NCBI RefSeq assembly: GCF_019059575.1 | Contig: NW_024881711.1 | Coordinates: 682,001 to 746,000 of the forward strand | DNA length: 64,000 bases | Reading direction: 5' to 3' | Origin: Amphibalanus amphitrite | Taxonomy: Eukaryota > Arthropoda > Thecostraca > Balanomorpha > Balanidae | In this document: positions 1 to 64,000 of the stretch, piece after piece | How the letters are laid out: every line of letters begins with the position of its first letter | Numbering within the stretch: the first letter of the stretch is position 1 | Program-made: the position numbers and the translations under genes | The notes under the pieces: model-generated | Seen by the model: only the letters and a program-made list of their open reading frames with translations | Told to the model about the DNA's origin: nothing | Database searches by the model: none

Positions 1-2
1 GA

Positions 3-3000
3 GTGTCGGGACAGGCTGAAACAGTTCGATCCGCAGCTGCACTACAAGTAAGTGCAAAAACCCTGAAATGCGCTTTTTGTGAGCAGCAGCACGCCACAGA
101 AGCATGCCAAGATGTTTTAAAACTCAGTGTCGAAGAGCGACGTAAGCGACTGCTAGCATCCGGCTGTTGTTTTCTGTGCCTGCGTCCAAAGCACATCGCT
201 AGCACTTGCGAGAGTAAGAAAACGTGCACTGCATGCCAGCGGAAACATCATGACCTACTCTGCTTTGACAACGAATCGGAAGCGTCGAAGAGACCCGCAC
301 AAGTCCTCGCCGCTCGGTCGCAAGTGCAAAACAAAACTGGCGTCGCCCTGCAGACTGCTCGCGTTATGGCTGTCGGGGCAGCGGGCTTGAAGTGCGCTAG
401 AATGCTTGTGGATTCCGGCTCTAACCAGTCATTTATTACAAAACGGCTGGCTACGAAACTGCAGTGCAAAAATGTCGGAGAGCAAGACACTCAGATAGTG
501 ACATTCGGAGGTACTGAGAAACGTCACAAGTCAATGAAGAAGGTGTCTGTCACGCTGAGGAAGATGGGTAGCATGTCCAGCGGCCTTACACTGAGTTTGG
601 TCCAGATTGACACCATCTGTGGCCCGGTGAACACAAGCCTCACAGTGAATCAAGAAGAGCTGGCTCACTTGCAAGATCTTGATCTCGCTGATCCCCCAGA
701 AGAGTGGGAAGACGGACAGGAAGTCGACATACTGCTCGGAATGGATTTTTACCAGGACGTCATGACCGGACGTGTACGACACAGCATGTCCGGTCCGATC
801 GCGATGGAGTCCATTTTTGGGTGGATTCTGGGCGGCCGAGTCAATTCAACTGAAGAAGAAAGCAAACAGACTCTCTTCGTTCGAACGACGAATGCCAGTG
901 AAGATCTTGAGCGGATCTGGGATCTGGATTCGATCGGGATCAAGAGCCCTCCATTCGCTAGTGCACGCGAGGAAAAACAGACTCTGGAAAATGAAGCGGT
1001 GTCACACTTCGAGAACACGTGCACAAGACTTGACGATGGACGATACGAAGTGCGATGGCCAAAGAAAGAAAACTTTGACAGTCTCCCTGAAGATGACAAA
1101 CTAGCTCGAGTACGCCTCGAGCGTTGCGAGAAGGCTTTAGAGTCTAGAGGACGAAGGCAGGAATATGAGCAAGCTCTGATGCAGTATATAGAGAACGACT
1201 ACGCCGAGCGAGCCCCCAGCACCCCCGATGGGCCTCTACGCGTCATGTCACACCACGCTGTGTACAAAAATGGGAAGATACGGATTGTGTTTGATGCATC
1301 CGCCGGGCATCCTATTTCCCTCAACGACTGCGTGCTGGCCGGGCCCAATCTGATCGCAGACCTCGCTGGAATCCTGCTGAGATTCCGGTTCCACCGAGTC
1401 GCTGTATCAGCCGATATAGAAAAGGCCTTCCTGCAGATCAGCCTCCATCCAGAGGATCGCGATGTGACCAGATTCCTCTGGAGAGAAACTCCTGGAGCAG
1501 AGCCGACCGTATTCCGGATGAAGCGAGTCGTCTTTGGGGTCAGCGCGTCACCCTATCTCCTACAGGCAACAATCAGGCGGCACCTGAGTCAATATACCGA
1601 CTCATGCGCTGCATCAGCTCTGCGTCTAAGTACCGATTTGTACTGTGACGATCTGTTGACAAGTCTGAAGACAGAAGAGGAAGCAGAGAAATTCATCCAA
1701 GAGACAAGGCAGATCTTCAGCGAGGCGAAGATGAATATGAGAAAATGGGCCAGCAATCGAAAGCTGGCTGCGGTCGAAGACGACAGGTCCAACTCGATTC
1801 CGCTCCCTGATGGCGAGACAGAAGAGAAAAAGGTGCTGGGAGTGGTATGGGCCCCAACGGACGACAGCTTGAGGTTTGATCCCAGCTCCCTTGTGAGCTT
1901 GAGTGATAGCCTGCGTCCTACCAAGAGGAACGTTCTCAGAATATCCGCCAGGATTTTCGATCCTCTGGGCCTGCTGACACCGTTCACAGTGCGGACCAAA
2001 ATGCTACTGAAGCAACTGTGGATTGGAGGGAACCGATGGGATGACCCAATGCAAGCAGATGCACGTCGGCTATGGGAAGCATGGAAGGAGGATCTCAAAG
2101 AACTCGAGAAGATCCGCATCCCAAGAAGTTACGGTTCAGCCAACACTGAATCGTTTGAAATCCACACCTTCTGTGACGCCAGTCAAGACGCCTATGCCGC
2201 CGCCGTGTACCTGCGGTCAACTGATAAATATCCCCGCAAGAGTAGACTGCTGATTTCGAAGAGCAGGCTGGCGCCGACAAAGCCCATGTGTCTGGCGCGT
2301 CTTGAGCTAATGGCAGCGGTGATCGGCGCTCGACTCACCGAATATGTGCTCCAAGCTCTCAGCATTCAGCCGGACTCCGTACATTTGTGGACGGACTCAG
2401 CCGTGGCACTCGCCTGGATACGGAGCAACCCGCAGCGATGGGGTGCCTTCGTGTCGAACCGTGTGGTGGAACTGCAACAAAAGTTCGCTCCAGAGTGTTG
2501 GCGGCATTGCCCTGGCCAGAGCAACCCGGCAGACTTGCCGTCGCGAGGTGTGTCTGTCAAGAAGATGCAGGAAGACATATGGCAAAGAGGTCCTGCTTGG
2601 CTGGAGCTGCCTGAAGAAGGATGGCCGCGGCAAGATCGGATCTGTGAACCTCCGGAGTGTCTGAAGGAGGAAAAGAAGAGCAAAACTGCACCGGTTCTGG
2701 TGACTCATCAAACTCATCCTGACGGAAGCTGCCGGCTGAAAAATGTCATTGATGTCAGCAGATTTAGCACACTCGACAAGCTGCACCGAGTCACTGCATG
2801 GGTGCTCAGATGGAAAGCCATCCGCCCCGGCCAGACCAGAGAGCACGGAGACCTGACCGTGGAAGAGCTCCGCAGGGCTGAAAACATCTGGCTGAAGGAA
2901 CTGCAAATGGAGTCGTACGCTGCGGAGCTTGCCAGGCTTCAAAAGGGAGAGGAAATCAGCAAGCAGTCCAACGTTTACAATCTGAATCCGTTCATGGATC

Positions 3001-4190
3001 AAGATCTGATGAAGGTCAGAGGGAGGCTGCAGGAATCTGACCTGAGCCAGGCAGAGAAGCATCCCATCATCGTTCCTTCAGAGCACAGATACGTGCGGCT
3101 CCTTATCCTCGATCGACACCAACAAGCATGCCACGGTGGAGTGCAACAGACGCTCCATTCTCTCAGGGAACGGTTTTGGATCCCTCGCGGCCGACAAGTC
3201 GTTCGGAAGATCATTCGTGATTGTTCAATGTGCAAGATGTTCTGTACAGAACCTTTCGTTGAAGAAGCGGCTCCACTCCCAAAGGAGAGAGTGTGCCAAA
3301 GACCGCCATTTTCGGCAGTTGGAGTGGACTTGGCCGGTCCAATATACAGAAAGGACCCTCCCGGAAAAAACCCTCTGAAGGTGTGGCTAGTTTTGTTCAC
3401 TTGCACCGTAGTACGAGCGGTGCACCTTGAACTAGTGGAGTCTCAATCTGCAGACGACTTCATGAAGGCATTTGAAAGATTCTCAGCAAGACGAGGGCAA
3501 CCTGAGATCGTCTATAGCGATAACGGCCTCAACTTCAAGCGCGCGTCAAGGATTCTGGCTTCAAGAGGCGTCAGGTGGAAGTTCAATGTGCAGCGAGCGC
3601 CCTGGTGGGGCGGCTTCTGGGAGAGGCTGATACGTATGACCAAAGAAGCTCTGCGTAGAACCCTAAGAAGAAGTCTCCTCACGTGGGAGGAACTCAGCAC
3701 AGTCCTGTGCCAAATCGAGGCGGCCATCAACGCCAGACCGCTGACGGCCCTCAACGACGACCCAGATGACATCCGCCCTCTCTCGCCACAGGACTTCTTA
3801 CGAGACAATCCTTCTAAGCCTGGGACTGGCGACCATCAGTATACGGATGCATTTTCTGTCTCTGGTCGTGATCTCAAATCGATGAGAAAATATCGCCTTC
3901 AGGTCCTCCAGCATCTTTGGAAGCGGTGGAACACTGAGTACTTAAGAGCACTCCGCCTACCACTCCGGGCAGGACCCCAAAGACGAGGACCAAGAGAGCA
4001 TGACTTGGTGCTCATAGAAGACAACCCGCGTTCCTCGCGTGCGTTGTGGAAAACAGGCATAATCGAAAAGCTGCTTCCTGGACGGGATGCTCGTGTGCGG
4101 TCGGCGACTGTGCGCACTACAGACGGGACGCTCGTGCGGCCGATTCAGCGGCTTCATCTTCTGGAGGGAGTTAACCTAACCCAACCTTAG
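3..4190 (+). CDS. BEL/Pao retrotransposon Pol polyprotein, 5'-truncated by window edge
   Basis: Open from the window edge to a TAG at 4188-4190, 1395 residues, no internal stop. The first codon read is GTG at position 3, so the true start lies upstream. Order of domains: Cys/His zinc-knuckle region (about residues 24-90), retropepsin-like aspartic protease with DSG at about 137-139, reverse transcriptase with YCDD at about 547-550, Pao-type RNase H starting near FCDAS at about 723, H2C2 integrase zinc finger at about 1039-1080, integrase core with DLAG near 1108, YSDNG near 1171 and the Glu in WWGGFWERL near 1207, then a C-terminal DUF5641-like region. This is the standard BEL/Pao order. It would make a cytoplasmic particle, copy RNA into DNA and integrate it. 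Gag and the 5' LTR must lie left of the window. The intact frame suggests a young copy. Confidence 0.95.
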   Translation: MSGQAETVRSAAALQVSAKTLKCAFCEQQHATEACQDVLKLSVEERRKRLLASGCCFLCLRPKHIASTCESKKTCTACQRKHHDLLCFDNESEASKRPAQVLAARSQVQNKTGVALQTARVMAVGAAGLKCARMLVDSGSNQSFITKRLATKLQCKNVGEQDTQIVTFGGTEKRHKSMKKVSVTLRKMGSMSSGLTLSLVQIDTICGPVNTSLTVNQEELAHLQDLDLADPPEEWEDGQEVDILLGMDFYQDVMTGRVRHSMSGPIAMESIFGWILGGRVNSTEEESKQTLFVRTTNASEDLERIWDLDSIGIKSPPFASAREEKQTLENEAVSHFENTCTRLDDGRYEVRWPKKENFDSLPEDDKLARVRLERCEKALESRGRRQEYEQALMQYIENDYAERAPSTPDGPLRVMSHHAVYKNGKIRIVFDASAGHPISLNDCVLAGPNLIADLAGILLRFRFHRVAVSADIEKAFLQISLHPEDRDVTRFLWRETPGAEPTVFRMKRVVFGVSASPYLLQATIRRHLSQYTDSCAASALRLSTDLYCDDLLTSLKTEEEAEKFIQETRQIFSEAKMNMRKWASNRKLAAVEDDRSNSIPLPDGETEEKKVLGVVWAPTDDSLRFDPSSLVSLSDSLRPTKRNVLRISARIFDPLGLLTPFTVRTKMLLKQLWIGGNRWDDPMQADARRLWEAWKEDLKELEKIRIPRSYGSANTESFEIHTFCDASQDAYAAAVYLRSTDKYPRKSRLLISKSRLAPTKPMCLARLELMAAVIGARLTEYVLQALSIQPDSVHLWTDSAVALAWIRSNPQRWGAFVSNRVVELQQKFAPECWRHCPGQSNPADLPSRGVSVKKMQEDIWQRGPAWLELPEEGWPRQDRICEPPECLKEEKKSKTAPVLVTHQTHPDGSCRLKNVIDVSRFSTLDKLHRVTAWVLRWKAIRPGQTREHGDLTVEELRRAENIWLKELQMESYAAELARLQKGEEISKQSNVYNLNPFMDQDLMKVRGRLQESDLSQAEKHPIIVPSEHRYVRLLILDRHQQACHGGVQQTLHSLRERFWIPRGRQVVRKIIRDCSMCKMFCTEPFVEEAAPLPKERVCQRPPFSAVGVDLAGPIYRKDPPGKNPLKVWLVLFTCTVVRAVHLELVESQSADDFMKAFERFSARRGQPEIVYSDNGLNFKRASRILASRGVRWKFNVQRAPWWGGFWERLIRMTKEALRRTLRRSLLTWEELSTVLCQIEAAINARPLTALNDDPDDIRPLSPQDFLRDNPSKPGTGDHQYTDAFSVSGRDLKSMRKYRLQVLQHLWKRWNTEYLRALRLPLRAGPQRRGPREHDLVLIEDNPRSSRALWKTGIIEKLLPGRDARVRSATVRTTDGTLVRPIQRLHLLEGVNLTQP

Positions 4191-4245
4191 GATATCTACG
4201 TTCCAGGGGTGACAGCGGTGTAGTGAGATGTTCGTTATTCATCTC

Positions 4246-4257
4246 ACGGGGGGAGGA
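4246..4257 (+). other. Polypurine tract of the BEL/Pao element
   Basis: A G/A-rich run ending in GGGGGGAGGA lies 56 bp after the pol stop and directly before a TGTTGC sequence. This is the usual place for the plus-strand primer of an LTR retrotransposon. It fixes the left edge of the proposed LTR. Confidence 0.6.
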
Positions 4258-4478
4258 TGTTGCGAATCACGCAGCAGATGTGCTATTTGGGTGTCTGTCA
4301 CGTGAGACAGCTCGCCCTGTTTAAAATGGTCTTGCAGAGCATGTCGGGCTAAAAAAGGCAGAATACAGATGGACTTGAATCACAGAAACGTTCTTTCGTT
4401 AATTTATGATTAATCGATTTTTACTTTAATTCTGAATAAAGTAAACAGACAGAATCAGAATATTGAAGAATGACAACA
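4258..4478 (+). repeat. Probable 3' LTR of the BEL/Pao element
   Basis: Starts TGTTGCGAATC right after the polypurine tract and contains AATAAA at 4435-4440. An end at TGACAACA (4471-4478) would give TG...CA ends and about 221 bp. The partner LTR lies outside the window, so the right edge is inferred. Confidence 0.5.
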
Positions 4479-4835
4479 GCTAGCATCACGTAAATCCTGC
4501 TTGCGAACATATTTAAAGAATGAAACAGCTGCGCCATTTCCGCCTTCCATTGATTCCTTCCATCTTAGTATCAACTATACGCTTTTCAACTAACTTTAGA
4601 CTAAGTTTTAAACTATGGTCAGTATGTTATTTCTGGTACATTTAATTTAAAAATAACTGCTTTATGAATTTGCCTTTACTCGTCAGAATAGAATACTTTA
4701 TTTTTTCCATATTCAAAAAATATATCACCTACCATGTAACTCATCCAGGTAAAATGGGCGCTTTCCGCGTCGTTGGTGTACCCGTTGTTCTATATACCCT
4801 GATGCTACTCCCTGGAACTGCTGATTTAGATGGTA
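4479..4835. other. AT-rich flank, nothing recognised
   Basis: Sequence between the proposed LTR and the hAT target duplication. I see no coding, tRNA or repeat signature. It may be pre-insertion host DNA. Confidence 0.4.
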
Positions 4836-4843
4836 GTGGAGTG
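4836..4843 (+). other. Left 8-bp target-site duplication GTGGAGTG
   Basis: Identical to 10135-10142 and directly abutting matching inverted ends. Eight-base duplication is the hallmark of hAT transposition. Confidence 0.85.
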
Positions 4844-4959
4844 CAGGGGCGGATCTAGGATTTCGATAGGGTGGGGGCAGTCAAGCACAGGGGCGGCACA
4901 TTTTCCGCCTAAGGGGGCGGCATTTATAGGGTCTGTTCCAGTCCAGTGAAAAAAAAAAA

Positions 4960-6095
4960 CGAGCTTGACGGCCGTCACGAGACGCAGCGATTGATATTCA
5001 AATTTAGGGTCTCAGGTCAACTGGTGACCTCTGGTCAGGTAAATTACCCTAAAGTCGGGTTTTTGTTTTTGGCAAATAATTTTGCAAACAAATGGCCATA
5101 GAGCAAAAATTTAGGCATAATCGTATTCCTCTCAAGCTGCGTCGAATGTTGTGGGTACTTTTTGTTCGGTAAAGGTCACAATCAAGATTGACACAAAGGT
5201 CGTCAGGTCAAGCCCCCTCAGGACACTGTTCGGACTAGGTCAGGTTGCATATCAATCGATTTGGAAGCTCATTGCAATCACAATGGTGCCTTTCCCGACT
5301 CTAGCTTAATTTGGTCGAAAGTTATTAACGAAAAACGATTATGACCCAAAAGAACGTCCTCTGTGACGTTCTCTGTGACGTCATACAAGTAGGTACAAAA
5401 TGCCAAAATAAGGCACGGAATCCTTTGACGAGCGTATGAAAACACATTTATTTGCGTCTTCGGGCGGATTATATAACAACTATATGTTCCAAAAAGCGCA
5501 AGTTCAGTAGTTCCCCCATAGGTTTATAATGGGGGAGGTCAGGTGACTGACCTGACCCAAGATGAATTGTACGAACAATCCAAGATATACGAAGTATGAG
5601 TACCCGGGAGCTTGTTACTTTCTGAAAGTGTCATCATCCTCGCCGACACTTTGCCTGGCGTTGGCGGCGTTGCGAAGTTGCAACATTTTTTTGACAGTGC
5701 AGACTGCAGAGTGCAGAGGTTTACTTATAACCTGCAGAGGTTTATGCATCGGTCAGTGACCTGACCATAGTTGGAGAATTGTACTGAACTGTGGGTGCAC
5801 GAGCTCTCCCAATTCCACGCCGGCTTGGCTTTGGAGCCGCAACAGACTGTGGAGGTCAAGGTCACCGCTAAGGCGGCGGCGGATTTGCTGCGCCCGAGCA
5901 CCCACCGTTTGGCACAATTATCCACCTATGGACCTGAACTAACCTGGAAAGGAATCAGGTGTCATAAGGTCTGGTTTGGATGGGGGCTCACGTAGGCCAA
6001 GTTTCAGCTCTCTATCGAAAACGGCTCCGGAGCAGTCACGAAAGAAAAAAATCGTAAGGGGTGCCCCCCCCCCCTCCTCCCTCGGCCCGCGAGGG
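4960..6095 (-). mobile_element. Family A fragment with intact TTAA end
   Basis: Contains AGGTCA-rich sequence (for example 5021-5040 and 5536-5556) and ends in a C-run followed by CGCGAGGG and TTAA at 6096-6099. Read on the minus strand the end is CCCTCGCGGGCC, like other family A ends CCCTCGCCC. The opposite terminus is not found. Confidence 0.5.
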
Positions 6096-6099
6096 TTAA

Positions 6100-7194
6100 A
6101 GGTAGTGTGCCACCTTTCAAAGATTTCCCATTTTATTTTTCCTAGGATAAGAAGCTTCTGTTTTTACCTAATATCGCAAAAAAAAAATCAAAAATGGGCC
6201 TGGAATAGTGCTTTTTTCGCCGAAAAGTTTATCGGTTTTTCGATATGTATAACAACTGTAGTGGGCTGACCTGCAAACAGGCGTCGGCAACAATCGCGAA
6301 TGCGGCGCACATGTGACAATAAGCAAAGGTCATTATAGAGTTACGACGTACGGGAATGAGTTATCAGCTGTCTAATCGTAGACAACACAATGTCGAATTT
6401 AAACTGTAAGCCTGTATTGGTATTGTTTCTTTAATTTGGCTGTCGAACATTAATCTATGGTTTGAAATATTGTTTTATGTAAAATAATTGATATGAAACA
6501 GCCGTCTCTAAAGTTATGACCCCATCTCACCACATGAAAATGGCAGAAATGACAATGATCAGCTGACGCATTTTTCTTGGCCGAAGTCAGAGCGCGCGGC
6601 CCGACGCACCACCACCGCACCACAAAGTATTAGCAGAAGCCATCTGCGGCAGACCGCGTCTAAAGCCAGGGCCCCGGTAACGTGAGGTAGCCGAGTCGAG
6701 GCAGCGTGCGCTGACCCAAGCCGGGGCCGCGGCTTTGGGCGCGGTCTACCGCATCCCCGGGCAGCCCCGGGCTATCACATGACACCGGGAGGACGCGCGG
6801 CCCCGGCTTGGGTCAGCGCACGCTGCCCCGACTCGGCTACCTCACGTTACCGGGGCCCTGGCTTTGGGCGCGGTCTACCGCACCACCTAACAGGCGTGTT
6901 CGAAACCGGAGGAGATGATGATGAACGGGTTTATCGAAACTTGATTGGATGAGCCTATCGGTAATAGCGATTTCAGTGTGTGCATTTATTGTTCATAGTG
7001 GTGTGAAATGTGGTTGGGGTACGACCGACAACCCGTCGGGGCGAATTTCGCACTGGGGTACTCAAAATTTGAAGAATTTAAGACGTTCCCATGAGTTTTG
7101 AAGGTATGGATAAGTTCTAAAAATCCGGTTCTCCTTATCTGGGCCATTAACTCCATACGGTCCAGGAAAGCTGGCACACTACCTTTAAGAAGGG
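6100..7194. mobile_element. Family C TTAA-flanked element, complete
   Basis: Left end AGGTAGTGTGCCACC follows TTAA (6096-6099). The right end is its inverse, ending before TTAA (7195-7198). About 1.1 kb with no transposase. A second, partial copy matches its right 280 bp at about 47126-47400. Its left TTAA is shared with the family A fragment to the left. Confidence 0.7.
6645..6882. repeat. 87-bp-arm inverted repeat (hairpin) inside family C
   Basis: Arms 6645-6731 and 6796-6882 are reverse complements with only a few mismatches, around a 64-base loop. The arms are very GC-rich in an AT-rich neighbourhood. The loop repeats part of the right arm (GGCTTTGGGCGCGGTCTACC at about 6731 and 6860), suggesting internal duplication. 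The second family C copy lacks it. Confidence 0.85.
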
Positions 7195-7429
7195 GGTAAA
7201 CTGGCTTCAGGGACGTCGCTACGAGTTCAGAGGGAGCTACTTTCATTTCAGAGGGCGGCACTGTATCTCAGGGTCTTGGCTAATGAATTTCGACTAAGGG
7301 GCAAACCAGACCTCAGAAGCCAGAATGACACCACGTAACATACATATACCGTATACACCGCATGTAACATGCACAGGCTAAGATACAAAATTTCTGCCCA
7401 AACATAAGTATTCGTACACCTACTTCTAC

Positions 7430-8215
7430 CGAGGGGTTAAGACTTAAGAGGCCAGCGTAAGGCGCTCGAAGGCCCAGGACGAGCCCTCGGAGGCTAGCAT
7501 GGGGCACTCAGAGGCCGCTTTGGGGACCCTAAAAGGCCAAATGTGAGGGGGGCGTGTGGCGTTAAAAATCCCGCACGTAGGCCTTGTAAGACCAACGGGG
7601 TAGGGCCTTCTGAGGCCATATAGGGCCCTATGATGACAATTTGGGCCCTCTTAGGCCATGGGCCTGGTGCCTTCTTTGGTCGGTGTGGGGTCCCTCTGTG
7701 GACAGCGTTGGACACTCTGAGGCCAGCGTGGGGCCCTCTGTCCTCTGAAAACTGAGATTGGTGCTGACTGCTGAGTCCTCAGAAGCCAGCGCGGGGTCTT
7801 CATAGACTGGTGCTGGGCCATCAGAGGCCACATTGAAGGCCTCGACAGGCAGAACTCAGCACTTATGCATGATTGGGCCTTAGAGGTCGGACTGAGGCCC
7901 TGGAGGGCGACATGGAGCCATCAGAGGAATTCATAGCCCGAGTTGGACCCTCCTAAAGCTTAGGGTATCAGCCCTCAACCAGCGAAAGACTCTAGGCAGA
8001 TCGATATCTGCTCTTTGAGGCTGACGTGGGGCTCTCGGGGACCATCTTGAGCCCTCAAGGATCTAAGACCGGAGATAGGATCTACAGGGTCCGATGTGGA
8101 GCCTCCAAAGCCTGTGCAGGGTCCTCAGAGGTCGACGACATGGAGCTCTTAGAGACCGACCTATGACCAGCGTGACCTCTCAGTGACCAGCGTGGCCTCT
8201 ACCGGTCTGTGCAGG
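7430..8215. repeat. Degenerate ~20-25-bp minisatellite
   Basis: Loose repeats around CTCAGAGGCCAGCGTGGGG recur (for example near 7481, 7506, 7606, 7713, 7777, 7817 and 7868). Divergence is high, so this is an old array. Open frames across it are by-products of the repeat. Confidence 0.6.
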
Positions 8216-9003
8216 AGCCTGTAGAAGTCACAAGAAAGGTCACCAAAGGCACCAAAAAATTCAACAATAACTTTAAAAGAAGACAGTAATAGTGTATTAT
8301 GTAATGCCTTCAGCCCAACAACACAGATCAGTTTATGTACAGCATGACCTTTTTCGGTTAGAGCATGCAACTGACTATAGGTCATACTATAGATAATTTA
8401 ACGCCTCTCGATACGAGAGACACAATTACGGTAAAAACTGTGCCTACCATACGTGGAGTGAGTAGATATATGTATGTATAGTACGTAAAGAAATGGAACA
8501 AATGCTTCTGCAAGATCCGTCTATTTTGACAGTTTTTGCTCTCAGTGTGGGCCAAATTGTCGAACTGAGCTCGAATCTAAGGCCAACGCAGTGGAAGCTG
8601 CCAAGGATCTATCAAATGCATTGTTCCGTGACGCTGTAACACTTACGGTTCACGAGCTATGCGCCCGGATGCGAGGGAAAAAATTGGCAAAGTTGGCTAG
8701 GAACCGCACCCGGTCTCGGGTAAAGTAGGTTACCACTGGGGCCCCTAAAGTTAAGATAGGACCCCTTCTTAATTCCCATGTTTGGCCTCCTCCCCTTTCC
8801 AACATATTAATACGCCACTTCATGACCTGCCCTACTATAGGTATTAGACGAATGGCTATTGGCCGTGTAAACACTGGCGCCAAAATGAGAAAGTGAAACA
8901 GCAAATTTGTCAGGCACCGGGTTCAACAACTAATTTTATGCTGGATAATATTTGAAGCGCCTTATTTACTCCGACTGGGTGGGAAATATCTCGTCACTTC
9001 GGG
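8216..9003. other. Unassigned interior of the hAT-like element
   Basis: No convincing coding, tRNA or repeat structure. The minus-strand frame at 8650-8904 has no recognisable domain. Confidence 0.4.
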
Positions 9004-9865
9004 ACCACCGGAGGGCGGCACTATGACTTCAGAGGCGGCACTTTGACTTCAGAGGGCGGCACTATGACTTCAGAGGGCGGCGTTATGACTTCAGAGGGCG
9101 GCGCAATGACTTCAAGGACCTTCACGAAGACTGGAGGGCGGCGCTATGACTTCAGAGGGCGGCACTATGACTTCAGAGGGCGGCGCTATGACTTCAGAGG
9201 GCGTCGCAATGACTTCAAGGAGCTTTACGAAGACTGCGGAGGGCGGCACTATGACTTCAGAGGGCGGCACTATGACTTCAGAGGGCAGCACTATGCTTCA
9301 GAGGGCGGCACTATGACTTCAGAGGGCGGCACTATGACTTCAGAGGGCGGCGCTATGACTTCAGAGGGTGGCACTATGACTTCAGAGAGCGGCGCTTTGA
9401 CTTCAGAGGGCGGCGCAATGACTTCAAGGAGCTTCACGAAGACTGCGGAGGGCGGCACTATGACTTCAGAGGGCGGCACTACGACTTCCGAGGGCGGCGC
9501 TATGACTTCAGAGGGCGTCGCAATGACTTCAAGGAGCTTTACGAAGACTGCGGAGGGCGGCACTATGACTTCAGAGGGCGGCACTATGACTTCAGAGGGC
9601 AGCACTATGCTTCAGAGGGCGGCAATATGACTTCAGAGGGCGGCACTATGACTTCAGAGGGCGGCGCTATGACTTCAGAGGGTGGCACTATGACTTCAGA
9701 GAGCGGCGCTTTGACTTCAGAGGGCGGCGCAATGACTTCAAGGAGCTTCACGAAGACTGCGGAGGCCGGCACTATGACTTCAGAGGGCGGCACTACGACT
9801 TCCGAGGGCGGCATTTCGACTTCCGAGAGCGGCACTACTACTTCAAAGGGTAGCAATATGACTTA
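9004..9865. repeat. 21-bp minisatellite with ~314-bp higher-order unit
   Basis: Tandem copies of about AGGGCGGCACTATGACTTCAG. As 21 is a multiple of three, both strands stay open (plus-strand repeat MTSEGG), which explains long frames without implying a gene. An interrupting variant with GAGCTTTACGAAGACTGCGG begins at 9220 and again at 9534, a spacing of 314 bp (fifteen units less one base). That shows a longer unit was itself duplicated. Confidence 0.9.
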
Positions 9866-10134
9866 AAGTAGCGGTATTTCGAATTAAGGGGCGGCACTCT
9901 GACTTCAGGGAGAGAAGCGACATACTCTGAGGGTTAAATATAAATTCAGATAGTTACTACCAGAGATTATTATGAAATGAGCTTCAAAGAAATGCGGGTC
10001 ATTTCCGTAAAATGCACTTCATCACGTATGGAAAAAAAGCCGCCCTCCGCCGCCTTCGGCGGCGGAGGGGCGGCATTTTTCGATAGGCTAGGGGCATCGG
10101 CCCCCAGATGCCCCCCCCCCTGGATCCGCCCCTG

Positions 10135-10142
10135 GTGGAGTG
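10135..10142 (+). other. Right 8-bp target-site duplication GTGGAGTG
   Basis: Perfect match to 4836-4843, immediately after the CCCCTG end of the hAT-like element. Confidence 0.85.
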
Positions 10143-11213
10143 CCGCCACATGCTCAGCTTAACTACAACAAAGGTGTCGTCCACATAGCGCTCTATACCT
10201 TTACTTCATCTGGAAAACTCGGTATGGCCTTCTGCTCCACTTCCTCCATGAAAAGAATTGCTATGATCGCGCTTACTGGACTCTCCGTCGCCGCCCCTCT
10301 TTTGTTTATAGAACATATGGTTCACCTGAAAGTACGTGGTGTCAAGGCACAGTTTTAGCAAATAAAGAATGTCGTCTACGTCCGGTGCGAACGAATCGAC
10401 GAAACGAGATGTTTTTGAATTTTGTAAAGAATGATTTATGTGATATATTGTGTCTTATAAATGCGTCATTTATGTGTCCGAACTTCGAAGCGAAACGACT
10501 GAAATAGTGTAGTATATGTGTCTCACTGTATTTTAGTTTTTAACGAGCTGACGAAGGAATCTCCGATAGCTTCCGAAAGCTTCTCGAATAAACGAAGAGC
10601 TGGAAGTACGGTTATCGTTATCAGCAATATGATGGATACTTTCATCGGACCGAATGGCACCAATAAGCTCCCGGCCTTTGTTGTGTGTATATGGGGGATG
10701 GAGGGGGGGGGGGGGGGTGAGCGGGTGTTTTTTTTCGCGAAGAATCACAGTGACCGGTGGGAGGTGGTCGGTATCAGGGCGCGTTGCGTGTCGTGTTCTG
10801 GTGCCATTAGCAATGACCTGCCGGCGGCGGCCGAGGCGGTGACCCGGATACGGCGCCGGCTCGGCGCTTATAGACCATGTGTCATCCGTCGCAGCATCGA
10901 GGCCATTCCAGGGCGCTACTTACAAACTTGGACCATCTGGCGAGGTGGCCGGCGCGGCCGTTGGACAGGACATTGTCACGAGCCGGCCGGCGCGGCCCCG
11001 GCCCGCTACTGTAATGAGCCGGGCGCCGGCTGCCGGCGCGACAGGCAGTGAGTGGCCGAGTGGTGCCAGGCACCGGGCGGCCGCTATGCTCCCTCCCACC
11101 CAGGGGGCTGCCCGCCACCGACCGGTTGTGGAGCGCTGCTCTGCGATGTCGCCACAGCCGATGGTCATTAGACGGAGCGGCCGACACGACAGGTGTGAAA
11201 GACACCGCCACTG
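10143..11213. other. No gene recognised; long G-run and GC-rich stretch
   Basis: Contains a G-rich run at about 10696-10717 and a CpG-rich stretch at about 10800-11170 open in several frames on both strands. I see no domain or splice pattern that singles one out. Confidence 0.4.
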
Positions 11214-11218
11214 ACGGA

Positions 11219-11572
11219 AACATCAACCTGACACTGACACCGACACCGACACCGACACCGACACTGACACCGACACTGACACCGCCACTGACGGAAACAT
11301 CAACCTGACACTGACACCGACGCTGACACCGACACTGACACCGACACTGACGCTGACACTGACACTGACTGACACTGACACCGACACTGACACTGACACC
11401 GACGCTGACACTGACACCGACACTGACACCGACAATTACTGACACTGATACTGACAATGACACTGACACCGACACTGACACTGACAATGACACTGACACC
11501 GACAATTACTGACACTGATACTGACAATGACACCGACACTGACACTGATACTGACACTAACACTGACCCAGA
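11219..11572. repeat. Hexanucleotide minisatellite (GACACY)n
   Basis: Units GACACC and GACACT, with interspersed GACGCT and GACAAT variants. It reads as VSVSVS on the minus strand and TPTPTL on the plus strand. The period of six keeps frames open, so no protein is claimed. Confidence 0.9.
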
Positions 11573-11635
11573 TACCTCAATAAATGTCTGAGTCTGAGTC
11601 TGCACCCAGATACTGCAGGTGTCCCACTTCATTTT

Positions 11636-12076
11636 ACGTAGCTGTCAGAGGCGGTTGCCACCTACTACGAATACCCGGCATACTATACGGCATAAGAATA
11701 CCCCTTACTGGTTGACCTGACCTGACCTTACCCGACCTGGCCTAAATGCATGAAGACATCATATATGATCATAACTAACATGATATTCGTGATCAGCGCC
11801 CCGAAAAACCATAGCAGTCACCCTTTACGACGCTCTAACAGGTCCCGATTTTCCCGACTTTTGGGTCATTGACCTGACCTGGAAGGTCAACCGATGACCT
11901 AGGACCTTAAAATTGGGTATCATCGGCTTCCTTTCAGCACGGGCAACACGGTCGTTTTTTCCGCGAGGCTCTTAGCTCGATCAGGGGCGAAACGGCAAGG
12001 GAGGAGGGTCCAACGGACCCCCCCCCCCCCCCCCCCATATACGTTCGCAGCTGTAAAACACCAATACGGGCGAGGA
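11636..12076 (-). mobile_element. Family A fragment
   Basis: Closely matches 16193-16586, including CAGAGGCGGTTG, tandem TGACCTGACC and the ending ATACGGGCGAGG before TTAA (12077-12080). A C-run follows GGGTCC at about 12006-12035. The opposite end is missing. Confidence 0.6.
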
Positions 12077-12430
12077 TTAATGGATTATTAAAAACAATTC
12101 TCCAGGTTGCCCCCCCCCCCAGTCAAATTCTCTTAAAATAGGCTCTGTGTTTTGGGGGATAATGCCTTATGGCCTGAGAACACTTTGATGTCAAGTGATG
12201 ATCGTATTATCCTCCAGCAAGTTGTTAAAGAAAACAGGCCTACACCCAGTTTCGGGAGATCCGTAAAACAATGAGACCAGCAATGGCTGGCATTTTCCAT
12301 CATTGTCGGCTGATCTTGTAACAAGCGTATCTATTTCATGTGCGAATTTCACAGCCGCCCTGGTTGACTATATAGGACGGTAAAAAGAAAAAAGCGCAAT
12401 CATGTTTGCCTTACTTTATACGCTAATTAA

Positions 12431-14052
12431 AGGGACCCTCCCACCTTCAAAAAAGTTAATGAATTGGCATGAAAGTGATGTCGCTCGGTTCAGAAAGAGC
12501 AAAAACAAATATCTACCAAATTTCATCGAAAAATATTCACCGGTTTTCAAGATATTAGACTTTTACTTTTGTTTACTTTTTGGGATCTCCGCTGTTCCTA
12601 GCGACTTTATTTGAAAGTGCGGCATTTGTTGCGCGCAAAGCAGCGTATACCACCGCGTGCTACAAAACGTTTTAGTCCACTGAACTCTATAATGTGGAAT
12701 GCGCATCGGCCGCCAAATGGTGTCCAACGGTGCCGCCATGTTGCGCAGACCAGAAAGCGGCCGCCGCCTGTGCTGGGGAATAGGGAATTCGGGACCTCGA
12801 TTTGCGTTTGCGGTCGCTGCATCCGTTACGCTCAAGCTATGTGGACACGGAACCCGGCATCTTACGCAGAATTGAGTGGAGAACAAGATGAAATCCTAAA
12901 AAATCATCAGCTTTAAGGAACTAATACGTTAAACCCTTATAAGTCAATGGGGAAATATGAAAATTGTTATTTTGGCGCCGAGAATGATCTGAAACTACCT
13001 CAAGCATATAAAATCATGATTTCATGCACTCTTTGCAAGGTTCTATGCTTCATATTTGCATTGTTGCCCTTGCGTGACGTCATTTGTGACGTCACAAGGG
13101 TCACCATTTTTCTTCAATAACTCCCGACCAAATTGAGCTAGCGAGTCGGGAAAGCCACCAATGGACTCAGGAAGAACTGCCGAATCGAATGATATGCGAC
13201 ATGACCTCTTTCGACCAGCTTCGTGACCTGGGGGTGCTGACCTGACCTTGACCTGAGGTCAACACCCTAAGTTGACCTGACCCGAACAAAAAGTACATCA
13301 CTCGATGCGCCTGAGCTAGCTGAACACGATGATGCCAAAATCGCGGCTCTACGGCCATTTTTGGCGAAGTTATTTACCAAAAACCGAACCCGTGCCTTAG
13401 ATCACTTGACCTGACCTCAGAGGTCACCGGTTGACCTGAGATCCTTACAGCGGGTTCCTACCAGTCACTCTGCATTATACTTTGCCGCATACGACCACTT
13501 AATCGCTTAATTCTAGTATAATTAGCGGTGCATTAGCGAGGTTGGTTCAATCAACCCCCTCGGCCGGGGCAAATGTAGGTCAGGCGAGTGAATTTGAGGA
13601 ATTCTGAAGATACGATCGTGTTCCCCACTCAATTCTGCGTAAGACGCCGGGTTCCGTATCTACGTAACTTGAACGTAACGGATACGGCGGCCGCAAACGT
13701 AAATCGAGGTCCCGAATTCCCTATTCCTCAACACAGGCGGCAGCCGGTTTCTGGTCTGCGCAATATGGCCGCCACCGTTAGACACTACGGCCAATAGGGT
13801 TGAAGCGGCATTGCTCCCCTGTGTTTTAGTCAAACATTTAAAAATCGTTAAATATCTGCACTGACGTCACACATTCAGATGGGTATTCCTATGCATTAGC
13901 CCCTCTGAATCAAAATGCTGCAATTTTGAAATTCAATTTTTCCGATTTAAGGCATTTCTCGATGTTGTGAGTGCCGAAACCGGTAATTGTGAGCCAGGGA
14001 CCCCATTTTGGCTATCTCAACTCAAATCTAATGTTAAGGTGGGAGGGTCCCT
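12431..14052. mobile_element. Family B element with nested AGGTCA-rich insert
   Basis: Both ends carry AGGGACCCTCCCACCTT as perfect 17-bp inverted repeats, flanked by TTAA (12427-12430 and 14053-14056). Compact copies of this family are about 490 bp. Here about 12930-13580 interrupts it with AGGTCA-rich family A-like sequence. No transposase. Confidence 0.75.
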
Positions 14053-14066
14053 TTAACAGGTAATTC

Positions 14067-14080
14067 TGGGACACCCTGTA
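14067..14080. repeat. Isolated end of the 27-kb-type MITE
   Basis: GGGACACCCTGTA matches the right terminus of the element at 27052-27836. Only this end is seen. Confidence 0.35.
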
Positions 14081-14750
14081 TGTGCGTATCATTGGCCCAC
14101 CATCATTTCACGGCTCAGGGCACAGATAAAAAGTCATATTCGTATCTTTGGCCCACCAAGGGCATGCTTTAAAAAAAGAATACAATCACAGTTGTGGTTC
14201 TATGCACCTGAACACCAAACATCTATGACAACTAGATGATGGAAGCCCCAACAATCACATGAGATCCAAGTCACAGAATAAATCACACTCACTTATGCGG
14301 AAGGTATGTGGCAAAACATTCCAGATGTTCTGGTCCACCTGGGCCCGCTTTCGCTTCGTTTGACGTCACACGACTGACAAGATTGTTGCGCTTCATCAAG
14401 CTTATGACCCACTTCCTACCAGGGCAATTGTTCTTGAAGTGACTGATGGTCACGCCAGCGCGATCAAGATACGGCCCCCGCCGAAGTTAGTTGGTAGCAC
14501 TGCTGCTCCACGGCGTACATTTCCTACCAGCCCATAGGGTTTACATGTTAAATGGCCTGTTTTCGGCGAGCGATATCTCTGTCAATCTTTGAAGGAATCA
14601 ATGGTTCTTAGTCTCAAATGATAGATCGATGAATTTTCTTTCGACCATTCCTCTACCATTTTTCACGAAACCCAGCCGATCTTCTACGGCGTACAGGGTA
14701 AAGATTTCTCTGCACGCCAGCACCCGCTATCCGCCTCTCCGATCATCGGC

Positions 14751-14833
14751 GCGCGGTCCTCGGTAGCGCAGTCGGTAGCGTATCGGGATACGGATTCCAG
14801 GGTCGTGAGTTCGAATCCTGGGAGCGCCGCGCG
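14751..14833 (+). repeat. tRNA-like sequence / SINE head
   Basis: Box A-like TAGCGCAGTCGGTAG and box B-like GAGTTCGAATCC are present, and GCGCGGT can pair with GCCGCGC as a 7-bp acceptor stem. The T stem does not pair well, so this is more likely a tRNA pseudogene or SINE head than a working tRNA. Confidence 0.45.
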
Positions 14834-15111
14834 GTTTTGGCTAGAATTGAATGATGTAGATTCTTGAATGTCTGCATAATCATTTATTAATAGGTAATTG
14901 AATGTATCTGCCCACTAATCGGCCCCTAAAACCTATTATTTAAGAAATTTAAGAAATGAATGTCACGTGCGCGTCACGACTGCAAACCATAAGCGCTGCC
15001 ATATTCTAGTATGAACTAACTTTTTGCTAGTCCCTACCACATATAGTAGGTTTTCTAGTAGTTATACCAGAAATTCCTACCAAAGTTTGTCCTACCCTTC
15101 ACTCAATATAC

Positions 15112-15362
15112 CCTGATCAAGATATGTCTGGTGAGACTAAATGCTTACTTCGAAATCTGAGCTGTGTTGCGGCATTGGCGGTTATGTGCGGCGTGTATGC
15201 CGCATGATTAGTAAGCGGCGACCACTAAATTAAAGACTTAAACGCTCCAACCTGTTTTCAATGAATAACACTGCATACCAAAAATGCCAATCGCTCTCGT
15301 CGTAAGATATTTAGATTTAAATAACTAATTTATCCGCATCATCATTTTGAACCAAATTAATG
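15112..15362 (+). repeat. Inverted-repeat arm (left), partner 16598-16850
   Basis: About 250 bp, inverted and roughly 85-90% similar by eye to 16598-16850. It includes GTAAGCGGCGACCACTAAAT and its complement. A family A element sits between the arms. The pair probably belongs to the DNA transposon whose HTH fragment lies at 16868-17110. Confidence 0.7.
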
Positions 15363-15715
15363 CTTTCAACTTAGTACTCACTCACTCCTTCCTTCGTTGG
15401 CTCCGAACAGTACTTCGATTGTCTGGAAATCGTATGCCAAATCCCGCACCTGTATACGACTGGTGCATATAAAGGCCGATGTAAGAATTTCAATAGGCTC
15501 TCGCATGCGATTTCCTGGCTACCCAAAAAGTCTGTTTCAGTCATGCTATCAAAACATGGTATGCCAGCCCTCTCACCAGCTTGTAGTGCCCCCTGACCGT
15601 CATTAAAAGCCTAGTTTCCCTCCATCATCTCTACTAGATTTAGGTGATGCTCCGACAAATCCACAAACAAGACCGAACTTGTTCGGAGTTCGGACTGTGA
15701 GTTAACCCTCGCCCT

Positions 15716-16586
15716 TTAGGGGGGGGGGGTGGGGGGGGTCGGACGGACTCCCCTCGGTTTTTCGCAAATAACTCGCGTAAAAAGCGGCCGATCACGACGT
15801 TACTTTTAGTACCCTCGCGTTGATCAATTTGACACCTACCCTGAAAGTTTCATCACCCTGACGCAAATAACCTTTGACCTGTGACCTACTTTTCGAGACC
15901 ATGTTTGGCCGGAACCGCGATTCAGCGTATGTCGGCTCGCATTAGCAGCGCGTTTGCAGTCTTTTCGTGGTTTCAAGCGTTCAAACATGTGATATGATGT
16001 TGCCCCCATCCATGCATTAGGGTGGGTGTCAAGGTCACCTGAAGGTCAGGTCAGGTCATTGACCTTTGGTGACCTCGGTTCACTTTTTCGAGTTTGACAT
16101 GTTTCTAGGCCAGTTTTTTTCGAGCTGAATTCGAATTAAGCAACCACATGAACGTTTACAAAGTAGTTTTGGTGCCTTCGTAACATGTTACGAGGCTGTC
16201 AGAGGCGGTTGACACCTACTACAAATACCCGGCAGGACCTCTACTGGTTGACCTGACCTGACCTAACCCGACCTGGCCTAAATGAATGAAGACATCATCT
16301 GTGATCAAAACTAGCATGATATTCGTGATCAGCACCCCGAAAAACCCCATAGCAGCCACACTACGACGTTCTAACAGGTCCCAATTTTCCCGCCTTTTGG
16401 GTCATTGACCTGACCTGGAAGGTCAACCGATGACCTAGGACCTTAAAATTGGGTATCATCGGCTTTCTCTCGTCACGGGCAACACGCTCGTTTTTTTCCG
16501 CGAAGCTCTAGCTTGATCAGGAGCGAAACGGCGAGGGGTTATACCTTATACGTTCGCGGTTGGAAAAACACCAATACGGGCGAGGG
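15716..16586 (+). mobile_element. Family A element, complete
   Basis: Starts CCCTCGCCC after TTAA (15712-15715), followed by a long G-run. It ends as the inverse, CGGGCGAGGG, before TCAA (16587-16590), read as a mutated TTAA. The interior has dense AGGTCA half-sites (for example 16030-16075). 871 bp, no coding capacity. Confidence 0.7.
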
Positions 16587-16597
16587 TCAAGTTGAAA

Positions 16598-16850
16598 GTA
16601 TTAATTTGGTTCAAAACAATGATGTAGATAAGTTAGTTATTTAAATCTAAATATCCTATGACGAGAGCGATGGACATTTTTGGTATGCAGTGTTATCCAT
16701 TGAAAACAGGTCAAAGCTATTGAGTTTTTAATTTAGTGGTCGCCGCTTACTTATCATGCGGCATACACGCCGCACATAACCGCCAATGCCGCAACGCAGC
16801 TTAGATTTCGAAGTAAGCATTTAGTCTCACCCGATATGTCTTGACCATGA
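16598..16850 (-). repeat. Inverted-repeat arm (right), partner 15112-15362
   Basis: Mirror of the left arm. It begins just after the right end of the family A element and runs to the foot of the HTH fragment. Confidence 0.7.
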
Positions 16851-16867
16851 CCGATAGATCGATGTGA

Positions 16868-17110
16868 TCAAGCGGAAAACCCCACGTGCAGAAGAGAATC
16901 AGCCTCTGCTAGCTGCTGCTCCTGTGCAGGCGTGAAGGTGTGCGGCTTTCCGACCTTACCCATGTAGGCGCCCTTCAGCTTGTTCTTTATGGTAGATCGA
17001 GGGATGTTATATTCCGTGGCAGCATCACGCTGCGAGATATTCCCCGCTTTTACCCGGCGCACGCACTCTTCGAGTGCTGAATCATAATAATGGCGGTAGT
17101 TACGCTTCAT
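16868..17110 (-). pseudogene. Pipsqueak-type HTH transposase fragment
   Basis: An 80-residue frame starting at ATG (17108-17110 on the minus strand). It holds a helix-turn-helix of the pipsqueak/Tigger-pogo kind, with ISQRDAATEYNIPRSTIKNK as the recognition part. Full-length family members continue into a DDE domain, which is absent, so this is a truncated transposase or a captured DNA-binding domain. It lies next to the inverted arm at 16598-16850, consistent with a decayed DNA transposon. Confidence 0.7.
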
Positions 17111-17517
17111 CTTGCCTATAAGAGGTGGGCCAAAGTAAGATATTTATATCACTGAAATGGATCCTAACTTTGCCCAGCAATTTTTTTAACTATTACGTGT
17201 TTCGACTTGAAATTTTGGCTTACTTCTAACCAATCATCCAGCTATACGTTAGAGGAAAATGAAGCTGCCTGTCAAATGGGAACCTGAAAATTTGGGGACA
17301 CTTTTTTGACCTCTCAAAAAGTTGCAAAAAATTAGGAACAGGAGAATAGTGCACAGCCATAACAAGCAGCATCACAGAATCATAACAACACAACCAAGTA
17401 AAGCCTTACGGGTTATAGATTGACTCATAGCAGTTTCATTACCATGCTCTTATTTTCCTCCAAGATAGGGCAAAAAAGTTTCCATCAGGGTGGGACAAAA
17501 TTAGGCTGCAGGGTTAA

Positions 17518-17840
17518 AGATAGGGCATTTTACGGTAATTAGTTGTCGACGTGATTATTTTTACTACTAGTTTAAAGCAGGATCAATTTCCTCTATTTCA
17601 AACTTTGCCACGTGGCGATATCTTTAAAACTTTCGAAGTTACGCCGCTTTAAAGATGATAATGTCCCTTGTCTAGGCCAATTTTTAATGACGTGTATCTC
17701 GGAAATGTGACGTCACATTTTGACAAAAATTGTCTCCTTTATTTTCACATATGGATGAATATTCTCACGAAGTTTCGCAAAAATCGGAAGAGGTGAGGTT
17801 CGAAATGGTCATTTCTGTCCCACTTGACGTGGAATGCCCC
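17518..17840. mobile_element. Family D TTAA-flanked element
   Basis: Lies between TTAA at 17514-17517 and 17841-17844. The right end GGAATGCCCC matches a second copy ending at 25103, with similar interior text. The left end AGATAGGGCATT is only a weak inverse of the right. Confidence 0.5.
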
Positions 17841-18039
17841 TTAATCGGATTTTAGAACATCGGCAGAGAAATATCGAGAAAAATGAATCTTTTTTTACCT
17901 ATGATCAAGATTCAAGCATGCTGGCCATGTGGTTCATGTAACAATTAAGAAAAACAGCTAAACCACGGAAACCATGTACAAATTAAGCTCTCCTGCGATG
18001 ATGAAAAGGGCTGTCAAAAGAGCGTCCTAATATTGAAAC

Positions 18040-18282
18040 CAGGGCTGGAGAGTCAGAGTCAGAGTCAGAATCCATCGGAATCGAATGTTCTGGCCAGAGT
18101 CCATATCGGAGCCGATTTAGAAGCCAAAGCCGGAGTTTGAGTCGGAATTGCCGAAAAGTCGTCGACTTCGCAGACCCTCCAGAGCTGCGGCGTCTGATTC
18201 GGACCAGTTATTCGGAGTCAATAGTGCCGCCCGGAATCGGCATCCGAGTATATTTTTGGAAGTGGAGTCGGAGTCAGAGTCG
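18040..18282. repeat. Degenerate GAGTCR hexamer repeat
   Basis: GAGTCAGAGTCAGAGTC at about 18050 and variants of GGAGTCGGAGTC to about 18280. A low-complexity repeat. Confidence 0.7.
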
Positions 18283-18311
18283 TTAAATAAGGCTAATTAA
18301 GGCTAATTATA

Positions 18312-18690
18312 TTTAAGCCAGAAGGAGACTTAAAAGGAGTAGGTATAAGAAAAGCAAAAAGAGCATCAGAGATAAATCTAGCTAATGAGTGTGGAGGTGA
18401 TTTGAAAAAGTTCTTCGGTTTATATAAATTTAATAAACATGATTCAAGGATTGGACCAATAGAAAGTCAGCATCAGGTTTACCATGACGATGCCGACAAG
18501 GTTAAGATATTCAATGACCAGTTATCGAGCGTTTTTACTGATGAGTGCCTCGGGCAGTTTCCTATAAATGTACATAAATCGACAGCATACCCTAAACTTA
18601 CAACTATATTTACCTGTCTGAGGATGACATAACTAAAACTTTGTGTAATCTTAAAGGCTAAAGCAAATAAGACAAGTGGTCCAGATAATA
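18312..18690 (+). pseudogene. Non-LTR retrotransposon RT, N-terminal part, split by a SINE
   Basis: Reads as the region just before and into the reverse transcriptase of CR1/Jockey-type elements: KKFFGLYKF, then IFNDQLSSVFTDE, then after a frame change near 18610 LSEDDI and KTSGPDNI, the conserved start of the RT domain. The coding sense resumes at about 19040, past a tRNA-derived SINE. No 5' end or endonuclease is seen. The element would have reverse-transcribed itself at a chromosomal nick and is now dead. Confidence 0.7.
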
Positions 18691-18691
18691 T

Positions 18692-19044
18692 AAGCCGGTC
18701 CCGTAGCTCAGTCGGTAGAGCGTTGGACTACGCGTGGTGAGAGCACGCGTTCCCGGTTGCAACAGTCCGGGTTCGAAGCGCGACAGGCGTTTGACGTTTA
18801 TGGGCCTCCTGACAGGTATGGTTGCGGTTGGTGGCAGGCCGTAGCCAGACTAAGTCAGTGAGGGGACCGGCCGTGCGCGGATGTGCGCACGTTAAACTTT
18901 GGACTCTAAATTCTGACATAGAACCGGAATTGCGCGATCGGAGGGTAGAGGGCAGGGTCACCGCAACAAGCTTCGCTTAGCGGGGGCTCTGTCCTTGTGA
19001 ATCCTTCCAATCAAAAGGTTCGGACTGTTTATTGAGAAAAAAAA
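18692..19044 (+). mobile_element. tRNA-derived SINE, copy 1
   Basis: The head has box A TAGCTCAGTCGGTAGAGCG and box B GGTTCGAAGC. A ~250-bp body follows, ending in an A-rich tail. Matches 21421-21785 along its length. Flanked by a short duplication of about AATAT and inserted within RT coding sequence. Confidence 0.75.
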
Positions 19045-19242
19045 TATTAGCACTAGGGTCTTAAAAGAAGGAGCAAGGGAATTATCTATTCCACTCAACA
19101 TTATCTTTAAAGAGTGATTAAAAGCAGGTGAAATTCCTGATGATTGGAAGTGTGCAAATGTCATTCCAATCTTCAAAGGTGGAAACAAAACTGTAGTGAG
19201 CAATTACAGACCAGTGACTTTAAGTTCGGTCGTGTGTTAAGT
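19045..19242 (+). pseudogene. Non-LTR RT, continuation after the SINE
   Basis: Resumes the RT: RVLKEGARELSIPLNIIF, a stop, then AGEIPDDWKCANVIPIFKG and SNYRPVTLSS. PIFKGG and NYRPVTL are standard RT motifs in CR1/Jockey/RTE proteins. It breaks off at about 19242, before the catalytic YxDD. Confidence 0.8.
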
Positions 19243-19272
19243 GCTATAGTTCGTTTTTTTAAAGTTTGCCCC
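19243..19272. repeat. End of a hAT-like MITE
   Basis: AAAGTTTGCCCCTCACTG, inverse CAGTGAGGGGCAAACTTT. The same terminus recurs at about 33046-33170 and 42174-42192. Confidence 0.45.
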
Positions 19273-19499
19273 TCACTGTAAAGTCCAGGTGGTTTCGAAT
19301 GTGAACCGTAAAACGACCTGGTATGCAAACCACGAGGATCACACCGCAACACTCGTGTTTGTGACGCTAGTGCACACAAATTATGGTAGCTAGATGTTCT
19401 TTTTTTTTTGCTTTGTTAGACTTGCTGGTCTATTTGGATGCGCTTGGTGATTAAAAAATTGAGATATAAAATGGTCAAAAATGCTAATTATGTCCGCTT

Positions 19500-20122
19500 T
19501 TGAGGCCGAGATAAAACACTGTGCACTGGAGCAATGACCAGGTCACACTGCATCCCTTCGTTTGCTACTGGGTTGAAAACGGCGAAACAAAGCACGCATC
19601 ATACGTGGCGATATCTGAGTGCCTAGTGCACGATACAGCGGCGGTCCATTTATTCCAAAGCGGGATGATTGCCTACCTACAGCAAAAACTTGGACGCAGA
19701 CCAAACAAAATTTACTATTTCTCGGATGGGTGTTCTGGTCAGTAGGCACAAAAAAGGAAAAACTTTGTCAACATATGTCACCATGAAATGGACTTAGGCA
19801 TTCCTGCGGAATGGCACTTTTCGCCACCGCACATGGCTTAAAGGTCCGTGTGATGGCGTGGGTGGTACCTTGAAAGTTGAAACGAATTGTAGCCAGGGTC
19901 AGTCTGCAGAGGCCCTATGAAAATCAAATAGTTACGCCAAGACAGTTTTATAAATACGCCCAAGAGAACATATCTTCTATACACGTGCATTTCTTTATGG
20001 AAGATGAATGGAAAATGGAAAGTAAAAAACTGAGCAATCGTTTTGAAAACAGCAAGACGATTGCTGGCACACAAAAACTCCACCCGATTCGCCCACTGGA
20101 TAGGAGGAGAGGAGAGGTATAG
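19500..20122 (+). pseudogene. Broken gene of an uncharacterised multicopy invertebrate family
   Basis: Two frames carry protein-like sequence: 19521-19745, ending KIYYFSDGCSGQ then a stop, and 19877-20122 with SLQRPYENQIVTPRQFYKYA and IHVHFFMEDEWKMESKKLSN. Between them NFVNICHHEMDLGIPAEWHF is read across further stops and shifts. From memory it resembles a repetitive, function-unknown protein family found in many copies in arthropod and cnidarian genomes. I cannot name it with certainty. Stops and frameshifts mark it as dead. Confidence 0.5.
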
Positions 20123-20143
20123 GAGAGGTAGGAGAGGTAGAAG
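20102..20143 (+). repeat. GGAGA/GGTAGGAGA simple repeat
   Basis: Short purine-rich repeats directly after the pseudogene. Confidence 0.6.
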
Positions 20144-20448
20144 TCGCTGAATGTTCGGCGTCTGAGCGATATAGGACAAAATCGGTTGTCAAGAGGACGG
20201 AAGCTTAGCGGTGAGCGCGAGGCGCGAAACAAGGGGCTGTGCGTGAGCACAGTTGAGCAATGGCCATGCGCACCGGACGTCGCGCTCTCGACGACCATTG
20301 ACATGAGATATGGCCTTGGGCATGAGAAGCCACCATGTCATCGTTCTATTTTGTGCCAATAAATTGCAGGGAAATCGGTTTGTTTTGTTTTATCTCAATA
20401 TGGCACCTCTTGCGGATTCGCTAGTTGTACGGATATACTATCTTAGCT

Positions 20449-21420
20449 ATAAACCCTCGCGCTTATGAGGGGTTGGCGGTTCGGATAGACTCCTCTCTGT
20501 TTCTCTTTCGCAAAAATAACTCGCGGAGTATGTGATCAACTCGAATTAATCAGTTTTACATTTCTTAAAATGGTTATGACCCTTACTCCGATATCTTCAT
20601 TAAATTTCTAGCAACATGACCCCAGTCGTAAAACCTAAGGTAATTGGTTGACCTTCCAGGTCAGTCGTCATTTCTGCCTCTGCCAGGTCATTGACCCAAA
20701 GGTCTGGTTAAAGGGACTATCCCACCTTTAACATGGGGTTTGAGTTGAGATAGCCAAGTTCGCGGCGAGGTTCAGAAACCACTATCTATCTAGGTTGCAA
20801 CCCCCGCGGCCTCTTGGTGTTGAAGAAATTCGTTCCCTTCATTTGAAAATGGGCCTTGTACAAGGCCCTATCTTCAACATGGAGCGACCGTTAGTGTGAC
20901 GTCACCTCGTTTAGTCATTCTGATTTAAATGGGTTTGTTCGTTGAAAAATCGCTTAAAACTTGGTCTGAGCTTTGTTGTGGTGCCTACAGAGTAAAAAGA
21001 ATCAGCTTTATGACAGTAATGTGGCCTGGGGAAGGAGGTAATTTTGGGCTGTGACGTCACATATTTGAAAGTTTGTGTTTGGAATATGGGAAGCCTAAGA
21101 TGAATGAAAAATAAATGCCAGAACCGTGTTCCTGGTCATCCAATCTATAAAGTCGGGCACAATTTAACTGGTTTTAACAACATTTTAGAAGGTGGGATAG
21201 TCCCTTTAATTGGAACCCGCTAAATATTGGCGAGTTTCCTCTTAGGTCTTTTCGGAGTCCTGATTTCAGGTCTCATACACACACATTTTGACCAAAGTGA
21301 TGTATTTATGCAATTGGGATGGGTTGAGGGTTGAGTCAGGTCAGAACACATCAACCAGTAAGGGTCCTGCCGGCTATCCATAGTAGGTGTAAATCACCAC
21401 TGACTAGCTTCGTAACATTC
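20449..21420 (+). mobile_element. Family A copy interrupted by family B, right end lost
   Basis: Begins ACCCTCGCGC near 20449, with TTTCGCAAAAATAACTCGCG and AGGTCA half-sites inside. A complete family B element sits at 20712-21205. The right side ends at the SINE at 21421 with no family A terminus. Confidence 0.5.
20712..21205. mobile_element. Family B element, compact and complete
   Basis: 494 bp with perfect 17-bp inverted ends AGGGACTATCCCACCTT and TTAA on both sides (20708-20711 and 21206-21209). Non-coding. Inserted in a family A copy. Confidence 0.85.
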
Positions 21421-21785
21421 AGCCGGTCCTGTAGCTCAGTTGGTTAGAGCGTTGCACTCCGCGTGGTGAGAGCACGCGTTCCCGGTTATGACAGTCCAGG
21501 TTCGAAGCGCGACGGGCGCTCGACATTTATGGGCCTCCTGACAGGTATGGTCAAGGGTATGGTTGCGGTTGGTGGCAGGCCGTAGCCAGGCGAAGTCAGC
21601 GAGGGGACCGGCCGTGCGCGGCTTTGTGCGCACGTTAAACTTTGGACTCTAAATTCTGCCATAGAATCGGAATTACGCGATCGGAGGGTAGAGGGCAGGG
21701 TCATCGCAACAAGCTTCGCTTAGCGGTGGCTCTGTCCTTGTGAATCCTTCCCATCAAAAGGTTCGGACTTTTGAAAAAAAAAAAA
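21421..21785 (+). mobile_element. tRNA-derived SINE, copy 2
   Basis: Same head and body as 18692-19044, with TAGCTCAGTTGGTTAGAGCG, a small insertion near 21545-21560, and an A-run at 21773-21785. Confidence 0.75.
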
Positions 21786-21850
21786 CATAAGCATAGGCAC
21801 CGAAACTACCTCTCAAATGTTCAAATCAGGGATAAATTTCAGGTGAGGGT

Positions 21851-22826
21851 TTGGTGTTTGTTTAATTTTTCAAATAAACAAACATAAACAAACTGTTCAC
21901 GAACAAATGTGTTCGCGAACAAGTGACGTCATCGGTCAAATTTTGGTAAACAAACAACGAACAGTTCGCGAACGTTCATGAACTGTTCGCGAACACGGTA
22001 AAGAGGGGGTAGATAAGACCCCCTCCTTAGCCATTTCGCTCCTAATTTAGATAGAACCTTGCGGAAAAAGCCAGCGTGTGCGTCTTTGCAAACCACAGCG
22101 ATTGGTATCCGATTTCAAGGCCTTACACCAACCGGTGACCCCTGAGGTCAGGTCAAGTGTCATAAAGTAGGGGTTTGGTTTTTGGTGAATAACTTCGCCA
22201 CAAATGGTGGCAGAGCCGCGATTTTGGCACCATCGTGTTCGTCGTGGCCAGGCGCGTCGAATGATACACTTTCTGTTTTGATTAGGTCTTTTTAGGATGT
22301 TGACCTCAGGTCAAGGTCAGGTCAAAGCCACTCGGGTCACAAAGCTGCATAGAGGATGTCATGTTGCATATCATTCGATGTGGCAGTTCTTTCTGAGTCA
22401 AGTGATGGCTCAACCGACTCGCTAGCTCAATTTGATCGGAAGTTATCAGCGAAAAGCTCCTACTGCACCAAACAACCTTAGTGGCGTCTTATATGACGTC
22501 ATGCAAGGTCTTAGATGCACAATCTAAGCCTCAGCGTTGCAAGAATAATTATGAATCACGATTCCATGTGCTTGAGATATGACTGGTGCATTTTTTCACA
22601 TGTAGAATATGCCTGCAGTCATGTCAGCACCGTATGATAACAATTGCTCGAGAGATATGAGAAATGATGACTTGTTCATGAACGTTCATGAACGTTTACG
22701 AACTGTTCGTGAACAGAGAATCGTTGGTGAACATGTGACCTTGAATGCCAAAATTCGTTAACTATCAAATAAACAAGCAAACAAACATTGTTCACGAACT
22801 GTTCATGAACAGATATACAAACACCA
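21851..22826. mobile_element. TIR element with GTTCATGAAC palindromes and nested family A-like core
   Basis: Outer ends TTGGTGTTTGT and the inverse ACAAACACCAA. Inside each end (21888-21995 and 22672-22810) lie clustered palindromes such as TGTTCGCGAACA and GTTCATGAAC. The centre, about 22005-22520, is family A-like, with a GAGGGGG/CCCCCTC hairpin at 22004-22026 and AGGTCAAGGTCAGGTCA near 22311. Confidence 0.5.
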
Positions 22827-22920
22827 AGACCTGATAAATTTGAAATCAGCTACACAAACTACCTTTAAAGGTAAAACTAGAAAGCTACCCTAGGTGTCAA
22901 TTACCATAACCTGCCCTTAA

Positions 22921-23410
22921 AGGGACCCTCCCACCTTCAAAGAAGTTAATGAATTGGCATGAAAGTGATGTCCCTTGGTTCGGAAAGATAAAAAATGAGT
23001 ATCTACCAAATTTCACCAAAAATATTGACTGGTTTTCAAGATATTAGGCTTTCACTTTTGTTTACTTTTTGGGATCTCCGCTGTTCCTAGCGACTTATTT
23101 GGAAGCAATAATTTGGCAGCCTCGAAGTGCGGCAGACGTTGCGCGCAAAGCAGTGTATACCACCACGTGTTTACGATGGTTTTAGTCTAAGATTTAAAAA
23201 TCGTTAGATCTCTGCTGACGTCACAAATTCTAAGGGGGGCATTCCAATGCATTAGCCCCTTAGAATCCGAAAACTGCAAGTTTGAAATTCCATATCTCCG
23301 AATTAAAGCATCTTTCGATGTTGTGAGTGCCCAAACCGGTATTTGCAGGCCATGGCCACCAAAATTTGGCTATCTCAACTCAAAACTAATGTTAAGGTGG
23401 GATGGTCGCT
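22921..23410. mobile_element. Family B element, complete
   Basis: 490 bp. Left end AGGGACCCTCCCACCTT, right end the inverse of AGCGACCATCCCACCTT. TTAA at 22917-22920 and 23411-23414. Confidence 0.8.
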
Positions 23411-23414
23411 TTAA

Positions 23415-23950
23415 AGGGACCTTGATATCCACCATAAGGCACGCAACAATCATTTCACATGGCACGTTTTTAATCACAAGAAGTCTGAAAACGCACGAAT
23501 GGTTATTGTGCGCCGACAATCGACATGCGCCCAATCGTAATACCGGGTTAACATGTTCTCGAAGAATAGGGCCTAGGTCAAAATTCATCTAGGTAAGCGA
23601 TATGATGTTTTTACGGTATTTGAAAAATTGATTAACTCAAGAGTACTGAAAGTTTAGTCGCAATCGGTTGTTTTTACCTAAATAATTCGTGAAAAACTGA
23701 ATGAATTCATCCGACCCCCTTCCATTAAGTGCGAGGGTATATCTAAAATATTGTAAAATACAAAAAGGTTGGATCAAGCAAAACAGCTGTTTAATAAGGA
23801 TTACAAAAATGGCGCGTCTTTAATTTGTGATTACTTTATTACTCCGAAGGGGTAAAGCCGTCTGCTACGGCGCGTTTTTAACACAATTACGTTGTTCTTC
23901 TTACTGTTACTTATATCCTCCAAAGTTATCGTCAGCCCATTCTAATTTTC
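23415..23950. other. Unassigned AT-rich repeat remnants
   Basis: Begins AGGGACCTTGATATCC directly after the TTAA, perhaps the end of a further element. A family A-like end GTGCGAGGGT lies at about 23729. No genes seen. Confidence 0.35.
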
Positions 23951-24072
23951 TCAGTATATGTGACTGACATGTAGGGGAATATAATATCTGAACTTGAGCA
24001 AAATTGAAGGGTACCCATTTTTAATAATGTAGCGAAGTACTAGAATGAGCAGCATGATTGAATATCGTAGAA

Positions 24073-24259
24073 GAATAACCGTATGCTCACTATCTTTTAA
24101 CAATCCAAAATTAGTCCTAAAGTGAATGAATATATTTAGGAAACGTTCCTTCTTCAGTTCAAAAGTCCTGAAGAACTGAAGAAGGAACGTTTCCGAAATA
24201 TATTCATTCATTTTAGGCTAATTTTGGATTGTTTAAAGATAGTGAGCATACGGTTATTC
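24073..24259. repeat. Foldback repeat, 88-bp arms, 12-base loop
   Basis: Arms 24073-24160 and 24173-24259 are reverse complements with a few differences. The whole can form one long hairpin. The flanks share GGTACCCATTTTT (24009 and 24266), suggesting a duplicated target. Confidence 0.85.
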
Positions 24260-24328
24260 TTTTACGGTACCCATTTTTTACCAATTTATTATGTGGGCGA
24301 GGATGGATGACATGATTATTATTAATAA

Positions 24329-24759
24329 AACGAGGCTTGAAATGATCTCACGCATGTCAAAGTGTTTTTATTTTAGGCAAAATAAATATCTTAAACAGTA
24401 AAACAAGCTTTCGGCATTACGCCATCATCAAGTTTGAATAAATTAACATGTTTTTGATTTTCAAAAGCTAGAGCACAATCATATTGTTACAGGCATCCTC
24501 ATAGCAGCTCACTTTTTTAAACGTATTGCAATACGTTGCAAATACATAGTGTGGTACATTGCACATGGCAAGTAAATAATGTACAACAATGTATCATTAC
24601 GTACGCTACAACATGACATGCACACAATATATCATATCATGTTAATTTATTCAAACTTGATGATGGCGTAATGCCGAAAGCTTGTTTTACTGTTTAAAAT
24701 ATTTATTTTGCCTAAAATAAAAAAACTTTGACATGCGTGAGATCATTTCAAGCCTCGTT
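24329..24759. mobile_element. Foldback with 122-bp arms carrying ribozyme-like motifs
   Basis: Arms 24329-24450 and 24638-24759 are near-perfect reverse complements. Each holds a GATGA-hairpin-GAAA motif (24401-24436 minus, 24652-24687 plus) resembling the hammerhead core found at PLE ends. It is probably a PLE terminal-repeat remnant in inverted arrangement. Confidence 0.7.
24652..24687 (+). ncRNA. Degenerate hammerhead-like motif
   Basis: TTGATGA, a stem GGC...GCC, then GAAA. Flanking AAAC and GTTT can pair as stem I. The first core base is U instead of the required C, so activity is doubtful. An inverted copy lies at 24401-24436. Confidence 0.35.
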
Positions 24760-24784
24760 ATATTTACCAATTTAATTTGAAAAA

Positions 24785-25103
24785 AAAGATTTAAAATAAA
24801 ATAATTTAAAAATTGTCAAATATTATAAAAATTGCCAAAGTCAGTTCCTTAACTAACCATTTCAGTTTGTTTGAAATTAATATCTTCAAAACTGTTGAAG
24901 TTATTGATCTTTTAAGATTGCATTACGTGTCTAATTTCGCTCATAAGGTAGAAGTTTGGCGGCTTGTATTCTGTAGCCCGGGGGCATATGACCAAATCCT
25001 TTCACCCTCAGAGGTTTCACCCATTAACCATCAAGTATACCAAGTTTCAACAAAATCGCAGAGGTCGCCGATTTTGGCTGCCCTGGTTGACATGGAATGC
25101 CCC
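24785..25103. mobile_element. Family D element, copy 2 (left edge approximate)
   Basis: The right end TGACATGGAATGCCCC abuts TTAA 25104-25107, which is also the left TTAA of the next family B element. The interior parallels 17560-17840. Confidence 0.5.
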
Positions 25104-25107
25104 TTAA

Positions 25108-25697
25108 AGTGACCATCCCACCTTAACAATAGTTTTGAGTTGAGATAGCCAAATTGGTGGCCATGGCCTGCAAATACCGGTTTGGGCACTCACAACATCG
25201 AAAAATGCTTTGATTCGGAGATTTGGAATTTCAAACTTGCAGTTTTTTTATTCTAAGGGGCTAATGCATTGGAATGCCCCCTTAGAATTTGTGACGTCAG
25301 CGGAGAACTAACAATTTTTAAATCTTAGACTTAACCCATCGTTAACACGTGGTGGTATACGCTGCTTTGCGCGCAACGTCTGCCGCACTTCAAGGCTGCC
25401 ATATTATTGCTTTCAAATAAAGTCGCCAGAAGCAGGAGAAATCCAAAAAGTAAACAAAAATAAGTTTTTTATAGTTCTATATAGACTATAGTTCATGATG
25501 TTATCTTTAAAACACATACATATATGTCATGATACTGTTCATACAAGTACTTCGCCATTTACTTGAAAAGTAAAAATCTTGAAAACCGGTGAATATTTTT
25601 CGGTGAAATTTGGTAGACATTCGTTTTCGCTCTTTCTGAGCCGAGTAACATCCCTTTCATGCCAATTAATTAACTTTTTTGAAGGTGGAAGGTCCCT
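25108..25697. mobile_element. Family B element, complete, in TTAA chain
   Basis: Left end AGTGACCATCCCACCTT. The right end is the inverse of AGGGACCTTCCACCTTC. TTAA on both sides (25104-25107, 25698-25701), each shared with a neighbouring element. Confidence 0.75.
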
Positions 25698-25701
25698 TTA
25701 A

Positions 25702-26889
25702 CCTTCCAGGCGGTGGGGGGGGGGGGTTGCCCCCCTTTAGTTTTTTCGATATATCTCGAGAACCGCTGCGCCGATCGTCACCAAACTTTCGGTACCCTCC
25801 CGTGAACAGCTATACACATTACACATTGTGACCAAACATTTTTCCAAAGGCTATGATAGGTTGGACGCTAATGACGTCAGAGTAACGTCATTTCTGCCAT
25901 TTTCGACCCAAAAAGGTTTCGCGAGAAGAGCTGTCAGGCCTACAGCTTTAGAGACACAGAAAAATGTTTCAGACATAAAAGGTGTATAATTTAGAGGGCT
26001 ACAAAACTGCTATCTCGGATTTTTGAAATTTGTGGATTTTGATCCCCAAAATCAAAAAATAGATTTTTTTGAAGATAATAGCCGGAAAATCCAAAAAGTT
26101 TTTTTTTGAATTTCGAGAAAACCGGAAGATATGTCATAGTCCCTACCGCCTTCTATCTACATAACAAATTTGAGATCGATACCTCTTTTTTGGCCAAGTT
26201 ATAGCGAAAAAACTTCAAAATTGATGACGTCAAATTTTCCAACTCAACTTTTAGCAATTCTAGACCTCTTAGCGCAAAACAAAGACCACCATTAGACTCC
26301 CCGTGACGAGCTGCATCGAATCAATACCCATTTTATGCAAAATATCAACTTTGCAATTTGACCTTTTTTTACCTGACCTTGACCTGACCTCCACCAGAAC
26401 GTGACCTAAACCGTACCTGATGGTCTTATAACCAACACCATTGAGTTGAAAATGAAAAACTGGCCATAAAACATGCATCGCACAACCTTAGTAAAGTTGG
26501 GTTCATGTGGTAACCCTTGGTGACCTCTGGTCACCTGACCTGTGACCTGACCTGGTATGACCAGTGACCTCTAATAGCAACATATGTACTAGACAACTGA
26601 CGCCCTGTCGCTGATTTTCGACAAAATGCGTTTTACTCGGTGTTAAAGCGCTTTCCCTAGAAGCCCCGTGAACGGTGAAACATTTTATCGTTGACCTGAC
26701 CTGTGACGTCATCAGTGACCCCGAGGTCAATGAAATTTGGTTTCTCCCGGCAAATTTGACAGGGCTATCGAACGCCGTTTGAATTTTCCGGATCCGTTCA
26801 GTAGTTATGGAGATACGGGGGGGGGGCAAAAAATGTCCCCCCCCCCCCCACCGCGCGGAAGGTGGCCGGGAGGCCCACCGCCTGCCGGG
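25702..26889 (+). mobile_element. Family A element, complete
   Basis: Left end CCTTCCAGGCGGTGGGG, right end the inverse of CCCGGCAGGCGGTGGG, with TTAA at 25698-25701 and 26890-26893. A G-run/TTG/C-run hairpin lies near 25718-25737 and a mirrored one at about 26818-26850. The interior holds AGGTCA arrays, for example 26371-26395. 1188 bp, no coding capacity. Confidence 0.8.
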
Positions 26890-27051
26890 TTAATCTAAAG
26901 GACGCGTGTATATCACACCACGGGATGCTACGGACACAAAACACTGCCGATGTGTACATCACACCAAGGTTTGATATACACACTACACAGGAGTAGTGCA
27001 GATGTGTACGTGACACCCTGGCAAGTGTGACGTACACATTAGCACGAATTA

Positions 27052-27836
27052 CAGGGTGTCCCAGAAGTCTTGAAGCTTTTTTATTTTTGTCGTGTGACCT
27101 TGCTATGCCACTGATTAAGGTAAATGACGCCTCAAACGAAAGAGAATGAACTGAAATTTTGTATTTTCATGCGTAGAGCACCACTTTAGTCAGGTGGCCC
27201 CCATTGTGAGTCGCACAAGATTGAGCACGAGAGATCACGTTCTTCGCTGCCGCCAAGATCTCCCGGTTTGCGAAACACCGGTGTCGCCATGCCCGTTTCT
27301 GGTCAGCTTCAGAGCCTTATTTCATGAAGCGAGCCAGGACACAGAGATTGGATCTCCGAGAAAACATTAGCAACATAATGATTTACTGATCAGAAAGTCT
27401 CTTGACATGTTTGCACGCATCCATTACGAAAATAAGGCTCAGCTGCTTGAGCGCGCTAAGCAACAGCCCGTTGTAATCCTTTGATTCGTCGCATTATTAT
27501 GGTGCTAAAACAAATATCAACCCGTCGCAAATATATGTCGCTAATATTATGTCGCTCGCTTCAGGGAATAAGACTCTGAAGCTGACAAGAAACGGGCATG
27601 GCGACACCGGTGTTTCGCAAACCGGGAGATCTTGGCGGCAGCGAAGAACGTGATCTCTCGCGCTCGTTCTTGTGCGACTCACAACGGGGGCCACCCGACT
27701 AAAGTGGTGCTCTACGCATGAAAATACAAAATTTCAGTTCATTCTCTTTTGTTTGAGGCATAATTCGCCTTAATCGGTCGCATAGCAAGGTCACACGACA
27801 AAAATAAAAAAGCTTCAAGACTTCTGGGACACCCTG
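27052..27836. mobile_element. Long-TIR MITE with TA target, 785 bp
   Basis: Ends CAGGGTGTCCCAGAAGTC and its inverse, each next to TA (27050-27051, 27837-27838). Inverted arms are about 285 bp (27052-27336, 27553-27836). TA target and end sequence suggest a Tc1/mariner-type mover. No transposase is encoded. Confidence 0.75.
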
Positions 27837-28156
27837 TACTTTAGATCACACCTTTGTGAGTTTTACTGGTGGAAAGTGAAATGTGTACGCAACACCAAGG
27901 TGTGAAAATGGCCAGCACGAAAGTGTGATTTACCTAACAGCGCAAGCCATGAAGTTTAACACACCCGAGCGTTGTAATGTGTTTCATTGGAGTAGTGTGG
28001 GCGTAATAAGATAATTCCATTTTTGACATCCTAAGCCCTTATGATAGTTGCACGTCATTAAAACATCAAAAGACACATAGACATAACCAAACCTTACCTA
28101 ACCTGACCTACTGATTTTTGCCTACCCGTGGATGAGGAAGAAGTTGCTCGCATGAA

Positions 28157-28257
28157 GAGATTGCAAGCAATGGTATGTCAAATATTTTTAGGTTAAGTGG
28201 TTGTGCATCAGGCTTCAGGCCGAAAAATATTTGACTTACCATTGTCTGTAATCTCTC
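28157..28257. repeat. Small foldback
   Basis: Arms beginning GAGATTGCAAGCAATGGTA and inverted GTCTGTAATCTC enclose AAATATTTTT sequence. About 100 bp in total. Confidence 0.55.
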
Positions 28258-28400
28258 CTAAGGCATTGCCTTCGGCACTGCACCGCTTCGCCACGAGCAT
28301 TTAGATGTCACTTCCCATATTGTATTGGTGCTTTTAAATTTGTCGGATGGCCGCGAGCCCGCCGCTACCAAGAAAAAGCGAAACCGCGGGAAAAAGCGCT

Positions 28401-28480
28401 GACACCGGCGGGATTCGAACCCTAAACCCTCGTATTACGAAGCAAGCATCTTCACCACTAGCCACTAGGCCATACGGCCA
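28401..28480 (-). repeat. tRNA-like sequence / SINE head
   Basis: On the minus strand, GGCCTAGTGGCTAG resembles box A and GGGTTCGAATCCC is a good box B. The acceptor stem pairs poorly, so a functional tRNA is unlikely. Confidence 0.4.
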
Positions 28481-28570
28481 GCTGGTTAATTGCACCATTT
28501 CTATAGTGCACAATGTGGTGAAATACACTTTCATCGGTGTGAAATACACACTGGTTTGGCATACGTCGCG

Positions 28571-28727
28571 TATATAGAGGATTCTTCATGGCTCCGAGTG
28601 GAAGCTAAGGATATCTTTTCCAAGCGGGTTACTGAAAAACCGGGCGACGAAGGAGCGAGGTTTTTCTGTTACACGCGAGGAAAAGATATCCGATCTTCCA
28701 CGAGTGAGCCATGAGGAATCCTATATC
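28571..28727. repeat. Short foldback MITE
   Basis: Ends ATATAGAGGATTC and inverted GGAATCCTATAT, with matching GGATATCTTTTCC further in. Confidence 0.5.
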
Positions 28728-28730
28728 TTT

Positions 28731-29415
28731 CTATGTTGAGGTTTATTCTTAATTATTTAAATATCATATTCAAATGTAGGTATTCATCTATGTAAAAATA
28801 GATTTTAGAGTAATTTGCATTTATTTCATAAGTTTCATAGACAAACAACCGTTAAAAATGGTTCGGTTATTGACCCATCATCACTTGAACTCTTGATTTT
28901 TAGCTATGAACCCTCGAGACCTTATCTTTGCATCTCAGAGAGATGCAGAGATAACAAATTCTTATCTTTGCATCTCAGAGGAGGGCGAGATAGAAATATC
29001 CCTGCACTGTAGACCCAATGGCAAATAAACCTCAACTAGAAAGATATCACACTCCCAGAGTGTGATATACGCGTACACTGTCGGTCACCAGTGTGTATGA
29101 CACACCGGGGTGACGCTTACACGGTCTCTTATCTAAAAGATGAGCGAAAATGCAAAGTCTTACTCCAATGTCTCTTTTGATTTATAAATGACAAAACACA
29201 ATTGTAGCTTAATACAAATATTTCAAAGATATTAACAAGCAGCCACTGCCTATGCCATAATTTACGTGGCCATTTATGTTCTATTAATCTTGGACGTTTA
29301 CGCAAAATAAAACAGTGATTAGAAATTAGGCGCAGCAACCTGCAGCAGCGACCATGACAATATCTCGCGATATGCATACGTATTTACCAAAAATGTTCCG
29401 CCAGTTTCAAGATGC
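28731..29415. other. No gene recognised; short direct repeat
   Basis: CTTATCTTTGCATCTCAGAG occurs at about 28920 and 28962. Otherwise nothing identifiable apart from palindromic motifs listed elsewhere. Confidence 0.4.
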
Positions 29416-29882
29416 ATTTAGGCATAAAAAAGAAGATAATAGGGTTGGGACCTATCTGCATGCTCTGTATGTTTTGGTAAAATAAAAAAGCTCAGAATTT
29501 TTAATGATTTAATTTAAAATCACTTTGTTAAAAAAAATGCCTAGTTAGTTCAGAAATTAATTATTTGTGGCTGAAAACAACTTGCTTCTGATTGGTCGGG
29601 CTAATCATGACGTCACATGTAGGTATATAACTGTCTGTATATTTGGCGCAGTTGAGACATACATTTTCTATGTATTTTCCTATGGTAAATCGGAGTGATT
29701 GGTCGTGTTTTCAGTGTCTCTTTATTTTGCGCTGGTATTGCGTGGCTAAGAAGTTTTATCAAGAATGGCATATACTAAAATGTTCCTTTAATAATGGAGC
29801 TTCAATATCTGTGAGTTTTATTGGCAAGCGAAAACTGATTTCGCTGTTATTTTATCTGGAAATTACTCATTTTTTTAGTTCA

Positions 29883-30052
29883 ATATTCAAAATATTTTAC
29901 GGGAACAAGTTGGCACTTTTCTTGATTTTTGCACTCAAATCGCGTGCGATTCAACTGTGTTGGAACTTGCAAAGAAGCTTGGTGATAAATTAACTGTGTT
30001 GTTATGGCACTGTTTGCAAAGCATGGATAATGAAACTCTGCCAAAGACTTAG
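29883..30052 (+). CDS. Hypothetical coding segment in repeat copy 1
   Basis: After TTTTTTTAG, a plausible splice acceptor, one frame reads NIQNILREQVGTFLDFC and continues through ELAKKLGDKLTVLLWHCLQ to a stop just before 30053. I do not recognise it. In copy 2 the same frame has an in-frame stop (GATTAATTAA at about 34322), showing decay there. It might be an exon of a protein carried by the repeat. Confidence 0.35.
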
Positions 30053-30089
30053 CTACATAGCAATGCCTCAAGTAATACGCAGGAGGGAC

Positions 30090-30430
30090 AGAATTCAGAG
30101 TCCGATCGAGAAGAATCGGTGCAAATGCTACGAAGACCAGGCAGCTCTGATACAATAGCTAGTCGTCTCACTACTCTCACTCCATTAGACCAGCTGATTC
30201 CTGACAGCACCGACTTGGATGCAAAGATGGAGCTCATCTTCCAAGCCAGAAACCAGTTCTTTGATGGAAGATGTGATGCTGCCTCTGTCTCTGCTTTGTT
30301 GGCCACTTTGGACGGGGCGGAGCTCCGCTCCTTGCGTGAGCGGCTATTCGCCTGTCATCCAGAAATAGTTCCTTCGTTTGCTGGCCATTCCCTGATTAGG
30401 TGCAATACGGGGAGCTGTAATCAGGGAAGT
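30090..30430 (+). CDS. Hypothetical coding segment in repeat copy 1
   Basis: The frame at about 30119-30481 reads LTTLTPLDQLIPDSTD and QARNQFFDGRCDAASVSALL. The base composition is protein-like and the frame is nearly unchanged in copy 2 (36120-36377), where most differences leave the frame open apart from a 5-6 base insertion near 36350. No known domain. It may be a non-transposase gene of the repeat unit. No start codon context was found, so the limits are approximate. Confidence 0.4.
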
Positions 30431-31046
30431 AACTTTCCATATGAAAGGGGTGCAGGTGCACCCCCGTCCCCCATCCACTAGAAGTGCACCCCCATAGGCT
30501 AAGCGGCGCCTCACACGCCGCCCCACACGATTAGCTCTAAGCAGATGGCGAGGGTGATTTCTCGGCTACATTCCATCTCGGCGTCGTGATGCTTGTGGGC
30601 TTGGAAAGCGTCCAGTCGTATGTAGGGTAGTGTAGGGGTAGGGTTGAGTTCAATAAGGTCCTTACATTTGAAAGGTTTGAACAACCCGCAATCAGCACAA
30701 CATACCACAAGTTAAATAAAAAAACTACCAAACTCCGCCCAACTAATATTAATAAACATTACAGCCAAACCAATGGCCATAAAAATATATCTCAAATCCT
30801 AACAGTTATCGCGGGTGATGGCGCCATGAGTTGCTATTATCCAAAACAGATGCAAATAAACATGCTTGACGTCCTATGTGTGTTTGTTTTAAAAACGTTG
30901 CAGCGGCGCTGGGAACTGCAGTCTTAGATCTGGGTATGTTTGGCATCTGCAACTCTTCATATACACATTAACCCTATTTCGGACGGGGAGACCTTTCAGG
31001 ATTTTCTTGTACAATTGCCAAACGCCGCGAGACATTCAGCTCATAT

Positions 31047-32690
31047 TTGGTGACTTTTCCTAAATGCTCATTGCGCACATCTCAGCAAAAAAAAAAAAAA
31101 AAAAATGCCGGGTCAGGTCAGGTAACCAGAGCGGGTTTGTTGACCCCACCTCAGAAAAGTTTGCAAACACGTCAGAGCTTGAGTTTTTCACGAAGTTATT
31201 TCCTCTCATCAAGTCTTCAAAATAGTACCTGCAGTATGTGTCGTTTGTATATCTCAGAATTTTTGATCTGTGACCTGAGGTTAGGTCAGAGTCGTGACCT
31301 TTACATTGCAAGCCTATGGAAAAGTATTGAAATGCGACCTGCACCTCGAGTGAACGAGTCAAAACCACCCAATTCTTTAAGAATTATGACAAATTATCTT
31401 ATCTGTAATGATCCAGGTGCCATTTACTAACAGGGACACCGGAGAGGGTTATCTGAGCCGAGATCATGTGAGGTGATATCTACCATACATCAATGCTCAC
31501 AATACTTACAATATTGACAATGCTTTTGCTTACAACATTTACAATACATACGATGAGACCAGCAAGCACTCTGCCGTTGCAGTTCTAACTTCTGTTTCGA
31601 AAAACGACGTTACACACATTCGCTGCCAGCATAACATGTATTGTTTGACAGTAACAAAATACAATTGACATCTGAACACCAAACGGACCGCCATCCACTC
31701 AAATTTTATAACCCTGACCGGTCAGGGGCGAATGGAGGTCATTTCCTGGGCATTACACTCAGCCCTTGCACAAAATATCTCACCTCACAGTGATCATTAC
31801 AACAATAGCACCGACTTGAAAGTGGATTTCAAAGTACTTGCATCAGCTCTTCCTGCTATTGCGGACGATCATCTCCTCAGGGTAATGTTGTTCGGGACAT
31901 GAACGAAGATCGTTTTCGGAGTTTCATAAGTGCTACTGCAACAGCCTGGCACAAAACAGGACTTGTACGCTCTTCTCTGCACTTTGCCCTTCAGTATATC
32001 ACAAAAGAATTGTTTAGAATCCATCTTACGCTTCTTTCACAGTCTCCCTTGCCACCGTAGGGCGTAGATAGATTGCTGTTGCTGGTAAGTTAAGGCACGG
32101 TAGATAGAAATTACCTCAGTTCTCAACGTCTTAAGTTATTTTCATTAAAAAGAACAAATAAATGATCAATAAGATGACAGGAATGTAAACATTTTAATCG
32201 TAAAGTAGTCCAAATATTGGAATGAGCTTTTGCTTTTCAGCATCCTCCGATTCATCATCTTTATCATTTGAAAATTTGAGGTACATAAAATGTTTATCAC
32301 GCGCTCATGTTAAGTGGGAATATAGTACACGGGAGACACATCATTTTTTGACACTGAGCATTTCATCCGTAAATGTTTTAGCATAATTTAAAGTTAAAAA
32401 CAGCGCGAATGGCAGAGTGAAGCAAACAACATCTTTCACCCATTGATATAACATGTAATCTGTGGTGCGCCAGATGCGCCATTATTTGTCAACCGCAGAA
32501 GGTGACATGTGACGTAACAGCATCAAGAGCATCTTTTTTCAAGAACTTTTCAAAACAAGTTTCCTATCTTTCTTCCCCCATTTCTCTCAGCTTATTGATT
32601 TTACGAGGCAATGGTATGCACCATAAATTCTGTGAAAATAGTTTGATCATTTTCATGCATTCTTAAAAAAATCGAGTTCCCAACCCCATT
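31047..32690. other. Non-coding remainder of repeat copy 1
   Basis: Includes an A-run at 31086-31105, AGGTCA half-sites near 31110 and 31268-31290, and TACAATATTGACAATGC repeats at about 31500. No domain found. Confidence 0.4.
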
Positions 32691-33045
32691 GTCTTCTTTT
32701 GTGCCATGCCTAAGCTAAACTGCTTTATTTGCGACTTATATGTACCACATCCTTTGTTTCGTGCACTCATTACATTCCTTTCGTATCATTGCATTCTTAG
32801 CTTTTATTTTGTCTCAAGTGCGCCAATAGGTGCCTACCAAATTCATACCCTAGTGACGTCATATCAAGGACGTTAAAAAATGAAAATAGCGAACTATTTT
32901 TCTCGTAAACCATAGAGCTGTCAACAGGAATGGGTCTGTCATAAATTCGAGTAAAATGTGATTAACATGAAAACAAGAACTTTGAAAATTGAGGTCCCAA
33001 CCCCATTCAGCTACCAATCCTCGTTCTTTGTGCAAGAAGATGTTT
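32691..33045. other. Unassigned spacer between the repeat copies
   Basis: TCCCAACCCCATT recurs at 32995-33007, another copy of the repeat-unit end. No gene. Confidence 0.35.
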
Positions 33046-33170
33046 ACAGTGAGGGTAGAACTTAGACAAAAAAAAAAAACGAACTATAACGATAACTATA
33101 AATATCACTATAAAAAACGAACTAAAACTAAAAAAGGACTATAGTTCATTTATTTTAAGTTTGCCCCTCA
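33046..33170. mobile_element. Small hAT-like MITE
   Basis: Starts CAGTGAGGG and ends GTTTGCCCCTCA, with AT-rich filler containing GAACTATA repeats. The same end occurs near 19255 and 42174. An 8-bp duplication is not clear. Confidence 0.4.
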
Positions 33171-33600
33171 CAGTTAACGTCTCTCTGAACACAGCACGAG
33201 GATTGCTAGCTGAATTACTGACAAAACTGGTAAGCGCACATTGTATTGGAGATATGAATAATATTCTCAAAATAAGTTTTGAACACAGGCGCAAGGCCCT
33301 ATATACCAGGTAGGGTCGTCCGGCGATTCTACCTGATCGTGATGTCAGCTCGTGACGTCATCTGGGGGCAAGTCTTGAAGTCCCGCTATGCAAATGGGCG
33401 ATTTTTGAAGCGCTGTAGAACAAACTCGGCTAGAGCTAGCCCAAAACTAAGTGCATCATCGGAAAGACGAGACATTTTTTTCGAATTATCTAAGAAGCGT
33501 TTTTCACTAAACCCATTAGTTTTTCCAAAAATGCGTTAAAAAAACATGCCTTCGCAGCCTCCCTCAAGGCCGTATAGCCTCCCTTCCGCCGGTCGCCACG

Positions 33601-33690
33601 CCGCCGCGGTAGTGTAGTGGTTAGGACGCTTGCGCGGTAATCGCGCGGATGCTTGCAAAGATCGTGCGTTCGAATCTAGGCGCGGGTCGT
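33601..33690 (+). repeat. tRNA-like sequence / SINE head
   Basis: TAGTGTAGTGGTTAG (box A, as in Asp/Glu/His-type tRNAs) and GCGTTCGAATC (box B). The anticodon arm is overlong, so it is likely a pseudogene or SINE. Confidence 0.45.
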
Positions 33691-34417
33691 GCTTAAATCG
33701 AAATTGCAAGCAGAATGTGTTTTGTCTTGAGAAATCACTTATATTACAGCTAACCGTTCATAAAACTATCGATAACAATAGGGTTGGGACCTATCTGCAT
33801 GCTCTGTATGTTTTGGTAAAATAAAAAAGCTCAGAATTTTTAATGATTTAATTTAAAATCACTTTGTTATAAAAATGCCTAGTTAGTTCAGAAATTAATT
33901 ATTTATGGCTGAAAACAACTTGCTTCTGATTGGTCGGGCTAATCATGACGTCACATGTAGGTATATAACTCTGTATATTTGGCGCAGTTGAGACATACAT
34001 TTTCTATGTATTTTCCTATGGTAAATCGGAGTGATTGGTCGTGTTCTCAGTGTCTCTTTATTTTGCGCTGGTATTGCGTGGCTAAGAAGTTTTATCAAGA
34101 ATGGCATATACTAAAATGTTCCTTTAATAATGGAGCTTCAATATCTGTGAGTTTTATTGGCAAGCGAAAACTGATTTCGCTGTTATTTCATCTGGAAATT
34201 ACTCATTTTTTTTAGGTCAATATTCAAAATATTTTACGGGAACAAGTTGGCACTTTTCTTGATTTTTGCATTCAAATCGCGTGCGATTCAACTGTATTGG
34301 AACTTGCAAAGAAGCTTGGTGATTAATTAACTGTGTTGTTATGGCACTGTTTGCAAAGCATGGATAATGAAACTCTGCCAAAGACTTAGCTACATAGCAA
34401 TGCCTCAAGTAATACGC

Positions 34418-34425
34418 AGGAGGGA
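34418..34425 (+). other. Target-site duplication AGGAGGGA (left)
   Basis: Repeated at 36112-36119. Present once in copy 1 at about 30080-30087. Confidence 0.9.
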
Positions 34426-36111
34426 CAGTGGCGGATCCAGGGGGGGGGGGGCTGCGGGGGCTGGCAGCCCCCACCCAAGGAAAACTGGCGCCACTGCGCC
34501 GAAGGCGCAGTGGCGCCAATTTTCAATTCGCAACTCATCGGAGTGCCGCATACTAGGACTAGGATGCAAAAATCAGTCGAATAACGTCGTTTCAGTACGC
34601 TCCGCACCGATATTTCCAATCGTGTGGTGTCACTGTATAGTCGGTCAAATATGTATCTTTCCCGGCCGCCAAGTGGCGCTACGGTCTGGATTCGATAGTT
34701 GGCTGAGCCCACACCCCAGCTGCCCTGGCGGCTCTGGCGGCCCTGTGACGTCACGCGCGGGGGGCGGAGCTACACAGCGGCCGGCTGGAGAGTGACCGCA
34801 GACCAGCACTGGACGGCCTCGCCGCCGGGTGCTCCGGCGGGTCTGGCCGGGAGAGGCGAGCAAGCGGATGCGTTAGGAATCTAACGAATGTGAGGGCAGC
34901 GCGATGGTCTAATGATGGCTGTGCTTTCATGCGCCGTGTAAATTGTAGACTGAGTGCTATGAGCTATCAAAGGATTATCTGGTGTTTCAACAGGGGTCGC
35001 TGACCTAAAAATTAAGATGGTTGCTCTTGATACGATCGAATGCTTGGTGATATGATGATTAGCGCAAGAGAAATATTTAATCGAATTATGACCGGTTATT
35101 TTTTGATAAAGCAAAAACTTTTTTCATTTTTTTTTTTTTGGCATTAACGGGAAAGCGTTAAGCCATATCTACTGAAAATCTTAACCTGCGCCGGGCCGGG
35201 GGGGGGGGGCGATTTGCGCCCCCCAGGTTTTTCGCAGATAGCCGAAAAACGGCGGCGTGCAGCGCCACCAAATTTTGCATACCTGTTTTTCCATCTATTG
35301 CGCATACTGTGTGCGAATTTTGACCTTATATGACTTAAGGTCAGGTCAACAGGTCGGTTTGAGTGACCTAACGTCACAAAAAGTTTGAACTTGCACCAAA
35401 GCTACAACTGTTGACCGATCGATATGAAACTTTCAGGAGTTAGTAAGGGTGACAATATCCACAAAATGTATGTCTCGGATTTTTTTTATCTATGACCTGA
35501 GGTCAGGTCAATCTCACAACCTCCCCATTATAAGTCAATGGGATAAATTTCAACTTCATCTGAATGCCACCCGATCCACACAATATATTCAGGATCATGG
35601 TGTTGCAGGTCCCTGGTCCCGGCATCTCAAACCTAGAGCGACTACACTCAAGTTCAAGCTAACGGTCTCCACTCTCCAATTCAGATACCTATCGAAACCT
35701 TTCCGCGACCCGGTGCTGTGGCTCAATCAGTGGGCCAGCTGGCCGCAGACCATACCCGCAGGGCATGAACCTTTGACCATATTAGGTCAACACGCCGTGG
35801 CCCCAGCCCGCTCGCCAGGTCCGCGCTCATTGGCCGACGCGGCAACCGCACAACCTGTCCCCTCCCCTCCGTAGTACTCGCAGCGGCCGGCGGATTCAGC
35901 CAAGTTACCGACCTGCCCGGCGAGGGGAGGGCCGGCCGGGAAAGATACATATTTGACCGACTATACATACTGATCCTGGGCGCCTCTTGTCAGGGCCACT
36001 GGGCGCCAATATTTCAGCGCCAATACGATGCGACTATGGCGCCCATCCGGGGCGTGGCGCCCAATTATGACCTGCAGCCCCTCCCCAGTGAAAATCCTGG
36101 ATCCGCCACTG
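34426..36111. mobile_element. hAT-like non-autonomous element, 1.7 kb
   Basis: Perfect 16-bp-type ends CAGTGGCGGATCCAGG / inverse, perfect 8-bp target duplication, and an empty site in the paralogous repeat. The interior has a hairpin TGGCGCCACTGCGCC near 34487-34518, GC-rich DNA, and an AGGTCA-rich family A fragment from 35181. No transposase. Confidence 0.9.
35185..35970 (+). mobile_element. Family A fragment inside the hAT-like element
   Basis: CCTGCGCCGGG follows TTAA (35181-35184), then a G-run/C-run hairpin to about 35225 and TTTTTCGCAGATAGCCG. AAGGTCAGGTCAACAGGTC lies at about 35337. No right terminus found; the right limit is approximate. Confidence 0.5.
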
Positions 36112-36119
36112 AGGAGGGA
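36112..36119 (+). other. Target-site duplication AGGAGGGA (right)
   Basis: Matches 34418-34425 and precedes the resumed repeat text CAGAATTCAGAG. Confidence 0.9.
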
Positions 36120-36440
36120 CAGAATTCAGAGTCCGATCGAGAAGAATCGGTGCAAATGCTACGAAGACCAGGCAGCCCTGATACAATAGCTAGTCGTCTC
36201 ACTACTCTCACTCCATTAGACCAGCTGATTCCTGACAGCACCGACTCGGATGCAAAGATGGAGCTCATCTTCCAAGCCAGAAACCAGTTCTTTGATGGAA
36301 GATGTGATGCTGCCTCTGTTTCTGCTTTGTTGGCCACTTTGGACGGGGCGGAGGCCGGAGCTCCGCTCCTTGCGTGAGCGGTTATTCGCCTGTCATCCAG
36401 AAATAGTTCCTTCGTTTGCTGGCCGTTCCCTGATTAGGTG
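36120..36440 (+). pseudogene. Second copy of the hypothetical segment at 30090
   Basis: Nearly identical to 30088-30420. A small insertion near 36350 (GGCGGAGGCCGGAGC) shifts the frame relative to copy 1, so this copy is probably broken. Function unknown. Confidence 0.35.
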
Positions 36441-38176
36441 CAATACGGGGAGCTGTAATCAGGGAAGTAACTTTCCATATGAAAGGGGTGCAGGTGCACC
36501 CCCGTCCCCCATCCACTAGAAGTGCACCCCCATAGGCTAAGCGGCGCCCCACACGCCGCCCCACACGATTAGCTCTAGAGCAGATGGCGAGGGTGATTTC
36601 TCGGCTACATTCCATCTCGGCGTCGTAATGCTTGTGGGCTTGGAAAGCGTCCAGTCGTATGTAGGGTAGTGTAGGGGTAGGGTTGAGTTCAATAAGGTCC
36701 TTACATTTGAAAGGTTTGAACAACCCGCAATCAGCACAACATACCACAAGTTAAATAAAAAAACTACCAAACTCCGCCCAACTAATATTAATAAACATTA
36801 CAGCCAAACTAATGGCCTAAATAAAAATATATCTCAAATCCTAACAGTTATCGCGGGTGATGGTGCCATGAGTTGCTATTATCCAAAACCGATGCAAATA
36901 AACATGTTTGTATGTCCTATGTATGTTTGTTTTAAAAAGTTGCAGCGGCGCTGGGAACTGCAGTCTTAGATCTGCGGCCTTGGATCTGAGTATGTTTGGT
37001 ATCTGCAACTCTTCATATACACATTAACCCTATTTCGGACGGGGAGACCTTTCAGGATTTTCTTGTACAATTGCCAAACGCCGCGAGACATTAAGCTCAT
37101 ATTTGGTGACTTTTCCTAAATGCTCATTGCGCACATCTCAGCAAAAAAAAAAAAAAAATGCCGGGTCAGGTCAGGTCAGGTAACCAGAGCGGGTTTGTTG
37201 ACCCCACCTCAGAAAAGTTTGCAAACACGTCAGAGCTTGAGTTTTTCACGAAGTTATTTCCTCTCATCAAGTCTTCAAAACAGTACCTGCAGTATGTGTC
37301 GTTTGTATATCTCAGAATTTTTGATCTGTGACCTGAGGTTAGGTCAGAGTCGTGACCTTTACATTGCAAGCCTATGGAAAAGTATTGAAATGCGACCTGC
37401 ACCTCGAGTAAAAGAGTCAAAACCACCCAATTCTTTAAGAATTATGATAAATTATCTTATCTGTAATGATCCAGGTGCCATTTACTGACAGGGACACCGG
37501 AGAGGGTTATCTGAGCCGAGATCATGTGAGGTGATATCTACCATACATCAATGCTCACAATACTTACAATATTGACAATGCTTTTGCTTACAACACTTAC
37601 AATACTTACGATGAGACCAGCAAGCACTCTGCCGTTACAGTTCTAACTTCTGTTTCGAAAAACTACGTTACACACATTCGCTGCCAGCATAACATGTATT
37701 GTTTGACAGTAACAAAATACAATTGACATCTGAACCCCAAACGGGCCGCCATCCACTCAAATTGTATAACCCTGACCGGTCAGGGGGCGAATGGAGGTCA
37801 TTTCCTGGGCATTACACTCAGCCCTTGCACAAAATATCTCACCTCACAGTGATCATTACAACAATAGCACCGACTTGATAGTGGATTTCAAAGTACTTGC
37901 ATCAGCTCTTCCTGCTATTGCAGACGATCATCTCCTCAGGGTAATGTTGTTCGGGACATGAACGAAGATCGTTTTCGTAGTTTCATAAGTCCTACTGCAA
38001 CAGCCTGGCACAAAACAGGACTTGTATGCTCTTCTCTGCACTTTGCCCTTCAGTATATCACAAAAGAATTGTTTAGAATCCATCTTACGCTTCTTTCACA
38101 GTCTCCCTTGCCACCGTAGGGCGTAGATAGATTGCTGTTGCTGGTAAGTTAAGGCACAGTAGATAGAAATTACCTC

Positions 38177-38186
38177 GGTTCTCAAC
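38177..38186 (+). other. Target-site duplication GGTTCTCAAC (left)
   Basis: Repeated at 41214-41223. Copy 1 has a single CAGTTCTCAAC at about 32118-32128. Confidence 0.85.
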
Positions 38187-41100
38187 AGGGACGTATAAAT
38201 AAACTGGACTGACGATCCCAATGGACCTCCTATGGAAGATAGTGAAGCCGACAAGGCGCCATTTTACGTTGCCAAAAAGCCGTGCTGTGAAAGGTCATCG
38301 AGCCGATACAATTGGAATTGCGTCTAAACGGATGATCGGATCGAGATGCTGGTGGTACCGTTCGACGGGTAATGCTTTGAGGCAGGTGATGATGCATGTC
38401 ACAGGTCATTCGGTGTCACGTGGCGCGTGCCACGTGCCGACAAAGTCAGGAGGGGCAAAAACCTTTAAGCGACGCTCCAAATTAAACGGTGGGCGGCACA
38501 GGTGCCAAATTCACAGGTCACACGTCCCGGTGTTCGACCATTAACATATGGTAAGCTCGGCAGCAGGGGGTGCGGAATGCACGCGCCAGGGGCGAAAAAC
38601 ATGTTTTGAGGAGGCATCCTCCGATTCCGGAAAACCTTGGCCTAGGCACACCAAATTTGGCACACTGACACGACTGGACGAGCGCTTTAAGGCGCTGTTC
38701 AAATAGATGTGCTGAGGTACACGGTGCACGTGCTGTGCACGTGCAAACCTTTTGACGTTGCACTCTGTGTCACATATACGGCAGAGCGGGTAGCGCTAGC
38801 AACCTCAAAGTGCCAAATTTACACAGGCCATCCAGAATGCATTCCCGCATAGTTATTGAGCATATCCATCTCCTGGTGGACCCCGAAGGTGCGCTCTGCA
38901 CGTGCAAAAAATTGTCCGCGCCGGGCGGTGGGGATGCTTGGACACCCCATTTGGATTTATGTAAATATCTCGAAAACGGCGTTGTGTAGCACCGTCGTTT
39001 TTGGCACACCTTTTCATCCATCTTTTTCACACATGCTGCGTAACTTTCAGACTTAGGTCACTCAAGGTTAGGTCATCAGGTTACGTTAATTCGGGCTCCA
39101 AAACTTTTAGCTACCCAGCAACGCAAATTTACGCTACCATCGCCCGGTAGCCCAGCATAGGCATCTTTGTTTCCACGTTGTTTGCGCCTGTAGTGATACT
39201 GTACCGCAATAACCATTATCTTCATCTTTCACCCATAGATGGCAGTAGCAGAGCGCCTGCATCTATGCTGTGCCGCAGTGCTTTTACAATACGAATTGAG
39301 CATTGAGCAAGCGCGGTGTAATACGATTATGTGGTGGCCTGGACGGTGACCGCGGCCAAGAAATGGTTCTAACTTGACTGAGTAGCGGTAAATCAGCGTC
39401 TGATATTAAGTTATTATTACGAGACCATATTTGGCCGGAATCGCTATTCGGCGTATGTCGGCGCGCACTAGCCGCGCGTTTGCTGTCTTTTCGTGGTTTC
39501 AAGCGTTCAAACATGTGATATAATGTTGGTCACATGCAATATGGTGCGTGTCAAGGTCACGTGAAAATTAGGTCAAGGTCAATGACCTTTAATGACCTTG
39601 GTTCACCTTTTCCAGTTTTACATGTTCCTAGGACAATTTTTGGAGCTGATTTCGAATTTAGCATTCAGTTTAACATTTAAGAAGTTATAGTTTTAGAGCC
39701 TTCGATCGTAACATGCTACGACGCCATCAGTGGTGGTTGACACTATGGATAAGCGGCATGACACCTACTGGTTGACCTGACCTGACCTGACCCGACCTGG
39801 CCTAAATGCATGAAAACATCAGCTGTGATAAAAACAAACATGACATTCCTGATAAATGACCCGTAGAACTCGCAACAAACTCAATTTACGAAGTTGAACT
39901 ACGAGTATACATATCAAAAGTGTTTTCAGCGCTCTTGCATGTCTCTACCGAAGGTTACTGTCAAAATCTTGTGGAGGGCTATCATGACCTGAAATAACCC
40001 CAGGACATAAGTAGAAGTCACAGGTGCAATTTCCCGACTGAATTTGTCACGTTTCTCTGCTACCCGTGTCCCGTTATTTGAGTGCATTGTTTAGTATGTT
40101 TATATGAGTTTCGTGCAACGGAAGCGCAGTTTAATTGTCTCCCATTGACTTACCTATCAGGTCGCAAAATCAACAGAACCCTAGGTCAGTGACAGTGAAA
40201 TTCCGAGGTAGAGGTACTTTACGTTTTGTGGTGCTCTTAGTAATCGCTGCCAACGTTTTAGACCAATTGTTCAGTCTGTGTAGCTATGACGGGCACTATA
40301 ACTTTTCCTAAGGTAAGGTCACTTGGACGTAACCTGATGACCTAACCTTGAGTGACCTAAGTCTGAAAGTTACGCAGCATGTGTGAAAAAGATGTATGAA
40401 AAGGTGTGCCAAAAACGACGGCGCTACACAACGCCGTTTTCGAGATATTTACATAAATCCACATGGGGTGTCCAAGCATCCCAACGCCCAGCGCGCACAA
40501 TTTTTTGCACGTGCAGAGCGCACCTTCGGGGTCCACCAGGAGATGGATATGCTCAATAACTATGCGGGAATGCATTCTGGATGGCCTGTGTAAATTTGGC
40601 ACTTTGAGCTTGCTAGCGCTACCCGCTCTGCCGTATATGTGACACAGAGTGCAACGTCAAAAGGTTTGCACGTGCACAGCACGTGCATTGTGTACCTCAG
40701 CACATCTATTTGTACAGCGCCTTAAAGCGCTCGTCCAGTCGTGTCAGTGTGCCAAATTTGGTGTGCCTAGGTCAAGGTTTTCCGGAATCGGAGGATGCCT
40801 CCTCAAAACATGTTTTTCGCCCCTGGCGCGTGCATTCCGCACCCCCTGCTGCCGAGCATAACATATGTTAATGGTCGAACACCGGGACGTGTGACCTGTG
40901 AATTTGGCACCTGTGCCGCCCACCGTTTAATTTGGAGCGTCGCTTAAAGGTTTTTGCCCTTCCTAACTTTGTCGGCACGTGGCACGCGCCACGTGACACC
41001 GAATGACCTGTGACATGCATCATCACCTGCCTCAAAGCATTACCCGTCGAACGGTACCACCAGCATCTCGATACGATCATCCGTTTAGACGCAATTCCAA

Positions 41101-41213
41101 TTGTATTGGCTCGATGACCCTTCAGAGCACGGGTTTTTGGCAACGTAAGATGGCGCCTTGTCGGCTTCACCTGAATGGAGGTGGTTGCGGGTCCAGTTTA
41201 TTTATACGTCCGT
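38187..41213. mobile_element. MULE-like long-TIR element, 3.0 kb
   Basis: Ends GACGTATAAATAAACTGGAC and its inverse. Inverted arms are about 890 bp (38187-39085 and about 40325-41213), and the target duplication is 10 bp. Long TIRs with 9-11-bp duplication fit Mutator-like elements; this assignment is inference as no transposase is seen. The arms include family A-like text (CTCGAAAACGGCG near 38970), and the core 39420-39830 matches family A at 15897-16300. Confidence 0.8.
39090..40325. other. Core of the MULE-like element
   Basis: Holds family A-like sequence with AGGTCA half-sites (39550-39600, 39775-39800). No coding region seen. Confidence 0.5.
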
Positions 41214-41223
41214 GGTTCTCAAC
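41214..41223 (+). other. Target-site duplication GGTTCTCAAC (right)
   Basis: Matches 38177-38186, followed by the resumed repeat unit. Confidence 0.85.
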
Positions 41224-41783
41224 GCCTTAAGTTATTTTCATAAAAAAAGAACACATAAATGATCAATAAGAGGACAGGAATGTAAACATTTTAATCGCAA
41301 AGTAGTCCAAATATTGGAATGAGCTTTTGCTTTTCAGCATCCTCCGATTCATCATCTTTATCATCTGAAAATTCGAGGTACATAAAATGTTTATCACGCG
41401 CTCATGTTAAGTGGGAATATAGTACACGGCAGACACATCAATTTTTGACACTGAACATTTCATCCGTAAATGTTTTAGCATAATTTAAAGTAAAAACAGC
41501 GCGAATGGCAGAGTGAAGCAAACATCTTTCACCCATTGATATAACATGTAATCTGTGGTGCGCCAGATGCGCCATTATTTGTCAACCGCAGAAGGTGACA
41601 TGTGACGTAACAGCATCAAGAGCATCTTTTTTCAAGAACTTTTCGAAACAAGTTTCCTATCTTTCTTCCCCCATTTCTCTCAGCTTATTCATTTTATGAG
41701 GCAATGGTATGCACCATAAATTCTGTGAAAATAGTTTGATCATTTTCATGCATTCTTAAAAAATCGAGTTCCCAACCCCATTG

Positions 41784-42173
41784 GCTGAAACCCAAAATAT
41801 AGAATATATTCTTATAAAACAAATTCAAATATGGCGGCCGTTGCGTTAGGCTCCGCCCCCGACTCCGCCCCTTCGTGTGACGTCATCTGTGCTATTGGAC
41901 ACACAGGGAGATAGGGGACGACATGGGCCTGCACAGACGATGATACGTTATGTTAAACGCCGTGCAATTTTTTAATTAGTTCCGACATAATTCCTGAGAA
42001 GTCGTCTTTCCCTGTGGGGCTGTAGGTATGGGCAACTACTAGCTATCAGTGTGAAATCGTAAATAATTTTGATGAAATTGATCATCTGTGAACTTTGGTG
42101 AAATCAATGTGGGCCAACCAGTTTTTTTTCAGTAATTCAGCTAGCAATTCTCGTGCTGTGTTCAAAAACACGT
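41784..42173. other. Unassigned sequence
   Basis: Just before 42174, the text GTAATTCAGCTAGCAATYCTCG matches the inverse of 33175-33215, so both sites share a repeat next to the CAGTGAGGGGC end. Confidence 0.4.
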
Positions 42174-42198
42174 TCACAGTGAGGGGCAACCTTATATA

Positions 42199-42437
42199 CG
42201 AGTAGATGCGCCTAAGAGACTGGTGACCGACAACGAGGGCGTCAAGTGCTGGGGACTGACCGTGATATACGCGGAGCTGTGTGTATCTGCTGCGATCGCT
42301 GCTGTACCGTTCTGGCCGTGTCTGCTGCAGATGGCCGAGCTGCACGTGTATCTGGTGCCGCGGGACAAGTGGTCGGCACCCCGCCGGCTGGCCGAGAGGA
42401 CCTCCAAACAGGACACCATCTCGCTGGGCTTCGTACG
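42199..42437 (+). CDS. Exon-like coding segment, protein not recognised
   Basis: An open frame reads RLVTDNEGVKCWG, then a hydrophobic stretch LCVSAAIAAVPFWPCLLQ, then AELHVYLVPRDKWSAP and ends ISLGFVR at CG|GTAAGC, a good splice donor. Codons end mostly in G or C, unlike the surrounding AT-rich repeats, which favours real host coding sequence. The acceptor is not certain; the frame extends back to about 42181. The hydrophobic part could be a membrane segment. Other frames here are also open because of GC content, so the strand choice rests on codon bias and the donor. Confidence 0.45.
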
Positions 42438-42524
42438 GTAAGCCACCGGCCGCGGCAGCCACTTGAGCCGGAATGCCGCTCTCGCTTCCTTTGTCTGTGC
42501 GCGGGTGCGTGTGAGGAAAACCCA

Positions 42525-42533
42525 CGCAGTTGG
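42525..42533 (+). other. Target-site duplication CGCAGTTGG (left)
   Basis: Perfectly repeated at 46888-46896, bounding the palindrome. Confidence 0.9.
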
Positions 42534-43075
42534 ACGTGCATAAAGTTGCATTATATTCACATTCAGATTCGCGTGCACATTCGCGGACCCCTCAGATTTG
42601 GCTCAAAATTGCACAGCCTATAGATTTTGAGCTCCTGATTCCGAAAATAATGTTTTTATTTCACGCCGTCAAGTGGTTCTCAAAATATTCACATTTGTAT
42701 TACTGCTAACATATTCTGGACCGTAACCCTTATTGGAAAAATCGGACCCCTCCAAACTTTTCAAAAACTCGTGAGTTGATGTAAACATAAGCGCTGATCC
42801 CAAAAAAACTAATTTGTACTTAACGCCGTCCCAAAGTTTTCTCAGGATGAGCATCTAAAGTTCAAGGTCGTTCAAGGTCATGTACCTTTTCTCACATTTT
42901 GGCGCTATTTGACACGTGACAGCTTTATATTTATGATGGACATTCGCACTACCTCCTACAAAAACAATATACTGAAATCCAAGGGACGTTGCTGTACCAA
43001 AATGTAGAAAAAGCGTCAAAACCTCTTTCAAACAGCTAACAGTTAAATACAAGGGATATTCGAACTTGCCCCACA

Positions 43076-44790
43076 TAAAGCAAATTTGTCAGACATGGTC
43101 GGACCCCTCCGATATCGTTCAAAATCTCAGGAATGATGCTCCTTGACCTCCTGAACATGAAAATGGCACTCCCTTTGAACGCCGTCAAGAACTTTTCCAG
43201 ATATACGCATCCATGCACATTCAAATTGCATAGGTGTTGCATATGCACGTTCGGCGGACCCCTCCGATTTCGTTCAAAATCTCAGGAATGATGCTCCTTG
43301 ACCTCCTGAATATGAAAATGGCACTCCCTTTGAACGCCGTCAAGAACTTTTCCAGATATACGCATCCATGCACATTCAAATTGCATAGGTGTTGCATATG
43401 CACGTTCGGCGGACCCCTCCAATTTCGTTCAAAACCACAGGATTGATGCTCCTTGACCTCCTGAATATGAAAATAGTACTCTCTTTGAACGCCGTCAAGA
43501 ACTTTTCCAGATATACGCATCCATGCACATTCAAATTGCATAGGTGTTGCATATGCACGCTCGGCGGACCCCTCCGATTTCGTTCAAAATCTCAGTAATG
43601 ATGCTCCTTGACCTCCTGAACATGAATATGGTACTCCCTTTGAACGCCGTCAAGAACTTTTCCAGATATACGCATATACGCATCAATGCACATTCAAATT
43701 GCATAGGTGTTACATATGCACGTTCGGCGGACCCCTCCGATTTCGTTCAAAATCTCAGGAATGATGCTCCTTGACATCCTGAACATGAAAATAGTACTCC
43801 CTTTGAACGCCGTCAAGAACTTTTCCAGATATACGCATCCATGCACATTCAAACTGCACAGGTGTTGCATATGCACGTTCGCCGGACCCCTCCGATTTCG
43901 TTCAAAATCTCAGGAATGATGCTCCTCGACCTCCTGAACATGAAAATGGTACTCCCTTTGAACGCCGTCAAGAACTTTTCCAGATATACGCATCCATGCA
44001 CATTCAAATTGCATGGGTGTTGCATATACACGTTCGGCGGACCCCTCCGATTTCGTTCAAAATCTCAGGAATGATGCTCCTTGACCTTCTGAACATGAAA
44101 ATGGCACTCCCTTTGAACGCCGTCAAGAACTTTTCCAGATATACGCATCCATGCACATTCAAATTGCATAGGTGTTGCATATGCACGCTCGGCGGACCCC
44201 TCCGATTTCGTTCGAAATCTCAGGAATGATGCTCCTTGACCTCCTGAACATGAAAATGCCACTCCCTTAGAACGCCGTCAATAACTTTTCCAGATATACG
44301 CACCCATGCACAAACAAATTGCATAGGTGTTGTATATGCACGTTCGGCGGACCCCTCCAATTTCGTTCAAAATCACAGGAATGATGCCCCTTGACCTCCT
44401 GAACATGAAAATAGTACTCCCTTTGAACGCCGTCAATAACTTTTCCAGATATACGCACGCATCCATGCACATTCAAAATGCATAGGTGCTGCATATGCAC
44501 GTTCGGCGGACCCCTCCGATTTCGTTTAAAATCTCAGGAATGAGGCTCCTTGACCTCCTGAACATGAAAATAGTACTCCCTTTGAACGCCGTCAAGAACT
44601 TTTCCAGATATGCGCATCAATGCACATTCAAATTGCATAGGTGTTGCATATGCACATTCGGCGGACCCCTCCGATTTCGTTCAACATCACAGGAATGATG
44701 CTCCTTGACCTCCTGAACATGAAAATAGTACTCCCTTTGAACGCCGTCAAGAACTTTTCTAGGTATACGCATCCAAGCACATTTAAATTG
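43076..44790 (+). repeat. 155-bp tandem repeat, left arm
   Basis: About eleven units, each with GCATATGCACGTTCGGCGGA and GATATACGCATCCATGCACA. Successive copies are mostly 155 bp apart (for example CGGACCCC at about 43253, 43408 and 43563). Confidence 0.95.
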
Positions 44791-46330
44791 CAATTTGAAT
44801 GTGCATGAATGCGTATATCTGGAAAAGTTCTTGACGGCGTTCAAAGGGAGTACCATTTTCATGTTCAGGAGGTCAAGGAGCATCATTCCTGAGATTTTGA
44901 ACGAAATCGGAGGGGTCCGCCGAACGTGCATATGTAACACCTATGCAATTTGAATGTGCATAGATGCGTATATCTGGAAAAGTTCTTGACGGCGTTCAAA
45001 GGGAGTACCATATTCATGTTCAGGAGGTCAAGGAGCATCATTACTGAGATTTTGAACGAAATCGGAGGGGTCCGCCGAGCGTGCATATGCAACAATGCAA
45101 CACCTATGCAATTTGAATGTGCATGGATGCGTATATCTGGAAAAGTTCTTGACGGCGTTCAAAGAGAGTACTATTTTCATATTCAGGAGGTCAAGGAGCA
45201 TCAATCCTGTGGTTTTGAACGAAATTGGAGGGGTCCGCCGAACGTGCATATGCAACACCTATGCAATTTGAATGTGCATGGATGCGTATATCTGGAAAAG
45301 TTCTTGACGGCGTTCAAAGGGAGTGCCATTTTCATGTTCAGAAGGTCAAGGACCATCATTCCTGAGATTTTGAACGAAATCGGAGGGGTCCGCCGAACGT
45401 GTATATGCAACACCTATGCAATTTGAATGTGTATGGATGCGTATATCTGGAAAAGTTCTTGACGGCGTTCAAAGGGGGTACCATTTTCATGTTCAGGAGG
45501 TCGAGGAGCATCATTCCTGAGATTTTGAACGAAATCGGAGGGGTCCGCCGAACGTGCATATGCAACACCTATGCAATTTGAATGTGCATGGATGCGTATC
45601 TCTGGAAAAGTTCTTGACGGCGTTCAAAGTGAGTACCATTTTCATGTTCAGGAGGTCGAGGAGCATCATTTCTGAGATTTTGAACGAAATCGGAGGGGTC
45701 CGCCGAACGTGCATATGCAACACCTATGCAATTTGAATGTGCATGGATGCGTATATCTGGAAAAGTTCTTGACGGCGTTCAAAGAGAGTACTGTTTTCAT
45801 GTTCAGGAGGCCAAGGAGCATCATTCCTGAGATTTTGAACGAAATCGGAGGGGTCCGCCGAACGTGCATATGCAACACCTATGCAATTTTAATGTGCATG
45901 GATGCGTATATCTGGAAAAGTTCTTGACGGCGTTCAAAGGGAGTGCCATTTTCATGTTCAGAAGGTCAAGGAGCATCATTCCTGAGATTTTGAACGAAAT
46001 CGGAGGGGTCCGCCGAACGTGTATATGCAACACCTATGCAATTTGAATGTGCATGGATGCGTATATCTGGAAAAGTTCTTGACGGCGTTCAAAAGGAGTG
46101 TCATTTTCATGTTCAGGAGGTCGAGAAGCATCATTCCTGAGATTTTGAACGAAATCGGAGGGGTCCGCCGAACGTGCATATGCAACACCTATGCAATTTG
46201 AATGTGCATGGATGCGTATGTCTGGAAAAGTTCTTGACGGCGTTCAAAGGGAGTGCCATTTTCATGTTCAGGAGGTCAAGGAACATCATTCCTGAGATTT
46301 TGAACGATATCGGAGGGGTCCGACCATGTC
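44791..46330 (-). repeat. 155-bp tandem repeat, right arm
   Basis: The same units in reverse orientation, about ten copies, beginning exactly at the centre of the palindrome. Confidence 0.95.
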
Positions 46331-46887
46331 CGACAAATTTGCTTTATCTGTGGCAAATTTGAATATCCCTTGTATTTAACTGTTAGCTGTATGAAAGAGG
46401 TTTTGACGCTTTTTTTACATTTTGGTACAGCAACGCCCCTTGGATTTCAGTATATTGTTTTTGTAGGAGGTAGTGCGAATGTCCATCATAAATATAAAGC
46501 TGTCACGTGTCAAATAGCGCCAAAATGTGAGAAAAGGTACATGACCTCGAACGACCTTGAACTTTAGATGCTCATCCTGAGAAAACTATGGGACGGCGTT
46601 AAATACAAACTAGTTTTTTGGGATCAGCGCTTATGTTTACATCAACTCACGAGTTTTTAAAAAGTTTGGAGGGGTCCGATTTTTCCAATAAGGGTTACGG
46701 TCCAGAATATGTTAGCAGTAATACAAATGTGAATATTTTGAGAACCACTTGACGGCGTGAAATAAAAACATGATTTTCGCAATCAGGAGCTCAAAATCTA
46801 TAAGCTGTGCAATTTTGAGCCAAATCTGAGGGGTCCGCGAATGTGCACGCGAATCTGAATGTGAATATAATGCAACTTTATGCACGT

Positions 46888-46896
46888 CGCAGTTGG
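46888..46896 (+). other. Target-site duplication CGCAGTTGG (right)
   Basis: Matches 42525-42533. Confidence 0.9.
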
Positions 46897-47125
46897 TTAT
46901 GTTTGTCGCCAGACAGGCAAAAAAGAAGACACGTCAGGGGCAGACTGGTGTTCGATTCACCCAGGGGGCGTCGAAGTCTAGTTCCTAGTTCCTACCAACC
47001 TGGCACTCCCGTGCCTACGTCACCACGAGGACGCCCGAGGGCATTTACATGTTGAAGATAGGGAAAGTTGCCATAGTTTAGAGCCGCCTGGAGGGCAACC
47101 TTGAGATAGATAAGACGAAATCGCA

Positions 47126-47400
47126 GGAGATGATGATGAACGGGTTTATCGAAACTTGATTGGATGAGCCTACGGTAATAGCGATTTTAGCGTGTGCATT
47201 CATTGTTCATAGTGGTGTGAAATGTGGTTAGGGTACGACCGACAACCCGTCGGGCTCGGGGCGAATTTCGCACTGGGGTACTCAAAATTTGAAGTAAGAC
47301 TTTTCCATGAGTTTTGAAGGTATGGATAAGTTCTAAAAATCCGGTTCTCCTTATCCGGGTCATTAACTCCATATGGCCCAGGAAAGCTGGCACACTACCT
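47126..47400. mobile_element. Family C right-end fragment
   Basis: Matches 6910-7194 closely and ends GGCACACTACCT before TTAA at 47401-47404. The left part is replaced by unrelated sequence. Confidence 0.7.
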
Positions 47401-47404
47401 TTAA

Positions 47405-48272
47405 CCCTATTAGTGGCAGGGTGTTTTTATCCACCCCTCAGGTTTTTCGGGAATATTTCCGAAACCGCTGAAGCTACGATGCTGAAATTTTCTGACTTTT
47501 CCTAATACTAAATTAAGCACATTCCCTGAAAATTTCAAGTTCATAACTTTACCAGGGGCGGCTCCAGAGCACTGGGAATTGGGGGTCCTATTCGTGAAGC
47601 GAGTCATTTGGTCGAAGATCACGATGCTGCACCGGTTTTACGAACAGTGAATGAAAGGTATCATGTGATAACATATACAGTTATTGTGCATCCTCTTTTG
47701 ACACGTTTTTGCTATAATAGGCGGATCCAGGCGTCCAAAAAGGGGGGTTATGTTTTACCTCCCAACATAGGTGCCCTGACACCGCCTATGCATGACCAAT
47801 ACAATTTTAGTCGTTCTCTCATAAGAAAATTGTAACATAACAAGACCATTACCACCCTTTTTAGAAACAGTACCAACAAAAACCTTATTAACTATACTTT
47901 TTGTGTACCCCCAATCTCAATGATCTGTATCCGCCTATGATTTTTGAAAATGCATATTTTTTAGGATCCATGTGAATTCCTGGTTCATTCTCTATCGATC
48001 GGCAAAAGTTGCGTTAAGATTGGTTCAGAAACCTGGCCGTGATAAACAGTCTAAAATGTATCTGCAATTTGCCCGTTTTTACCCCCCTCTACCCCCCTAT
48101 TGACATTTTTTAATTTTTATTTTTTAGAAATGTAGATCACGTTGAGCGAAATCGAATGCCGTATGAATTTTGAAAATCGGCCCGTTAGATCTCGAGATAT
48201 CAAGGGGGGGGTCGTAAACAGCCCCCCCCCCTGCCACTAATAGGGGTAGCCAGGAGCCTGCCACTAATAGGG
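47405..48272. mobile_element. Family A-type TTAA element, complete
   Basis: Perfect ends CCCTATTAGTGGCAGG / inverse, with TTAA at 47401-47404 and 48273-48276. The right end carries the terminal sequence twice (48230-48246 and 48257-48272), with a G-run/C-run hairpin just inside (48205-48232). 868 bp, non-coding. Contains TAGGCGGATCCAGG at about 47719 and ATCCGCCTA at 47930, possibly a tiny hAT-like insert. Confidence 0.8.
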
Positions 48273-48416
48273 TTAAACGTCCCACAGTGGGGATCTTTCC
48301 GATCTAGCACGTCTTTATTCGTAGAGGGCAAACCATAGGTAGCATTGTAGCCAGAATGTGCACAGATGTTGGCTGGTGTGTCCTGGTGAGAATTTTACCT
48401 GTAAATGTGCATAATC

Positions 48417-48713
48417 AACATAGTATAGGGGGTTCAATTGGACCCCCGGCTCAGCCGTTTGGCCCCTGATCAAGCTAGAGCTTCGCGGAAAAATCAAGCG
48501 TGCTGCCTATGACGAAATGAGGCCGAATATATACACTACCCTATGTCATATCTCCGAAAGCAAAAGCCACAGAAACTTGAAGTTTTCAGTGGACGCTGGG
48601 AAAGGATAGAGAAGCAGCTATACGAAACATCCGGCTTCTAGCTTTAAAATGTTAAGTTCAGAGCAGAAAAACTACCTGGAGGGGTGGCAACCCCCCCCAT
48701 GTGCGGGCGAGGG
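48417..48713 (-). mobile_element. Family A right-end fragment
   Basis: Ends GCGGGCGAGGG before TTAA (48714-48717), with GGGGTGGCAACCCC just inside. No matching left end at 48277. Confidence 0.5.
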
Positions 48714-48717
48714 TTAA

Positions 48718-49480
48718 CGCCAGAAAGCAACCCGTGAGACCCATCAGCTATACCCACATTCCCGCTGAACTTAAAAACACAAAACAAAACAAAACGAAGG
48801 GAATGCCACGAATCAGACAGAGGCATATGAACTCATTTACCGAGCTGTGACCTGACATCGCGACCACATTCAGACGGGTGTCCCACATCGGCCCCTTTGG
48901 TGACGTTCGATGCGACTGATATGCCGGACGGCTGCAGTGATGCGAGTGTGGCGTGCCGTGCAGCGGCTGTCGGTGCGTGTCGGTGCGCCGGCCCGGCCCA
49001 CCGCGGCGCTCCACCGTCTGTCATCGGGGTATGTGGTGACGTCCTCACGGCATGGGGCCGCGCGCCGCAGCGACCGACCGCGGTCGATGGAGCATTGTGT
49101 GGTGTGTACAGTCGGCGACCCGCGGCGACCCACCGGCGGCCATACACACAGAAAAAAATTTACCCCTCTATGGGTAATTTTATACTTATGAGTACCTCTA
49201 TCCCGATTTCTCCGGATATTAAAACCCGGACAGAAATAATTATACACCATTTATTTTGGGTCCCTGTACACCTATGTTTTTTTTTACATACATTATAGCA
49301 AATGTACCTGGTGGATTTACAGAACCACGCAGATTCGGGTACCATTACCCAGAAGAGAGTGTACTTCTACCTAACAAACCAGAATCGGTCGTGTAGGGCT
49401 ACTCTACCAGAATGTTTTTCTACTATTTGTTATTGAAAAACAGGTACCTGTAACATGCATCAACTCGTAAGGGTGTATAA
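48718..49480. other. No gene assigned; CpG-rich patch
   Basis: 48890-49145 is GC-rich and open in several frames on both strands. No domain or splice pair stands out. The rest is AT-rich. Confidence 0.35.
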
Positions 49481-49800
49481 GTAACTACTTCATCGATTTG
49501 ACACCTATACCTATTTACTTATTTCTTGTCACTGATGAAGGCACTTTGCTGTCCGAAACGTCTGGTTTTATTCGTAGTGTTATTGTATCGTCATTGTCTG
49601 TGATAAGAAGTATAACTTCTAACCATAGGAGTAAAGCGGCTCAATGTAACACTTCACTGTGCATACGAAGACTTAAGTCCCTAAAAATAATATTGTTTAC
49701 AGCTTCTAAAAAGATACAGCTGTTAAAGCTTAGACATATCATCTTTTTCGGCATGAAGGCAATATTCATTTATCTCCACAGAACATGTTAAAATAGTGCA
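49481..49800 (+). mobile_element. PLE 3'-end remnant
   Basis: Contains a hammerhead-like motif followed by TCTGGTTTTA, as in the complete PLE end at 62532. No coding part is left. Confidence 0.55.
49529..49565 (+). ncRNA. Hammerhead ribozyme-like motif (PLE type)
   Basis: Core CTGATGA ... GAAA with cleavage triplet GTC. TCA before the core can pair with TGG after the GTC as a short stem I. Stem II is weak here. Confidence 0.55.
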
Positions 49801-50250
49801 GCTGAAGTTTACTTTCGGAACGTCTCCTTCAGGCATTCCGGAGTTTTCTGGTGCCTTTTGAATCACGGAACATGGCTGGGCGCGGGACAGGTCGTGTGCG
49901 AGCTCGGACGGACCACGTGACCACCTCCTCCCCTCCCCCTCACTCCCGTCCCCTTCCCCAGCAGGGCGTCCGATTTAACCGCGCCACAGGCAGTCAGTCG
50001 GCTCGGTCCGACCCTCACTGGTCGAGCCACGGGGCCGCCTGAGTTTGTGCCGGGTGCAAAACTGGAGCAGAATTTAGCGCCAGAACTAGTAGTAACCAAC
50101 ACGACCATCGTTAGATGGCAGGAGTGAATGGAATAAGCGGTTCCATCAGCAACTGATCAGTACCGGCTTTGCCCATGGAAACGGCCCCAGTCATCCGGAT
50201 CAGTAGCGGCTTCACTGATCCGGATACGAATCCCTTTGCCCATGGAAACG
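49801..50250. other. No gene recognised; TTGCCCATGGAAACG direct repeat
   Basis: The sequence TTGCCCATGGAAACG occurs at about 50168 and 50235. The rest is GC-rich without a domain. Confidence 0.35.
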
Positions 50251-50254
50251 TAGT

Positions 50255-50832
50255 CATATAATGCATCAGAGGTCCTTCCAGCTGATTGACAAATCAACGT
50301 TGCCCCTACTGCTCAAGACCCTAGTCCGACCCTACGGGAACATTGTGTGGGGCCCTTTCAACCGGACAGACCAGAAACGAGTGGAGCACGTCCAGCGGAG
50401 GGCGACCAAGAAGGTTCCGGAGCTGCGCCATCTGCCCTACACTGAGACACTGATACACTGAGACACTACACTGAGAGACTGCAGGCGCTGAAACTACCAT
50501 CCCTGTACTACCGACGAAGGCGCGGTGACATGATTGCGGTATATCAGATGCTACATGGAGGTATCGACCTGGACGGCCTTGACCTGGACTCGCGTGTCTT
50601 CTTCGACCGCTCAACCGCCCGTGAAACCAGAGGTCACTCGTGGCGCCCCGTAAAGCCGCACGCGGTCTCCAGAGTCCGTCGAAACGCCTTCTCAGTAAGG
50701 GTTATAAACGATTGGAAGTGGAACAGTCTGCCGCCAGAAGTTGTCGACGCCAGTACACTCAACCAGTTCAAGAGCCGCCTAGACACCCACTGGGCAGACT
50801 TCGTACACGCGATTCCTTACACAGATCAGTAA
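50255..50832 (+). pseudogene. Non-LTR retrotransposon RT C-terminal fragment (CR1/Jockey type)
   Basis: Reads LLKTLVRPYGNIVWGPF and VEHVQRRATKKV in one frame. After disruptions near 50455-50515 it reads GDMIAVYQMLHGGIDLDGLD, the FSVRVINDWKWNSLP motif and LNQFKSRLDTHW. These are the usual thumb and C-terminal motifs of CR1/Jockey-like proteins. It lacks the catalytic core. The 3' tail of TAAG repeats is typical of target-primed insertion. Confidence 0.8.
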
Positions 50833-50887
50833 AACCCACACTAAGCAGCTCGACTGGAACGGACGTAAAATCAAAATTCTGTACTTC

Positions 50888-50911
50888 TAAGTAAGTAAGT
50901 AAGTAAGTAAG
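50888..50911 (+). repeat. (TAAG)n tail of the non-LTR fragment
   Basis: Five to six TAAG units shortly after the stop codon; likely the 3' terminus. Confidence 0.75.
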
Positions 50912-51090
50912 GTGCTATCCTACATTCCTAATGATCAGGTAAGATTGATTTGAAAGAACATTACAATAGAAAATGCAAGGTACCTATTACCTACCTATAT
51001 TTTTATGATTTTGTCAGGCTAAAGGAGAGCTTGATATTATGGTTCATCTTTAACTTGTGTTGAAGCTCCCCCCTACCTATGTTGGTAATA

Positions 51091-51422
51091 TATAATACTG
51101 AACGAGGCCGGTGTAAATAAATTTTCAAGACCGAGGTCCTTACTGGATTTTTGAACGAGGCCGAAGGCCGAGTTCAAAAATCAGTAAGGACTGAGGTCTT
51201 GAAAATTTATCACCGGCCGAGTTTGGTATGTATTTTACTGTATGCCAACGATAAATTTATTTTCTGGACCGAAGCTCTTACCCGACTTAGGAACGAGACC
51301 ATCCCAAAATGTTGGCTGTAGTGTATTCTGGTAATGCATTTTTGACCGTGGTCAATTTGCTTACACCAGTTATTACCACACCCCTCTGGCTAATGTATTT
51401 GAATAGGCCAGGTATACAGTAA
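51091..51422. mobile_element. 332-bp MITE, copy 1
   Basis: Starts TATAATACTGAACGAGG and ends ATACAGTAA. Nearly identical to 53784-54115. An internal inverted pair (AGACCGAGGTCCTTACTG and its inverse) forms a hairpin. Confidence 0.75.
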
Positions 51423-51534
51423 ATGATAAAACCACCAAAGGTTTGCATAGGTTCTGCCCCTTTCAATGTTGCTGGGCATCCGTTGGCAGAATATTTAGAA
51501 GTAAGTCTGCTCATCAGAATGTTAGTTTAAGTTC

Positions 51535-51899
51535 TTGTTGTGTGACCCTGAATACTTTGGATCCTGAGATGTATTCTTGCCGTGGGACCTTGAGGACTGT
51601 GGACCCTGAACTCTAAAGTGTATATTTGTCATGGGACCTTGGGGACTGTGGATCCTGAAATTCACATTTGTCGTGGGACCCTAGGGACTGTGGATCCTGC
51701 AATGCATTCTTGTCGTGGGACCTTGGGGACTGGATCCTGCAATGTATACTTGCCGTGGGACCTTGGAAACCTTGGATTCTAGAAATTGAATTTGCTGCGG
51801 GACCTTGGAAACCTTGGATTCTAGAAATTGAACTTGCCGTGGGACCTTGGAAACCTTGGCTTCTGGAAATTGAATTTGCCGTGGGACCTTGAGGATCCT
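51535..51899. repeat. ~42-54-bp tandem repeat
   Basis: Units with CCGTGGGACCTTGGAAACC and GGATTCTAGAAATTGAA. The last units are 42 bp; earlier ones vary and are longer. Confidence 0.85.
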
Positions 51900-52130
51900 G
51901 GGCCCAATCTTACCAAATGCCGTGATGCGCATTCACGGCTTTTGGTAACATTCAGAACTATCCCCCATTCACTTATTCATTCGTTCAGGCAACATTCATA
52001 ATCATTGACGCTATCAAAATCATTGGACAAGATTGGCTGGATGTAAATAAAAGGATATCTTTTATATCAGTGCCGTAAACTCCGGCCAGTGCTGCCAAAT
52101 CCTATTCACGGCATTGGTAAGATTGGGCCC
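51900..52130. mobile_element. 231-bp MITE inside or at the edge of the tandem repeat
   Basis: Inverted ends GGGCCCAATCTTACCA with further matching TGCCGTGA inside. The duplicated target is not clear. The end style resembles PIF/Harbinger MITEs, but this is a weak call. Confidence 0.6.
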
Positions 52131-52179
52131 TGGATCTTAATTTTTGGTCACGGCACAAGTCTGCCTCCCACCTTAAAAA

Positions 52180-52192
52180 AAGTTAATGAATT
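52180..52192 (+). other. 13-bp target duplication AAGTTAATGAATT (left)
   Basis: Repeated at 55302-55314. Single in intact family B copies. Confidence 0.75.
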
Positions 52193-53244
52193 TAAGAGAG
52201 TTAAGCGTCGTGAGGAATATCATCATGATGATTATGAGCATATTTGATAGACCGAATCCTCAATATAATCTGAATAAAAATGACAAATTAGCAAAATTCG
52301 GGTATATTTGATCACAGATCTTTGTCAAACGATACCAGCAGGCGCCACAATTGTAGATGTCAAAATACTTTTTGTTCAGTACACATGCACAACAGTAGAT
52401 ATATCCTCATGGAAAAGATTTATGGTTGGTAATTCTAAAAGTCGCAGCAGTCAAATACATATAATACACGGAAACCCTATACACAAGATTAAAGTGCGTG
52501 TGTGCTTATACATATACGAATTAAAGGTGTTACATTGCGTTTGCAAAACAATTAAATGGGCAGCATGTTACACTTTTACCCTGGGCACAGTAAGGGCACC
52601 AGTGTTCCAGAATTATATTTTGGTTTGGGTGTCAGAGGGGTAAATTATTCAGTTGCCAGGGAGATGAGAGTGGAAAATTACCGGTCAGATATAGCTAAAA
52701 ACAGGTGGGAGTGGTAAGCATGGAGGGGAGATGGATTGATAGCATACATCACCACACACATGAGGTAGAATGTAGCTTGCATATTACATGAATCATTATG
52801 ATGTTTACTACCCTCCTCGTTTTTGATGTTGGGAGTGGAAAATCGCTCTCAAAGATTTGAAATGAGAGTGGAAAATTGTCATCATTTGGATGTTGTTTCC
52901 CACCCAAATCGACAAATTTTGGGACATTGAAGGGCACATACGACATGTACACAGTGAATGAACAATTAAATGAGCATATTGCACCTAAATGAACATTATA
53001 TACATAAATGAGTACATATGAGCATTGAGCATATTACATTTTACTATACTCATACCTTGGACAAAGTTAGGACATATACAACATGTATGCAAAACAAAAG
53101 TAACATACGCAATCACTTTTTAACGTGGTAGGCTCGTGAAAAAAGCTAACCTACTTTGGAAGTAGCTGCCAAGAGGTGCTGTTATCGTTAATAGCTGTCA
53201 TCCTGTCATCCTGTTAAGCAGGACGATTAAGCAGGACGATTGTG

Positions 53245-53390
53245 TAATTGTTAAGCCTTCAGACAAATGTAAGGGCCTAGTCATCATGGATAAGACAGAT
53301 TATTTGGACAAAGCGCAGGTGATCACAAACACTTATGAAAAGATTGATCGCAACCCCACTGCTAAAACAGAGGCTAGCACCAAAAAGGTC
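53245..53390 (+). pseudogene. PLE reverse transcriptase fragment, part 1
   Basis: Reads VKPSDKCKGLVIMDKTDYLD and NTYEKIDRNPTAKTEA, the first conserved block of PLE reverse transcriptases. It breaks at the 13-bp duplication CACCAAAAAGGTC and continues at 54442. Confidence 0.75.
53378..53390 (+). other. 13-bp target duplication CACCAAAAAGGTC (left)
   Basis: Identical to 54429-54441. It lies in PLE coding sequence, which is continuous without the insert. Confidence 0.85.
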
Positions 53391-53499
53391 TGAGCGTGAG
53401 ATGATGTTTTTCGTACTCCAGCGTAGACGGGTAGCCATACGGCTTCCACGGTAGACAGTGATGACATCAGTCATCTTTTGCAAGCTCGTTATAGAATTT

Positions 53500-53571
53500 G
53501 GGCTGTACGGGGACTCGAAACCCGGGCCTTTGGATTAGCGCTCCAATGCTCTACCTCTGAGCTATACAGAC
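53500..53571 (-). tRNA. tRNA-like core 1 (probably pseudo)
   Basis: Folds as a cloverleaf: D stem GCTC/GAGC, anticodon stem TTGGA/TCCAA, T loop TTCGAGT. Loop GCGCTAA would give anticodon GCT (Ser), but position 33 is C rather than U and there is no long Ser variable arm. A T-stem mismatch is present in this copy. Confidence 0.5.
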
Positions 53572-53625
53572 CAAGTACTTTAACGAGCTTTAAGACCAAG
53601 TACTTAAAGCTCGTTAAAGTACTTG

Positions 53626-53697
53626 GTCTGTATAGCTCAGAGGTAGAGCATTGGAGCGCTAATCCAAAGGCCCGGGGTTCGAGTCCCCGTACAGCCC
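53626..53697 (+). tRNA. tRNA-like core 2 (probably pseudo)
   Basis: Same as core 1 with a perfect T stem CGGGG/CCCCG and one acceptor-stem mismatch. Box A TAGCTCAGAGGTAGAGC and box B GGTTCGAGTCC are intact, so RNA polymerase III transcription is plausible. Confidence 0.55.
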
Positions 53698-53783
53698 AAA
53701 TTCTTTAACGAGCTTGCAAAAGATGACTGATGTCATCACTGTCTACCGTGGAAGCCGTATGGCTACCCGTCTACGCTGGAGTA

Positions 53784-54115
53784 TATAATACTGAACGAGG
53801 CCGGTGTAAATAAATTTTCAAGACCGAGGTCCTTACTGGTTTTTTGAACGAGGCCGAAGGCCGAGTTCAAAAATCAGTAAGGACTGAGGTCTTGAAAATT
53901 TATCACCGGCCGAGTTTGGTATGTATTTTACTGTATGCCAACGATGAATTTATTTTCTGGACCGAAGCTCTTAGCCGACTTAGGAACGAGACCATCCCAA
54001 AATGTTCGCTTAAGTGCATTCTGGTAATGCATTTTTGACCGTGGTCAATTTGCTTACACCAGTTATTACCACACCCCTCTGGCTAATGTATTTGAATAGG
54101 CCAGGCATACAGTAA
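53784..54115. mobile_element. 332-bp MITE, copy 2
   Basis: Inserted in the tail of tRNA-like unit 2. TA at 53782-53783 and 54116-54117 is the duplicated target, and the third unit shows the uninterrupted sequence GGAGTACGAAAAAC. Confidence 0.85.
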
Positions 54116-54214
54116 TACGAAAAACATCATCTCACGCTCTCAGTCCCAGCGGATAAAAACAACACCTAAGAATGATCCGCATAAAACTTGGCAGAAAGCT
54201 CGTTAAAGTACTTG

Positions 54215-54286
54215 GTCTGTATAGCTCAGAGGTAGAGCATTGGAGCGCTAATCCAAAGGCCCGGGGTTCGAGTCCCCGTACAGCCC
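54215..54286 (+). tRNA. tRNA-like core 3 (probably pseudo)
   Basis: Identical by eye to core 2. Confidence 0.55.
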
Positions 54287-54428
54287 AAATTCTTTAACGA
54301 GCTTGCAAAAGATGACTGATGTCATCACTGTCTACCGTGGAAGCCGTATGGCTACCCGTCTACGCTGGAGTACGAAAAACATCATCTCACGCTCTCAGTC
54401 CCAGCGGATAAAAACAACACCTAAGAAT

Positions 54429-54441
54429 CACCAAAAAGGTC
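54429..54441 (+). other. 13-bp target duplication CACCAAAAAGGTC (right)
   Basis: Matches 53378-53390. Confidence 0.85.
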
Positions 54442-54674
54442 ATAGCACAAACACTTAAAGATAAGGTAGGTCAAGACATTGTGGACATCCTACGCCCACC
54501 ATTCTCGCTGCGCAGAACTATACGGCCTGCCTAAAACTCACAAGAGAGGCATTCCTCTGAGACCTATTGTGTCTGCCATAGATGATCCTCTGAATAGACT
54601 ATCATGGCTATTAGAGCAGGTCATTTCCCGGCTACTTCAGTACGTGCCTGCCTGGCTGAATCCATCGCCATCCG
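54442..54674 (+). pseudogene. PLE reverse transcriptase fragment, part 2
   Basis: After a small frame change it reads AELYGLPKTHKRGIPLRPIV and NRLSWLLEQVISRLLQYV, typical of PLE RT. It stops where the inverted arm begins; the catalytic YxDD part is missing. Confidence 0.8.
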
Positions 54675-55559
54675 CGACAGGATGCCAGCTATTAACGATA
54701 ACAGCACCTCTTGGCAGCTACCTCCAATGTAGGTTAGCTTTTTTCACGAGCCTACCACGTTAAAAGGTGATTGCGTATATTACTTTTGTTTTGCATACAT
54801 GTTGCATACGTCCTAACTTTGTCCAGGGTATGAGTATAGTAAAATGTAATATGCTCATATGTACTCATTTATGTATATAATGTTCATTTATGTGCAATAT
54901 GCTCATTTAATTGTTCATTCACTGTGTACATGTCGTATGTGCCCTAACTGTGCCCAGGGTAAAAGTATAACATGCTGCCCATTTAATTGTTTTGCAAACG
55001 CATTGTAACACCTTAAATTCGTATATGTATAAGCACACACGCACTTCAATCTTGTGTATAGGTTTTTCCGTGTATTATATGTATTTGACTGCTGCGACTT
55101 TTAGAATTACCAACCATAAATCTTTTCCATGAGGATATATCTACTGTTGTGCATGTGTACTGAACAAAAATTATTTTGACATCTACAATTGTGGCGCCTG
55201 CTGGTATCGTTTGACAAAGATCTGTGATCGAATATACCCGAATTTTGCTAATTTGTCATTTTTATTCAGATTATATTGAGGATTCGGTCAATCAAATATG
55301 CAAGTTAATGAATTATCATGAAAGTGATATTGCTCGGTTCAGAAAGAGCGAAAACGAATATCTACCAAATTTCGCCAAAAAATAATCACCGGTTTTCAAT
55401 ATATTAGACTTTTACTTTTGTTTACTTTTTGGATCTCTCCTGTCTTCTTTTTCTCGTCCTCGGTTCTCGGCAGTGGAAGTGATTGTCCGTCGATGATGCT
55501 AACCACCCTCGCTATCGCATCTAAAGCCCCATCTACCTCCCTACTTGGAATTAATTTCG

Positions 55560-56371
55560 CTGTGCATGAAATTCAACATCTTCACTTTCAATGGACAAGA
55601 ATATGTACAACACAACGGACTCGCAATGGGTCCCCACTGAGCCCCGTGGCTGCTTGTTTTTATATGGAAGTTCTCGAGGAAGAAAAATTCAAGAACATCA
55701 TGGGGCAGACTGTACCTGGCTCCAGTATGTTGATGACGTTCTGGTGGTGGTCCCCGAAGATGTCGACCTAGACGAAAAACTCCGAGTCCTCAACGAAGTC
55801 GACAAAAAGATCCAATTTACGATCGAAAGAGAAAACGAGCAAAAAATATCATTCTTAGACCCCCTTATCATGAGACGTGGACAGAAAGTAAAATTCACGG
55901 TTTATCGTAAGGTTACAAACAAAGAAGATTATGTCCATTTTCTATCAGCTCACAACGGACGAGTGAAAAGTGGGATCGTTATCGGATTTTTCTTACGAGC
56001 ATTTAGAATATGTAGCGAAGACTTCTTAGAAGACGAACTGAAGCACATTTTCGATACGTTCGACCGGCTTCACTATCCAAAAGGGTTCCTACTAAGAATG
56101 AAACAGAAAGCGGAAGAAATCAGAAGGAGAAGTGCCGAAGAGAAACGGAAACGAAAACAAGAACAGAGGAAACGTGGCCGATATATATCGATACCAAACT
56201 CGACACATGCCGACTCGATTTCACGACAACTTCGATCAAATGGATCGAATGTAACGATAGTTTCCGGAAGAAAAGTGGAAAATCTGACTCAGCCGAAGCC
56301 TGAAAAGAAAGATAGTAACAGTGTGGTATACAAAATTCCTTGCTCGGGCCCATGCAACAAATCATACATAT
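55560..56371 (+). pseudogene. PLE RT and start of GIY-YIG domain
   Basis: Three frames are needed: the region before YVDD shifts near 55630 and again near 55714. From 55725 one frame is open, with YVDDVLVVVPEDV, then KISFLDPLIMRRG, FTVYRKVTNKEDYVHFLSAH, a basic linker, and VYKIPCSGPCNKSYI, the beginning of the GIY-YIG endonuclease. The BEL element then cuts the frame inside the YIG motif. PLEs use this RT and endonuclease for target-primed insertion. This copy is inactive through frameshifts and the insertion. Confidence 0.85.
56367..56371 (+). other. 5-bp target duplication CATAT (left)
   Basis: Repeated at 61951-61955; usual length for LTR retrotransposon integration. Confidence 0.9.
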
Positions 56372-57487
56372 TGTCGTGGCCGCTACCCCGTGTTGATGTT
56401 GAAAGGTCGCCCTGCACGTCGAAACTTGGAGCGGCCCTGCTGCTGTCCACAGAGAGTGGCCCGAGTTGTCACCCTACTGTGGCGGGGGACGTGCAGTCGA
56501 AGTGGGTGTGGAGAGCTTTAAGTGGACTGTATCATTTGAGAGAATGGACTAGCCGACTGATCACCGCGACCGCCAGGTCAAAGCTGTACTTGGCACGTCT
56601 TAAATGTATTGTCAAAAGCCTTGTCGGAGAAACCTCCGCACAAGTCTTACTCATGCGTGCCGAAAATCAAGACAAATCAAGAACAAGACATGAGCTGGTT
56701 AGACACTTGCCAGCAGAGACAAACACGAATCCAAGAACGAGTCAGACGCATCGAGCCGTCGAACATGAGCGCATCCCGCTGATGTGTGCGATTGTATGTC
56801 GTGTGTTAACCCTGAGGTGAAACGGCGCTATGGCCGGAGTTAAACTGGAGCTTAGCTTATATAACTATTAAGAGTGAATATAAAGAGGGGTGAAAAGGTT
56901 AAGATAATTTTATGAGTAGCTTCGGCCCAACGGTCGAAACCATACCCAGAAAGGAGGCAAAACGTGTTGGATTTTCGGGGGGGGGATACTGGCATCAAAG
57001 GTCGTCCATAAGGGCGCACCGCCAGTATTAAGTTAATGGGACGGTCTCAACTGCCGGAGCGACGCCCGAGCTCCGAGAGCACGTGTCCGGACGGGCACGC
57101 ACCACGCAGAGATCGAGAGCCGATTGACTGCCGCTCCGAGTCCCGACCCCAGGTCAGTTCGGCCGGCGCCTGGGGCTAGCCGCCCGGCCCGGCCCTCCGA
57201 TTGGCCGGCGCTACAGCGAGCGCGGGCAGCGGCCGGCGGAGCGCCCACCAACGCGATACAAGGCACACAAGCATCACAGCCCCGTGGTACGCGACGTAAT
57301 AACAAACACAACAATCAATAACAAGTAACAACACAAATATACTTCTCACTCGGTGGCAAACCAAATCACGCCGGGACGGTCGCGGACGGGTCCCGATGGG
57401 TAGAAGAGGGGAGAACGCCGCCGCCGCCCGGCACTGACCGCTGCGCCAGAGCTGCCGGTTTTACTCCGCAGGGGCCCACACTCCACA
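56372..57487 (-). repeat. 3' LTR (minus-strand sense), 1116 bp
   Basis: Minus-strand ends TGTGGAGTG...CACGACA. Nine Gs at 56977-56985 against eight in the other LTR; GCGGCC at about 57229 against GCAGCC. Confidence 0.95.
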
Positions 57488-58116
57488 TACTCCCCACCAA
57501 AAAACGAAGGTTTTTTCTCTTCTTGAACACATGTATCCGTCGCATGTCACCATGACGACACGCCAGCCGTCGAGTGTCTCCCGGCTCCAAGTCCAGGCTG
57601 GTCCACACAGCGACGACGCGCGCACGGGCCAGGATCCGGTCGAGTGGCGCCCGGGGAGACAGTCCGGAGCCACGGGCTGCATCATGCGCAGATCGAGTGT
57701 CGCGGACATGTACTCTGTCCGGTCCCGCCCGGTCCGCCAGCCAGTCTCCGGCCTCGCCATCGCTGAGCATAATCGTCTCCGTGTTGTCCTGCTAATGCTA
57801 CAAACATTGAGTAAATAAACGCGCAATGTAACTCATCTGGGAACGTTCGATGGTTTGAGGAAAATGGGCAAAGTGGCGACGATGAGTGACTTTTCGCTAA
57901 TGGAAAGATGCTGGGCATTGGGCAAATCAGGAAACTGCAAGTTGAGGGGACGTCGGGAAATGATGTAAGTTTGCATTTGCCACAGGAAACGTTAAACGAA
58001 AGCAGGACGCTTGAATGATGGATCATAGATGACTGAGAAAGACACAACTATACAGTAGTTACTTGCGAATTCTCAGAATGGTAGGATGCCTTGCTCGAGT
58101 CGGAGAACCTCCGCAC
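57488..58116 (-). other. 3' untranslated interior of the BEL element
   Basis: Between the remnant Pol frame and the LTR. GGTGGGGAGTA on the minus strand beside the LTR is a candidate polypurine tract. Frames open on both strands have no domain. Confidence 0.5.
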
Positions 58117-59694
58117 TCAGATGGAACTGTGACTTAGAAGTCGAAGAACCTCCACACTCGGACGAAGACTGGGACTAGGGAGTCGGAGAACCTCCGCACT
58201 ACGCTGAGCCTGTTTGATGCACCAATACAGAGCGTTGCGCTGCTTCTTGGGTCTGGGTGGTCCGTTAGATCGCTGCTCCTTTCGAAAGCGCAGGCTATGG
58301 ATGAGCCGCAGCACCCACGATGCTATGCTGATCGCTTGTTTCCGATGGGAACAGTCCGTCGGAAGGAATGGCCCTCTGGTGTGAGATGTGCGAGTCGATG
58401 TGACCACCGCACTAGCACAGCTCCGTGACGGTCTCGTTTCGTCATCCGCGCGCACGTCGAGTGCTTGACTCTTGGCCTGGATGGGGCTGGTGTTCTCTAG
58501 CTCCTTCGCCGGATCTTCTGATTCCTCGATTCTCTTATTTTGACTGCTGGCCATTGTCAGAGGGGGCAGTCTGGCTTCTGTCGCCACCAGCTGAGGCTCC
58601 CAACCGTGGGCAGCGTGCACGACGGCACAGCAAGTCTTGCTGGCTTCGTCACAGAAGACTTGGAAGACCACGTCTTCACCAAGAGGATGGACGGATCTCG
58701 GGTCCTCAGCTTCTAGACCTGGCCCATAGCGCTCTTCTTGCGAGTTTCCCTCGGGTTCTCGTTGGAGTTTTTGAACCTCAGGGTCCGGAGTTTTACCCAT
58801 GGAATCGAGGTCCCACATTTGTTCCACTTGTTGACAGTGGTATACATGTCGAGTGGACTGTCCTGTTGCAGTGCCCTTCCCGTGGATCACGTAGCCAAAG
58901 ATCGTATCCAGTGCTCTCAGGGATTCATCTAGAACGACGCATTCCCGCAGCACGACCTTGTAGTACTGGTCTGTCCCTATCAGGATGTCCACCTGGCCAC
59001 CGCTGAAGTCGTCGGCCAGCTCGATGTTGTCATCTAGTCCCTCGGGCTGCTCTGCCGGTGGTAGAGGTGCGCACAGGCGGTCACAACACCACAGCTCGAA
59101 TCTCCTCGCTTCACCTCCGTGTCGGTTCTGTAGGTCGACTGCGACGCGATCGTATGACCGTGGCTCCTCTGCTCTCTCCTGGAAGCCGACGCAAGCGAAT
59201 GTGTCGGAGCCGATGACGTCCAGACTCATCTCTTCGGCGACCGTCTTCCTGATATAAGAAGCGTCGGACCCACCATCCAGCAGGGCTCTCAGTATCTTGG
59301 GTCCGCGTGGCCCTCTCCCCACCACCAGCGCAGTCTGAATGTAACACTGTGATGTAGTACGCTGAGCTGCGTAGCGCATGCTGGGATGGGAGTGCTGGCC
59401 GTGGCTGGAAGTGAAAGGTTCTGGCCGTTGATTTTGAGAGACTGATGGATGCGTGCTAACTGTTGGAGGTACCGGCGCGGGAGGTGGTACAGCAGGACTG
59501 TAGGGAACAGAGCTGGCGAGAGGAGCAGGTGCAGGCTCTGGAGCTGGGGCTTGGTGACGATGCAGAGAGGTATGGTGCGAACCCTGACAGTGCCTGCAAT
59601 TGCCACTCCTACAGTCTTTGATGAAGTGACGTCCGAGACAGCGGAAGCAGGCCCTTACCCTCTTCACCGTCGTCCAGCGGTCCTCGACGGTCAT
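58117..59694 (-). CDS. BEL zinc knuckle + protease + deleted Pol remnant
   Basis: 525 residues. Zinc-knuckle region CFRCLGRHFIKDC and CRHCQGSHH near the start, then a Pro-rich linker, then an aspartic protease with DGGSDASYI at about 139-147. After MWDLDSMGK, which normally precedes the RT, the frame jumps to a short piece of Pao RNase H (FQVFCDEASKTCCAVVH) and then to the region before integrase (SWVLRLIHSLRF). RT, most of RNase H and integrase are gone, yet the frame stays open. The start is the first Met after a frame change; it overlaps the Gag frame by 86 bp. Confidence 0.85.
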   Translation of the reverse strand: MTVEDRWTTVKRVRACFRCLGRHFIKDCRSGNCRHCQGSHHTSLHRHQAPAPEPAPAPLASSVPYSPAVPPPAPVPPTVSTHPSVSQNQRPEPFTSSHGQHSHPSMRYAAQRTTSQCYIQTALVVGRGPRGPKILRALLDGGSDASYIRKTVAEEMSLDVIGSDTFACVGFQERAEEPRSYDRVAVDLQNRHGGEARRFELWCCDRLCAPLPPAEQPEGLDDNIELADDFSGGQVDILIGTDQYYKVVLRECVVLDESLRALDTIFGYVIHGKGTATGQSTRHVYHCQQVEQMWDLDSMGKTPDPEVQKLQREPEGNSQEERYGPGLEAEDPRSVHPLGEDVVFQVFCDEASKTCCAVVHAAHGWEPQLVATEARLPPLTMASSQNKRIEESEDPAKELENTSPIQAKSQALDVRADDETRPSRSCASAVVTSTRTSHTRGPFLPTDCSHRKQAISIASWVLRLIHSLRFRKEQRSNGPPRPKKQRNALYWCIKQAQRSAEVLRLPSPSLRPSVEVLRLLSHSSI

Positions 59695-60754
59695 CTCCAG
59701 GTACCCGCGAACACTTGTCGAGACGATGGGATCCCTTACACACAGGGTACGGTTTTTGAGCTGGCGTTGCCTGAACTCGCTGGGTGTTCAGCACACTTGT
59801 TGTCGCTTTCTGTACCGTTGTACAGCTGTCATCAGTAGCCTTGCTGCATGGTACTTGAGCGGCCTCTTCAAGATACCCCACTTCCTTCTGCAGAAATGCG
59901 AGAAATTCTGCGAACTCTCCTTGTTCTTGGCCCATGGTCTGTCCCCGCTGCCTCGCCCACTGAAGACGCCAGGGCGGTGGGATCTTCCCTTTCAGGACGG
60001 GCAGAAGAACATCACCAGTGTGTTCGGCTTTGAGTGTCTTCAAAGAGGCGACTCCGGTCGTCACATCATCCACCAGACGTCTCAGTGACTTCAGATTGTC
60101 GGTGCTTGCCACCGTCGGCAGGCTGAGCAGCTTGGCGATGATGGTGTCCTTCCTCAGGCTGTCCTTTCCGAACCTCTCCTTCAGTGTTTGAACAGCGATC
60201 TCATAGCTGTCTGCTGTCAACTGCAAGCCCTGAATTGACCGCGCTGCAGCTCCATCGAGATGCTGTCTCAGGTAGTATAGCTTCTGCACTGGGGAGTAGG
60301 CACTGTTTTGGTGTACTGACGCTTCGTACAGTTCCCAAAACTCTTGCCAGGCCATGAGGTCTCCATTGAACTTTGGAAGCGTGAAATTCAGTTTGAAATG
60401 GTTCTGAGGAGTTACGACCTGTGTCACAACAGGTGCAGTCTCGTTCCTCTTACTTGCGTCTGCGAGAAGACGCTTACCCAGGCCGACTGCTCTGTGAAGC
60501 TCCGCGTAGTGAGGGGATTCGTCCTCTAACCCCATCTCACTCAGCTGCGAGTTCAGCTCGTCCATCTGCGAAAGATGGCCTTCGGCGAGTTCTATCGTGT
60601 AGTCTAACTCATGTCTGTCTGCATTCTGATTGCCTTGATCTACCTGAGTGTAGAGGCGCTTTAGATCATTCGACAATTTTGTAGCTTTGCTTCGGTCTTT
60701 GGTGCGTTTCGCTTTCAGCGACTCAATGTCTGTGTTGGTGTCTGGCTTGCCCAT
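59609..60754 (-). CDS. BEL/Pao Gag
   Basis: 381 residues from an ATG at 60752-60754, about 80 bp inside the 5' LTR (minus sense). A coiled N-terminal region is followed by a DUF1759-type Gag core: LNFTLPKFNGDLMAWQEFWE, SPVQKLYYLRQHLDGAAARS and LKERFGKDSL. The frame ends in the first zinc-knuckle part (YPVCKGSHRLDKC) and then runs out of frame. In relatives the knuckle is continuous, so a single extra base in the GGG run at 59704-59706 is the likely cause. Gag forms the particle that packages element RNA. Confidence 0.9.
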   Translation of the reverse strand: MGKPDTNTDIESLKAKRTKDRSKATKLSNDLKRLYTQVDQGNQNADRHELDYTIELAEGHLSQMDELNSQLSEMGLEDESPHYAELHRAVGLGKRLLADASKRNETAPVVTQVVTPQNHFKLNFTLPKFNGDLMAWQEFWELYEASVHQNSAYSPVQKLYYLRQHLDGAAARSIQGLQLTADSYEIAVQTLKERFGKDSLRKDTIIAKLLSLPTVASTDNLKSLRRLVDDVTTGVASLKTLKAEHTGDVLLPVLKGKIPPPWRLQWARQRGQTMGQEQGEFAEFLAFLQKEVGYLEEAAQVPCSKATDDSCTTVQKATTSVLNTQRVQATPAQKPYPVCKGSHRLDKCSRVPGDDRRGPLDDGEEGKGLLPLSRTSLHQRL

Positions 60755-60834
60755 CTCTTCCTATGTGCTGGTGATTGATCACTATAAGCAAACCTGGTGG
60801 AAATGCTCCCAGTGATCCGGCCCCCGGAGGACTA

Positions 60835-61950
60835 TGTCGTGGCCGCTACCCCGTGTTGATGTTGAAAGGTCGCCCTGCACGTCGAAACTTGGAGCGGCCC
60901 TGCTGCTGTCCACAGAGAGTGGCCCGAGTTGTCACCCTACTGTGGCGGGGGACGTGCAGTCGAAGTGGGTGTGGAGAGCTTTAAGTGGACTGTATCATTT
61001 GAGAGAATGGACTAGCCGACTGATCACCGCGACCGCCAGGTCAAAGCTGTACTTGGCACGTCTTAAATGTATTGTCAAAAGCCTTGTCGGAGAAACCTCC
61101 GCACAAGTCTTACTCATGCGTGCCGAAAATCAAGACAAATCAAGAACAAGACATGAGCTGGTTAGACACTTGCCAGCAGAGACAAACACGAATCCAAGAA
61201 CGAGTCAGACGCATCGAGCCGTCGAACATGAGCGCATCCCGCTGATGTGTGCGATTGTATGTCGTGTGTTAACCCTGAGGTGAAACGGCGCTATGGCCGG
61301 AGTTAAACTGGAGCTTAGCTTATATAACTATTAAGAGTGAATATAAAGAGGGGTGAAAAGGTTAAGATAATTTTATGAGTAGCTTCGGCCCAACGGTCGA
61401 AACCATACCCAGAAAGGAGGCAAAACGTGTTGGATTTTCGGGGGGGGATACTGGCATCAAAGGTCGTCCATAAGGGCGCACCGCCAGTATTAAGTTAATG
61501 GGACGGTCCTCAACTGCCGGAGCGACGCCCGAGCTCCGAGAGCACGTGTCCGGACGGGCACGCACCACGCAGAGATCGAGAGCCGATTGACTGCCGCTCC
61601 GAGTCCCGACCCCAGGTCAGTTCGGCCGGCGCCTGGGGCTAGCCGCCCGGCCCGGCCCTCCGATTGGCCGGCGCTACAGCGAGCGCGGGCAGCAGCCGGC
61701 GGAGCGCCCACCAACGCGATACAAGGCACACAAGCATCACAGCCCCGTGGTACGCGACGTAATAACAAACACAACAATCAATAACAAGTAACAACACAAA
61801 TATACTTCTCACTCGGTGGCAAACCAAATCACGCCGGGACGGTCGCGGACGGGTCCCGATGGGTAGAAGAGGGGAGAACGCCGCCGCCGCCCGGCACTGA
61901 CCGCTGCGCCAGAGCTGCCGGTTTTACTCCGCAGGGGCCCACACTCCACA
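60835..61950 (-). repeat. 5' LTR (minus-strand sense), 1116 bp
   Basis: Near-identical to 56372-57487. It carries the promoter for minus-strand transcription in its minus-strand sense. Confidence 0.95.
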
Positions 61951-61955
61951 CATAT
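61951..61955 (+). other. 5-bp target duplication CATAT (right)
   Basis: Matches 56367-56371; the PLE frame resumes here. Confidence 0.9.
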
Positions 61956-62232
61956 AGGAGAAACTGGAAGAGGACTCGACACACGACTGAAGGAACACAA
62001 ACGCGATGTCCGGAACCACAATAGATCGAACGCACTCGTCCTTCATATCGAAAAATGTCAAAATTTACCAAACTGGAACAGTGCTCATGTCATTGAAAAA
62101 GGCATGTCAAAATCGGCGAGAAAAGCTCTGGAAGCAGCTCACATCTGTTTCCAAGATACAGTGGACGAAAAATCTGGATTATTTACCTGGGCAAAAGCGG
62201 CTGCAATGATGGCACTAGGAAACAAAACGTAA
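61956..62232 (+). pseudogene. PLE GIY-YIG endonuclease, C-terminal part
   Basis: Resumes with GETGRGLDTRLKEHKRDVRN, the conserved segment after YIG, then ALVLHIEKCQNLPNW, and ends ALGNKT at TAA 62230-62232. It is open throughout, so before the BEL insertion the endonuclease end was intact. Confidence 0.9.
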
Positions 62233-62531
62233 ACGATTTCTAAACGAAAGGTGATTGGCGAACTTTGAAAGACTCTGAGAAAAGGCGAGCGAATTAAACG
62301 TTCCGACGTTGACATTGTGACCTGTAGGTACATTCATTATATAATTTAATTTTCAGCATATCAAAAGAACGCGACAAGAACAATAGCGTGATGAATGCCG
62401 TTCTCAATTTAGGTTTTTAATGTTGAACCAAAGAATGCATTTCGAAACCTGTGCCCGATGTGTCGACTTCGAACGATTTATACCGATTGTTTTTGATAGG
62501 TACTATGTGTTTTTAATTTAATCACTAGTGT

Positions 62532-62567
62532 CCACTGACGAAGGCACCCTGTGGCCGAAACGTCTGG
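62532..62567 (+). ncRNA. Hammerhead ribozyme-like motif at the PLE 3' end
   Basis: CTGACGA fits the core CUGANGA, GGC/GCC can form stem II, GAAA follows, then ACGTC as minimal stem III and cleavage site. CCA before the core pairs with TGG after the cut site (stem I). PLEs are known to carry such minimal hammerheads. Confidence 0.65.
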
Positions 62568-62646
62568 TTTTAGGAATTTGACTTGTGTTGCCATCGATCG
62601 TGAATAAAACTCAATCATGTCTGATTATTTACAGAACTTCATTTAA

Positions 62647-63837
62647 CCCGCGCCCTGCTGGGGGGGGGGGTGTTTGAACACCCCCCCTTGTGGTTTTTCG
62701 CGAATATCTCAAAAACGGCGGCGCTCCGCGCCGCCGTTTTTGGTACACCTTATCATACATCAATTCTACACATGTTGTGAAAATTTCAGACCAAGGTCAT
62801 TCAAGGTCAGGTCACCAGGTCACTTGAAGTGACCTCACCTCATAAAAAGTTTCAATGTCTGTCATAGCTACACCGAGTGACCGATCGCTTTGAAACTTTC
62901 AGCGATTGCTAAGAGCAAGAGCATGTACAAAATGTATATCTCAGAATTTTGATATCGATGACCTAAGGTCAGGTCAATTTTGCGACCTCCCCATTATAAG
63001 TCAATGGGAGAAAATTGAAATGCGCCTCTTTTGGACGAAAGACATTATAAACACTCCCAAACACCGAATTACAAGTGGTTTAGACACACTGAACATGAAA
63101 ATGGTGTCCGTGACCCTTGTTTATGCCCTGGGGTCATCTTAGGTCACGAATGGTATCTAACAGTTTTTCGCAAATAACTTTTGATAGAGGCATGCTAAAG
63201 CGATGAAAACGCCTTAGATGTGTTCAGCTAGACGATACGGATCGACTGATATGCAACATGACCCTTTCCGGTCAGGTCATGACCTTGACCTGAGGTCAAA
63301 TTTTCAAATTGACCTTTCAAGGTCAAGTTATAGTTCATTCGATGCGTCTTGACGAGAGGAACACAATGCTGGTAAAAGTAAGCTCGTACAATGCTTGGGT
63401 CAAAAGTTATTGCAGAAAAACTGTTTGCGAAAAAATCGGCTATTTTTGCAGTTTTTGCCCCCTGCAGGCAAAACCGTTGACGGTAGGTCAAATCTGAGAG
63501 AATTACTCAGAAAGGGCGTTAATAGGGCTATCGAATGCGCTTTTCCGCGGCGCTGTAGCTCTATTGGTTCCCGAGTTATGCGTTGGCTTCTTGGAAATTT
63601 TCGACATTCGACCTGGAAATCGGCGAAATTTTGCCTTCAATGACCTCTGGTGACCTGACCTTTGACCTGAGCAAAAAATTGACCGAAGTGATTTCGTCAT
63701 TATTTTTTACGCTCTTTCGAACGCCGCCTTCCGCGTATCGCTACGTGGCCCAGGAGCCGAGTTACAAGGGGGGGTGTTCAAACACCCCCCCCCCCCCAGC
63801 AGGGCGTGGAAATCCAGGACCCCCAGCTGGGCGCGGG
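62647..63837 (+). mobile_element. Family A element, complete, best example
   Basis: TTAA at 62643-62646 and 63838-63841. Left end CCCGCGCCCTGCTGGGG; right end the inverse of CCCGCGCCCAGCTGGGGG, with an inner CAGGGCGTGG repeat. Mirrored G-run/GTGTTTGAACAC/C-run hairpins lie at both ends. Interior AGGTCA sites at about 62792-62840, 62958-62976 and 63273-63325. 1191 bp, non-coding. Confidence 0.85.
62711..62741 (+). repeat. Perfect subterminal hairpin in family A
   Basis: AAAAACGGCGGCGC and its exact inverse separated by three bases (TCC). Related but imperfect versions occur at about 38970 and 35240. Confidence 0.85.
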
Positions 63838-63841
63838 TTAA

Positions 63842-64000
63842 CATGGCTTCCCCTGAATCCTGATAGTTTATTGTCTCCTAGCCTCTTTATTTTGTTCGAG
63901 GCTAGAAGTACCTCCCTCCAAAATACACTATTCACCTTATTAAAAATTACCTCCTGGGATATATTACATTCAAACATGTTGATACCAGTTGGTAAGGAAA
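63842..64000. other. Flank, nothing recognised
   Basis: AT-rich DNA after the last TTAA, with no features. Confidence 0.4.

Follow-up and report, generated by a model that had tools for sequence, protein, structure and literature searches.

In the Foldback elements FB/NOF of Drosophila and TU of the sea urchin, the inverted repeats consist of short tandem units, much shorter than 155 bp, and the target duplications are about 9 and 8 bp, respectively; some FB copies carry a NOF-type core, and a middle domain is not regarded here as a defining feature of all Foldback elements. Among Foldback elements, it is above all Tetris of Drosophila virilis that appears as the closest known relative of the family described here. 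Both have long inverted repeats composed of an outer flanking domain, part of which is itself unit-like, and satellite-sized tandem units (220 bp in Tetris), both lack an ORF, and according to the description of Tetris its duplications are of 8–10 bp, its transposase was not found, and two of its allelic copies are one unit apart (3 versus 4 in the left arm) (PMC4079207). Long Tetris arrays between two flanking domains are visible by fiber-FISH, and its authors considered that larger arrays may have disrupted transposition (PMC4079207).

Tm1 of root-knot nematodes, a Mutator/Foldback element, is alike in having composite inverted repeats whose internal tandem units vary in number, arms of different length and mostly 9-bp duplications, but its units, as described, are only ~14 bp long, and a FLYWCH+MULE (Phantom) transposase lies inside one Tm1 member, whereas none was found with the ends of the family studied here (PMC3169594). 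Galileo of Drosophila likewise has long, internally repetitive inverted repeats, with ~210-bp tandem units in one group and arms that vary independently, but it is described as having a P-superfamily transposase, 7-bp duplications and at most a few units (PMC3573991).

The window, that is, the whole 64,000-nucleotide stretch of Amphibalanus amphitrite DNA that was analysed, contains a palindromic element with the following features.

42525..42533, no strand: left copy of the 9-bp target site duplication CGCAGTTGG, read from the sequence
42534..46887, no strand: whole element, 4,354 bp, with CGCAGTTGG duplicated on both sides
42534..43099, plus strand: left terminal outer domain, 566 bp, its first 84 bp perfectly inverted at the opposite end
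43100..44790, plus strand: left array of 155-bp units, 11 matches longer than 100 bp, 10 of them full
44757..44822, plus strand: asymmetric palindrome centre with the junction at 44790/44791, one of 20 genomic matches at up to three mismatches
44791..46322, minus strand: right inverted array of 155-bp units, 10 matches longer than 100 bp, 8 of them full
46323..46887, minus strand: right terminal outer domain, 565 bp, 97% identical to the left domain
46888..46896, no strand: right copy of the target site duplication CGCAGTTGG, read from the sequence

The element begins with ACGTGCATAAAG at 42534 and ends with its inverse at 46887. The arms, of 2,257 and 2,097 bp and thus about one unit apart, are 94.8% identical over 2,110 columns, their outermost 84 bp being a perfect inversion, and they meet without a spacer, with TTTAAATTG directly followed by CAATTTGAA. 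An earlier note, made from the window's letters, had pointed out these ends, the perfect 9-bp duplication, the spacerless centre at 44790/44791 and the difference of about one unit between the arms, all of which we confirm. It had also taken the palindrome to be made entirely of satellite; Tandem Repeats Finder shows that 155-bp arrays (43100-44792, 10.8 copies; 44789-46322, 9.8 copies) indeed form most of it, but the outer ~566 bp of each arm are a separate domain. Bases 41–161 of this domain are a diverged unit (66% over 122 bp, E 1e-12), and the rest is not recognisably unit; the 155-bp unit may have been recruited from the subterminal part of the domain. A search of window positions 42000-47400 against Rfam gave no match at the gathering threshold. 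A possible exon between a splice-like AG and GTAAG lies at 42331-42437, ~95 bases upstream of the insertion, and judging from the sequence the insertion site may be an intron.

We conclude that the feature is very probably a non-autonomous Foldback-type DNA transposon whose terminal inverted repeats each consist of an outer domain and an inward array of 155-bp units, with the two arrays head to head, and which would be moved in trans by a transposase that is most likely of the MULE/Phantom type.

In a genome of 807,550,619 bases on 2,644 contigs, the first 12 bases of the end occur 172 times against 62 for a reversed control, and for a longer version of 27 bases the counts are 66 and 0, so that chance is excluded. 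The search for such ends with 9-bp duplications, which the earlier note had proposed, revealed 28 paired elements, 3,294–20,991 bp in length, among which two, on contigs C773 and C1528, have common flanks. We read 21 copies, namely the window element and 20 fetched pairs. All 21 are inverted arrays of the 155-bp unit, that is, long terminal inverted repeats with internal tandem repeats as in Foldback elements, and as in these the number of units varies between arms and copies, from 4 to 35 per arm and from 13 to 54 per element (counting matches longer than 100 bases). The distinct outer domain, which takes up ~566 bp of each arm in the window element, also ends the other copies, although it is split by later inserts in L027 and L028, and the tip of the family reads ACGTGCATA(A/T)AGTTGCAT.

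A perfect 9-bp target duplication, within the 8–10-bp range of the Tetris and Tm1 type, flanks 18 of the 21 copies; it is different in each, and across copies the duplications have no clear consensus. L031 and L036, counted as one insertion, have a duplication matching at 8 of 9 bases. No duplication was found at L023, which may be a recombinant. The left flanks of L022 and L023 have 183 bases of one repeat in common (97.3% identity) and end near each other within that repeat. Inspection by eye indicates that L019, L027, L028, L031 and L032 hold long foreign stretches that resemble later-inserted mobile elements.

The arms join at a common unit position in 15 of the 21 copies. The exceptions are L021 and L022, which have one and the same different centre, and L026, L028, L033 and L034, where the centre is altered or slightly deleted; that of L026 is a 69-bp stretch of simple sequence. 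The 66-base centre is asymmetric and has 20 genomic matches at up to three mismatches (11 forward and 9 reverse; control, 0), all on contigs that carry the ends of the window element. Given an asymmetric centre common to 20 loci, a single origin of the palindrome, which has since been copied as such, is most likely. Tetris is described as having a middle domain (PMC4079207), whereas the window family has none: 15 of the 21 copies are head to head, and small or altered centres, with no middle domain conserved among them, are found in the other six.

These observations bear on three other ways in which such palindromes could come about. Local inverted duplication of a one-armed element might have produced them independently at each locus, in keeping with arm lengths that vary widely between copies; however, the same asymmetric centre recurs in both orientations at 20 loci, and the centre is different or damaged in no more than 6 of the 21 copies, two of which (L021 and L022) have theirs in common, making independent formation highly improbable. 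Long palindromes without a spacer are a known artefact of long-read libraries, and the structure could be nothing but an assembly fold-back in which one arm was read twice. We give this practically no credence, because the arms in the window differ by one unit and by ~5% of bases, both ends are found with matching duplications in 18 of 21 copies at different places, and elsewhere the arms are very unequal (L033, for example, has arms of 13 and 4 units, and L035 of 33 and 10). The bulk of each copy is satellite, so a pre-existing inverted array, being primary, could have acquired transposon ends later. This appears very unlikely, given that the matches to the unit that were listed all lie, by eye, in or beside elements, that the outer domain itself holds a diverged unit and that the centre is common to loci.

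The choice of superfamily is less clear-cut. Foldback architecture arose in several superfamilies, Galileo, with its 7-bp duplications, being a P element in the account of that family (PMC3573991), and the one copy that was read of a third palindromic family (see below) has an 8-bp duplication; for the window family, membership of the P or hAT superfamily is therefore conceivable, if unlikely. Against it, the duplication in 18 of 21 copies is of 9 bp, which is given as a common size for MULE transposases (PMC3169594), and a Phantom-type copy in the same genome, L044, also sits between 9-bp copies, GTTCGTATA. We return to the Mutator assignment, which was made in the earlier note and which we find plausible only: the 9-bp duplications agree with the 8–11 bp, mostly 9 bp, expected of MULE/Phantom elements, but none of 111 matches to the MULE domain (PF10551) lies inside the 48 pairs (28 of the window family and 20 of a second family; 150 of 204 candidates scored). 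By eye, a search with Phantom-like proteins similarly gave no match between element ends (0 of 93; 92 of 466 candidates scored), and the copies are gene-free.

Phantom-type transposases with FLYWCH and MULE domains are present in the genome, within elements of other tips. L043 and L044 are such elements, with tips of short diverged repeats, and ends matching those of the window family were not seen at either, nor at the SWIM-type MULE L049 or the further MULE locus L050. Long pairs were considered as autonomous partners and set aside; their interiors, read in part, proved to hold a gag-type ORF in C133 (by eye), BEL/Pao-like and mariner-like ORFs in C947 (by eye) and unclassified sequence in C44 and C149. 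The 9-bp duplication and the precedent of other Foldback elements make Mutator/Phantom machinery likely, and our best guess, by analogy, is that a Mutator (MULE/Phantom) transposase acting in trans moves the family. Such a transposase, supplied from elsewhere and most likely of this type, would bind the terminal ~60 bp and move the entire palindrome, inserting it with a 9-bp stagger.

Several comparisons speak to mobility. For L034, the joined flanks match L006 2110-2709 at 547 of 604 bases with a single copy of ATTTAATTG, an empty site that is paralogous. L032 is the counterpart of the L036 site, but L036 has 24 extra bases beside its right end, so this is not a clean insertion. For the window copy, an empty site was not found: among the 40 of 217 candidates that were scored, the joined flanks matched only their own two halves and a repeat that belongs to the right flank. 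Two copies on different contigs, L019 and L027, have different target duplications, and no match between their 600-bp flanks was obtained at E 1e-8; with later inserts removed, they are the same palindrome of 12 + 25 units in mirror orientation, separated over 6,842 columns by 12 mismatches and three gaps (17, 10 and 8 bases). The two shorter gaps coincide with the joints left by the removal of later inserts and look like residual target duplications of these inserts. A 37-unit palindrome that is present at unrelated sites with as few as 12 mismatches in 6.8 kb has moved whole and recently. L022, with 54 units, has an intact 9-bp duplication, and together with the 37-unit twins it indicates that a complete inverted array can be delivered in one step. 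Arrays of tens of units still move, so that long arrays would not abolish transposition; arms of up to 35 units and the recent move of a 37-unit palindrome set this family apart from Tetris as described (PMC4079207). The view of the element in the earlier note, as transposon-like with satellite arrays for its inverted repeats, is thus borne out by the 9-bp duplications, an empty site and a recent move, except that the repeats are not satellite throughout. At L002 1479-1512, an end is reduced to its last 34 bases and flanked on either side by CCGCCGC; from its sequence, this remnant may have been left behind as a footprint when an element was imperfectly excised.

Changes in unit number can be followed in L031 and L036, whose flanks are identical for 600 bp on each side and whose unit numbers differ by exactly one; the pair may represent two haplotypes or stem from a recent duplication. 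The breakpoint lies at element bases 631-677, within the unit next to the outer domain; left of the later insert in L031 there is no other mismatch, and the right 2,865 bases are identical. This change adjoins the outer domain, which argues against growth from the centre. A unit-by-unit comparison, as suggested in the earlier note, was made by scoring divergence from the consensus for 611 units of 21 copies: divergence does not fall towards the centre, the mean being 0.018–0.029 in every position class. The contrast that had been noticed between diverged outer and similar inner units therefore holds between outer domain and array, without a gradient inside the array, and the proposal that the array grows or homogenises from its centre is not supported, given the inherited single centre, the one observed unit change beside the outer domain and the flat divergence.

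Units diverge by ~3.9% on average within elements and by 4.4% between them. The nearest neighbour of a unit is in the same element in 30% of cases (5.5% expected) and in the same arm in 23% (3.0% expected), as calculated for 581 units, a set that includes the near-twins L019 and L027 but not L031. Between elements, units that occupy the same outer position resemble each other more than other units do at positions 0–4 but not at positions 5–7. The two tips of one element differ by 0.0244 compared with 0.0310 in random pairings, with none of 20,000 permutations as low (18 elements). Tips are not sorted by the side of the centre on which they lie (A-A 2.9%, B-B 3.0%, A-B 3.0%), a weak comparison in which sides were scored automatically, L025 is apparently reversed and damaged-centre copies are unreliable. 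The arms might convert each other or cross over, which would yield similar tips without sorting by side, and unit number would change via unequal exchange or slippage.

A second family, with ends ACGTGCATATAGTTGCATCATA (47 occurrences; control, 0), forms 20 pairs of 4,305–26,198 bp. The one pair that was read, C233:743899-757224 (L041-L042), is 13,326 bp long with the duplication CTATTAGGC, and its arms comprise 23 and 28 units of 154 bp, 85–88% identical to the window unit, around a core of 353-bp repeats. Of its first 60 bases, 57 agree, by eye, with the window element, compared with 76% identity over the terminal 532; a tip conserved beyond the rest of the end is expected if the tip is the part that is recognised. 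On scoring 40 of 97 candidates, at least 358 genomic matches to the 353-bp repeat were found. A check of 23 of the listed places, on 22 contigs, put 18 inside pairs of the second family and 5 within 1.9–10.9 kb of an unpaired end; among the matches listed, both orientations are seen, by eye, on 14 of the 22 contigs, so that the 353-bp core itself is often inverted.

The third palindromic family has unrelated tips, GGTACTCTCTTAGCAGACGTCACCCC (34 genomic matches; control, 0). Its copy at L028 616-2375, 1,760 bp of inverted 144-bp arrays with the 8-bp duplication TAAAGTTG, lies inserted within L028, itself a copy of the window family. Ends with up to 3 mismatches in 22 bases number 135 (100 of them listed; control, 7). 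Of these, 68 at 0 mismatches, 10 at 1 and the 47 of the second family account for 125, so that no further family with near-identical tips is apparent.

By eye, all matches to the 155-bp unit that were listed, part of at least 965 (38 of 275 candidate areas scored), lie in or beside an element. Units of Tetris are described as also forming satellite-like arrays (PMC4079207), whereas free 155-bp arrays were not seen among the matches listed. Accordingly, the ideas that the unit is a dispersed satellite and that the element is a route by which satellites spread stand insofar as units are dispersed by the element; the seeding of arrays independent of it was not seen among the matches listed. With moderate confidence, we propose a wider reading, in which satellite arrays in this genome are dispersed whole by transposition: several Foldback families, of which at least two are unrelated, would be self-inverted satellite cassettes, one with two different satellites nested in each arm; each would derive from one founder palindrome, and arrays of tens of units would still move intact. 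What is new compared with known Foldback elements is the lack of a middle domain, still-transposing arms of up to 35 units and a traceable centre, together with the fact that the design recurs both in the sister family, which has two nested satellites, and in the unrelated third one. With regard to how satellite arrays arrive at new chromosomal sites, a complete inverted array is here transferable in one step; the window family, with its common centre, unit-number changes and sister families, provides a natural series for the study of array change after delivery.

Other repeats in the window include a 2.9-kb element at 38242-41170 with 845-bp inverted ends (97.4% identical), a 3.1-kb stretch at 52238-55301 with three nested pairs of inverted segments (94–98% identical) and a short stretch at 27050-27838 with 285-bp inverted ends starting with TACAGGGTGTCCC. 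A 21-bp tandem array occupies 9011-9908, with a higher-order period of 314 bp over 9011-9812.
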